Assembly (NCBI GenBank): GCA_012841065.1
Contig: DUVI01000031.1
Location: 1 to 41,333 of the forward strand
Direction: 5' to 3'
Length of the DNA stretch: 41,333 bases
Source: Bacillota bacterium
Lineage (GTDB): Bacteria; Bacillota; Sulfobacillia; Fermentithermobacillales; Fermentithermobacillaceae
Within the stretch, counting starts at the first letter, position 1. Every line of letters begins with the position of its first letter. The notes below the pieces were generated by a model, which worked only from the letters and a program-made list of their open reading frames with translations, was not told where the DNA came from and did no database searches. Position numbers and translations under genes: made by a program. Below, piece after piece: positions 1 to 41,333 of the stretch.

Positions 1-29
1 ATAGCAACTCTTTTTTGCTCAGCAGCCAC
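1..29 (-). CDS. porA: 2-oxoacid:ferredoxin oxidoreductase alpha subunit, N-terminus only
   Basis: Only the first nine codons are inside the window. A GTG at 29 follows a strong AAGGAGG site and begins MAAEQKRVA, a typical opening for the alpha subunit of pyruvate/2-oxoacid ferredoxin oxidoreductase. The call rests mainly on position: it lies directly downstream of porC and porD, and the gamma-delta-alpha-beta order is standard for the four-subunit enzyme. The alpha subunit would carry part of the thiamine-diphosphate site with beta. The gene continues past the left edge, so length and domains cannot be judged. Confidence 0.7.
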
Positions 30-61
30 TTTTATGCCTCCTTAGCACGAAGATTTCGCCG

Positions 62-349
62 TTATTCTTCTTTCACCATTTGCAAGGCTTTTTCTTTTCT
101 CGGGCATTCGCGGGCACAAATTCCACAGCCCTTGCAGTGGTCGTAGTTTATGCCCACCATTTTGCCGTCTTCTGTCTTGATGGCGTTGTCCGGACAGAAG
201 ACCCAGCACATGAGGCAGTGAACGCATCCTTCTTCGTTCCAAATGGGTTTGAAACTTCTCCAATCCCCTGTCTTGTACTTGGCTGAATTGCCTGCTTCCG
301 TGATTATGCCGCCAATAGAGATGTCCTTGTACCCTTTCAAGTTGGTCAT
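62..349 (-). CDS. porD: 2-oxoacid:ferredoxin oxidoreductase delta subunit (2x[4Fe-4S])
   Basis: This 95-residue protein is the electron-transfer subunit of the cytoplasmic enzyme that oxidatively decarboxylates pyruvate or a related 2-oxoacid to acyl-CoA, passing electrons to ferredoxin. Two ferredoxin motifs are visible, with cysteines at 42/45/48/52 and 72/75/78/82, each ending in CP, so it should hold two [4Fe-4S] clusters. The N-terminal 30 residues have the Gly-rich, Trp-containing lead seen in PorD proteins. ATG 349 overlaps the porC stop by 4 nt (ATGA), which implies translational coupling, and porA follows 33 nt downstream. Pyruvate versus 2-ketoisovalerate specificity cannot be decided from this subunit. 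An oxygen-sensitive enzyme of this kind fits an anaerobe. Confidence 0.93.
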   Translation of the reverse strand: MTNLKGYKDISIGGIITEAGNSAKYKTGDWRSFKPIWNEEGCVHCLMCWVFCPDNAIKTEDGKMVGINYDHCKGCGICARECPRKEKALQMVKEE

Positions 350-924
350 GCCAACTTCACCTCCTCAAAGGCGCGGCGCATAGCTTCGATGTTTCCTTCT
401 ACTATGTTTTCCCGTCCCCGGAATTTAACCGAAAGATCTTCTCTCATCCTTGCGAGAAAGTCATCAAACGGGAGGATTTCGACCAATTTGAGAAGTGCTC
501 CCATCATCGGGGTGTTGGGGATGTCACGCCCTATGCATTCTGTAGATATACCGCTTGCGTCCACTGTGGCAACCTTGAACTTATCGCTGCCCAGCTTCTG
601 CTTTACCTCTTCAGGCGACAAAGTGGTGTTGATGATGATGATCCCGTCTGGCTTAAGGCCTTCAGTTACATCAACCGGGCCTACCAAGGTAGGATCCAAC
701 ACCATGACTACATCGGGGTTCTCAACGTTAGAATGAATCGTAATCGGAGCATCTCCTATCCTGTTGTAAGCTTTGATAGGTGCGCCCATACGTTCAGGAC
801 CATACTCGGGAAACCCCTGTACATATTTCCCGGCAGCCATGGAGGACTCGGCAAGCAAGGTTGAAGCTGTCTTAGCTCCTTGTCCACCTCTGGCGTGCCA
901 GCGAATCTCTACAAGATTTGACAC
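346..924 (-). CDS. porC: 2-oxoacid:ferredoxin oxidoreductase gamma subunit
   Basis: This 192-residue protein is the gamma (catalytic-domain type) subunit of pyruvate/2-oxoacid:ferredoxin oxidoreductase, the CoA-interacting domain of the four-subunit enzyme. The family signature is clear at the N-terminus (RWHARGGQGAKTAS) and in FPEYGPERMGAP near residue 40, followed by the VMVLDPTL strand. Length matches the family (about 180-195). The start is GTG 924, placed by an AAGGAGG site 8-10 nt upstream. It is the first gene of a porC-porD-porA run, so a promoter should lie in the 925-1197 gap. The substrate could be pyruvate or a branched-chain 2-oxoacid; sequence alone does not separate PorC from VorC. 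Confidence 0.92.
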   Translation of the reverse strand: MSNLVEIRWHARGGQGAKTASTLLAESSMAAGKYVQGFPEYGPERMGAPIKAYNRIGDAPITIHSNVENPDVVMVLDPTLVGPVDVTEGLKPDGIIIINTTLSPEEVKQKLGSDKFKVATVDASGISTECIGRDIPNTPMMGALLKLVEILPFDDFLARMREDLSVKFRGRENIVEGNIEAMRRAFEEVKLA

Positions 925-963
925 GGGGCCCTGCCTCCTTCAAAAGGTGAATTGGTAATGTGT

Positions 964-978
964 GTATAACCGATATAC
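964..978. promoter_or_regulatory. Inverted repeat upstream of porC, possible operator
   Basis: A 5-bp inverted repeat, GTATA and TATAC around a 5-nt centre, lies about 40 nt upstream of the porC start. It could be an operator or part of the promoter, since TATACA reads on the minus strand there. It is too short to be convincing alone and no good -35 partner is visible. The rest of the 925-1197 gap contains a 13-bp palindrome (1112-1124) and no convincing open reading frame. Confidence 0.25.
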
Positions 979-1111
979 TTGTAGATGCTCATCGTGAATA
1001 CGTTAACAAACTAACCCATGTACAGTCAAGAAGTCCCAAGACATGGTACTTCTGAGACACGCTTTAGCACCGGTAATCCCACACCTGCCAGGCGCTGGAA
1101 AACGCCGATGC

Positions 1112-1124
1112 ACGTCTCAGACGT
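1112..1124. promoter_or_regulatory. 13-bp perfect palindrome between porC and tRNA-Thr
   Basis: ACGTCT and AGACGT flank a single central base, giving a perfect odd-length palindrome. It lies about 190 nt upstream of porC and about 75 nt past the 3' end of tRNA-Thr. An odd-length palindrome is the usual shape for a dimeric repressor site, but no matching known motif is recognised. Confidence 0.25.
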
Positions 1125-1143
1125 TTGTAGAACATAAGTAAAC

Positions 1144-1159
1144 ACGCATTCTTATGCGC
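1144..1159 (-). terminator. Weak hairpin downstream of the tRNA-Gly/tRNA-Thr unit
   Basis: On the minus strand GCGCAT and ATGCGT form a 6-bp stem (one G-U) with a 4-nt AAGA loop, followed by a moderately T-rich run. It lies about 40 nt beyond the CCA end of tRNA-Thr and could end that transcript. The stem is short and the T-tract interrupted, so this is a weak call. Confidence 0.3.
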
Positions 1160-1197
1160 ACGCGGATACCATCAAGTGAGGATTGACTAAGCCGCCG

Positions 1198-1272
1198 TGG
1201 AGCCGGCGAAGGGAATCGAACCCTTAACCTACGGTTTACGAAACCGTTGCTCTGCCCTTGAGCTACGCCGGC
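1198..1272 (-). tRNA. tRNA-Thr(CGT)
   Basis: A complete cloverleaf reads on the minus strand: acceptor GCCGGCG, a GCTC/GAGC D-stem, an anticodon stem ACGGT/ACCGT around loop TTCGTAA, and a T-arm with TTCGATT. The anticodon CGT reads ACG threonine codons. CCA is encoded. It is 12 nt downstream of tRNA-Gly and probably co-transcribed with it. Confidence 0.96.
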
Positions 1273-1284
1273 CCTAAAAATCAG

Positions 1285-1359
1285 TGGAGCGAGAGACGGG
1301 ATTCGAACCCGCGACCCTCGGCTTGGGAAGCCGATGTTCTACCACTAAACTACTCTCGC
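1285..1359 (-). tRNA. tRNA-Gly(CCC)
   Basis: A complete cloverleaf reads on the minus strand: acceptor GCGAGAG, anticodon stem TCGGC/GCCGA with loop TTCCCAA, and T-loop TTCGAAT. The anticodon CCC reads GGG glycine codons. CCA is encoded. It is the first tRNA after the promoter at 1373-1401. Confidence 0.96.
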
Positions 1360-1372
1360 TCGTTCCTACATT

Positions 1373-1401
1373 ATTATATCCGGCACTCGCCCCACACGCA
1401 A
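1373..1401 (-). promoter_or_regulatory. Sigma-A-type promoter for tRNA-Gly/tRNA-Thr
   Basis: On the minus strand TTGCGT (1401-1396) and TATAAT (1378-1373) are separated by exactly 17 nt. The predicted start is about 7 nt before the mature 5' end of tRNA-Gly. The promoter lies in the gap after the last gene of the dnaA-side run, so the tRNAs have their own transcription start. Confidence 0.75.
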
Positions 1402-1420
1402 CATCCTGGAACGGATCTCC

Positions 1421-1870
1421 TCAACCCCCAGAGCGCTTTGCCATGATTGTCTGCGCATACCGGTTCCAACACTCAGAACACAGGAAGAGATTTTCTATCA
1501 CTTCCGAGACATCACGCAACTTGCCGCACGATCGGCAACGATCTTTCCTACAGCAAGCAGTCAGCACAACTCCATGGGGCTCGTTCCTGATTGCAAGGCG
1601 TTCACCAAGGGACCACTGAAGCGTTTCCCTTATCTGAACGGGTATGACTACTTTACCGCCGGAACCCAAGTAACATATTATCATTCCAGCGCTTTGATCC
1701 CCCGCCTCATGCAAAACCAGACTGTCGCCGGCTACACCGGCCCTGAGAACTGTACCTTCATCCCATCCACGTATCTTTCGGATCTGGGCAGGTAAGGTAA
1801 ACCTCCACCCGGTTGTAATGGTGCGCACGTATTGTCTTTCAGATATTTGATTATCCACTAATACTTCCAC
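1421..1870 (-). CDS. Double SpoVT/AbrB-domain protein with zinc ribbon (paralogue 2)
   Basis: This 149-residue protein has two AbrB-like swapped-hairpin DNA-binding repeats, about residues 14-55 (RTITTGWRFTLPAQIRKIRG) and 66-106 (GKVVIPVQIRETLQW). A four-cysteine zinc ribbon follows at C112/C115 and C131/C134. AbrB folds normally dimerise to make one DNA-binding unit; here two repeats in one chain could do so alone. It is a paralogue of the gene 70 nt upstream (1941-2408), with the same layout. The GTG start at 1870 has a weak AAGGCGGG site; a GTG four codons further in is an alternative. I infer a transcription regulator. A toxin-antitoxin antidote is less likely because no toxin-sized partner is adjacent. 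Confidence 0.8.
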   Translation of the reverse strand: MEVLVDNQISERQYVRTITTGWRFTLPAQIRKIRGWDEGTVLRAGVAGDSLVLHEAGDQSAGMIICYLGSGGKVVIPVQIRETLQWSLGERLAIRNEPHGVVLTACCRKDRCRSCGKLRDVSEVIENLFLCSECWNRYAQTIMAKRSGG

Positions 1871-1940
1871 CCTAGCATCCCGCCTTGGTGATACACCCCG
1901 GCTATGTAAGTGCTAATGAATACTGCCCCTGCGATGCCGA

Positions 1941-2408
1941 TTATAGTGCTTCTCTCATGCTTTCCAAAGCTGCCGCCTCAAGCTTGTCACGGCAAAACCT
2001 GCATAGATGTACGTTGGGAAGCACTTGCCCCACATCCAGCTCGGAACCGCAAGCGCCACACCGAACTTGCTGCTCCTCAGGTCTTACGATAATTTGGTTT
2101 CCATGCAGTGTAAATGACAGGAGCTGCCCCGGATATAACCTGGCTTCTTCCCTGACCTTAGGAGGGATCAGCACCTTCCCAAGGGCGCCCACACGGCTAA
2201 TGTCAGGGCACTGAATGCAGCCTATCTTGGGGCAGCAAATAGTCAGCTCAAACCCGTCCCAGTGAACACATACGTCCCTGCCGATCTTCCACCCCAATGT
2301 GCGGCGGATAGGTTTCGGGATCGTGACCCGCCAGCCGGAATCAATAAACCGCGTCCAAATTTTCACCACTTCTTCCCCCGGTCCCAGGTCGTTGTTTCTC
2401 ACCTTCAC
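1941..2408 (-). CDS. Double SpoVT/AbrB-domain protein with zinc ribbon (paralogue 1)
   Basis: This 155-residue protein has two AbrB-type repeats, about residues 18-57 (DSGWRVTIPKPIRRTLGW) and 71-110 (GALGKVLIPPKVREEARL), then a zinc ribbon at C117/C120 and C136/C139. An extra cysteine group (C58, C59, C64, C67) sits between the repeats and could bind a second metal. GTG 2408 overlaps the mtnA stop by 4 nt (GTGA), so its translation is probably coupled to mtnA and it belongs to the long dnaA-side run. Its sister gene follows at 1421-1870. The double-repeat plus ribbon layout differs from the short single-repeat AbrB and from SpoVT, which has a GAF domain. DNA binding is inferred from the fold; the target is unknown. 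Confidence 0.82.
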   Translation of the reverse strand: MKVRNNDLGPGEEVVKIWTRFIDSGWRVTIPKPIRRTLGWKIGRDVCVHWDGFELTICCPKIGCIQCPDISRVGALGKVLIPPKVREEARLYPGQLLSFTLHGNQIIVRPEEQQVRCGACGSELDVGQVLPNVHLCRFCRDKLEAAALESMREAL

Positions 2409-3469
2409 TTCACCACTGAAGCTAAATTCTTATCCAGAGGAGGAAACACAGTTCCGTTTTCTGTAATGATAGCAGATATGAGTTCTGCAGGTGTAATGTC
2501 AAACGATGGGTTAAACGCCCGGGCACCCGCCGGCGCTACAGGTTTACCCATGAACTCAAGGATCTCGGTTTCGGACCGTTCCTCGATTTGTATCTCCCTG
2601 CCGGTAGCCAGACTCAGGTCAAATGTGGACATAGGCGCAGCAACGTAGAACGGGATGTTGTGGAGCTTGCACAGGCATGCCAGAGTATAGGTGCCGATTT
2701 TGTTGGCCACATCGCCGTTAGCTGCGATCCTGTCGGCGCCGACCACCACTGCATCGATTCTCCCCAGCGACATTACATAGCCTGCAGCACTGTCGGCCAG
2801 CAGAGTTACGGGGATTCCGTCTTGCATAAGCTCCCACGCGGTAAGCCGTGCCCCTTGAAGAAACGGCCTGGTCTCATTTGCGTAAACCATTAGAACCCTG
2901 TTGTCCGACCACGCCTGCCTTATCACGCCCAGGGCCGTTCCCCACCCGCCGGTAGCCAAGGCTCCTGCGTTGCAATGGGTCATAACGTTTGAACCCGGTT
3001 TTATAAGGGCTGCCCCATTTACGCCGATCCTGCGGTTTACTTCGATGTCTTCCAGTTCTATGCTTCGCGCTTCTGCCAGGGCAACTTCAGCAGCGCCGGA
3101 TGCTCCCCCGTGCCTGAGGGCTGAAACCGCCTTCTTCAAGACACGCTCCACAGCCCAGGGAAGGTTTACGGCAGTAGGCCTGGCTGAAACCAGAACCGAA
3201 GCGGCTTCCCGCAGGAATTGCTCTGCCGCAGCCAAAATCTCAGGGCTGTCATTTCCTGAGCCAAACTTGTCTGCTGCTTCGCTCGCCGCCAAAGCCAGTC
3301 CGTAGCCCCCGCTTATGCCGATTGCCGGAGCCCCCCGAACCACCATGTCTTTTATCGCTTTGGCGGTTTGCTTGTAATCAGTACACGTTATGTACTTGAC
3401 TTCCTGTGGCAGAACCCGCTGGTCCAGAAGGGATAGTACGCCTTGGTCCCACTTTATGGCTTGTACCAT
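2405..3469 (-). CDS. mtnA: S-methyl-5-thioribose-1-phosphate isomerase
   Basis: This 354-residue enzyme converts methylthioribose-1-phosphate to methylthioribulose-1-phosphate in the methionine salvage pathway. Family signatures are present throughout: RGAPAIGISGGYGLAL near 45-60, the catalytic cysteine C166 in MTHCNAGALAT, NETRPFLQGARLTAWEL near 198-214, and the catalytic aspartate D246 in VVVGADRI. Length equals the family norm. It could be confused with the related eIF2B/ribose-1,5-bisphosphate isomerases, but the cysteine motif and the adjacent MTA phosphorylase favour MtnA. ATG 3469 lies 14 nt after mtnP. The later salvage genes (mtnK, mtnB, mtnC, mtnD) are not here, so the product may feed a shunt or genes elsewhere. 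Confidence 0.93.
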   Translation of the reverse strand: MVQAIKWDQGVLSLLDQRVLPQEVKYITCTDYKQTAKAIKDMVVRGAPAIGISGGYGLALAASEAADKFGSGNDSPEILAAAEQFLREAASVLVSARPTAVNLPWAVERVLKKAVSALRHGGASGAAEVALAEARSIELEDIEVNRRIGVNGAALIKPGSNVMTHCNAGALATGGWGTALGVIRQAWSDNRVLMVYANETRPFLQGARLTAWELMQDGIPVTLLADSAAGYVMSLGRIDAVVVGADRIAANGDVANKIGTYTLACLCKLHNIPFYVAAPMSTFDLSLATGREIQIEERSETEILEFMGKPVAPAGARAFNPSFDITPAELISAIITENGTVFPPLDKNLASVVK

Positions 3470-3483
3470 GCCCGTGCCACCTC

Positions 3484-4293
3484 TTAAGACAGCACTCTTT
3501 CCAGCTCTTCATGGCAAGAGCATTGAACCGTGGCGCGAATGCTTTCTATAATCCTCCGCATAAGATCTTTAAGCTTTTCATTGTGCTCCATGAACACCTT
3601 TGTGACTTCTTCAGCCGTTACCGGCTTTATATCAGGCCTTCCTTCAAGCCCCACATCGTAATCGGTTATCAGCGACACATTGAGGTAGCACATACCGAGT
3701 TCCCGGGCGAGCATCACTTCAGGGTACCCGGTCATGTTGACCACCTTCCATCCCATTGACGAAAACCATTTGGATTCCGCCCTGGTGGAAAACCTGGGGC
3801 CTTGTATTACCACCATGGTCCCGTCGGGATGGTAGCGTAAACCCAGCTCCTTGGCCGCGGCGATACCCATCTTCCGCAACTCTTCGCAGTAAGGATCGGC
3901 TGAACTCAGGTGGACCGTCTTGGGGCCGTCATAGAACGTGTCTTTCCTGCCGGTTGTCCTGTCGACAAACTGATCGCAGAACACAAAGTCGCCTGGGCGT
4001 ACATCCGGCTGGAGGCTGCCCACTGCACACGGGCCCAGAACCCGCCTTACACCCAACTGTTTGAGCGCCCACAGGTTGGCCCTGTAGTTCACCATGTGGG
4101 GGGGATACTGGTGCTTCTTCCCGTGCCTGGGTAGAAACGCGACTCGCTTCCCGGCGATTGTCCCGACCGAAATCGCGTCGGACGGATGCCCGTAAGGAGT
4201 GTTCACCGTTATCTCAGTCGCGTCCTCAAAGAATTCATAAAACCCTGTGCCGCCGATTACGGCTATCTCAGCTCTCCTGTCTGTGTCAGCCAT
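3484..4293 (-). CDS. mtnP: S-methyl-5'-thioadenosine phosphorylase
   Basis: This 269-residue enzyme phosphorolyses methylthioadenosine, a by-product of polyamine and SAM chemistry, to adenine and methylthioribose-1-phosphate, the substrate of the adjacent MtnA. It belongs to the PNP/MTAP family: IGGTG at about 13-17 (phosphate loop), FLPRHG near 55, NYRANLWAL, and NMTGYPEVMLARELGM with the ITDYD purine-binding segment. I chose ATG 4293 because a GGGGAGG site lies 7 nt upstream; an upstream in-frame GTG at 4335 has no such site. The DYD motif with Asp fits 6-amino-purine (MTA) use rather than inosine or guanosine, but purine specificity should be taken as likely, not proven. It lies 57 nt after rtcB. 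Confidence 0.9.
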   Translation of the reverse strand: MADTDRRAEIAVIGGTGFYEFFEDATEITVNTPYGHPSDAISVGTIAGKRVAFLPRHGKKHQYPPHMVNYRANLWALKQLGVRRVLGPCAVGSLQPDVRPGDFVFCDQFVDRTTGRKDTFYDGPKTVHLSSADPYCEELRKMGIAAAKELGLRYHPDGTMVVIQGPRFSTRAESKWFSSMGWKVVNMTGYPEVMLARELGMCYLNVSLITDYDVGLEGRPDIKPVTAEEVTKVFMEHNEKLKDLMRRIIESIRATVQCSCHEELERVLS

Positions 4294-4350
4294 ACCTGCC
4301 TCCCCTTTCTGGATTCCCTCCGGTTCAGCATGCACGTAACATGCCTGTCC

Positions 4351-5790
4351 TTAACCCTTAATGACTCCCATAGGCCTTACCCTGGCCACTTTTGCCGCCA
4401 ACCCGGCACAATGGGTAGCTTCCACTACTGTACTTACATCCTTGTATGCATCAGGAGCTTCTTCTACAAGCCCCTTCATGGTTGCGGATCTTACGAATAC
4501 GCCTCGGCTTTCCAGCTCGTGTTTGAGTTCATCAATGGTTATGGCCTTTCGCGCCTGTGTCCTGGAAAGGGCGCGGCCGGCTCCATGACACGCAGATCCA
4601 AATGAAAGGTTCATGGCGGTCTCAGTGCCTCTCAGGATGTACGAAGCGCGGCCCATGTCACCCGGGATGAGCACCGGTTGGCCCACTGCCCGGTACTTCT
4701 CAGGCACATCTTTGTGCCCGGGGCCAAATGCCCTGGTGGCTCCCTTTCTGTGGACCAGCACTCTCCGCTTGACTCCGTCCACCAGGTGTTGTTCCAGCTT
4801 GCCGATGTTGTGAGCTACGTCATACAGCATGTACATTCCTAAGCTTTCCGGAGTCTTGCCGAAAGTCTGGCTCACCGACTTCCTCACATAATGGGCTAGT
4901 ACCTGCCTGTTCGCCCAGGCGTAGTTGGCTGCGCTTGCCATGGCCGCAAAGTACTGTTTGCCTTCGTCAGACATAACCGGAGCGCAATCAAGCTGCCGGT
5001 CAGGCAGGGAAATGCCGTATTTGGACACGGCCCGGCGCATCACACGCAAGTAGTCACTGCACACCTGATGCCCAAGCCCTCTTGACCCTGAATGGACCCA
5101 GAACACCGCCTGATCTTTGAAAAGCCCGAATATGCTTGCTGCTTCTTCGTCAAATATCTCTTCCACGTAGCTCACTTCTATAAAGTGGTTGCCCGAGCCC
5201 AGGGTACCCAAACCATCGCTTCCCCGCTTAAGAGCCCTTTCGGACACATGGCTGGGATCTGCACCTTCCATGCACCCGTTTTCCTCACAGTACTCCAAAT
5301 CCGAATCCCAACCGTAGTCGTTGCTTACAGCCCAACCTGCGCCCTGTGTGAGCACTTGCTCGAGTTGCTTCTTGGATAGGCGGATAGATCCTTTCTTGCC
5401 TACACCTGTGGGAATATTTGCAAACAGGTTACTTACGAGTTCTTCCTGGCGCTTAATCACATCGGCCCTGGTGAGATTCGAAACCATGATCCTCACGCCG
5501 CAGTTGATGTCATAACCGATCCCGCCGGGACTCACGACCCCGTTGTCGAGATCAGTTGCAGCAACCCCGCCTATAGGAAACCCGTACCCTTCATGGATAT
5601 CAGGCATTGCCAACGAAGCTTGCAAGATACCGGGAAGGTGAGCTACATTTCTCACCTGTTCTATCGCCTTTGTCCCTTGCAAATCGTCAATGATCTCTTG
5701 GGTGGCGAAAATGATCCCGTCTACCTTCATGCCCCCTGATCTGGGCATAACCCACTGACATTCCCGCACCATCTTGAGATTGTTCGCCAT
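4351..5790 (-). CDS. rtcB: RNA-splicing ligase RtcB (tRNA/RNA 3'-phosphate ligase)
   Basis: This 479-residue GTP- and Mn-dependent ligase joins RNA 2',3'-cyclic phosphate or 3'-phosphate ends to 5'-hydroxyl ends. Every active-site element is visible and in register with the Pyrococcus enzyme: D94 and C97 (GYDINCGVR), H202/E205 (LGSGNHFIE), H233 (HSGSRGLGHQ), H327 (YDVAHNIGK) and H402 in SFGSACHGAGR, the histidine that carries GMP. There is no intein. The length matches the archaeal-type long form (about 480), and archease, its activating partner, is encoded 42 nt upstream. ATG 5790 follows an AGGGGGCG site. Bacteria have no split tRNA genes, so repair of ribonuclease-cut tRNA or rRNA is the likely role. 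Confidence 0.96.
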   Translation of the reverse strand: MANNLKMVRECQWVMPRSGGMKVDGIIFATQEIIDDLQGTKAIEQVRNVAHLPGILQASLAMPDIHEGYGFPIGGVAATDLDNGVVSPGGIGYDINCGVRIMVSNLTRADVIKRQEELVSNLFANIPTGVGKKGSIRLSKKQLEQVLTQGAGWAVSNDYGWDSDLEYCEENGCMEGADPSHVSERALKRGSDGLGTLGSGNHFIEVSYVEEIFDEEAASIFGLFKDQAVFWVHSGSRGLGHQVCSDYLRVMRRAVSKYGISLPDRQLDCAPVMSDEGKQYFAAMASAANYAWANRQVLAHYVRKSVSQTFGKTPESLGMYMLYDVAHNIGKLEQHLVDGVKRRVLVHRKGATRAFGPGHKDVPEKYRAVGQPVLIPGDMGRASYILRGTETAMNLSFGSACHGAGRALSRTQARKAITIDELKHELESRGVFVRSATMKGLVEEAPDAYKDVSTVVEATHCAGLAAKVARVRPMGVIKG

Positions 5791-5832
5791 TCAAATCACG
5801 CCCCCTTGACAGATTGGCCCTGTAATACGTTC

Positions 5833-6264
5833 TCAAACATCAAAAGTAACCCAGGCTTCTGTGGGAGTGAGATGTAATCCGTGAAACGTAGCAGCTTTGA
5901 TTTGGACGTTCACGTTTGCCTCCACATGGGACACAGGTGCCCCGCACATCACCGACTTGAGGCAGACCGCTTCCCCATCGGGATCTTGTTCGATTGTGAG
6001 CCCTTCTACTTGTGCCATCACCATGCCGTCTGTGTCAAACAGGCCCAGCTGTTCGTTGAGAAAGGCTATGAGCAGGTCTTCCATATCCATGCCTGATACT
6101 TCGATATGCCATTTATGCAACGCAGGGATTTGGGCTTCGCCAAACATGACAAACCACATCGCCTCGGACATTTCCGAAAACACATCTTCGAAGCCCGGTC
6201 CCGACGCTTTTACCCTTATATCTGCTACGTGATCCACAACCTGGAATCCCCTGGACATGCTCAT
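5833..6264 (-). CDS. Archease (RtcB cofactor)
   Basis: This 143-residue protein is archease, the small protein that helps RtcB accept GTP and turn over many times. The metal-binding N-terminal motif is present ([14 protein letters not shown], with D11 and D15), as are the [10 protein letters not shown] segment, the IKAATFHGL segment near residue 122 and the C-terminal VTFDV acidic end. Length is typical (about 140). ATG 6264 overlaps the gyrA stop by 4 nt (ATGA), and rtcB follows after 42 nt, so the pair is tied to gyrA translation and transcription. An ATG two codons later is also possible. The rtcB neighbour makes the assignment firm. Confidence 0.92.
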
Positions 6265-8690
6265 TCACCCTCAATCATGCTGCATGCAGACAGCCGGTCA
6301 CCGTCTTCAATTTTCATCAGCCTCACACCTAAGGTATTCCTCCGGGCAACCTTGACCTCAGACAGCTTGATCCGTATAGCTATGCCCTCAGCTGTAATCA
6401 AAAGCGCTTCTTCGTCTTGTGGGGTGACCATACGCATGATTGCCAGGTTGCCACCCTTCTTGGACTTCTTGATAGCTATAACGCCTTTCCCGCCCCTTTT
6501 CTGGAGAGGGAAATCGGTTACTTCACTGAGTTTGCCGTAGCCCTGTTCAGTGACCAGCAGCACCTTGGAATCAGGTGCCACAGGATCGGCGCCGATCACA
6601 TAATCGCCTTCACCCAGCCTGATAGCTATTACACCTGTAGCAGTCCTGCCCATAGGCCTTACATCGTCCACACTCATCCTTATGGCTTTTCCGAAATACG
6701 TGCTTATGAGGATCTCATCCCCGTCCTGGGCAAGCCTCGCAAGTATCAGGCTATCCTCTTCCCGGAGGTTGATAGCCCTTAATCCCGTTTTTCTGCTGGA
6801 TAAGTATTCAGAAAACGGGGTCCGTTTGCACATCCCTTGCTTTGTGACGAAGAAAAGGTCTCCGGCATCATCGGCGTTTTCAGGAGCAGGGATGAGTGCC
6901 GTAACCCTTTCGTTCGGCTCGAGGGAAATCAGTTTGGATACCAAGTAGCCTTTAGACTGCTTGCTTGCTTCAGGTATATCAAACACCCTGAGCCAGTATG
7001 CCTTTCCATGTGTGGTAAACAGCACCAAAGTGTCGCGGGTGGTAACCGACACAACCTTCTCGACCCAGTCTTCGTCCCTGGTCTGCATGGCTGTGGCGCC
7101 CAATCCGCCTCTCCGTTGGCTCCTGTACGCATTGAGGGGCATCCTCTTGATGTACCCCATGCCGGTCAAAATCACGGAAACCTCTTGTTCCATAATCAGC
7201 TCTTCTTCAGAAATCTCGGCTGACTTGGCCACGATCTTAGTACGCCGCTGGTCTGCATAGGCCTCCTTGACGTCTTCCAGATCTTTCTTGATTATGCCCA
7301 GTATCATTTTTTCAGAGCTCAGAACTGCCCTTAAGTATTCTATTTCCTTAAGCAAAGCCCGGCGTTCTTCCAGGATCTTGTCCCTTTCAAGGCTTGTAAG
7401 CCGCTCAAGCCTCATATCCAGGATCGCCTTGGCCTGGATTTCATCGAGCAGAAACCTTTCCATCAGCCTGACTTTGGCTTCTGCCCCGTTCTGGGAACTC
7501 TTGATAGTCTCGATTACCTCATCAATGTTAGCCAGGGCTATTTCCAGGCCTGCAAGGATATGTTCCCGCTCTTCGGCCTTTCTCAGCTCGTACCTGGTCC
7601 GCCTTGTAATAACCTCTTCCCGGTGCATGATGTAGTGGGAAAGCATCCCTTTGAGGTCGAGCACTCTAGGCCGCCCGTCGACCAGGGCAAGCATTATGCC
7701 TCCAAAACTGGTTTCCAGCTGGGTGTACTTGTAGACCTGGTTTAGCACCACTTTGGCTTGGACATCTTTTCTTACCTCGATGACTACCCTCATCCCACTC
7801 TTGTCGCTTTCATCCCTAAGATCGGTTATCCCCTGGATCTTCTTGTCCCTCACCAGATCTGCAATGGTCTTTATGAGTTTGGACTTGTTCACCTGGTAAG
7901 GCAGTTCATCGATTACAATCCGTTGCCTGCCGTTCTTCATGGTCTCTATGTTGGCCTGAGCCCTGACCTTCATTACCCCTCTGCCTGTGGTGTACAAGGA
8001 TTTTATAGGCTCGACGCCCACAATCACGCCGCCTGTGGGGAAGTCAGGCCCCTTAGTGTATTTCATGAGATCAAGTGAACCTAAATCAGGGTTGTCTATC
8101 AGCGCTATCAGCGCATCCACCGTTTCCCCGAGGTTATGGGGAGGGATATTGGTTGCCATGCCCACTGCGATTCCTGAAGACCCGTTAATCATGAGATTAG
8201 GAACTCTCGATGGCAACACAGCAGGTTCTTCCAAGGAATCATCGAAGTTAGGCACAAAATCGACGGTTTCCTTGCCAAGGTCCTTGAGAATCTCTCCGGC
8301 AATCGCGGTCAGCCTGGCTTCTGTATACCTCATAGCTGCAGGAGGGTCACCGTCTATCGACCCGAAATTGCCATGGCCGTCAATCAGTGGGTAACGCATG
8401 TTAAACGGCTGGGCCATTCTGGCAAGCGCATCGTATATAGCTTGGTCTCCATGGGGGTGATACTTACCCATAGTTTCTCCGACCAGACGTGCACACTTCT
8501 TGTGAGGCTTGTCATGGCGCGTACCTAACTCGTCCATGGAGTAGATTATTCTTCTTTGAACCGGTTTGAGCCCGTCACGCACATCGGGAAGGGCACGGGA
8601 GACTATCACACTCATGGAGTAGTCGATATACGATCGTTTCATCTCTTCTTCAATAGGCGCGGGCACGAGTCTCCGGGCAATATCTGTCAT
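6261..8690 (-). CDS. gyrA: DNA gyrase subunit A
   Basis: This 809-residue subunit performs the DNA breakage and rejoining of gyrase, which introduces negative supercoils. The catalytic tyrosine falls at Y122 in [10 protein letters not shown], the same number as in E. coli, supporting ATG 8690 (GGAGGG 7 nt upstream) over an in-frame TTG at 8696. The quinolone-determining segment reads [12 protein letters not shown], with glutamine at the position of E. coli Ser83 and Asp87 kept. The GyrA box at about 525-531 reads QRRGGLG, with leucine where Lys or Arg is usual. The six-blade C-terminal domain is complete. gyrB lies 17 nt upstream. The box is good enough to call GyrA rather than ParC, and the location agrees. 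Confidence 0.97.
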
Positions 8691-8707
8691 GCTCAAACCC
8701 TCCTTTG

Positions 8708-10663
<1,956 letters not shown>

Positions 10664-10701
10664 TTATATATCGAATCGATGTTCGGCTGTTGGCACGGCC
10701 A

Positions 10702-11616
10702 TCAGCGTCTGCCCACCCGTCCTTTCGCCAAACGCGAAAACCTCTTGCCAAGCACTTTATCAAGGTGTTCCTGGGTCACAAGGTGCCCAGGTTGTCCAGT
10801 ACGCAAGCTTACCAATTTTACCATCAGCTCGCGGAGTTGGAATTGTTCATCGATTGTGAAGTTCCTCGTGGCAGCCGTGAAATAAGCTTGCCTCACTTTC
10901 CGGTACCATATGGAATCAAGACTCTGCCTGGCCTTTGCAAATATCTCCTTTTGCTTAACGCCTGTCATTACAGACAGGGTGAGGTCAGATGTTTCAGGAT
11001 GCCTCTCAAGGATAGTGATTACGCGGTTGTAATCATCTGATTCCTGCTTAGCTTTGCAATAAGGGCACTTACGCTCCGGTTGATACAGGAATCCGCATGT
11101 GTCGCATTTTTTGAACCCTTTCTTGAGCAAATATTTCTTCCGCTTCTCCATTGTAGCAGCAAATCTTTGGAAGACGGAAGCGAGCAGTGAATCGTCACCG
11201 GTGTTTGCCAGGGAAATTATCCGCTGCTTCTCATCAGGCGTTAAAATCTCTTGAGACATAAATTGCTTATATTCCTTGTCTACCTGGACGTGTGTATCAG
11301 GAACACCAAAGGATTGAGTCGTGCCCCACAAGTGTTCAGAGAAACGTATATCGTTAATGTAATTCCCACCCAAGTAGGCGTTTATCCGCGAGATAATGCT
11401 CTTCCGCATGAGTGTGAGTTCTTGGGCCCATGCTGATGAGTTGGTTGCAACATACAGCACGTCCCCGTCTATCCGCCTGGGCCGTGCGTTCCGAGCAATC
11501 TCGCCTACGATCCTGGCCCACGACCAGAACACCTGGAACCGCTTAGCTCTCGGGAGAAGCCCGATTTTGTCCAGGGATTGCTGCAATACGTTGCCTACAA
11601 GTTCAGGACGCGCCAT
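10702..11616 (-). CDS. DUF721/DciA-like protein with zinc ribbon and C-terminal extension
   Basis: This 304-residue protein starts with a DUF721 domain (about residues 8-95: LGLLPRAKRF-like lead, WARIVGEIARNARP, then DVLYVATNSSAWAQEL), the fold of the DciA replicative helicase loader. A four-cysteine zinc ribbon follows at C171/C174 and C184/C187. The remaining about 115 residues are helical and basic and match nothing I recognise. DciA proteins of other bacteria are often only the first domain, so this is a long form. ATG 11616 has GGAGG 5 nt upstream and lies 9 nt after recF. Its place among dnaN, recF and gyrB suits a replication role; helicase loading is inference, since Firmicutes usually use other loaders. 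Confidence 0.8.
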   Translation of the reverse strand: MARPELVGNVLQQSLDKIGLLPRAKRFQVFWSWARIVGEIARNARPRRIDGDVLYVATNSSAWAQELTLMRKSIISRINAYLGGNYINDIRFSEHLWGTTQSFGVPDTHVQVDKEYKQFMSQEILTPDEKQRIISLANTGDDSLLASVFQRFAATMEKRKKYLLKKGFKKCDTCGFLYQPERKCPYCKAKQESDDYNRVITILERHPETSDLTLSVMTGVKQKEIFAKARQSLDSIWYRKVRQAYFTAATRNFTIDEQFQLRELMVKLVSLRTGQPGHLVTQEHLDKVLGKRFSRLAKGRVGRR

Positions 11617-11625
11617 CTTATCCTC

Positions 11626-12744
11626 CTATCGTGAATTTCCGGTCCCCCAGGGCTGTACAGTGTTGTTCTCAACACAGAACAGGGAAAACCTGGGCCCTGT
11701 GTGCTTAGGCAATTCGATCGAAGTCATAAGCACCTGGTATCCGAAATCACACAACGAAAGCACTTTCGACTTCTTCTCCCCATCCAATTCAGAAAATACA
11801 TCGTCCAGCAAAAGCACAGGCCTGGTCCCGAAACTCTGCTGGAGGCACCGGGCCTCGGCGATTTTCAGCGCCAACATCACACTGCGCTGCTGTCCCTGGG
11901 AACCAAAATACCGGAAACTTTTCCCGTTGAGTGTAATCTCCAGATCATCCCTGTGAGGACCTGCAAGGGTCACGCCCCTTGCAATCTCTTCATGCCTTAT
12001 TTCCCGGAGCTTGGCTTGGAACCGGGACCTGATATCCTCTGGGTCAGGTGCAATATCGCCTACCGTGGATATGTATGTTACAGAGCAATTGCCGTTTGCT
12101 ATGAATTTGTAAGTAGATTGTGTATGTGCAGACAGGTCCTCTACCAGCTCAAGCCGCCTCAACAGCAACCGGGATCCAAGGTTTATTACCAATTCATCCA
12201 GGGTTTCAAGAGTTCTCCTCCATGAAGTGTCGAAGCCGGCCTTCTTGAGAGCATTGTTCCTCCTGGAGATGGTATCGTTGTAGCGCTGGAGCGTCCTGGT
12301 GTAAACCGGATCCTGCCTGGACAAGATCGAATCGATTAGCTTTCTCCTGAGGCTTGAGCTTCCCTTCACTATGTACAAATCGTCAGGTGAGAAATACACA
12401 CAGGGAAACAAAGCCAGAAGCTCTTTCCTGGTCACACGCGTGTCGTTAATTTGGAGCTTCCGCCTGACAGAAGGCGTAACCACTGTATCGATTTTGACAG
12501 TTGTGACGGTATCAGGATCTTCGAGCCTGGCCGCCAGAGAAAAAGCGTTCGTACCCCAACGTGCCAAATCCGACTCTCTTTCCGCCCTGGGTGAGCCGAC
12601 AGAGGAAATGTAAAAACACGCTTCCAGCAGGTTTGTTTTTCCTTGTGCGTTTGGACCCATGAACAATGATGCACCTGGAGGGATCTCAAGCTCCAGGTAA
12701 GGATAGTTGCGAAAATCCCTTAGAAGCACATAAGCAAATCGCAC
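11626..12744 (-). CDS. recF: DNA replication/repair protein RecF
   Basis: This 372-residue SMC-like ATPase acts with RecO and RecR to load RecA at gaps. Walker A is GPNAQGKT at 30-37, the ABC-type signature is GSQGQQRS at about 281-288, and Walker B with the D-loop is PVLLLDDVFSELD at 309-321. The N-terminal LRDFRNYPYLEL motif is typical. GTG 12744 lies 3 nt after the dnaN stop, and its ribosome site is inside the end of dnaN, so the two are likely coupled. The length matches the family. The gene between dnaN and recF seen in Bacillus (S4-domain yaaA/rlbA) is missing here. Confidence 0.96.
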   Translation of the reverse strand: MRFAYVLLRDFRNYPYLELEIPPGASLFMGPNAQGKTNLLEACFYISSVGSPRAERESDLARWGTNAFSLAARLEDPDTVTTVKIDTVVTPSVRRKLQINDTRVTRKELLALFPCVYFSPDDLYIVKGSSSLRRKLIDSILSRQDPVYTRTLQRYNDTISRRNNALKKAGFDTSWRRTLETLDELVINLGSRLLLRRLELVEDLSAHTQSTYKFIANGNCSVTYISTVGDIAPDPEDIRSRFQAKLREIRHEEIARGVTLAGPHRDDLEITLNGKSFRYFGSQGQQRSVMLALKIAEARCLQQSFGTRPVLLLDDVFSELDGEKKSKVLSLCDFGYQVLMTSIELPKHTGPRFSLFCVENNTVQPWGTGNSR

Positions 12745-12747
12745 GTA

Positions 12748-13890
12748 TTAGAATGCTCCCTTTGGGCTCATGGGCATGATCACGAATGTGGATTTCACAG
12801 CACCCTCAAGTGGATCATCTTGAACAGGCTCAATAATCATCTGGCTCACCTGGCCTGTCATCCCGAACCGTGTCTCTTCTGTATCTATCTTGCTAAGTGC
12901 CTGAAGCACATAACGGTGCTGCACCCAGATCTCAATATCTTCGCCTTCCACGCGCGCGGGCAGTGCCTCTTCCATCTTACCCTTTTCTGCCGAACCTGCC
13001 CTTATGGTGAGAGTTTGGCTCTTGCTGTCAAGTATGAGCCTCATGGCTCTGTCTTCTTCACTGGCCACAATCGAAGCCCTTGAAGCTGCCCCGGCCATGG
13101 CTTCCGTGGATACGGTTGCCGTGCAAGAGAATGTCTTCGGAATAACCTGTTCGTAAGCATAATATTGCCCTTCGATGAGACGGGTAAAGCAGGATACGTT
13201 ATTGGACGTGAAGTAAAGGTAACCGTCGCATAGCTCCAGGCCCACCTGTTCCTCTTCCTCATCAGTATCTTTGAGGTTCAGGCGTGCCAGATCTTGCAGT
13301 ACATTGGCAGGCACAATTGCCCTGGCTTCTGCTGTGTGCATCCCGGCTGCGGACTTGGAAAGGGCAAATTGGTCTGTGCTTACCATGATCAGTTGATCAC
13401 CGAGCATATCAATCAAGCATGCTCCCCACAGGGGCCTGGCAGGGTTTGATACTGCACAGGTTGCGCCTATCTTGATCAATTCGCGGAAGGTCCGGGCCGT
13501 CAAAGAGATTTCGTGGCCGCCTGCAGGCTCGGGCCACTTGGGAAAATCATCCGCAGGCACGGCGTTGAGCACCATTTCAAGATTGCCCGATTTCACTATG
13601 AGGGCCCATGCCGATTCATCGAGAGAAAGGGTAACATCACCTGGAGGCAACGTCCTGACTATATCCGACAGGATCTTAGCAGACACAACCAGCGAGCCTG
13701 AAGCAGAGACCCTCGCAGGCAAAGATGCCTTTACGCCCCAATCCAGGTTGGTACCTGAAAAGATCACCCTATCCGAAAGTGCTTCTATGAGACAACCCTG
13801 AATAGCCGGCAAAGTGCTTCGTGCAGGGATGGGGCGCGAAGCAGTGTGTACTAACCAAGCAAGGTCGTGTGTTGGTATTGACAGGTACAT
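12748..13890 (-). CDS. dnaN: DNA polymerase III sliding clamp (beta subunit)
   Basis: This 380-residue protein forms the dimeric ring that tethers the replicative polymerase to DNA and recruits repair factors. Three clamp repeats of about 120 residues are present; recognisable parts include ASRPIPARSTLPAIQG near residue 15 and the PMSPKGAF-like C-terminus (canonical PMR-type end). ATG 13890 (MYLSIPTHDL) is chosen because GGGAGG lies 8 nt upstream; the frame stays open for 84 more codons upstream, but that part overlaps the DnaA-box region and has no clamp similarity. It is the second gene after dnaA, separated by 277 nt holding the inner origin element. Confidence 0.95.
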   Translation of the reverse strand: MYLSIPTHDLAWLVHTASRPIPARSTLPAIQGCLIEALSDRVIFSGTNLDWGVKASLPARVSASGSLVVSAKILSDIVRTLPPGDVTLSLDESAWALIVKSGNLEMVLNAVPADDFPKWPEPAGGHEISLTARTFRELIKIGATCAVSNPARPLWGACLIDMLGDQLIMVSTDQFALSKSAAGMHTAEARAIVPANVLQDLARLNLKDTDEEEEQVGLELCDGYLYFTSNNVSCFTRLIEGQYYAYEQVIPKTFSCTATVSTEAMAGAASRASIVASEEDRAMRLILDSKSQTLTIRAGSAEKGKMEEALPARVEGEDIEIWVQHRYVLQALSKIDTEETRFGMTGQVSQMIIEPVQDDPLEGAVKSTFVIMPMSPKGAF

Positions 13891-13930
13891 ATCATACGCC
13901 TCCCTGTGTTGATCTGTGAGAACACGTCCA

Positions 13931-14159
13931 TTCCTTAAGTATATCGGTTGTGTATATTCTAAAACCAGTAGTAGTAGTAGATTGTGTGAATTTGTGCAAA
14001 ACACCTTCCTTGTCCAGAAAAACAGCCGTATTTCCGTGTGGAAACTGCTGTGGAGAAAAAGTGGATGACTGTGCATAACTTGTGCAGATGGCTGGGGCGC
14101 CATAGTTATCCACATTTCCTCAACAGGCAATCCAGATTTCATCCACAGAATTCTTCACA
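13931..14159. other. Origin element between dnaA and dnaN: DnaA boxes, DnaA-trio-like repeat, AT-rich stretch
   Basis: The 277-nt dnaA-dnaN gap holds one perfect DnaA box (TTATCCACA, 14106-14114) and near matches with one mismatch at 14049-14057, 14070-14078 and 14139-14147. Weaker seven-of-nine matches lie at 13993-14001, 14037-14045 and 14151-14159. To their left on the plus strand are four consecutive TAG triplets (13969-13980), which is the DnaA-trio form (3'-GAT-5' read on that strand), and then an AT-rich run (13931-13964). Boxes, trios and AT-rich DNA in this order match the Bacillus unwinding element. DNA opening would be expected at about 13930-13980. Confidence 0.75.
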
Positions 14160-14167
14160 GCAGCAAT

Positions 14168-15547
14168 CTACACCTTCCTAATGCGCTCAATCAGTTGTTC
14201 GATGGTGTTATCCAGATCGGGGTTGGCCTTCCTTTCCTCTTCGATCTTCGAGCATGCGTGAAGCACGGTGGTATGATCCCTGCCGCCAAAACTTTGGCCT
14301 ATCTGGGGCAAAGAAAGCTCGGTCAAGCTGCGGCACAAGTACATTGCCACCTGCCTTGGAAACGCGATGTTACGGGTGCGCCGCTTAGCCAGCAACGCGT
14401 TGACCGGAACGTTGTAATAATCGGCAACCGCTTTCTGGATCGATTCAGTGGTGATGGGAACCACCTTCTTTTCCGGGAGCAGGTCTTTGAGTACCTCTTG
14501 AGTAACGTCAAGGGTGACATCGCATTTGTGGAGTGCGGTGTAGGCAAGCACTCTGATTAGGGCGCCCTCAAGTTCCCGGATGTTACTGGGAATCCTCTCG
14601 GCGATATATTGACACACCGACAGAGGAACCACCCTCCCCTCAAGTTCAGCTTTCTTCCGCAAAATCGCAATGCGTGTTTCTATATCGGGTGGCTGGATAT
14701 CGGCTATGAGCCCCCATTCAAACCTTGTCCTGAGTCTGTCCTCAAGGGTGGAAATCTCTTTCGGAGGCCTGTCCGATGAAATCACAATTTGTTTAGAGGC
14801 CTGGTGCAGCGCGTCAAAAGTGTGGAAGAACTCTTCCTGTGTAGCGTCTTTGCCCGCAACGAATTGGATGTCGTCCACAAGCAATACATCTGCGCTCCGG
14901 TACCTGTTCCTGAATTCCTGGGTATTGCCGTCCTGGATAGCCAGGATCAGCTCGTTGGTAAATGTTTCAGAAGACACATACGATACCTTGAGCCGTTGGT
15001 GGTTGGCGAACACATGATGGGCGATAGCTTGCATCAAATGAGTTTTCCCCAAGCCTACGCCTCCGTACAGAAAGAGCGGGTTGTAGGCTTTGGACGGGCT
15101 TTCGGCGACTGCCAGGGAAGCTGCATGTGCGAACCTGTTAGAAGCTCCCACGATAAAATTGTCAAACACATACCTTGGGTTCAAACTCCGGAGTTGCTGG
15201 TACCTATCGTTGGAGGACGGGCGCTTTTTCTTAGGTGCTACCGCCTGGCCGTCGTGGGGAAACAAAGCAGGTGCCTCAGGTATTGGTTTTTCAGGCTTAG
15301 TGACTGAGAATACCAGGTCACACCGGCCGCCGTATGCTTCTTTCCATGCCGAGGCCAGCTGTTCTTTGTACTTTGTTTCAATCCACGTCTTGGCAAATTC
15401 GCTGGGCACTGCAATAGTGAGGACTTCATCTTCGAGACTCACCGGCTTTGTGTCTTTGAGCCAGTTTCGTATGATTCCAGGGTTTGAGAATCTCATAGAT
15501 GCCCTTGACAGCGCATCATTCCAGAGGGTTTCAAGGTTTCTCCGCAT
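14168..15547 (-). CDS. dnaA: Chromosomal replication initiator DnaA
   Basis: This 459-residue AAA+ protein binds DnaA boxes and opens the origin. Domain I is at 1-80 (LETLWNDAL lead), followed by a variable linker. The ATPase has Walker A GGVGLGKT at 162-169 and Walker B VLLVDDIQF at 221-229. Domain IV carries the DnaA signature GGRDHTTVLHA at 421-431 for box recognition. ATG 15547 gives the family's usual opening; an in-frame GTG five codons upstream is possible and the ribosome site (GGTGG) is weak. It is flanked by box clusters on both sides, so its own expression is probably DnaA-regulated, as known for other Firmicutes. Confidence 0.97.
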   Translation of the reverse strand: MRRNLETLWNDALSRASMRFSNPGIIRNWLKDTKPVSLEDEVLTIAVPSEFAKTWIETKYKEQLASAWKEAYGGRCDLVFSVTKPEKPIPEAPALFPHDGQAVAPKKKRPSSNDRYQQLRSLNPRYVFDNFIVGASNRFAHAASLAVAESPSKAYNPLFLYGGVGLGKTHLMQAIAHHVFANHQRLKVSYVSSETFTNELILAIQDGNTQEFRNRYRSADVLLVDDIQFVAGKDATQEEFFHTFDALHQASKQIVISSDRPPKEISTLEDRLRTRFEWGLIADIQPPDIETRIAILRKKAELEGRVVPLSVCQYIAERIPSNIRELEGALIRVLAYTALHKCDVTLDVTQEVLKDLLPEKKVVPITTESIQKAVADYYNVPVNALLAKRRTRNIAFPRQVAMYLCRSLTELSLPQIGQSFGGRDHTTVLHACSKIEEERKANPDLDNTIEQLIERIRKV

Positions 15548-15764
15548 AATGAAGACCACCATTCGTAAAGATTATGAAACATCTACACAACCCGGAGCTA
15601 CGCTTCATCTTGGAACACCTTGCCCGGCGGGGACAAATATACCTGCTTTGCCTTATACAGCTGTGAATTGGTTCCGCCCTAGCAAGATGGTGTTTCCTGT
15701 TGGTGAACGACCCGAGAACAGAGAAAAGCCTATGCTTATAACGTGCGTATAACAAGTTCACAGG

Positions 15765-15796
15765 TTATCCACATAGTTATCCACAGGTGTGGATAA
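15765..15796. other. oriC DnaA-box cluster upstream of dnaA
   Basis: Three perfect DnaA boxes lie within 32 bp: TTATCCACA at 15765-15773 and 15777-15785, and the reverse form TGTGGATAA at 15788-15796. A weaker TGCGTATAA occurs just left. They sit in the 501-nt gap between dnaA (minus) and rpmH (plus), the standard outer origin position. The rest of this gap holds the rpmH promoter at 15951 and no open reading frame I would call. No repeat array or iteron family beyond the boxes is visible. Confidence 0.9.
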
Positions 15797-15950
15797 TGTT
15801 AGATAAAGGCATAAGTAACCACAAGCGTGCCTCTCTAAAGAATATATCAAGGCATGTGTGGCGTGGCAATGCAAAACCGGGTCAGCTGAAGCCGATAGAC
15901 GGCGGTCGTAAGTGGCCCGGGCGGCAGATCACCAGCAAGCGGTGGGTTTA

Positions 15951-15980
15951 TTGACACTTTCACCCATGCTAAGATATAAT
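15951..15980 (+). promoter_or_regulatory. Consensus sigma-A promoter for rpmH
   Basis: TTGACA (15951-15956) and TATAAT (15975-15980) both match the consensus exactly, with an 18-nt spacer. Transcription would start near 15987, about 60 nt before the rpmH ATG. This is the strongest promoter in the window and suits a ribosomal protein gene next to the origin. Confidence 0.9.
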
Positions 15981-16048
15981 TCGTTGAATTCATTGGATTC
16001 ATTCACAGGATATTAGTTCCAATGATGTCCGTAGGGGGAACAACCAAG

Positions 16049-16183
16049 ATGAAACGCACATATCAACCGAAGCGCAGAAAAAGAAGGAAGACCCACGGTT
16101 TCATGGTCAGGATGAGGACCAAGGGCGGGCGTAGGATAATTGCCAGACGCCGGGCCAGGGGCAGGAAGCGCCTTAGCGTTTGA
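16049..16183 (+). CDS. rpmH: 50S ribosomal protein L34
   Basis: This 44-residue, very basic protein begins [18 protein letters not shown] and ends RGRKRLSV, the standard L34 sequence. It is a small late-assembly protein of the large ribosomal subunit, lying in an RNA pocket. The ATG at 16049 has an AGGGGGA site 9 nt upstream. It is the first gene right of the origin, with rnpA 30 nt downstream, the near-universal rpmH-rnpA pair. Confidence 0.98.
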
Positions 16184-16213
16184 GCGCCGGATGAACGAAA
16201 GTGAGGCTTTTTT

Positions 16214-16540
16214 GTGGTATCAGGCAGGATACCTAGACCATCCTATGGTAGAGTATACAAAGAAGGCCGGTCGGTAGCTAATAAGTACTTGGTAATGTAT
16301 TACAGGAAGGATCCGCTACCTGTCAGGCTGGGGATAGTAACATCCAGGCGCTTGGGCAACGCATGTACGCGGAACCGGGTGAAGCGTCGGATTAGGGAAT
16401 GTTTTCGACACGTTTTGCCTCTCATAGATGCGAGGGGTGAATTTGTTTTTATTGCCCGGCAACGGGCAGCCATGTGCTCCTACCAAGAGCTATTGGGCGC
16501 TGTCAAGGACTTGCTTAAGAGGATGGGTTTGTTGGGATGA
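16214..16540 (+). CDS. rnpA: Ribonuclease P protein component
   Basis: This 108-residue protein is the cofactor of the RNase P ribozyme, which removes tRNA 5' leaders. The family core is clear: GRVYKEGRSVANKYLVMYY at the N-terminus and the RNR motif region LGNACTRNRVKRRIRE near residue 47-62. The start is uncertain: GTG 16214 follows GTGAGG by 7 nt, but the first ten residues (MVSGRIPRPS) do not look like the usual RLRKSREF lead. The stop overlaps the yidD start by 4 nt (ATGA). Co-expression with L34 from the 15951 promoter is expected. Confidence 0.93.
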   Translation: MVSGRIPRPSYGRVYKEGRSVANKYLVMYYRKDPLPVRLGIVTSRRLGNACTRNRVKRRIRECFRHVLPLIDARGEFVFIARQRAAMCSYQELLGAVKDLLKRMGLLG

Positions 16541-16794
16541 TTTCAAAAGCTTTGCTGTTCTTGATAACAATGTATCAGAAATACATCTCTCCGATAAGAG
16601 GTCGGACCTGCAAATATTACCCCACCTGTTCAGAGTATGCCCGGCAAGCTATCATAGCTCATGGGCCCTTCAGAGGTGTTGCTTTAGCTGTGTGGCGCCT
16701 GTTGCGCTGCAACCCATTTTCCCACGGTGGTTATGATCCGGTGCCCAAAGGACGGTTTTTGGAGCCAGGGAGGTACAGACGATGTCATACATAG
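16537..16794 (+). CDS. yidD: Membrane protein insertion efficiency factor YidD
   Basis: This 85-residue protein belongs to the YidD family, which assists YidC-dependent insertion. The signatures are YQKYISPIRGRTCKYYPTCS, then the FRGVALAVWRLLRCNPF segment and HGGYDPVP. An amphipathic N-terminal helix should attach it to the inner face of the membrane. The start overlaps rnpA by 4 nt and the end overlaps yidC by 13 nt, so the three are translated as a unit. Confidence 0.95.
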   Translation: MISKALLFLITMYQKYISPIRGRTCKYYPTCSEYARQAIIAHGPFRGVALAVWRLLRCNPFSHGGYDPVPKGRFLEPGRYRRCHT

Positions 16795-17441
16795 TTAACT
16801 TAATGCTGGGCGTAATGGATTTCATTTATGGTTTGGTAGGCAACTGGGGCGTAACGATCATGGGTTTGACCATCCTCGTTCGCCTCATTGTTTTGCCTCT
16901 GACGATTATGCAAGGGCGTTCGGCGAGGCGGATGGCGATAGTCCAACCTGAACTTGACAGGTTACAGAAGAAGTACGGAGATGATCCTGAGAGGCTGAAT
17001 CTCGAGCTCATGGACTTATACCGCCGCCACAAGGTCAACCCTGCTTCAAGCTGCCTGTTGCCTTTTGTTCAATTGCCTATTTTGTGGGCGATGATCCGGG
17101 CGCTTGATGCCCACGAACAGATGAAGGGCGCTACATTCTTCGGCATTATTCTGGGAGAACCGGCCATGAAACAAGGCACTGTATACGGTCTGGTAGTGGT
17201 AGGGTTTACCGTGCTGACTTCATATCTGGCTATGCGGCTGTCGCCGGCGATGGCTACCGGACAGCAGCAACAGGGCCAGAACGCGATGCTCATCGGAATG
17301 CTGGCATTCATGGCGTATTTCTCCGTCAAGTTTGCCACGGCAGTTTCTGTATACATCATCACTGCCAACCTATTCGGTTTGGTGGAACGGCTTGTGATAC
17401 CACAAGGTGAAACTACCGGGGAGGGAGCTCGGTCCAAGTGA
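16782..17441 (+). CDS. yidC: Membrane protein insertase YidC/Oxa1 family
   Basis: This 219-residue integral membrane protein inserts and folds other membrane proteins. It has the short Gram-positive layout: a first helix around 20-42 with the conserved arginine R34 in ILVRLIVLPL, a cytoplasmic coiled segment (ARRMAIVQPELDRLQKKYG) and further helices near 85-105, 130-150, 165-185 and 188-205. Many Firmicutes homologues (SpoIIIJ) start with a lipoprotein signal and cysteine; this one has no lipobox. A GTG-coupled jag follows (4-nt overlap), as in most relatives. Confidence 0.94.
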   Translation: MSYIVNLMLGVMDFIYGLVGNWGVTIMGLTILVRLIVLPLTIMQGRSARRMAIVQPELDRLQKKYGDDPERLNLELMDLYRRHKVNPASSCLLPFVQLPILWAMIRALDAHEQMKGATFFGIILGEPAMKQGTVYGLVVVGFTVLTSYLAMRLSPAMATGQQQQGQNAMLIGMLAFMAYFSVKFATAVSVYIITANLFGLVERLVIPQGETTGEGARSK

Positions 17442-18097
17442 CGACTATTGATACGACTATCGAAACCACAGGACGTAGTGTAGAAGAAGCTTTGGAAAAC
17501 GCCCTCAGAGAGCTTGGGGTATCAGCAGACGATGTGATTGTTGAGGTAATCGAGGAGCCCAGCCGCGGATTTCTGGGCATTATCGGTGGTAAAGACGCAA
17601 GGATCAGAGTTACCCTGAAGAAGAGCAGGGCAGAGATTGCATACGAGTTTCTCACTGGATTACTCCAGCGGATGAACGTCCACGGGGTTATTGAAACCCG
17701 GGCCCAGGGTGATACTCACCTGTTCATGGTGGACGGGGAAGATCTTGGCATCCTTATCGGCCGCCACGGCCAAACACTGAAACACCTGGAATTCCTTACG
17801 AATGTGGTGTCCTCAAGAGGCATTGGAAACATAAAGAGGATCTTCGTGGACGTAGCGGGATACAGGAAGAGGAAAGAGAAGATGCTCGAGGATATGGCCA
17901 GGAATGCTGCCAGGCGGGTTGAAAGGACCGGGAGAAGCACAACCCTGCGGCCCATGGATGCAAGGGATCGCCGTATTATACACCTGGCGTTGCAGAAAAA
18001 CGGAAGGGTGACTACCCACAGCGAGGGCGACGAACCTTTCAGGAGGGTGGTTATTTCGCCGCGCAGAAATGCAGGTGCGGCTTCAAGGCAGCGGTAA
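17438..18097 (+). CDS. jag: RNA-binding protein Jag/KhpB (Jag_N-KH-R3H)
   Basis: This 219-residue protein has the three-part KhpB layout. The Jag_N domain is at about 8-60 with the SRGFLGIIG motif; the KH domain is at 77-150 with the GRHG loop at 108-111; the R3H domain is at about 155-205 with R178 and H182 in the RxxxH motif. Such proteins bind RNA and influence cell division and elongation in streptococci. GTG 17438 overlaps the yidC stop (GTGA). A hairpin at 18124 lies 26 nt after the stop and may close the rpmH-jag unit. Confidence 0.94.
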   Translation: MTTIDTTIETTGRSVEEALENALRELGVSADDVIVEVIEEPSRGFLGIIGGKDARIRVTLKKSRAEIAYEFLTGLLQRMNVHGVIETRAQGDTHLFMVDGEDLGILIGRHGQTLKHLEFLTNVVSSRGIGNIKRIFVDVAGYRKRKEKMLEDMARNAARRVERTGRSTTLRPMDARDRRIIHLALQKNGRVTTHSEGDEPFRRVVISPRRNAGAASRQR

Positions 18098-18123
18098 TAT
18101 CACAGCGTCTGGATTGAAAGCCC

Positions 18124-18156
18124 GGGGCTCTGGACATCGGAGCCCCTTATCTGTTT
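18124..18156 (+). terminator. Hairpin terminator after jag
   Basis: GGGGCTC and GAGCCCC form a perfect 7-bp GC-rich stem around a 9-nt loop (18124-18146), followed by TTATCTGTTT. The T-tract is broken, so termination may be partial. It separates the rpmH-rnpA-yidD-yidC-jag unit from mnmE. Confidence 0.6.
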
Positions 18157-18179
18157 GGGCTTGCAGTCTAGGGTATAAT
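18153..18179 (+). promoter_or_regulatory. Candidate promoter for mnmE
   Basis: A perfect -10 box, TATAAT, lies at 18174-18179, 50 nt before the mnmE start. The -35 region is poor (GTTTGG-like). Its position just after the hairpin supports a fresh transcription start for mnmE-mnmG-rsmG. Confidence 0.45.
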
Positions 18180-18229
18180 CTAGGCATAAAGGGCCGGAGA
18201 AAGGGTTTAGGTTTCGGGGGTGAAAAGCC

Positions 18230-19618
18230 GTGGACGAAATTCAAGGGCAACTAATGGATACTATAGCCGCCATTGCTACCCCTTTAGGCACAGGCGGCAT
18301 TGCAATAGTGAGGTTGAGCGGTGCCGCTGCTTTTGAGATTGCAGGCAGGATGGTACGGCTCAGGAAAGGCACGGCGCTGGAACAGATGAAGGACCGGTCC
18401 ATGGCTTTGGGCGATGTGTTTGAGGCGGGCACCGGCAGGATAGTTGATGAGTGTATAGTTCTGGCCATGAAGGGCCCCAGATCTTACACGGGAGAAGATG
18501 TGGTGGAGATCCAGTGCCACGGAGGGCCGGTGGTTGCAGAAAAAGTGCTGAGTCTGGCATTTAGGCTGGGAGCAAGGCCGGCACAGCCTGGGGAATTCAC
18601 CAAGCGCGCTTTCATAAACGGCCGGATGACCCTTGATGAAGCAGAAGCCGTGCTGGATATAGTGACATCGTCGTCGGAAGCCGCCCTGTTTCACGCGGGC
18701 AGGCGCTTGAGAGGCGAACTTGGCGCCATGGTGGGGCAGTGGGAGGCACAAATAGTCGACCTGTTGGCGCTGCTTCAGGGTGCCATTGATTTCCCGGAAA
18801 CAATAGAAGCAGACCGGTCTGAGATCCTGGGTTTGCTTGGGGGTTTGCAGAACGATATAGGCGCGGTACTCGAAAGGGCCCCGCTCGGGCTTGCCCTTTC
18901 CCAAGGGGTGGAAGTCTGCCTTGTAGGACGGTCCAATGTGGGGAAATCATCCCTGTTTAACGCGTTGCTATCCAGAGACAGGGCGATCGTCACGGACATC
19001 CCCGGGACCACACGGGACGTACTCAGAGAATCAACCGAATGGTACGGGCTGCCTGTGGTGCTGCTTGATACCGCGGGGCTCAGAGAGACTCAAGAAGTGG
19101 TGGAGGCCCTCGGGGTCGAACGGGCACAAACCGCCGCCGTAGAATCCCATGTGATACTTTACGTGCTAGATGATACCCAGGGTATCAGCGGCGAAGACGT
19201 TGAATGGCTGAAGAAATGGCAAAGCAGAAACTGCCTGGCGGTTATTACCAAGACAGATTTGGACAAAGCACAGGTAGATGTAAGACAGATTGAGCAAATC
19301 TGCGGCGACAGGTGGGTGCGGGTGTCAGGGGCTACAGGGTTTGGCATAGAAGACCTCAAGAAAGAGGTTCAATCTATGTATGCAAGCCTGGGCGATCCCG
19401 AAGCGTTGGCGCCTGGTTCTGCCAGGCAAGTGGATTGTCTGGAGCGGGCGCTTGACGGGATAGAAGCAGCCATTGAGTACCTAAACCAGGGATGGACAGA
19501 CGATGTGATAGTATTGGCCCTTGAAGAGGCAGCAGGATCGCTTATGGAGCTCACCGGCAAGAAGGTGAGCGGCGAAACCTTGGACCGGATATTCTCCCGT
19601 TTCTGTGTAGGCAAGTAG
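18230..19618 (+). CDS. mnmE: tRNA modification GTPase MnmE
   Basis: This 462-residue G protein works with MnmG to make 5-carboxymethylaminomethyl-uridine at the wobble base of several tRNAs. The N-terminal formyl-THF-binding domain has DTIAAIATPLGTGGIAIVRL. The G domain shows G1 GRSNVGKSS (233-241), G2 TDIPGTTRD (255-263), G3 DTAGL (280-284) and G4 TKTD (340-343), where the usual Asn is Thr. The C-terminus ends in the catalytic CVGK. GTG 18230 has GGGGGTGA upstream; ATG 18254 (MDTIAAIA) is a good alternative. mnmG follows, as in most bacteria. Confidence 0.96.
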   Translation: MDEIQGQLMDTIAAIATPLGTGGIAIVRLSGAAAFEIAGRMVRLRKGTALEQMKDRSMALGDVFEAGTGRIVDECIVLAMKGPRSYTGEDVVEIQCHGGPVVAEKVLSLAFRLGARPAQPGEFTKRAFINGRMTLDEAEAVLDIVTSSSEAALFHAGRRLRGELGAMVGQWEAQIVDLLALLQGAIDFPETIEADRSEILGLLGGLQNDIGAVLERAPLGLALSQGVEVCLVGRSNVGKSSLFNALLSRDRAIVTDIPGTTRDVLRESTEWYGLPVVLLDTAGLRETQEVVEALGVERAQTAAVESHVILYVLDDTQGISGEDVEWLKKWQSRNCLAVITKTDLDKAQVDVRQIEQICGDRWVRVSGATGFGIEDLKKEVQSMYASLGDPEALAPGSARQVDCLERALDGIEAAIEYLNQGWTDDVIVLALEEAAGSLMELTGKKVSGETLDRIFSRFCVGK

Positions 19619-19661
19619 ACAGGCGCGTTGAAGTCAAGTTTTGAAGGGAGCTAGTCGGAGG

Positions 19662-21485
19662 TTGGCAGGTAACACCTTTGATTTCGATGTGCTGGTAGTG
19701 GGCAGCGGGCATGCAGGGTGTGAAGCCGCGTTTGCCGCAGCCAGGCTAGGCATGAAAACCGCAATGGTTACAATGGATGCGCGCAATATTGCGGGCATGC
19801 CTTGTAACCCTTCAATAGGCGGACCTGGGAAAGCACAGATAGTGGCTGAAATCGATGCACTGGGCGGCGAGATGGCCCTTGCCGCGGACAACACTGCGAT
19901 CGAAATGAGGCTTCTCAACGCATCCAAAGGGCCCGCGGTGCAATCGCTTAGAGCTCAGGTGGACAAACATGCATATTCAGGATACATGCGGAAGAAGATC
20001 CGCGAGTTAGGTATCAAGCTTATAGAAGGCATGGTTACGGAAGTGATAGTGGACCATGGGCGGCTTTGCGGGGTGACCCTTGAAGACCGCAGCGTAATCC
20101 GCTCTAGGACAGTGGTGCTTTGCACCGGGGTTTACCTTGAGAGCCGGATTTTCATGGGGCCTGAGGTAATCGAATCAGGGCCTATGGGTGAACCCAACGC
20201 AAGAGGGCTGTCTGCATGCCTGGCAGGCCTTGGGTTTAAGTTAGGAAGGTTCAAGACGGGCACGTCTCCCCGCATTCTGAAAAGCAGCATAGACTGGGAT
20301 GAACTTATGCCTGAACAGGGAGCCGACAAGCCGGTAGCGTTTTCCTTCATGTCCGTTCCCAAGCAGTGGCAGAGAACTGTGTGTTATTCCACATACACCA
20401 ATGAACGCACTCATGAAATCATCAGACAAAATATTGACCGTGCTCCCCTTTTTGACGGCACCATAAAGGGAGTGGGCCCAAGGTACTGCCCGTCGATTGA
20501 AGACAAGGTGATGAGGTTCCCTGACAGGAAGCGCCACCAGCTTTACTTTGAAATCGAATCTGAAACAAGCGACGATGTGTACATTCTCGGTCTTTCAACC
20601 AGCCTGCCCGAAGACGTCCAATACCAGATGCTCTACACCATCCCGGGGTTATCAAGGGCCAAGATTACCAGGCCCGGATACGCCATTGAGTATGATTTCA
20701 TGATCCCGTCCCAGCTAAGCACGACTTTTGAAGTGCACGGGATTGAAGGGCTTTTCGCGGCCGGCCAGATAAACGGCACTTCAGGCTATGAAGAAGCTGC
20801 TGCACAAGGGCTGCTTGCAGGGGTCAACGCAGCCATGAAACTAAAAGACGGGGAGCCCCTGATTCTGGGTAGGAGGGAAGCGTATATCGGCGTGCTCCTG
20901 GACGACCTGATCAGTACAGTGATCGAAGAGCCATACAGGATGCTCACGTCACGGGCGGAGCACAGGTTGTTTCTGAGGCATTCAAATGCGGACATGAGGC
21001 TCACCCCTGCAGGAAGGCGGGTGGGGCTGGTTTCTGATGAACGGTGGGAGGTATTTTGCCGCAAAGCTGAACTGATAGAAAAGGGCAGAGCTCTTTTGCA
21101 TCAGACGGTATCCGGCAGGACGATAAGGGACTTGCTCAGGAGCCCTGACAAACGCATAGAGGACTTCTTCGATGCGGTCCCCGGATTGGGCGGTTTGCCT
21201 GAGGAAGTGCTGTCCGAGATCGAGATCGAGGCCAAGTATGCCGGGTTTATTGAAAGGCAGAACAGGGAAGTGAGCCGGCTTGAGCGGCACCTGAACAAGA
21301 GGCTGCCCAGCCAAGTGGACTGGCGGGGAATCAGGAGCCTGTCCCGGGAGACCATTGATAAACTTGTCAGGTATCGTCCGCAGACCATAGGCAAAGCCCT
21401 GTCTGTCGGAGTCTCCCCTTCTGATGCCCTGGTGATCTTGGCTATGTTGCGGAGCGGTAAACTTGGGGCAAAGCCTGCAGGTTGA
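19662..21485 (+). CDS. mnmG: tRNA uridine-5-carboxymethylaminomethyl synthase MnmG
   Basis: This FAD-dependent partner of MnmE is about 607 residues. The N-terminal dinucleotide fold [19 protein letters not shown] binds [15 protein letters not shown], the GTSPRI segment, the [15 protein letters not shown] motif and [18 protein letters not shown] are strong family markers. The start is uncertain: TTG 19662 gives the normal short lead before the FAD motif, with AGGGAG 11 nt upstream; TTG 19641 would add seven residues without a ribosome site. It ends 4 nt into a possible TTG of rsmG, whose real start is probably 21506. Confidence 0.95.
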
Positions 21486-21505
21486 GAAGCAAAGGGAGGT
21501 TTCCC

Positions 21506-22252
21506 GTGAGCAAGAAGGAACTTGATGCAGATGTGTTTGTGGCCGGAGCGCTTGATGCGTTTGACAAGGCAATGCAGGACATGGGGATAAAGGTGCCTCA
21601 AGCGGGCCGGACCGTAGTTGAGGAGTGGCTGGAGTTTTTTGCAGGCTGGAAGGGAAGGCGCGTTGCAGGGTTTGAAGACCCTTGTGAATTGGCCGTAAAG
21701 CTCCTAGCCGACTCGTTTGCCGTCGCCCTGGTGGATGGGATTTGCTCCGGCGGAAAGGCAGTTGACCTTGGAAGCGGCAACGGCTGGCCCGGACTTGCCT
21801 TGAGCGCCTTGGGCCACTGTGGGCATGTGAGCCTCTTGGACTCAAGGGAAGGCGCATGCGAGTTTCTTAGAGGATTCTTGCGCAGCAGCCAAATGTCCCG
21901 GGTTGATGTTTTGCAAGTGAGAGCTGAAGAAGCGGGACAGGATCCGGAGTGCAGGGAAACATACTCCCTAGCTGTTTCCAGAGCCATGGCAATGCCCGGA
22001 ATTGCTTTGGAACTGTGTTCAGGGTTGGTGGCGGTGGGCGGAAAAGCTGTGCTTTGGACGGGTCCTGAACAACATGTACCACAGTCAGGGCCTGGTCTAG
22101 CCCTGACCGGCATGGAACTTGAAGCCGAGATCGCTTATGCGTTGCCGTGGAACATGGGAAGCAGGATTTTGGCCGTATACCGAAAAGTCCGGCCTTTGAG
22201 CGAAAGGTACCCCCGAAGATATGCCGCAATAGGAAAGAAGCCCCTGGTCTGA
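21506..22252 (+). CDS. rsmG: 16S rRNA (guanine527-N7)-methyltransferase
   Basis: This 248-residue SAM-dependent enzyme (GidB) methylates G527 of 16S rRNA. The SAM motif is VDLGSGNGWPGLAL at about 86-99. The acidic/aspartate strand follows (VSLLDSREGACEFL), as do VSRAMA and the C-terminal RYPRRYAAIGKKPL typical of the family. The motif has Trp where most have Phe (GSGNGFPG). GTG 21506 is chosen because AAAGGGAGG lies 6 nt upstream; the frame opens earlier at TTG 21482. It follows mnmG closely, the common order. Loss of this enzyme gives low-level streptomycin resistance in other bacteria. Confidence 0.94.
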   Translation: MSKKELDADVFVAGALDAFDKAMQDMGIKVPQAGRTVVEEWLEFFAGWKGRRVAGFEDPCELAVKLLADSFAVALVDGICSGGKAVDLGSGNGWPGLALSALGHCGHVSLLDSREGACEFLRGFLRSSQMSRVDVLQVRAEEAGQDPECRETYSLAVSRAMAMPGIALELCSGLVAVGGKAVLWTGPEQHVPQSGPGLALTGMELEAEIAYALPWNMGSRILAVYRKVRPLSERYPRRYAAIGKKPLV

Positions 22253-22313
22253 CAAAAAGAGGTAGGAAATTACTGGGAACAAGTCGAACAGTCACCGTGG
22301 AGGTGGATTCATT

Positions 22314-23111
22314 ATGTCTACGGTGACCAGCGACATGTTTCAGAGTCTAGACGTGCCTATATCCCTTATAGATGTTAGAGAAGGCTCTTGCCTGCCTGGG
22401 GGCCAAGAAGCAATATCCAGCGGTGTGCTGGTTTCCCTTGTCAAAGGATCAAGGCAACCCGTGTTGGTGAGGCCTATTGGAGACAGGTACGAACTGGTTG
22501 CGGGCGACCTGGAGTACTGGATCGCCCGGGCCAGGGGTGAAGAAGTTGTCACTTGTTGGGTCAGGCAAATGGATGAGGCTACGGCACTGGTGACTCGGAT
22601 TGCCGAAGGAGCCAGGCGAAGAGATATAAACCCGGTTGAAGAAGCCATGCTCATATCGCAACTTGTCCATGAATACGGTATGACCCATCAAGAGATTGCG
22701 ATCCGCTGCGGTAGGAGGCAGTGCACCATTTCCAACAAGCTCAGGCTCCTGCGGTTGCCTGATGAGATCCTTGACGCCCTGAAGTCCGGTGAAATCGGCG
22801 AAAGGCAAGCCAGGGCGCTATTGACAGTGCCGGAGGAGAGCAAACAGCTAGAACTGTTCCGCAGGTGTGTTAGAATGAAATTGACTGCAGGGGAAATGGA
22901 AGAACTGTGCAGGATATCCTCTGGCAAAGCAACTGTGAAGGGGCTGTTGCCTCCGCAGAAGCACAAGATGGTTTACAAGGATCCCAGGATATTTCAAAAC
23001 ACCCTGCGGAGAATCGTGGCCGAAATGAAAAAGGCAGGACTTGATGTAGTATGCAGAGAAGAAGTGAAGGAAAAATCATGGGAGTTTAGGGTGTTGTGTC
23101 GAAAGTTGTAG
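22314..23111 (+). CDS. noc: ParB/Noc-family nucleoid occlusion-like protein with altered CTP-binding motifs
   Basis: This 265-residue ParB-fold protein precedes soj and spo0J, the position of Noc in Bacillus. The central helix-turn-helix is clear (YGMTHQEIAIRCGRRQCTIS, 121-140, then NKLRLLRLPDEIL), and the C-terminus (DPRIFQNTLRRIVAEMKKAG) resembles the Noc dimerisation end. The N-terminal CTP-binding part is degraded: the GERR box is replaced by GDLE at 64-67, and the ENLQRED box by EGARRRD at 98-104. True ParB and Noc need these for CTP-driven DNA clamping. ATG 22314 follows a GGAGG site by 8 nt. It overlaps soj by 16 nt. Confidence 0.78.
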   Translation: MSTVTSDMFQSLDVPISLIDVREGSCLPGGQEAISSGVLVSLVKGSRQPVLVRPIGDRYELVAGDLEYWIARARGEEVVTCWVRQMDEATALVTRIAEGARRRDINPVEEAMLISQLVHEYGMTHQEIAIRCGRRQCTISNKLRLLRLPDEILDALKSGEIGERQARALLTVPEESKQLELFRRCVRMKLTAGEMEELCRISSGKATVKGLLPPQKHKMVYKDPRIFQNTLRRIVAEMKKAGLDVVCREEVKEKSWEFRVLCRKL

Positions 23112-23872
23112 CTATTGCTAACCAAAAAGGCGGAGTAGGCAAAACCACTACCGCGATTAACCTTGGTGCTTGCCTGGGCGAGCTGGGCCGTAGTGTGTTG
23201 ATTGTGGACGCGGATCCTCAGGGTAATGCCACAAGCGGCCTCGGCGTCGACAGGAGCAAGCTGGATTACTCGTTATATGATTGCCTTGTACGAAATGTAG
23301 AACCCGTCAAAGCGCTTAGGGCTACTGAATTCACCGGCGTGTGGCTCTTGCCGTCTTCTCTGGATCTTGCAGGTGCTGAGATTGAACTGGTTGCAATGGA
23401 CGAGCGGGAGCACAGGCTGAAGAAAGTAGTCGGGAAGATCAGGGACAACTATGATTTTGTGTTCATCGACTGCCCGCCGTCTTTGGGTTTGCTCACGGTT
23501 AACGCTTTGACAGCTGCTGACTCAGTTTTGATACCCATCCAATGCGAGTACTACGCCCTGGAGGGGCTCACGCAACTGCTGAATACCATCAAACTGATAA
23601 GGGGAAGGCTCAACTCCACTTTGGCCTTGGAGGGGGTGCTGCTGACCATGTTCGATGGCCGCACAAACCTGTCTCTCCAGGTTGCTGAAGAAGTGAAGCG
23701 GTATTTCCGCGACAAAGTATATCAAACGATAATCCCCAGGAACGTCAGACTGTCTGAAGCACCGTCTCATGGGAAACCGATTACAATTTACGATAACAGA
23801 TCAAGGGGCGCGGAAGTGTACCGGGAACTTGCAGAGGAGGTGTTGCGCCGTGGCCAGGAGAGGGCTTGGTAG
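23096..23872 (+). CDS. soj: Chromosome partition ATPase Soj/ParA
   Basis: This 258-residue deviant-Walker ATPase has the ParA signature KGGVGKTT at 11-18, with the signature lysine K11, then VDADPQGNATSGLG and FIDCPPSLGLLTVNAL. In Firmicutes it moves with Spo0J-bound parS, helps set origin position and modulates DnaA. GTG 23096 lies inside the end of the Noc-like gene; spo0J begins 23 nt before its stop, so all three are tightly coupled. Length equals the family. No membrane-targeting MinD helix is present, which rules out MinD. Confidence 0.95.
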   Translation: MSKVVAIANQKGGVGKTTTAINLGACLGELGRSVLIVDADPQGNATSGLGVDRSKLDYSLYDCLVRNVEPVKALRATEFTGVWLLPSSLDLAGAEIELVAMDEREHRLKKVVGKIRDNYDFVFIDCPPSLGLLTVNALTAADSVLIPIQCEYYALEGLTQLLNTIKLIRGRLNSTLALEGVLLTMFDGRTNLSLQVAEEVKRYFRDKVYQTIIPRNVRLSEAPSHGKPITIYDNRSRGAEVYRELAEEVLRRGQERAW

Positions 23873-24698
23873 AGGTATTGATTCGCTTATCCCTGTGGTG
23901 CCCGGAGAGGATAGCGAAGAGATTCTGCATGTGAACCCAAAGGACATCAGGCCGAACCCATACCAGCCGAGGCGGATTTTCGATGATGCTGCGATTGAAG
24001 AACTGGCTGCTTCAATGGTCGAACACGGGGTGATTCAACCCCTCATCGTCAGGCGCGACGGAGCTTCGTACCAGTTGGTTGCAGGGGAACGAAGGCTTCG
24101 GGCGGCCTTGAAGGCAGGGCTCGATCAGATACCCGTTGTGGTGAAGAGTCTGAGTGACCGGGAGGCCATGGAGGTTTCCCTGGTGGAAAACCTGCAGAGA
24201 GAGGATCTAGGGCCTATTGAAGAGGCGGAAGCTTACAAGCGGTTGTCTGAAGAGTTTGGGTTGACCCAGGAGCAGATAGCCCAGAGAGTGGGAAAGAGCC
24301 GGTCTGACGTTGCGAATACTTTGAGGTTGCTGAGATTGGAACCTGAGGTCAAGCAACTCATAAACGAAGGCAAGATTTCAGGCGGGCATGGCCGGGCGCT
24401 TGTGGGCCTGCCCCGGGATCAGCAGATTGCTGTTGCGAAGAGCATAGTCGAGAAAGGGCTTTCCGTGAGGGGCACAGAGGAGGCCGTGGCAACAAAGACG
24501 GCGAAGCGGAAGCGCAGGCAGAGGCAGTCTCAATCGTCGCGCATAAGAGAGGCGGAAGAAATCCTTGCAGCCGCCCTGGGTAGCCCGGTTGTTGTGAAGC
24601 AGCAGGGCACAAGAGGGACGATTAGCATCAGTTTTTTTGGGCGGGAGGATTTGGAACGATTGATTGAGGCCATAAGCGGAAGTAATTCAGGAAGCTAG
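23850..24698 (+). CDS. spo0J: Chromosome partition protein Spo0J/ParB
   Basis: This 282-residue CTPase clamp binds parS and spreads along DNA to organise the origin and load SMC. It opens MARRGLGRGIDSLIP, the family's usual lead. CTP-binding boxes are intact: GERR at 79-82 and ENLQRED at 113-119. The helix-turn-helix is at about 138-160 (FGLTQEQIAQRVGKSRSDVA). A basic linker (KTAKRKRRQRQ) precedes the C-terminal dimer domain. GTG 23850 has GAGGAGG 9 nt upstream; the frame is open 27 codons further, inside soj, with no similarity. A perfect parS lies 6 nt after its stop. Confidence 0.96.
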   Translation: MARRGLGRGIDSLIPVVPGEDSEEILHVNPKDIRPNPYQPRRIFDDAAIEELAASMVEHGVIQPLIVRRDGASYQLVAGERRLRAALKAGLDQIPVVVKSLSDREAMEVSLVENLQREDLGPIEEAEAYKRLSEEFGLTQEQIAQRVGKSRSDVANTLRLLRLEPEVKQLINEGKISGGHGRALVGLPRDQQIAVAKSIVEKGLSVRGTEEAVATKTAKRKRRQRQSQSSRIREAEEILAAALGSPVVVKQQGTRGTISISFFGREDLERLIEAISGSNSGS

Positions 24699-24704
24699 CG
24701 TCAA

Positions 24705-24720
24705 TGTTTCACGTGAAACA
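24705..24720. other. parS centromere site
   Basis: TGTTTCACGTGAAACA is a perfect 16-bp palindrome and matches the Bacillus parS consensus (TGTTNCACGTGAAACA) at every position. It lies in the gap between spo0J and alr, about 9 kb from the oriC boxes. It should be bound by the adjacent Spo0J. Confidence 0.97.
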
Positions 24721-24747
24721 TTGTGTAACATGGGAGGAACCATGATC

Positions 24748-25875
24748 ATGCAACAACCATTGAGGCCGGTTTGGGCTGAAGTAAACCTTGGCAACTTCAA
24801 GAAGAACTTGCAGGCGGTGGGGGAACTTGTATCGCCCCGGGCCCACATCCTAGCTGTAGTCAAGGCTAATGCCTATGGTATAGGAGCGGTACCGGCTTCC
24901 CGGGCTGCGCTGCAGGTGCCCGGCGTCGTAGGTTTGGCAGTTGCCACCCCCGAAGAAGCAGTTGAACTTAGACAGGCGGGCTTGGACTGCACTATCTTGG
25001 TGCTCGGCCCAGTCACAAAGGATGCAGCTCATGTGCTTGCACGACTAGGGATTTCCTTTGCAGTGACTTCAGTTGCAGGAATGCAAGACGCCGAAGCTGC
25101 CTCAAAGGCAGCGGGCACGAAGGCCAAAGTACATATCAAGGTTGACACCGGGATGGGAAGGGTGGGGTTCCGCCCCGGGACAGAACTCACGCAGGCACTG
25201 GAACTTGTATCAAAATCCGGCCACATCGAAGTGGAGGGGCTATTTTCCCATTTCGCGGCTGCCGATTGCGACAAACAATACACGCGTTTTCAGTTTCAGA
25301 ACTTCGAACGCGCACGCAAACAGGTAGCTGATGCGGATATCAAGCCGCGCTTCATCCACCTGTCAAATTCAGCCGCCATCCTGGATTGGCCTGAGACATA
25401 CTTTGACCTGGTACGCCCGGGAATCATGATTTACGGATGCTACCCGGATCCTTCCTTGGCCGACAAGGCAAGGCTCTATCCGGTAGTCTCGCTTAAGGCG
25501 CGCATATCTCATGTCAAGCGGGTTGAACCGGGAACATGTATCGGGTATGGCACCACTTATACAGTTTCACTGCCGACTCAAATTGCCACAATCCCCATTG
25601 GCTATGCCGACGGGTATCCAAGATGCCTGTCCAACAAGGCTTCAGTGCTCATCAAAGGCAAGAGATACCCCATTGCCGGCAGGATTTGTATGGACCAATC
25701 GATGATCGATCTCAAGGGAGAACAGGACATACAACCCGGTGAAGTGGTCACCCTCATCGGCACTGACGGAACGGAAGCCATAACCCTCGACGAAATAGCG
25801 GAACTTGCAGGTACAATTACACACGAAATCCTCACTGGCATAGGTTCCAGGGTGCCCCGTATTTACATTGAGTGA
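24748..25875 (+). CDS. alr: Alanine racemase
   Basis: This 375-residue PLP enzyme converts L-alanine to D-alanine for peptidoglycan. The PLP lysine is K39 in VVKANAYG, and the second catalytic residue is Y267 in GYGTTY, matching the Bacillus enzyme numbering (K39, Y265). The TIPIGYADGY and AGRICMDQ motifs are present. The residue after NAYG is Ile rather than the usual His. ATG 24748 gives the best spacing (9 nt) from GGAGGA; ATG 24742 is close behind. In some spore formers a dedicated racemase acts in spore coats, but this one cannot be sorted by sequence. parS lies in its leader. Confidence 0.95.
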   Translation: MQQPLRPVWAEVNLGNFKKNLQAVGELVSPRAHILAVVKANAYGIGAVPASRAALQVPGVVGLAVATPEEAVELRQAGLDCTILVLGPVTKDAAHVLARLGISFAVTSVAGMQDAEAASKAAGTKAKVHIKVDTGMGRVGFRPGTELTQALELVSKSGHIEVEGLFSHFAAADCDKQYTRFQFQNFERARKQVADADIKPRFIHLSNSAAILDWPETYFDLVRPGIMIYGCYPDPSLADKARLYPVVSLKARISHVKRVEPGTCIGYGTTYTVSLPTQIATIPIGYADGYPRCLSNKASVLIKGKRYPIAGRICMDQSMIDLKGEQDIQPGEVVTLIGTDGTEAITLDEIAELAGTITHEILTGIGSRVPRIYIE

Positions 25876-26011
25876 TTATGTCCAGCCCATGGCTGTTTGC
25901 CAGGGGTTAGGCACGGCATGCCGGGAACATAGGCGTTTCAAGGAAGGATTATCGTGAGAAACGTCGAATGTTATACCGTCGGTGTCGGAACAGTTGACCA
26001 GCACCCTGATC

Positions 26012-26040
26012 TTGGACGAAACAATTAATAGATACATATT
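26012..26040 (+). promoter_or_regulatory. Weak promoter candidate for the M23 peptidase/bactofilin unit
   Basis: TTGGAC and CATATT are separated by 17 nt (26012-26040), 29 nt before TTG 26069. The match is modest. If real, it would start the peptidase-bactofilin-phosphoribosyltransferase run and argue against the longer GTG 25982 start. The rest of the 25876-26068 gap holds no other clear signal. Confidence 0.3.
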
Positions 26041-26068
26041 GCGGAGAGAATTCGGGGGAGATTCACGC

Positions 26069-27061
26069 TTGTTACAGCGCATTTTTGGCCGACTATACAG
26101 ATCTGCTAGGAAGACAGCAACCAGCAGCCGTGAGCGCAGGTTCACCTTTTTGTTGGTGTACTCCCACGGCAGAACGCGAAGCATAAGTTTCAGTTTCACC
26201 ACGCTCGTGTCCGTGCTTGCCGTAGCGTGCATTTGCCTGTTTACCCTTGGAATGTTCGTCAACTCATATCTACAGACTGCCAGGGAGAATGAAGAACTTA
26301 ACTATCTCTACGACGTGGCAGGTATCCAAGAGATGCAGATACAGCATCTCCAGGAACATCTCAAGGACATGGCCGAAAGGCTTCGTCAGGCGGAGCTGGT
26401 TGAAAGGGAGACAAGGAGCATGCTTCTGGAAGAGGGCCTGATCCAAGAAGACGCTTCCGAGCTGTCAGCTATGGTCGCATCACGGCAGCTTGTCGCCGAG
26501 ACTACGTCCCGCTCCGGCAGAAGCATAAGCAGGATTCCACCTAGGGATATGGGTGTGGTTCTCGGATCTTTACGGCAGGCAGCTTTCGACCTAAACGGTG
26601 AGATCGCGTCACTGGAACAACGTATCGATGAACTCCGCGGGAAGGCCGAAGACGCGGTGTCCTATTCCAGGGCGCGACCAAGCATATGGCCTGCATACGG
26701 CACCATAACCTCAGTCTATGGTTGGAGAACCCATCCAATCACAGGAAGATATCATTTTCATGAGGGGCTTGATATTGGCGCCTCTTATCGTACGTCCATA
26801 CGGGCTACGGCTGACGGAACGGTCACGTTCACCGGTTACCAAGCGGGTTACGGTAGGTCTGTGAGAATTCGCCATGGATACGGGTTTGAGACGTTGTATT
26901 GCCATTGCAGCTCAGTCAGTGTGAGTACCGGGCAAAAAGTACAGCGCGGCGACATCATTGCCTATGTAGGCTCATCCGGCTCATCTACAGGACCTCACCT
27001 GCACTACGAAGTTTTCAAAGACGGAAAGAGACAAGACCCTATGGATTATCTTCCTAAGTGA
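26069..27061 (+). CDS. Membrane-anchored M23 family metallopeptidase
   Basis: This protein of about 330 residues has one N-terminal membrane helix (43-66), a coiled coil (about 72-125) and a C-terminal M23 (LytM-type) domain from about 205. Zinc ligands are visible: H231 and D235 in HEGLD, and H312 in HLHYE with H310; H279 is a further catalytic histidine. It is thus predicted to be an active peptidoglycan endopeptidase facing outward. TTG 26069 is chosen from GGGGGAG 8 nt upstream; GTG 25982 would add 29 residues. The bactofilin gene starts 19 nt later, a recurring pairing in bacteria in which the bactofilin positions the hydrolase. A SpoIIQ-like sporulation role is possible but unproven. 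Confidence 0.85.
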   Translation: MLQRIFGRLYRSARKTATSSRERRFTFLLVYSHGRTRSISFSFTTLVSVLAVACICLFTLGMFVNSYLQTARENEELNYLYDVAGIQEMQIQHLQEHLKDMAERLRQAELVERETRSMLLEEGLIQEDASELSAMVASRQLVAETTSRSGRSISRIPPRDMGVVLGSLRQAAFDLNGEIASLEQRIDELRGKAEDAVSYSRARPSIWPAYGTITSVYGWRTHPITGRYHFHEGLDIGASYRTSIRATADGTVTFTGYQAGYGRSVRIRHGYGFETLYCHCSSVSVSTGQKVQRGDIIAYVGSSGSSTGPHLHYEVFKDGKRQDPMDYLPK

Positions 27062-27080
27062 ACCCAGGAGGCACGCGTTG

Positions 27081-27485
27081 ATGTTTAGGTCAAAAGAATC
27101 AGGTAACCGGGGCGCCGCCTTTGAGAGCGTCCTCGGCAAAGGCATAGAAATCCAAGGTACTATGTTGTCAAAAGGCAGTCTGCGGGTAGACGGCAAACTT
27201 CAGGGTAAACTCCAATCTGAATGTGATGTCATGATTGGCCACGGCGCAGTTGTAAAAGCTCATATAGAAGCCGCCAACGTCACCATCGCAGGGGACGTCA
27301 CAGGCAATGTGAAGTGCACAGGACGGCTGGAACTCCTGTCCTCGGGCAGGCTAAGAGGAGACATTTCAGTCGGCAGCTTGGTTATATCAGAAGGCGCCGT
27401 GTTTTCAGGAGCAGCTGAGATGAGCAAGCTCGCCGAAACTCAAACTCAAGCCAAAGGGGTTACTGACAGGCAGAGGGAACATTGA
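27081..27485 (+). CDS. Bactofilin (polymer-forming cytoskeletal protein)
   Basis: This 134-residue protein has a bactofilin beta-helix domain at about 20-115, built from short repeats with regular Gly-Xaa-hydrophobic strands (GIEIQGTMLSKGSLRVDGKL, then further turns to VISEGAVFSG). It has charged, unstructured ends. Bactofilins assemble into nucleotide-free filaments on the membrane and often recruit peptidoglycan enzymes. ATG 27081 has AGGAGG 9 nt upstream. Its stop overlaps the next gene (TGATG), and the M23 peptidase immediately upstream is the likely partner. Confidence 0.9.
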   Translation: MFRSKESGNRGAAFESVLGKGIEIQGTMLSKGSLRVDGKLQGKLQSECDVMIGHGAVVKAHIEAANVTIAGDVTGNVKCTGRLELLSSGRLRGDISVGSLVISEGAVFSGAAEMSKLAETQTQAKGVTDRQREH

Positions 27486-28114
27486 TGTTCAAAGACAGGC
27501 AACACGCCGGCCGGGAGCTTTCCAGACTCCTCCAACCTTTGAAACTCCAAGATCCCCTGGTGCTTGCCATCCCACGAGGAGGCGTGGTGGTCGGGCAGCA
27601 GGTGGCACTTGACTTAAAGGCCGATTTAGACCTAGTCATGGCCAAGAAGATAGGAGCCCCGTTCAACCCCGAATTTGCAATAGCAGCAGTGGACCAGGAT
27701 GGTCATGTTACATTTCCGCCGGGAGGCGATACGTATGCCTCTCCTGACTACATACAGAACCGGGCACTGCATATCAGCAAACAAATAACTGAGCAAGTTG
27801 CTGACTTTCGTCAGGGCCGGAAGCCTATATTGGTTGAAGGCAGAGACGTCGTGGTAGTGGATGACGGTCTGGCCACAGGTCTTACCGCACTTGCTGCCAT
27901 AAAGTACGTACGCCGGCTGAAACCCCGGACTTTAGTGCTGGCCGTGCCGGTTTCACCGGAAGAAACTTTAGATACGCTCGGCCGATATACCGACGGAGTG
28001 GTATGTGTCCTCAAACCTTTCCCCTTTTATGCCGTAGGGCAATGGTATGACCGGTTTGACCAGGTCACGGACGAGACAGTGTGCCATATCCTTGCAGGGG
28101 GCCAATCACGCTGA
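27485..28114 (+). CDS. Predicted phosphoribosyltransferase (COG1926 type)
   Basis: This 209-residue protein has the PRPP-binding loop VVVVDDGLATGLTALAA at about 123-139 and the family's N-terminal LVLAIPRGGVVVGQQVA segment, with KKIGAPFNPEFAIAAV following. The family is known as predicted phosphoribosyltransferases; the acceptor base is not established, so no pathway can be assigned. ATG 27485 overlaps the bactofilin stop, so it is translated with the cytoskeletal/peptidase pair. The gene after it is 69 nt away. Confidence 0.85.
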   Translation: MFKDRQHAGRELSRLLQPLKLQDPLVLAIPRGGVVVGQQVALDLKADLDLVMAKKIGAPFNPEFAIAAVDQDGHVTFPPGGDTYASPDYIQNRALHISKQITEQVADFRQGRKPILVEGRDVVVVDDGLATGLTALAAIKYVRRLKPRTLVLAVPVSPEETLDTLGRYTDGVVCVLKPFPFYAVGQWYDRFDQVTDETVCHILAGGQSR

Positions 28115-28183
28115 ACTCCTGATAATCTCCGGACAGGTATTATTTAACGCCTTTGTGTGCATATTCTCCTAACAGGGGTACAT

Positions 28184-28843
28184 ATGTCACACGTGCGTTA
28201 CTCTATTCCGGTATCAAAGCCAAACCCGGGCAGGCGCGTAGCAGTGGCACTGTTGTCTGTGATTTCCCGTCTGGAACCCAGTATGGGTCCGGCGCCAACG
28301 GTGATCTGCGTAGGTAGTGACCGGGCCACTGGCGACAGCCTAGGTCCGCTGGTGGGGAGCATGCTCACCTGGAGCAGGTTCCCAGGGAAGGTGCTCGGCA
28401 CCTTGGAGCAACCGGTGCACGCCGGCAACCTGGAGCACGCCCTCATGCTCGTAGACGACACAAGCCCCATTATACTCGGTGTTGATGCATGCCTGGGCAC
28501 ACAAAGGGAAGTGGGCACGATCATCGTCAGCCAGGGCCCACTTAAACCGGGGCTCGGTGTAAGGAAACAACTGCCTCCTGTTGGCCATCTGCACATTGCG
28601 GGAGTAGTCAATGTAGGTGGCTTCATGGAGCATCTGGTGTTGCAGAGCACCAGGCTAAACCTGGTAGTTAAGATGGCCCAGGCAATTGCTTGGGGCATTA
28701 TCCACGCAGTAAACCACATGGAAGATTCGCGCCCCGGCGCAACTCCCGGACCACGGCCTTTAGAAAGCGATCCTATTCCACCGGGCCTAACGACCGACGG
28801 ACTTCCCTTACAACTTCTTCCGGTGTCCGGCCTGCAGCGGTGA
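28184..28843 (+). CDS. yyaC: YyaC-type sporulation protein (GPR-like, DUF1256)
   Basis: This 219-residue protein carries the DUF1256 fold, related to the spore germination protease GPR: VICVGSDRATGDSLGPLVGS at about 48-67, then ILGVDACLG and VGHLHIAGVVNVGGFMEHLVLQ-type segments. The Bacillus homologue is made in the forespore, so this gene points to an endospore former. ATG 28184 follows AGGGG by 5 nt; GTG 28157 is an upstream alternative. Its last 71 nt overlap, on the opposite strand, the YkuS-type gene. A long Pro-rich tail (from about 190) is not part of the fold. Confidence 0.85.
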   Translation: MSHVRYSIPVSKPNPGRRVAVALLSVISRLEPSMGPAPTVICVGSDRATGDSLGPLVGSMLTWSRFPGKVLGTLEQPVHAGNLEHALMLVDDTSPIILGVDACLGTQREVGTIIVSQGPLKPGLGVRKQLPPVGHLHIAGVVNVGGFMEHLVLQSTRLNLVVKMAQAIAWGIIHAVNHMEDSRPGATPGPRPLESDPIPPGLTTDGLPLQLLPVSGLQR

Positions 28844-29027
28844 TAACAGGTGAGCGTCTGGAGTCATCTATCCCCATGAAATCCCGATCCATTCCGGATA
28901 CTACTACCGCTTGCGCTCCATGCCGGTTCACATCGTTAGGATCCTTAATCTCCACCACAAGAAACCCTGCGGTTTCCAGTGCTTGCTGGAAAGGCCTGAG
29001 GCCTTGTTCCACTGCAATCTTGGTCAA
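28773..29027 (-). CDS. UPF0180/YkuS family protein
   Basis: This 84-residue protein begins MTKIAVEQGLRPFQQALE and contains VVVSGMDRDFMGI and SPVITAAGRTPEEVVREV, the conserved parts of the UPF0180 (YkuS) family. The function is unknown; the proteins are small, cytoplasmic and common in spore-forming Firmicutes. TTG 29027 is chosen over GTG 29030 because the very strong AAGGAGGTGA site is then 7 nt from the core. It is the only gene in the right arm on the minus strand, against replication direction, and its 3' end overlaps that of yyaC by 71 nt. Confidence 0.82.
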   Translation of the reverse strand: MTKIAVEQGLRPFQQALETAGFLVVEIKDPNDVNRHGAQAVVVSGMDRDFMGIDDSRRSPVITAAGRTPEEVVREVRRSLGPVE

Positions 29028-29167
29028 CACCTCACCTCCTTATGTGTTACTTTTCGCATGGGGCTAGCTCCATATGCACGCATCAGGCGCAGGAGCGCAA
29101 CAAACCCGGAAGGAACCATGGCACGTACCCTAGAATTATTTGGGAGCATGGACGGGGAGTGAGTTTC

Positions 29168-29662
29168 GTGTATTTGAGCCTCGAAGCAAAGGCTGCACGG
29201 ATGGTGAAACAAGGCCAGTATTCAGAGGCTGCTCAGGTGCTTGCCGGGAGGATAGGCACACGTGAAAAGGGAAGTGTTGCCATACTAAACCTTATGGCCG
29301 TGTGCAAGGCCAAGTTGGGTCAACTATATGAGGCAAAGACCATCTTGAAGCAGCTGGATCATGAATACCCGGGAAATCCGAGGGTGCTGAACAACCTCGG
29401 GAATATGGCATTGCTCGAAGGAGATGCATCAACGGCGCTTAAGCTTTACAAGGAGGCTGTGAAGCTCAGCCCCTGGTCATCAGAACCAAGGTTCAACATG
29501 TTCTTAGCTTACCGCGAACTTGGGGAGGTTGAAAAATCTCTCTGCTCATATCACGAGTTTGTCCTGATTAAGCGAATCAGTTATCTGAGCAAAGTGCTGG
29601 TCGGCGGGGCCCTGCTGGCAGCTGCCGCCGCGCTTATCCACGCCTGGCTTATGCATCCTTAG
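29168..29662 (+). CDS. TPR protein with C-terminal membrane anchor
   Basis: This 164-residue protein consists of tetratricopeptide-type helical repeats (about 3-33, 37-69, 71-104 with the NPRVLNNLGNMALLEGDASTA consensus, and 105-137), followed by a single membrane helix at about 141-161. There is no signal peptide, so it is probably tail-anchored with the TPR part in the cytoplasm. The TPR scaffold suggests protein binding. GTG 29168 has GGGGAGTGA upstream; a 14-codon open frame ends 5 nt before it. It starts a run of four envelope genes with 10-24 nt gaps. Confidence 0.8.
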   Translation: MYLSLEAKAARMVKQGQYSEAAQVLAGRIGTREKGSVAILNLMAVCKAKLGQLYEAKTILKQLDHEYPGNPRVLNNLGNMALLEGDASTALKLYKEAVKLSPWSSEPRFNMFLAYRELGEVEKSLCSYHEFVLIKRISYLSKVLVGGALLAAAAALIHAWLMHP

Positions 29663-29672
29663 GGGCCTGGTC

Positions 29673-30839
29673 ATGAGCTTAAGCCTACCCACTGTGAGGA
29701 AAACAAAGGATAGTCAGGCGCCTCCGGAACCAGGGCCCGGCGACTTGGCGAGGAAGCGCTTTCCCCGGAAACCGGTAATGCTTGCAATTTGTGCACTGGT
29801 TTTAGTAGGGGCGCTGTGTGTCATATACATGCTGCATAAGGACGTCACGCTGCCCAGGGTTGTGGTGTCAATCCCTGAATGTGAGCTCATAGCAATCCAT
29901 ACCTTGGGCTTTGTGATAGCCAGGGGGGGCTCTTCCGGCTTTCTCGGTGCCGACGGCTCCATATACCCAGTCGCCGGAACTTACGAATACATTATCACCT
30001 CAGGCCCATGGATACTTGGAGCAAACCCTCAGTCTATTGCCTTAATTCATCCGACTGACCCCGGGCCTCCGCCCCTTACCGTCAGGTTGGCGCCGGGAGA
30101 AAAACCTGTGCCGCTCCTTGAGGATGATGTGCTCCTAACATACCGGCCCCAACCGGAAACCAGGTTTGGCGAGCCCTGGCATTTGCGGGCCATTTCGCCA
30201 CGGGGATCCGTAATGTGGGACAACCAGATACCATACGCACCCCTGTTTGCACAATCCAACGGGCGTTATCTGATCGTTGCTGCAGTCGACATATCAGGAG
30301 GCGGGAACCCTTGGGTACAGTGCCTGTCAAAACATACAGGCGAAATCTTGTGGCAACAATCCCTTGGCGCGGGTGCATGGCGCTACCTCGCGGTTACCCC
30401 CGAAGGCAATATCAGAGCCGTGCTTGATTCATGTGCATATTGCCTCACGCCAGAGGGCCAAGTGGCATGGGCATACCGTCCTGCAGGTACTATAGTGTCG
30501 GCTGTGGCATCAACAGATATCGTCGCTGTATCGGTAACCAAGGATGTAAATGCGGCATTAAGCAAGCTGTACGGAAATGCTCAAGTGGTGGTACTCGGTC
30601 CCGGCGGGGACGTATTGTGGGATATGAAATCCATGGACGAACTTCCGAGGCCTTTCATAGTAGAAGGCCGTCTGGTCGTGCTCGAATCGGGGGGATTCTC
30701 GTGCTTTAACGTAGATACCGGAGATGTTTTGTTTTCCGCGAAGGTGGACGGGTATCCCATAGCGTGTGCAAAAGATGTTATTCTTGTATATAAAGACAAC
30801 GGCCTTGTGCTTGTAGACGCAGGAATTCCCAAACCGTAA
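29673..30839 (+). CDS. Membrane-anchored PQQ-like beta-propeller protein
   Basis: This 388-residue protein has a Pro-rich cytoplasmic lead (1-33), one membrane helix (about 36-54) and an outward domain of repeated beta-strand units resembling quinoprotein/WD-like propellers (TGEILWQQSLG, PEGQVAWAY, GGDVLWDM, DTGDVLFSAKV). These W-containing repeats indicate a PQQ-like propeller; no catalytic PQQ residues are evident, so a binding or sensing role is more likely. The closest analogue in layout is BamB, but this organism has no evidence of an outer membrane. ATG 29673 lies 10 nt after the TPR gene. Function unknown. Confidence 0.78.
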   Translation: MSLSLPTVRKTKDSQAPPEPGPGDLARKRFPRKPVMLAICALVLVGALCVIYMLHKDVTLPRVVVSIPECELIAIHTLGFVIARGGSSGFLGADGSIYPVAGTYEYIITSGPWILGANPQSIALIHPTDPGPPPLTVRLAPGEKPVPLLEDDVLLTYRPQPETRFGEPWHLRAISPRGSVMWDNQIPYAPLFAQSNGRYLIVAAVDISGGGNPWVQCLSKHTGEILWQQSLGAGAWRYLAVTPEGNIRAVLDSCAYCLTPEGQVAWAYRPAGTIVSAVASTDIVAVSVTKDVNAALSKLYGNAQVVVLGPGGDVLWDMKSMDELPRPFIVEGRLVVLESGGFSCFNVDTGDVLFSAKVDGYPIACAKDVILVYKDNGLVLVDAGIPKP

Positions 30840-30850
30840 GGTGATGCGGT

Positions 30851-31183
30851 ATGCAATCCAATACCAGACCGGGTGTAATAATTACCCTGGTATCCGCGTT
30901 CTTGTTGGAGCAGGGCTTGAAACCTCTCTCAGGCCCCGTGTGGTTCGTTGGCGTATTCCTGGGTGTTTACATAATTGCCAGGTTGAGTGTGCGCCAGAGC
31001 ACAGCAAAAGCTCCGGCGTATTTCGAAGACATATTTTTCGGGCTGGCTGTGTGCATTGGGCTCGGATTACTTGCATGGTACGCGGACACCCAGATTTCGA
31101 TATATACAGGGAAGCACGGGAGCCCGGCCATCCCTGCAGTTGTATTTGCATTCGCAGACAGGTGGACGTCACATGATCATTAG
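30851..31183 (+). CDS. Small membrane protein of unknown function
   Basis: This 110-residue protein has three hydrophobic stretches (about 6-22, 28-46, 61-78), a short charged loop between the second and third, and a hydrophilic end rich in His/Asp. I do not recognise a family. ATG 30851 has AAGGTGATG upstream and lies 11 nt after the propeller gene; the CvpA-like gene starts 24 nt after its stop. Its only strong feature is this fixed place between two other membrane-protein genes, so it may be part of the same membrane assembly. Confidence 0.65.
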   Translation: MQSNTRPGVIITLVSAFLLEQGLKPLSGPVWFVGVFLGVYIIARLSVRQSTAKAPAYFEDIFFGLAVCIGLGLLAWYADTQISIYTGKHGSPAIPAVVFAFADRWTSHDH

Positions 31184-31206
31184 CCTGCCGGAGGTGAGAT
31201 GTTTCC

Positions 31207-31920
31207 TTGAAACTGAACTACGCAGACGTGGCAATAGGCATTGTGGTGGCCCTTGGCTTCGTCAAAGGGTTTCTGGCGGGATTTTGGGCATCGGTCCTGA
31301 ACCTTGCAGGAATGTTCGCCAGCTTTCTAGGCGCCTATTTTCTTACAGGGCCGGCAGTAAACTACCTTGAGCGGGCAAGCGGATGGGTTACCCGTGTTAC
31401 GGCTTGGTGGGATGATATTTTCCTGCTCATCCCAAGTTACTCTAAGCCCTATGATCCCAATGCGGTGGCCGACTTCTTCGCAGGGATTGACTCAACCCCG
31501 TGGCTGAGGCCGATTTCGGCTCTTATCAAGGATCGTTTCCTGGAAATAGAGGCCATGGCAGGCGCTGGTGCAAGCTGGGGTGCTATATTGTCGTCTCTCA
31601 TGGCGCAACTGCTGGTGTCAGGCGTTGTGTTTTTCATCCTCCTGACAGTTCTAAGGTTTGTGTGGGCCCTGTTTTCAAGAACCCTTGCTTTCGCTGCTTC
31701 CTTGTCGCTGTCCCAGAGGATACTTGGCGGCCTGCTTCAAATGGCGCTCTCCCTTGTATGGTTATCCTTGATTGCCGGTGCATTGTACCCCCTGGTTGGA
31801 TTGGAGGTTTTAGCACCTGTAAGGGATGTTCTGGCGTCGTCCCACCTCATCGGGATCCTTTTGGGCATATATCAGGTATTGATTCCGGCAGTGATGTTGC
31901 AGATAAGTTCGCAATTGTGA
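31207..31920 (+). CDS. CvpA-family membrane protein
   Basis: This 237-residue integral membrane protein shows the CvpA pattern: an opening helix after NYADVAIGIVVALGFVKGFLAG (about 6-28), a second helix at 30-50, an amphipathic middle, and further helices at about 130-155, 165-190 and 205-230. CvpA proteins have been linked to bacteriocin production and envelope stress in Gram-negative bacteria; function in Firmicutes is not settled. TTG 31207 has GGAGGTGA about 10 nt upstream. It ends the TPR/propeller/membrane run and lies 21 nt before DUF951. Confidence 0.75.
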   Translation: MKLNYADVAIGIVVALGFVKGFLAGFWASVLNLAGMFASFLGAYFLTGPAVNYLERASGWVTRVTAWWDDIFLLIPSYSKPYDPNAVADFFAGIDSTPWLRPISALIKDRFLEIEAMAGAGASWGAILSSLMAQLLVSGVVFFILLTVLRFVWALFSRTLAFAASLSLSQRILGGLLQMALSLVWLSLIAGALYPLVGLEVLAPVRDVLASSHLIGILLGIYQVLIPAVMLQISSQL

Positions 31921-31941
31921 TTGTCAGGGAGGTTCGGTAGT

Positions 31942-32148
31942 ATGCTGTTGGATCCTCCGCTCAGGCCAGGGGATGTAGTACAGCTTAAGAAGCGCCATGC
32001 ATGTGGCAGTGATCTATGGAAAGTGTTGTTTGCAGGCGCAGATGTGAGACTCAAATGCGTGATATGCGGCAGGGTAATCTTCATTGACAGGGGCAAGTTT
32101 TCGTCCAGGCTTAAGAAGCGGGTTGAGATTACAGAAGCTGGAAACTAG
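31942..32148 (+). CDS. DUF951 small zinc-finger-like protein
   Basis: This 68-residue protein matches DUF951: DVVQLKKRHACGSDLWKVL, then GADVRLKCVICGRVIFIDRGKF. Three cysteines (one in ACG and two in CVIC) and His could bind a metal, and the end is basic. Family members often lie near rpsF/ychF in Firmicutes. Function is unknown. ATG 31942 follows GGGAGG by 9 nt. Confidence 0.85.
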   Translation: MLLDPPLRPGDVVQLKKRHACGSDLWKVLFAGADVRLKCVICGRVIFIDRGKFSSRLKKRVEITEAGN

Positions 32149-32160
32149 CTTCTCTGGCGC

Positions 32161-32189
32161 TTGAGTTTGGAGATATAGATGGCTATAAT
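32161..32189 (+). promoter_or_regulatory. Promoter of the rpsF-ssb-rpsR operon
   Basis: TTGAGT (32161-32166) and TATAAT (32184-32189) are spaced by exactly 17 nt. Transcription would begin near 32196, leaving a leader of about 90 nt before rpsF that contains the hairpin at 32214-32229. Confidence 0.8.
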
Positions 32190-32200
32190 GATCTTTGCGC

Positions 32201-32245
32201 CGGTTGAGCGACGCGGAGCGAAGGCTCCGGTTACTCCCGCCCTGA
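32201..32245 (+). promoter_or_regulatory. Candidate S6:S18 autoregulatory leader hairpin
   Basis: The rpsF leader holds a stem CGGAGC/GCTCCG (32214-32229) with a GAAG loop, followed by GGTTACTCCCG. In many bacteria the S6:S18 complex binds its own leader through a hairpin with a CCG bulge and a nearby ACC. CCG and related elements occur here, but I cannot fold the motif to consensus by eye, so this is only a candidate based on position and shape. Confidence 0.35.
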
Positions 32246-32285
32246 CAGAGGGGCCGCAAAAGTCCATGGGAGGAGGTATAGAAGA

Positions 32286-32717
32286 ATGCGCACTTATGAA
32301 ATGCTGATCCTTGTGCGTCCCGACTACGACGATGAGAAGATTGCCTCAATAATTGCCAGGTACACTGATGTCATAACCAATCTGCAAGGCTCGGTTACCA
32401 CAGCTGAAAAGTGGGCCAAGCGCAGGCTGGCCTACGAAATCAACGACCTAAGAGAAGGCATCTACCTTATTTTTGTCTTCACGGGTACTGCACAGGTGGC
32501 AGATGAACTTGACCGCCTGCTGAAGATCGATCAGGAAATCATGAGACACATGATTTGCAGGATTGATCATAGTGCTAAGCTTGAACAAAAGCTGCAGCAG
32601 AAGAGGGCGAGGACCCCAGAGGGCAAGCCTCAACGGGATGCAAAAGCGCCAGAAGCAGCTCCTGAAGCTGCCGTGGTCAGCGACGATAACGGCAAAGAAG
32701 ACTCAAGCGAGAATTAG
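32286..32717 (+). CDS. rpsF: 30S ribosomal protein S6
   Basis: This 143-residue protein begins MRTYEMLILVRPDYDDEKI and includes EKWAKRRLAYEINDLREGIY, the S6 core of about 95 residues; it binds S18 on the platform of the small subunit. A tail of about 45 residues is Lys/Ala/Glu-rich and acidic at the end, longer than in Bacillus, and likely unstructured. ATG 32286 has GGAGGAGG upstream. It heads the classical rpsF-ssb-rpsR operon, with the promoter at 32161. Confidence 0.97.
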   Translation: MRTYEMLILVRPDYDDEKIASIIARYTDVITNLQGSVTTAEKWAKRRLAYEINDLREGIYLIFVFTGTAQVADELDRLLKIDQEIMRHMICRIDHSAKLEQKLQQKRARTPEGKPQRDAKAPEAAPEAAVVSDDNGKEDSSEN

Positions 32718-32765
32718 GTCCGATAGATTTAGGTTAGAGAAAGTAAGTTTTTTGGAGGGGAGACA

Positions 32766-33161
32766 GTGCTCAACCGGATAGTGATAATAGGGAGACTAAC
32801 CAGGCAACCGGAGCTCCGGATTACCCCCAGCGGGGTTTCTGTCACCACGATCACCGTGGCAGTGGATCGCAGGCCGACCCAAACCGGCCAAAGAGCGACT
32901 GATTTCATCGACGTGGTGCTCTTTGGGAAACTGGCTGAGATCACCTGCAGGTACATGGACAAGGGACGGTTGGTGGCAGTCGAGGGCAGACTTCAGAGCC
33001 GCAGCTACGAAACCAAAGACGGCCAGCGGCGCAGGGTTTGGGAAGTTGTTGCCGACTCGATCCAGTTCCTTGACAGAGCCAGGAACCAGGATCAAATGCC
33101 TTCAGAACCCATCCCGGGGGCCGGGCCTGATGATGAGGACATACCGACGTTTACAGAGTGA
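32766..33161 (+). CDS. ssb: Single-stranded DNA-binding protein
   Basis: This 131-residue OB-fold protein coats single-stranded DNA in replication, repair and recombination. MLNRIVIIGRLTRQPELR and the YMDKGRLVAVEGRLQSRSYE core are typical. The linker is short, and the acidic tail ends DDEDIPTFTE, so the usual DIPF tip that recruits partner proteins is broken by a Thr and extended by TE. GTG 32766 has GGAGGGG upstream. It sits between rpsF and rpsR as usual. Confidence 0.96.
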   Translation: MLNRIVIIGRLTRQPELRITPSGVSVTTITVAVDRRPTQTGQRATDFIDVVLFGKLAEITCRYMDKGRLVAVEGRLQSRSYETKDGQRRRVWEVVADSIQFLDRARNQDQMPSEPIPGAGPDDEDIPTFTE

Positions 33162-33198
33162 TATAGATCCCAAACCTTTTTGTTGAGGGGGGTTACGG

Positions 33199-33426
33199 TT
33201 GCGTAGAAACGGGCGTAAATCACGCAGGCGCGTATGCAATTTCTGCGTGGACGGTATCGCATATATTGACTACAAAGATACCAATAGGATGCGCAGGTAC
33301 ATTACCGAGCGTGGCAAGATTTTGCCCAGGAGGATCACCGGTAACTGTGCCAGGCACCAGCGCATGCTCACAAGAGCGATTAAGAGAGCACGGGTAATGG
33401 CACTGATGCCATATACTATCGACTAA
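33199..33426 (+). CDS. rpsR: 30S ribosomal protein S18 (zinc-binding form)
   Basis: This 75-residue protein has the S18 core [28 protein letters not shown]. Cysteines C13 and C16 (CNFC) and C50 with H53 (CARH) make it the zinc-containing C+ form; zinc-free paralogues lack these. TTG 33199 has GAGGGGGG upstream. It partners S6, encoded just upstream. A large hairpin follows the stop. Confidence 0.97.
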
Positions 33427-33433
33427 GGGTAAG

Positions 33434-33470
33434 CGTCAGGCCGGGTGATTGCATAATGCCTGGCCTGGCG
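33434..33470 (+). terminator. Long GC-rich hairpin after rpsR
   Basis: Bases 33434-33445 pair with 33459-33470 in a 12-bp stem (two G-U pairs) around a 13-nt loop, followed by TTTGAATTCT. It lies 8 nt after the rpsR stop and just before the likely DUF2232 start, so it may terminate or attenuate the ribosomal-protein transcript. The T-tract is imperfect. Confidence 0.6.
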
Positions 33471-33497
33471 TTTGAATTCTATCTTGGAGGGCATCCG

Positions 33498-34457
33498 TTG
33501 ACCCAGTACAACACAAGAGCTCTGGTTGAAAGCGCACTTCTGGCCGTTATCGGGATGATACTGGTATTGCTGGGCAAGTACGTGCCGTTAATCGGCTTCA
33601 TCGCCTTGCTTCTGTGGCCTTTGCCGTCAGCTCTTGTAGTCCTCCGCCACGGAATGCGCTGGGGAGTAATGGCATCCATTCTCACGGCGCTGTGCCTAAC
33701 GCTTTTCATGAACTGGATAACCGCTTTCGGCCTATGGGTTCAGTTCGGGCTTACAGGGCTCACTTTTGGGTACGCGGTGACTAAGCAATATTCCCCTGCT
33801 AAGATCATAGTAGTTACGAGCATCGCTTTTCTCATAGGTGCCTTCAGTTGGTTACTGTTCACTTATCTGCTCACAGGACATACACCTATGCAGCTCATCG
33901 ATGAACTACTAAGAGCATGGCAGACTTCAGCCGAACTCACTGAAAGGGTGCTGGGAACTAACCCGTTTGTAGACATGATTCAAGATTTTGATACCATGAA
34001 AGCGCTGCTTATCAGGTTGCTGCCGTCGGGGTTGGTCCTGTCGGCGCTGTTTCAATCCTATCTCAACTACGAAGTGCTAAGGCGCGTACTGAGCAGGCTT
34101 GGCCACAACCTGGAGCCGTTGCCCCCGTTTTCCAGGTGGATCCTGCCTGAATACATCGCTCACGCCACCATAATCAGCTGCATGGCAGCCGAGTTAGGAA
34201 TACGCTACAACCTGCCTCTTGTGGAGCAGGCGGGCCAGAGCGTATTTACGGCGTTGTCTCTGTTGTTGCTTATCGAAACCGCTTCTGTAATCTCATACTA
34301 CATATCAAAACATGACTTGCCCAAGTTCTTCTCTGCGTTAGCCATCTTCTACGTCATAGCCAATCCTGTTTTGAACGTGCTGTCAGTATTTTTTGGTATC
34401 ATAGATATACTTTTCGATGTCCGTCAGTTGCGATATGGTTACCTAAACGATATGTGA
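33498..34457 (+). CDS. DUF2232 (YybS-like) multi-pass membrane protein
   Basis: This 319-residue protein has about eight hydrophobic helices and matches the DUF2232 family by layout (TRALVESALLAVIGMILVLL lead, RLLPSGLVLSALFQSYLNY and LPPFSRWILPEY segments). Function is unknown; some relatives resemble the S components of ECF transporters. TTG 33498 is chosen since GGAGGG precedes it by 7 nt; an ATG at 33456 lies within the terminator-like hairpin. It normally precedes gdpP, rplI and dnaB; here rplI follows directly and gdpP is absent. Confidence 0.82.
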   Translation: MTQYNTRALVESALLAVIGMILVLLGKYVPLIGFIALLLWPLPSALVVLRHGMRWGVMASILTALCLTLFMNWITAFGLWVQFGLTGLTFGYAVTKQYSPAKIIVVTSIAFLIGAFSWLLFTYLLTGHTPMQLIDELLRAWQTSAELTERVLGTNPFVDMIQDFDTMKALLIRLLPSGLVLSALFQSYLNYEVLRRVLSRLGHNLEPLPPFSRWILPEYIAHATIISCMAAELGIRYNLPLVEQAGQSVFTALSLLLLIETASVISYYISKHDLPKFFSALAIFYVIANPVLNVLSVFFGIIDILFDVRQLRYGYLNDM

Positions 34458-34505
34458 CGGCGGAAGTATTGCTTTATAATTGTCAAAACAGGCTGCGGCA
34501 CCGGT

Positions 34506-34525
34506 GTGCCGCCTTTCGGCGGTGC
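34506..34525 (+). promoter_or_regulatory. Hairpin in the rplI leader
   Basis: An 8-bp stem (CCGCC/GGCGG core, extended through a G-U pair) with a TTTC loop lies 9 nt before the rplI ribosome site. It has no T-tract, so it is not a simple terminator. It could be an RNA processing site or a control element for L9. Low confidence. Confidence 0.35.
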
Positions 34526-34546
34526 TGTGCGAAAGGAGGAACAAAG

Positions 34547-34999
34547 ATGGACGTTGTTCTCAAACAAGATGTGGCCGGCCTGGGGAAAGCCGGGGACTTG
34601 GTGAAGGTTAAGGACGGCTATGCCCGCAACTACCTTATCCCAAGGGGGCTTGCCGTACCTGCCACCGAAGGTGCGTTGAGGCAGAGACGTACTCTCAAAG
34701 ATGCTCAGCAAAAGAAAGAACTGAGAATAAAAGCCGAGGCTGAAAAACACGCTGATAAGCTCAGGGGAAAAACCTTGGTATTTCACGCGAAGACCGGGAA
34801 CGGCCGGATTTTCGGCTCCATTACTTCCCAGGATATTGCGAAAAAGATCCAGTCGGAGTTCAAAATACCGGTGGACAAAAGAAGAGTGTTGCTCTCTGAA
34901 AACCTGAAACAACTGGGCGCCCATACAGTCGAGATCCAACTCCATCCTGAAGTGAGGGTTGAAGTGATCATTGACATACAACCGGAAGGAGGACAATAG
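34547..34999 (+). CDS. rplI: 50S ribosomal protein L9
   Basis: This 150-residue protein begins MDVVLKQDVAGLGKAGDLV and continues VKDGYARNYLIPRGLA, the L9 signature. A long central helix (about 40-75) joins the N-terminal RNA-binding domain to the C-terminal domain. ATG 34547 has AAGGAGG upstream; the frame is open earlier but without similarity. lonC follows 1 nt later. Confidence 0.97.
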   Translation: MDVVLKQDVAGLGKAGDLVKVKDGYARNYLIPRGLAVPATEGALRQRRTLKDAQQKKELRIKAEAEKHADKLRGKTLVFHAKTGNGRIFGSITSQDIAKKIQSEFKIPVDKRRVLLSENLKQLGAHTVEIQLHPEVRVEVIIDIQPEGGQ

Positions 35000-35000
35000 G

Positions 35001-36917
35001 GTGGCCCAGAAAGGTAAAAGCCTCGTGGGAGCAGACAATGAAGAAGCGCTAAAAAAGCGCATTGGCGCTATGTTCAGGTTTCTCGCGTCAGTTTACGGGC
35101 CTGAAGGGCTTGTGCTGAAAGCAGGTAAACTCGGAGCTCTCAGAGGGATGAAATCTCAAGATCTTCTCCAGCAAGTAGTTGCGTTGCAGAAGGTGGTGTA
35201 CGAGGACCCCACAATTGGAGCGTATCCCTCGCTAGATGAGATCCCGGACATTCTCGAGGAATGTCAGGAAGAAATAGCTGAACACATTGCACGCCATTCG
35301 ATCGAGCAGGAAATTGAGGATCTGGTATCCAGGAAAATGCAGGAGAAGCATGAGGAGTACCTTAGAGAGATCAAGAAAGAGATCCTGCTTGATAACAGCA
35401 GCCCTGAGACTGAGCAGACGCAAGAGAAACTCAAGAATCTCTTGAAACTGGAAAAGCGATCTCTTGCGAGATCTGCCTTGACGATTCTCCGGCCCAGGTC
35501 GCTTAAGCAGATAATAGGGCAGGACAGGGCGATCCAAGCCCTGCTTGCGAAGATTGCAAGTCCGTATCCTCAGCACGTGATCTTGTACGGGCCGCCTGGG
35601 GTAGGCAAGACTTCCGCTGCGAGGCTTGTGCTTCAAGAAGCGAAGCGGCTGCCGTTTTCGCCCTTTGCGAAAAGTGCTCCTTTCATCGAGACCGACGGCA
35701 CCACCCTGCGCTGGGATCCGCGGGAAATCACAAACCCGCTGTTAGGCTCGGTGCATGATCCCATTTACCAGGGCGCCAAACGGGACTTTGCCGACGGAGG
35801 CGTGCCGGAGCCCAAATTGGGGCTGGTCACTGCCGCAACAGGCGGGATTCTTTTCATAGACGAGATAGGGGAAATGGATCCTCTTCTCCAGAACAAGTTG
35901 CTGAAAGTGCTTGAGGATAAGCGGGTGTACTTCGATTCCTCATACTACGATCCCGAAGAACCCAGGGTGCCTGAGTACGTCAAGCGGTTGTTTACCCATG
36001 GGGCGCCTGCGGACTTTGTGCTTGTAGCTGCAACTACCAGGGAACCCGAGGAAATCAGCCCTGCGCTCAGGTCACGATGTGCCGAGGTGTTCTTTGACGC
36101 ACTTACTCCTGACCACATCGTACAGATAGTGAAAGGTGCCGCAAGAAGGCTCAGGGCCAAGATCAGCAATGAAGGGTGCCGGCTCATAGCCGACCACACC
36201 ATTGAAGCTAGACGGGCGGTTGGGCTGTTGGCTGATGCTTACGCAATCGCGCTTCACAATGCAGGCGGATATCCTGAGCGGGGTTTCCTGCCTATCACAG
36301 CTGAAGACGTGGCAGCGGTGATCGAGTCTGGCAGGATTGAGCCAAGCATCACCGCCAGGGCAAACCCCACTCTCGAAGTGGGCAAGATTTTCGGCCTGGG
36401 AGTGCTTGGCTATCTTGGCTCGGTAATTGAGATTGAGACGGTGACTTTTTCCGCACGGCAACCAGGCAAGGGTACCATGCGAATGAACGAGACTGCAGGG
36501 TCCATGGTGAAAGACTCGCTGTTTAACGCAGCGTCTGCCCTGAGGAAATGTTTCGACATAGACCTGTACAATTGGGATATTCACGTAAACATAATCGGAG
36601 GTGCAAGAATAGACGGCCCTTCAGCGGGATTAGCCATAACCTTGGCGGTGTTTTCAGCGATAACGGGACTGCCCATCCGCCAGGATGTGGCGGTTACCGG
36701 CGAGGTGTCTTTGACTGGCCAGATCAAGCCCATTGGCGGGGTGTACGAAAAGATATACGGCGCAAAGCAAGCGGGGATGAAGTCCATCATTGTTCCTTAC
36801 GATAATGCCAGGGGGATAAAGCAGATCCGGGGGATAGAAGTAGTGTACGTCAGGCATCTCCAAGACGCCCTGGATCATGTATGCCCTGGCTGGAGAGAGT
36901 CGTATTCTTGCGCCTAG
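35001..36917 (+). CDS. lonC: ATP-dependent protease LonC
   Basis: This 638-residue protein has an N-terminal helical region (1-150, with a coiled coil at 85-150), an AAA+ ATPase with Walker A GPPGVGKT (197-204) and Walker B GGILFIDEIG (281-290), and a C-terminal Lon protease domain with catalytic S541 (DGPSAG) and K584 (VYEKIYGAKQAG). The missing LonA N-domain and the large insert in the ATPase fit the LonC subfamily rather than LonA or LonB (no membrane segment). LonC of Meiothermus is reported to have lost ATPase function; Walker motifs here look intact. GTG 35001 has AAGGAGG 9 nt upstream. Confidence 0.88.
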   Translation: MAQKGKSLVGADNEEALKKRIGAMFRFLASVYGPEGLVLKAGKLGALRGMKSQDLLQQVVALQKVVYEDPTIGAYPSLDEIPDILEECQEEIAEHIARHSIEQEIEDLVSRKMQEKHEEYLREIKKEILLDNSSPETEQTQEKLKNLLKLEKRSLARSALTILRPRSLKQIIGQDRAIQALLAKIASPYPQHVILYGPPGVGKTSAARLVLQEAKRLPFSPFAKSAPFIETDGTTLRWDPREITNPLLGSVHDPIYQGAKRDFADGGVPEPKLGLVTAATGGILFIDEIGEMDPLLQNKLLKVLEDKRVYFDSSYYDPEEPRVPEYVKRLFTHGAPADFVLVAATTREPEEISPALRSRCAEVFFDALTPDHIVQIVKGAARRLRAKISNEGCRLIADHTIEARRAVGLLADAYAIALHNAGGYPERGFLPITAEDVAAVIESGRIEPSITARANPTLEVGKIFGLGVLGYLGSVIEIETVTFSARQPGKGTMRMNETAGSMVKDSLFNAASALRKCFDIDLYNWDIHVNIIGGARIDGPSAGLAITLAVFSAITGLPIRQDVAVTGEVSLTGQIKPIGGVYEKIYGAKQAGMKSIIVPYDNARGIKQIRGIEVVYVRHLQDALDHVCPGWRESYSCA

Positions 36918-36935
36918 AAATGAGGAGGAATTAGG

Positions 36936-38270
36936 TTGTCTCAGACGCCACAAAGGGTACCGCCTCAAAACATAGAAGCGGAAGAAGCAGTCATCGGTTC
37001 GATGCTTATAGAGCAAAGCGCAGTAATCACGGCCCTTGAGATGCTCACGGCCGAGGATTTTTACAAAGAAACTCACAGGATAATCTTCAAAGCCATGACC
37101 GAAATCGCCGATAGGATGGAACCTGTGGACCTGGTCACTTTATCGGACACGCTAAGGGCCCAAGGCGTTTTGGAGCAAATCGGAGGCGCCGCTGAACTGG
37201 CGAGGCTTGCCAACTTCGTGCCGACGGCGGCAAACGTTGAGTATTATGCGAAAATCGTTGCAGAAAAGGCGGTGCTCAGGCGGTTGATTGGCGCCGCTAC
37301 CCAGATTGCATCCACGGCGTATGGCTCCCAGTACGATGTGGACGAGATCCTTGACATGGCCGAGGAAACCATATTCAGTATTTCCCAGGGACGGAGCCAC
37401 CAGGGCTACGTGCAACTGAAAGATGTACTCGTAGAGACAATGGAGAAACTTGAGTACCTTGCGTCTAACAGGGGCGAAGTGATAGGCCTTCCCAGCGGGC
37501 TTAGCGATCTGGATTCGCTAACATTAGGTTTCCAACCGTCTGATCTCATAATCCTTGCAGCCCGCCCGTCGGTGGGAAAAACCTCTTTGGGGCTCAACAT
37601 TGCACGGAATGCGGCGATAAAGACGGGTTCTACAGTGATCATTTTCTGCCTGGAGATGTCCAGGGAGCAGGTGGCCCAGCGGCTCTTGTGTTCCGAGGCC
37701 GCAATCAACAGCCAGAAGCTTCGCAGCGGCTTTATAAGCGGTGATGATGAGTGGCGCAGGTTGTCCATTGCCTTGGGCAGGCTGGGCGAAGCCAAGATCT
37801 TCATCGATGATACTCCAGGGGTTTCAGTGATGGAATTAAGAGCTAAGGCGAGGCGCATTAAGGCAGAACACGGGCTTGGCTTGATCGTAATCGACTACCT
37901 ACAGCTCATGAGAGGCAGGAAACTGGAAAACCGGCAACAAGAGATTTCCGAAATATCCAGATCTCTCAAAGGGCTGGCGCGGGAACTTGACGTGCCTGTG
38001 ATTGCCATGTCCCAGCTATCCAGGGCTGTGGAGCAGCGCCAGGACCGAAGGCCCATGCTATCTGACCTCAGGGAATCTGGGGCGATTGAGCAGGACGCAG
38101 ACGTAGTGATGTTTCTGTACACGGACCCGGAACTTGAACAAAACAACGCCATCGAACTCATCATTGCCAAACAGCGGAACGGCCCCACAGGGTCGATAAA
38201 GCTGTTCTTCTCGCGGGAAGTCTGCCGGTTCGGCGATCTTGACGTGATACACACTCCCGGGGCGTCCTGA
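36936..38270 (+). CDS. dnaB: Replicative DNA helicase DnaB
   Basis: This 444-residue hexameric helicase (named DnaC in Bacillus) unwinds DNA ahead of the polymerase. PPQNIEAEEAVIGSML opens the N-terminal domain. Walker A is ARPSVGKT at 209-216, and Walker B is LIVIDYLQLM at 316-325. MSQLSRAVEQR and SDLRESGAIEQDADVV are conserved. TTG 36936 has GAGGAGG upstream. It is a natural partner for the DUF721/DciA-like candidate loader encoded at 10702. It contains no intein. Confidence 0.96.
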   Translation: MSQTPQRVPPQNIEAEEAVIGSMLIEQSAVITALEMLTAEDFYKETHRIIFKAMTEIADRMEPVDLVTLSDTLRAQGVLEQIGGAAELARLANFVPTAANVEYYAKIVAEKAVLRRLIGAATQIASTAYGSQYDVDEILDMAEETIFSISQGRSHQGYVQLKDVLVETMEKLEYLASNRGEVIGLPSGLSDLDSLTLGFQPSDLIILAARPSVGKTSLGLNIARNAAIKTGSTVIIFCLEMSREQVAQRLLCSEAAINSQKLRSGFISGDDEWRRLSIALGRLGEAKIFIDDTPGVSVMELRAKARRIKAEHGLGLIVIDYLQLMRGRKLENRQQEISEISRSLKGLARELDVPVIAMSQLSRAVEQRQDRRPMLSDLRESGAIEQDADVVMFLYTDPELEQNNAIELIIAKQRNGPTGSIKLFFSREVCRFGDLDVIHTPGAS

Positions 38271-38338
38271 GCATAATAAGCTCAGTTTGCCGGCGCTTGA
38301 CTAAATGGTTATTCCACACATGTATAGGAGGTTGGCTT

Positions 38339-39718
38339 TTGACCGTATGGGATGTGATCATCGTAGGTGCAGGGCCTGCAGGAATTTTTGCAGCTTTGGA
38401 GCTGTGCAGGAAAACTCCGGAGCTGTCAGTGCTGATCCTCGACAAAGGGCATGACCTGGAAACGCGGAAATGTCCCGGGCGCGGGATAATGGGAGGCTGC
38501 CTTAAATGCGATTTGTGTTCAATCACGTGCGGATGGGGTGGCGCAGGAGCTTTCAGCGACGGCAAACTCACTTTGACCAACCGGTTCGGAGGGTTTCTCC
38601 ACGAATATCTCTCACAAAGCGGGCTTCTTGAGCTCATACACTACATCGACGGCATTTGGTTGGAATTCGGGGCAACAGACAGGATATTCGGCACTGAGAA
38701 ATCCGCCATATCAGAACTTGTGCGCAGGGCAGCCACTGCCGGTCTGGAGTTGATACCGGCGCCTATCAGGCATTTGGGCAGTGATAACAGCCCCAAGATT
38801 CTCAATAACATGTATGAATACCTCAAGCCCCGGGTTGCTGTAAGGATGCTATCAGAAGTGAAACAGATCATCGTCCACGATAACAAGGTGCAAGGCGTGA
38901 TACTGGCCGACGGCAGTGAGGAGCGGTGTAGGTACCTTATAGCAGCGCCCGGGCGGGAGGGCTCATCGTGGTTTTCGGAAGAAGCAATGCGGCTGCAGCT
39001 TACCCAGGAGATAAACCCGGTGGATATCGGCGTAAGGGTTGAGATACCTGCGGTGATAGCTGACGACATAACCGAAAAAGTGTGGGAACCCAAGATTCAC
39101 TACTACTCCCGGGCATTTGATGATCTCATCAGAACCTTTTGCGTGTGTCCGAGGGGCGAGGTAGTGATCGAAAACACCGGCGGGGTCGTTACCGTCAACG
39201 GGCACTCGTGGAGCGGCTACTCTACCGATAACACCAACTTTGCGCTGTTGGTTTCCAAGACGTTTACCCAGCCTTTCAGAAAACCCATAACTTACGGCAA
39301 ATACATCGCCAGCCTTGCCAATATGCTGGGAGGAGGGGTCATCGTCCAGAGGCTCGGGGACTTGTGGGAAGGGCGGCGGTCAACTGAGAAACGGCTGGCC
39401 AAGAGCATGGTTGAACCTACTCTCAAAGAGGCAACCCCCGGGGACCTCACCCTGGTATTGCCGTACAGGTATATCCAGAATATCCTTGAGATGCTCAAGG
39501 CGCTCAACAACCTTATGCCGGGGATATGGGCCAAGCATACGTTGCTCTACGGGGTAGAAGTCAAATTCTATTCGGCCAGGGTAAAAGTGTCAGAAGATAT
39601 GAGCACCGAAATAGAAGGGTTGTACGCAGTAGGCGACGGTGCGGGCATCACCAGGAGCTTAGCCCAGGCGTCGGTTTCGGGGGTGCTTGCTGCAAGAGGG
39701 ATATCGGCGCGCGGCTGA
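38339..39718 (+). CDS. FAD-dependent oxidoreductase (COG2509 type) with CxxCxxCxxxC motif
   Basis: This 459-residue protein has the FAD/NAD fold opening VWDVIIVGAGPAGIFAALE (3-21), with E/D at the end of strand 2 (LILDKGHDLE). After CPGRG comes CLKCDLCSITCGWGGAGAFS, with cysteines C54, C57, C60 and C64 spaced like a [4Fe-4S] ligand set, then SDGKLTL. The C-terminal GLYAVGDGAG motif closes the FAD site. The family is uncharacterised dehydrogenases. TTG 38339 has GGAGG 8 nt upstream. It follows dnaB by 68 nt and precedes tRNA genes; no partner redox gene is adjacent. Confidence 0.84.
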   Translation: MTVWDVIIVGAGPAGIFAALELCRKTPELSVLILDKGHDLETRKCPGRGIMGGCLKCDLCSITCGWGGAGAFSDGKLTLTNRFGGFLHEYLSQSGLLELIHYIDGIWLEFGATDRIFGTEKSAISELVRRAATAGLELIPAPIRHLGSDNSPKILNNMYEYLKPRVAVRMLSEVKQIIVHDNKVQGVILADGSEERCRYLIAAPGREGSSWFSEEAMRLQLTQEINPVDIGVRVEIPAVIADDITEKVWEPKIHYYSRAFDDLIRTFCVCPRGEVVIENTGGVVTVNGHSWSGYSTDNTNFALLVSKTFTQPFRKPITYGKYIASLANMLGGGVIVQRLGDLWEGRRSTEKRLAKSMVEPTLKEATPGDLTLVLPYRYIQNILEMLKALNNLMPGIWAKHTLLYGVEVKFYSARVKVSEDMSTEIEGLYAVGDGAGITRSLAQASVSGVLAARGISARG

Positions 39719-39818
39719 CTTTGTTGGGGTTTTCAAACACTGTCAGACCCGCTTAACCCCAGACTTCTGAAACCGGTAGATTGGTCGGTTATCATGCACT
39801 TACGGCAGATCAACCTCG

Positions 39819-39847
39819 TTGATTTTGGGCATCAGATGTGATAATAT
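39819..39847 (+). promoter_or_regulatory. Promoter for the tRNA-Ser/Arg cluster
   Basis: TTGATT (39819-39824) and TAATAT (39842-39847) are 17 nt apart. They lie 49 nt before tRNA-Ser(TGA) in a 177-nt gap, which otherwise holds a weak stem (39725-39761). Confidence 0.65.
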
Positions 39848-39895
39848 TGGCATTCGAAAGCCGGATATGAAGGTGCCCGGCTCTCTTTATCCGGT

Positions 39896-39985
39896 GGAGG
39901 GGTGGCAGAGCGGTTGAATGCGGCGGTCTTGAAAACCGTTGAGGGTTCACGCCCTCCGTGGGTTCGAATCCCACCTCCTCCGCCA
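39896..39985 (+). tRNA. tRNA-Ser(TGA)
   Basis: The cloverleaf has a long variable arm, as serine tRNAs do. The acceptor GGAGGGG pairs with CTCCTCC, the anticodon loop is CTTGAAA (anticodon TGA, codons UCA and others), and the T-loop is TTCGAAT. CCA is encoded. Confidence 0.96.
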
Positions 39986-40056
39986 CTAGCATGAAATGCT
40001 CAGACATGTTAATATATTCGTGCGGCAGATGCCGCAAGAGCAATGCGGTGTATTGC

Positions 40057-40147
40057 GGAGAGGTCGCCTAGAGGCCGAGGGCGACGGTTTGCTAAACCGT
40101 TAAGGGGGTACACCCCTTCGAGGGTTCGAATCCCTCCCTCTCCGCCA
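40057..40147 (+). tRNA. tRNA-Ser(GCT)
   Basis: Acceptor GGAGAGG/CCTCTCC, anticodon loop TTGCTAA (anticodon GCT, codons AGC/AGU), a long variable arm (AAGGGGGTACACCCCTT) and T-loop TTCGAAT. CCA is encoded. Confidence 0.96.
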
Positions 40148-40159
40148 TCAAGTCAAGAT

Positions 40160-40236
40160 GCGCCTGTAGCTCAATTGGATAGAGCGACAGACTACGGATC
40201 TGTAGGTTGTGGGTTCAAATCCCGCCGGGCGCACCA
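40160..40236 (+). tRNA. tRNA-Arg(ACG)
   Basis: Acceptor GCGCCTG/CGGGCGC, anticodon stem ACAGA/TCTGT and loop CTACGGA. The anticodon ACG must be deaminated to ICG by TadA to read CGU, CGC and CGA; tadA lies 147 nt downstream. CCA is encoded. Confidence 0.96.
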
Positions 40237-40273
40237 CCTTATACCGATATACACCGGCGTTGCCGCGAACTGT

Positions 40274-40352
40274 GCGCCCGTAGCTCAGGCGGATAGAGCG
40301 GGGGATTCCTAATCCCCGTCTGCCGGAGGTTCGAGTCCTCCCGGGCGCACCA
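40274..40352 (+). tRNA. tRNA-Arg(CCT)
   Basis: Acceptor GCGCCCG/CGGGCGC, anticodon stem GGGGA/TCCCC, loop TTCCTAA (anticodon CCT, codon AGG) and T-arm GGAGG/CCTCC. The variable loop has seven bases, so the gene is slightly long. CCA is encoded. Confidence 0.95.
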
Positions 40353-40382
40353 ATTGTTCCTAGCCAATGTGAGGCTGGTAGT

Positions 40383-40895
40383 TTGAGCGATATAAAGGGC
40401 GAACAAAGCAGTCAATTGGCCAATATCGGATGTGCCGGTGGCCATGAATACGGCATAGAACTGGCACTGGAGCAAGCGCGCAAAGCGTATTCCAAGGGTG
40501 AGGTGCCAGTAGGGGCTGTTATCCTGAAAGACGGTGTGGTCATAGGCCAGGGGCACAACCTCAAGGAGACTTTGAAAGACCCTACGGCTCATGCGGAGAT
40601 ACTGGCCATACGCGAAGCAGCCCGGCACGAAGCAGGGTGGAGGATTCTTGACGCCACAATGTATGTGACCGTGGAGCCTTGCCCTATGTGCGCAGGTGCC
40701 ATAGTGATGGCCAGGATTCCGAGGCTTGTCATAGGCACCAAGGACCCGCGAACAGGAGCATGTGGGTCGTTGTGGAACATCGTATGTGACAAGCGGCTCA
40801 ACCACAGGGTTGAAGTGATCACCGGAATTAAAGAGCACGAGTGCCGGAAATTGTTGGAAGAGTTCTTCTTTGAATTAAGGCAGAAAGACACTTGA
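40383..40895 (+). CDS. tadA: tRNA(adenine34) deaminase TadA
   Basis: This 170-residue enzyme converts adenosine to inosine at the wobble base of tRNA-Arg(ACG). Zinc and catalytic motifs are present: HAE in TAHAEILAI (His ligand and catalytic Glu) and PCPMCAG (two Cys ligands). The N-terminal 20 residues are extra compared with many homologues, so a later start cannot be excluded, though no later ribosome site is obvious. TTG 40383 has GAGG 9 nt upstream. Its substrate tRNA is encoded just upstream. The order tadA, then SRP RNA, is the same as in Bacillus, where dnaX follows. Confidence 0.95.
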   Translation: MSDIKGEQSSQLANIGCAGGHEYGIELALEQARKAYSKGEVPVGAVILKDGVVIGQGHNLKETLKDPTAHAEILAIREAARHEAGWRILDATMYVTVEPCPMCAGAIVMARIPRLVIGTKDPRTGACGSLWNIVCDKRLNHRVEVITGIKEHECRKLLEEFFFELRQKDT

Positions 40896-40948
40896 AAACT
40901 GAATATGTTCTAAAGTAATCTTAGTGGGGCAGCCTTTTCGATTCCCGA

Positions 40949-41038
40949 GGAGGGGTGTCGGAGTGGTTGAACGAGCCCGCCTCGAAAGCGGGTAGGCGTG
41001 CAAGCGCCTCGTGGGTTCGAATCCCACCCCCTCCGCCA
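40949..41038 (+). tRNA. tRNA-Ser(CGA)
   Basis: Acceptor GGAGGGG pairs with CCCCTCC, anticodon stem CCCGC/GCGGG, loop CTCGAAA (anticodon CGA, codon UCG), a long variable arm and T-loop TTCGAAT. CCA is encoded. Confidence 0.96.
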
Positions 41039-41061
41039 TAAGAGCTGCCTTTGGTGTGTAA

Positions 41062-41152
41062 GGAGGGATGTCCGAGCGGCTGAAGGAGCACGCCTGGAGA
41101 GCGTGTAGACGTGTTATGCGTCTCGTGGGTTCAAATCCCACTCCCTCCGCCA
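41062..41152 (+). tRNA. tRNA-Ser(GGA)
   Basis: Acceptor GGAGGGA/TCCCTCC, anticodon stem CACGC/GCGTG, loop CTGGAGA (anticodon GGA, codons UCC/UCU), a long variable arm and T-loop TTCAAAT. CCA is encoded. Confidence 0.96.
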
Positions 41153-41188
41153 TAATATCTATTAACTCAATTGATCTTGCTCAAAAAG

Positions 41189-41333
41189 TTTGGCCGTGCT
41201 AGACGGGGAGTTAGCGGTGCCCTGTAACCCGCAATCCGCTATAGCGGGGTTGAGGCTTATTTGAGGCCGGTTCTCTTTAGGGTCTGGCCATCGCGAGCGG
41301 CGTGGAAGGTTTGGTCCTGCGCAATGAGAACTC
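41189..41333 (+). ncRNA. ffs: Signal recognition particle RNA, large Firmicutes type (5' part)
   Basis: From about 41189 the sequence matches the Bacillus scRNA in its Alu-domain segment: GCCGTGCTAGACGGGGAG, then AGCGGTGCCCTGTAACCCGC and AATCCGCTATAGCGGGG, and later TTTGGTCCTGCGCAATGAGA. The window ends before the Ffh-binding loop (GGAA...), so it is truncated. The molecule guides membrane proteins to the Sec machinery with Ffh. In Bacillus dnaX follows; I expect the same here. Confidence 0.9.

Follow-up and report, generated by a model that had tools for sequence, protein, structure and literature searches.

The module built around the TAG repeat in the dnaA-dnaN gap of the 41,333-nucleotide stretch of DNA analyzed here (the window) is, on sequence grounds, very probably the basal unwinding system (BUS) of a chromosome origin. 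By analogy with Bacillus subtilis, this repeat is almost certainly where DnaA would open the chromosome to start copying. It is an ordinary, textbook-like instance of the Bacillus opening module, and Pelliciari et al. (2021, PMC8287927) predicted BUS modules in about 85% of bacterial origins. Here, the Bacillus-type opening module is placed in a little-studied, uncultured Bacillota class with an apparently different helicase loader, a combination suggesting that the opening and loading parts can be swapped independently of one another.

Anatomy of the origin

The window's DnaA shares 73% identity with the DnaA of a Candidatus Fermentithermobacillaceae MAG, which points to the DnaA-based origin of a Bacillota lineage; the lineage relatives found are of the MAG type only. 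The genes and origin elements are as follows, with positions counted along the window.

10702-11616, minus strand: dciA, replicative helicase operator, with the DciA domain at 11341-11598 (PF05258, E 2.3e-19)
11626-12744, minus strand: open reading frame in the recF position, a label given by gene order only
12748-13890, minus strand: dnaN, taking the ATG at 13890-13888, preceded by a GGGAGGC ribosome-binding site, as its start
13949-13957, minus strand: family-specific distal box-like element ATATACACA, two mismatches, 8 nt past trio 5
13953-13992, no strand: 40-mer of lowest stability in a nearest-neighbour profile of 12.7-16.3 kb
13966-13980, plus strand: five in-register DnaA-trios (four TAG on the plus strand; four CTA and one CTG on the minus strand), with the register kept in family and order relatives
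13981-13984, minus strand: 4-nt linker CAAT from the weak box to the first trio, of equal length in relatives
13985-13993, minus strand: weak second DnaA-box AAATTCACA, three mismatches, sharing one base with the anchor box; corresponds to B. subtilis box #7
13993-14001, minus strand: anchor DnaA-box TTTTGCACA, two mismatches (7/9); counterpart of B. subtilis box #6
14049-14057, minus strand: DnaA-box TTCTCCACA, one mismatch
14070-14078, minus strand: DnaA-box TTATGCACA, one mismatch
14106-14114, plus strand: perfect DnaA-box TTATCCACA
14139-14147, plus strand: DnaA-box TCATCCACA, one mismatch
14168-15562, minus strand: dnaA
15765-15796: upstream triad of perfect boxes between rpmH and dnaA (15765-15773, 15777-15785 and 15788-15796; two on the plus strand, one on the minus), the second half of a bipartite origin
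16049, plus strand: start of rpmH

The four TAG triplets in a row that drew attention to this gap, TAGTAGTAGTAG at 13969-13980 on the plus strand, have no second exact copy in the window or anywhere else in the 1.52-Mb draft assembly. In shuffled windows, the same string is expected 0.06 times per window even with one mismatch allowed. A strict grammar of four CTA triplets at a distance of 10-13 nt to a box that has two mismatches or fewer finds one match in the window and none in 60 simulated windows. Read on the dnaA-sense strand from 14001 to 13949, the module is TTTTGCACA-AATTCACACAAT-CTA CTA CTA CTA CTG-GTTTTAGA-ATATACACA, so that the bound strand carries 3'-GAT GAT GAT GAT GAC-5' in the direction leading away from the boxes. 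The register extends to at least five trios, the fifth being the CTG at 13966-13968, and two more NAN triplets follow it in register; on the bound strand, A is in the middle of every trio of the window. The AT-rich run beside the trios is present as well, with 68% AT at 13931-13968 vs 57% across the whole gap, and the least stable DNA at 13953-13992 is probably the site of first melting.

The box cluster holds one perfect box and three boxes with one mismatch, as originally described. The original prediction also took the box nearest to the trios to be weak, matching 7 of 9 positions, and considered the start of assembly unclear. The first part stands, and the second is largely resolved, with assembly predicted to begin from box 1 at 13993-14001, passing the weak box 2 at 13985-13993 and reaching the first trio at 13978-13980. 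Since a 12-nt spacer holding a weak second box is the standard layout, the weak box is no puzzle.

The proposal of a bipartite origin also holds up, in that box clusters flank dnaA on both sides, the three perfect boxes of the rpmH side are found where they were reported, and the layout matches that of B. subtilis. Left of 13 kb the GC skew is about -0.1, rising to about +0.15 on the right beyond 16 kb, and its cumulative minimum falls at 12-15 kb; the sign switch suggested as a check for 13.9 to 16 kb thus appears as a change between 13 and 16 kb. The relative spacing of the rpmH-side boxes is conserved in 17/17 family and order genomes, in some of which only two of the three boxes are retained within one mismatch. 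A trio adjoining the rpmH-side boxes was looked for and none was found.

Conservation among relatives

The dnaA-dnaN gap was aligned for 17 genomes, consisting of the window's own, four of the same genus, nine from the family's other genera, and three from a sister family. The box, a spacer of 12 or 13 nt and the trio block are retained in register in all 17 genomes while much of the remaining gap has diverged. Relatives thus keep the triplets and boxes, the opposite of the outcome that the original prediction named as its refutation. Scoring triplets 1-5 of 16 origins gave, in the dnaA sense, a middle T in 71/80 and a middle G in 9/80, with the first and third bases varying more than the middle one. 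An alternating constraint, with triplets 1, 3 and 5 stricter than 2 and 4, was suspected in the family alignment and failed across a wider set of 137 origins.

One point against the BUS reading is the weakness of the anchor box, which matches 7/9 positions in the window and across its genus. Sister genera carry TTATCAACA, with one mismatch, at the equivalent position. The weak box of the window has therefore probably degenerated locally from a recognised site. Among the aligned relatives, the weak second box also occurs in a better form as ATATCCACA, with one mismatch, in G012. Loci from Bacilli and Clostridia likewise show the layout of a box, 12 nt and CTA.

Comparison with the Bacillus subtilis unwinding system

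The published search rules for a BUS comprise a box with at most two mismatches, three or more NAN trios, a spacer not exceeding 16 nt and an optional second box with at most four mismatches; spacer lengths peak at 10-13 nt, and GAT is preferred beside the box (PMC8287927). The window has all of these features: TTTTGCACA stands 12 nt from the trios, more than three consecutive 3'-NAN-5' trios begin with GAT, AAATTCACA serves as the weaker, co-oriented second box with three mismatches, and the trios lie on the plus strand with the boxes to their right reading on the minus strand. Unlike the modules recognized by the (.A.){3,} rule of that study, those of the relatives often contain 3'-NCN-5' trios, which go uncounted.

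In order, strand, direction and spacing, the window matches the B. subtilis BUS, as the original prediction had it for order and orientation. Shared with the incC module of B. subtilis (boxes #6 and #7 plus trios) are the location between dnaA and dnaN, the co-oriented strong and weak boxes in the same order, the short linker, the 3'-GAT-5' trios on the equivalent strand relative to the boxes, and the AT-rich DNA beyond; the bipartite origin and the DnaA pocket are shared as well. The window differs in that its anchor box matches 7/9 positions whereas that of B. subtilis is perfect, in having an extra box-like element just past the trios, and in belonging to a genome with DciA and no detected DnaD/DnaB homologue.

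The trio-capturing residues of DnaA have been identified by cryo-EM of the B. subtilis BUS (PMC10721633). E183, N187, I190, I193, R202, K222, E228 and R264 (B. subtilis numbering) are identical in the window's DnaA, so that the trio-pocket residues that are lethal when mutated, together with the arginine finger, are retained. Counting against the reading are two differences from B. subtilis DnaA, N196 to G and E223 to D, although both positions vary in other origins. Since the pocket is conserved, the mechanism read over from B. subtilis has a protein counterpart here. By that analogy, ATP-DnaA would bind the box at 13993-14001 and the overlapping weak box, while the flanking boxes, together with the triad on the rpmH side, would raise the local DnaA. 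Protomers could then join the plus strand singly, 3' to 5', at one protomer per trio, each neighbouring pair taking hold of the G and the A in a 3'-GAT-5' trio. The plus strand would be drawn off its partner, 13953-13992 would melt, and the opened DNA would let the helicase load, probably with DciA rather than with DnaD/DnaB/DnaI.

Helicase loading

The feature that would mark DnaD-type helicase recruitment is a PF07261 (DnaD/DnaB) protein encoded in the genome. No PF07261 match was found in the window's genome (81% complete) or in the listed genomes of the family and sister family, most of which are at least 90% complete, and the B. subtilis and L. lactis controls were positive. DciA (PF05258) was found in 20 of the 21 genomes searched. 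In other phyla the dciA gene has been described as lying between recF and gyrB (PMC5109545), and the window's gene is in that place. From the gene content, the helicase is probably loaded via DciA instead of DnaD/DnaB/DnaI. The DciA of the window is long at 304 amino acids, with the DciA domain in the N-terminal ~90 residues followed by an extension of ~200 amino acids, and most relatives show an open frame of similar length.

Alternative explanations

The repeat could be a microsatellite that arose in AT-rich spacer DNA by chance or by slippage; slippage makes perfect four-copy trinucleotide repeats, and not all copies are perfect in relatives. Such an origin is nonetheless highly improbable and is contradicted by the conserved register: relatives hold a 3-base register 12-13 nt from the box while the first and third bases change, and all 80 triplets have T or G in the middle. 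The expected frequency of the repeat is also near zero, and its copy is unique in the assembly. A coding role can be imagined too, with the repeat as leucine codons of an N-terminal DnaN extension, given that the mechanical ORF at 12748-14142 is open and that the CTA, CTG, CTC and TTA variants are synonymous Leu codons. This reading is extremely improbable and is refuted by stop codons in relatives. An in-frame TAG lies between the repeat and dnaN in G001, G002 and G004, the frame is also closed in G005, G007, G010, G011 and G012, and in G012 the repeat falls in another frame; moreover, CGG and CGA variants do not encode Leu, and a ribosome-binding site stands before the ATG at 13890.

Opening could instead occur on the rpmH side (15.7-16.0 kb), leaving the dnaA-dnaN gap as a mere DnaA titration site. 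Three perfect boxes and a moderately unstable stretch at 15969-16008 favor that side, which is still a very unlikely one for opening, as its boxes have no adjoining trio, DNA stability is lowest at the trios, and every family and order relative examined keeps the trio module. Finally, it may be the complementary strand that is conserved, as a TnnT element recognized by DnaD and not for DnaA. In B. subtilis, DnaD reads a TnnT repeat on exactly the strand opposite the trios (PMC10201434), and the window has the same periodicity there. Here, however, the middle T becomes G in several relatives, breaking TnnT, and DciA is present instead of a PF07261 protein, which was looked for and not found in the family and sister family; DnaD was therefore rejected as the reader of that strand. 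There is thus hardly any probability left for a DnaD element, and the TnnT repeat is probably a mere shadow of trios read by DnaA as part of the BUS.

The middle base of natural trios

In a wider comparison of trios, origins were anchored solely by their boxes and an initial [C/T]TA triplet, and shuffled gaps set the score threshold. A first set comprised 137 origins in 91 groups, taken from the class and named genomes. In its triplets 2-5, the bound strand has a middle A in 400 cases, C in 117, T in 14 and G in 13. C accounts for 117 of the 144 departures from A vs 29.5% expected by base composition (binomial p ~1e-37, or ~4e-24 with one genome per family, triplets being treated as independent). 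The number of C-middle trios increases with GC content (rho 0.38). In GC-rich genomes, G is found in the middle 12 times vs 61 for C even though both changes raise GC equally, and in AT-rich genomes C is still ahead, 20 vs 4 for the other two bases; composition alone is therefore not enough to account for the excess of C. A second set of 60 origins, fetched later from other classes of the phylum and treated with the rule and threshold unchanged, gave A 201, C 23, T 9 and G 7 (p 1.8e-6).

In B. subtilis, the central A can be replaced by C and not by G or T (PMC10721633), and the authors of that work raised natural C-middle trios as a possibility. The natural use of C is the counterpart of their mutant finding, as the mutants predicted. 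In the literature, trios are described as NAN (PMC8287927) or 5'-YTD-3'; a search that had most subscription papers and supplements outside its reach found no report of a natural A/C split, leaving priority uncertain. For origin-finding programs, the concrete correction is NMN instead of NAN, and the natural variants of the opening module show the bases that DnaA can accept there. C-middle trios were also checked for covariation with residues of the DnaA pocket; N187, which contacts the amine, shows none and is identical in 137/137. In the dnaA sense, C-middle trios appear as CGA, CGG or TGA and are widespread in Bacillota (L007, L014, L074, L096, L104, L171, L172 and others); the origins of G006 and G008 are natural C-middle cases.

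A distal box-like element

In all 14 family genomes, a 9-mer of the same orientation with at most two mismatches to the DnaA-box lies shortly past trio 5, vs 6% in shuffles, a count inflated by shared descent, as 14 related genomes are not 14 events. It reads ATATACACA or ATATGCACA in 12 of them, TAATTCACA in G006 and TAATCCACA, displaced by one base, in G008. Its columns are 79-100% conserved vs ~50% for those directly after. Elsewhere in the class its frequency is 1.5%, and among named Bacillota 9%, vs 4-6% in shuffles, so the element was rejected as a general Bacillota feature. At the family loci (L003-L015), the box-like ATATACACA stands at a nearly constant distance past the trios, an arrangement seen only in Fermentithermobacillaceae.

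As a guess, the distal box may act as a stop or a second anchor for the DnaA filament. A joint reading in which the known system is extended in two ways, the second being a box-trio-box variant of Fermentithermobacillaceae, is tentative and falls somewhat short of an even chance. Within it, a co-oriented box 8 nt past the trios would bound or re-anchor the DnaA filament at a DnaD-less origin of the DciA type.

Gene starts

The true start of dnaN is probably the ATG at 13890. The mechanical ORF is an open-frame artefact in which dnaN is stretched by 84 codons across the origin, and gene callers may over-extend dnaN through the origin by that amount. A conserved ATAGATAAGGAA-like stretch separates the distal box from the ribosome-binding site of dnaN in the window (13931-13948) and its relatives. 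In the window it reads ATACTTAAGGAA, with a stop codon gone, which makes the dnaN frame look longer.
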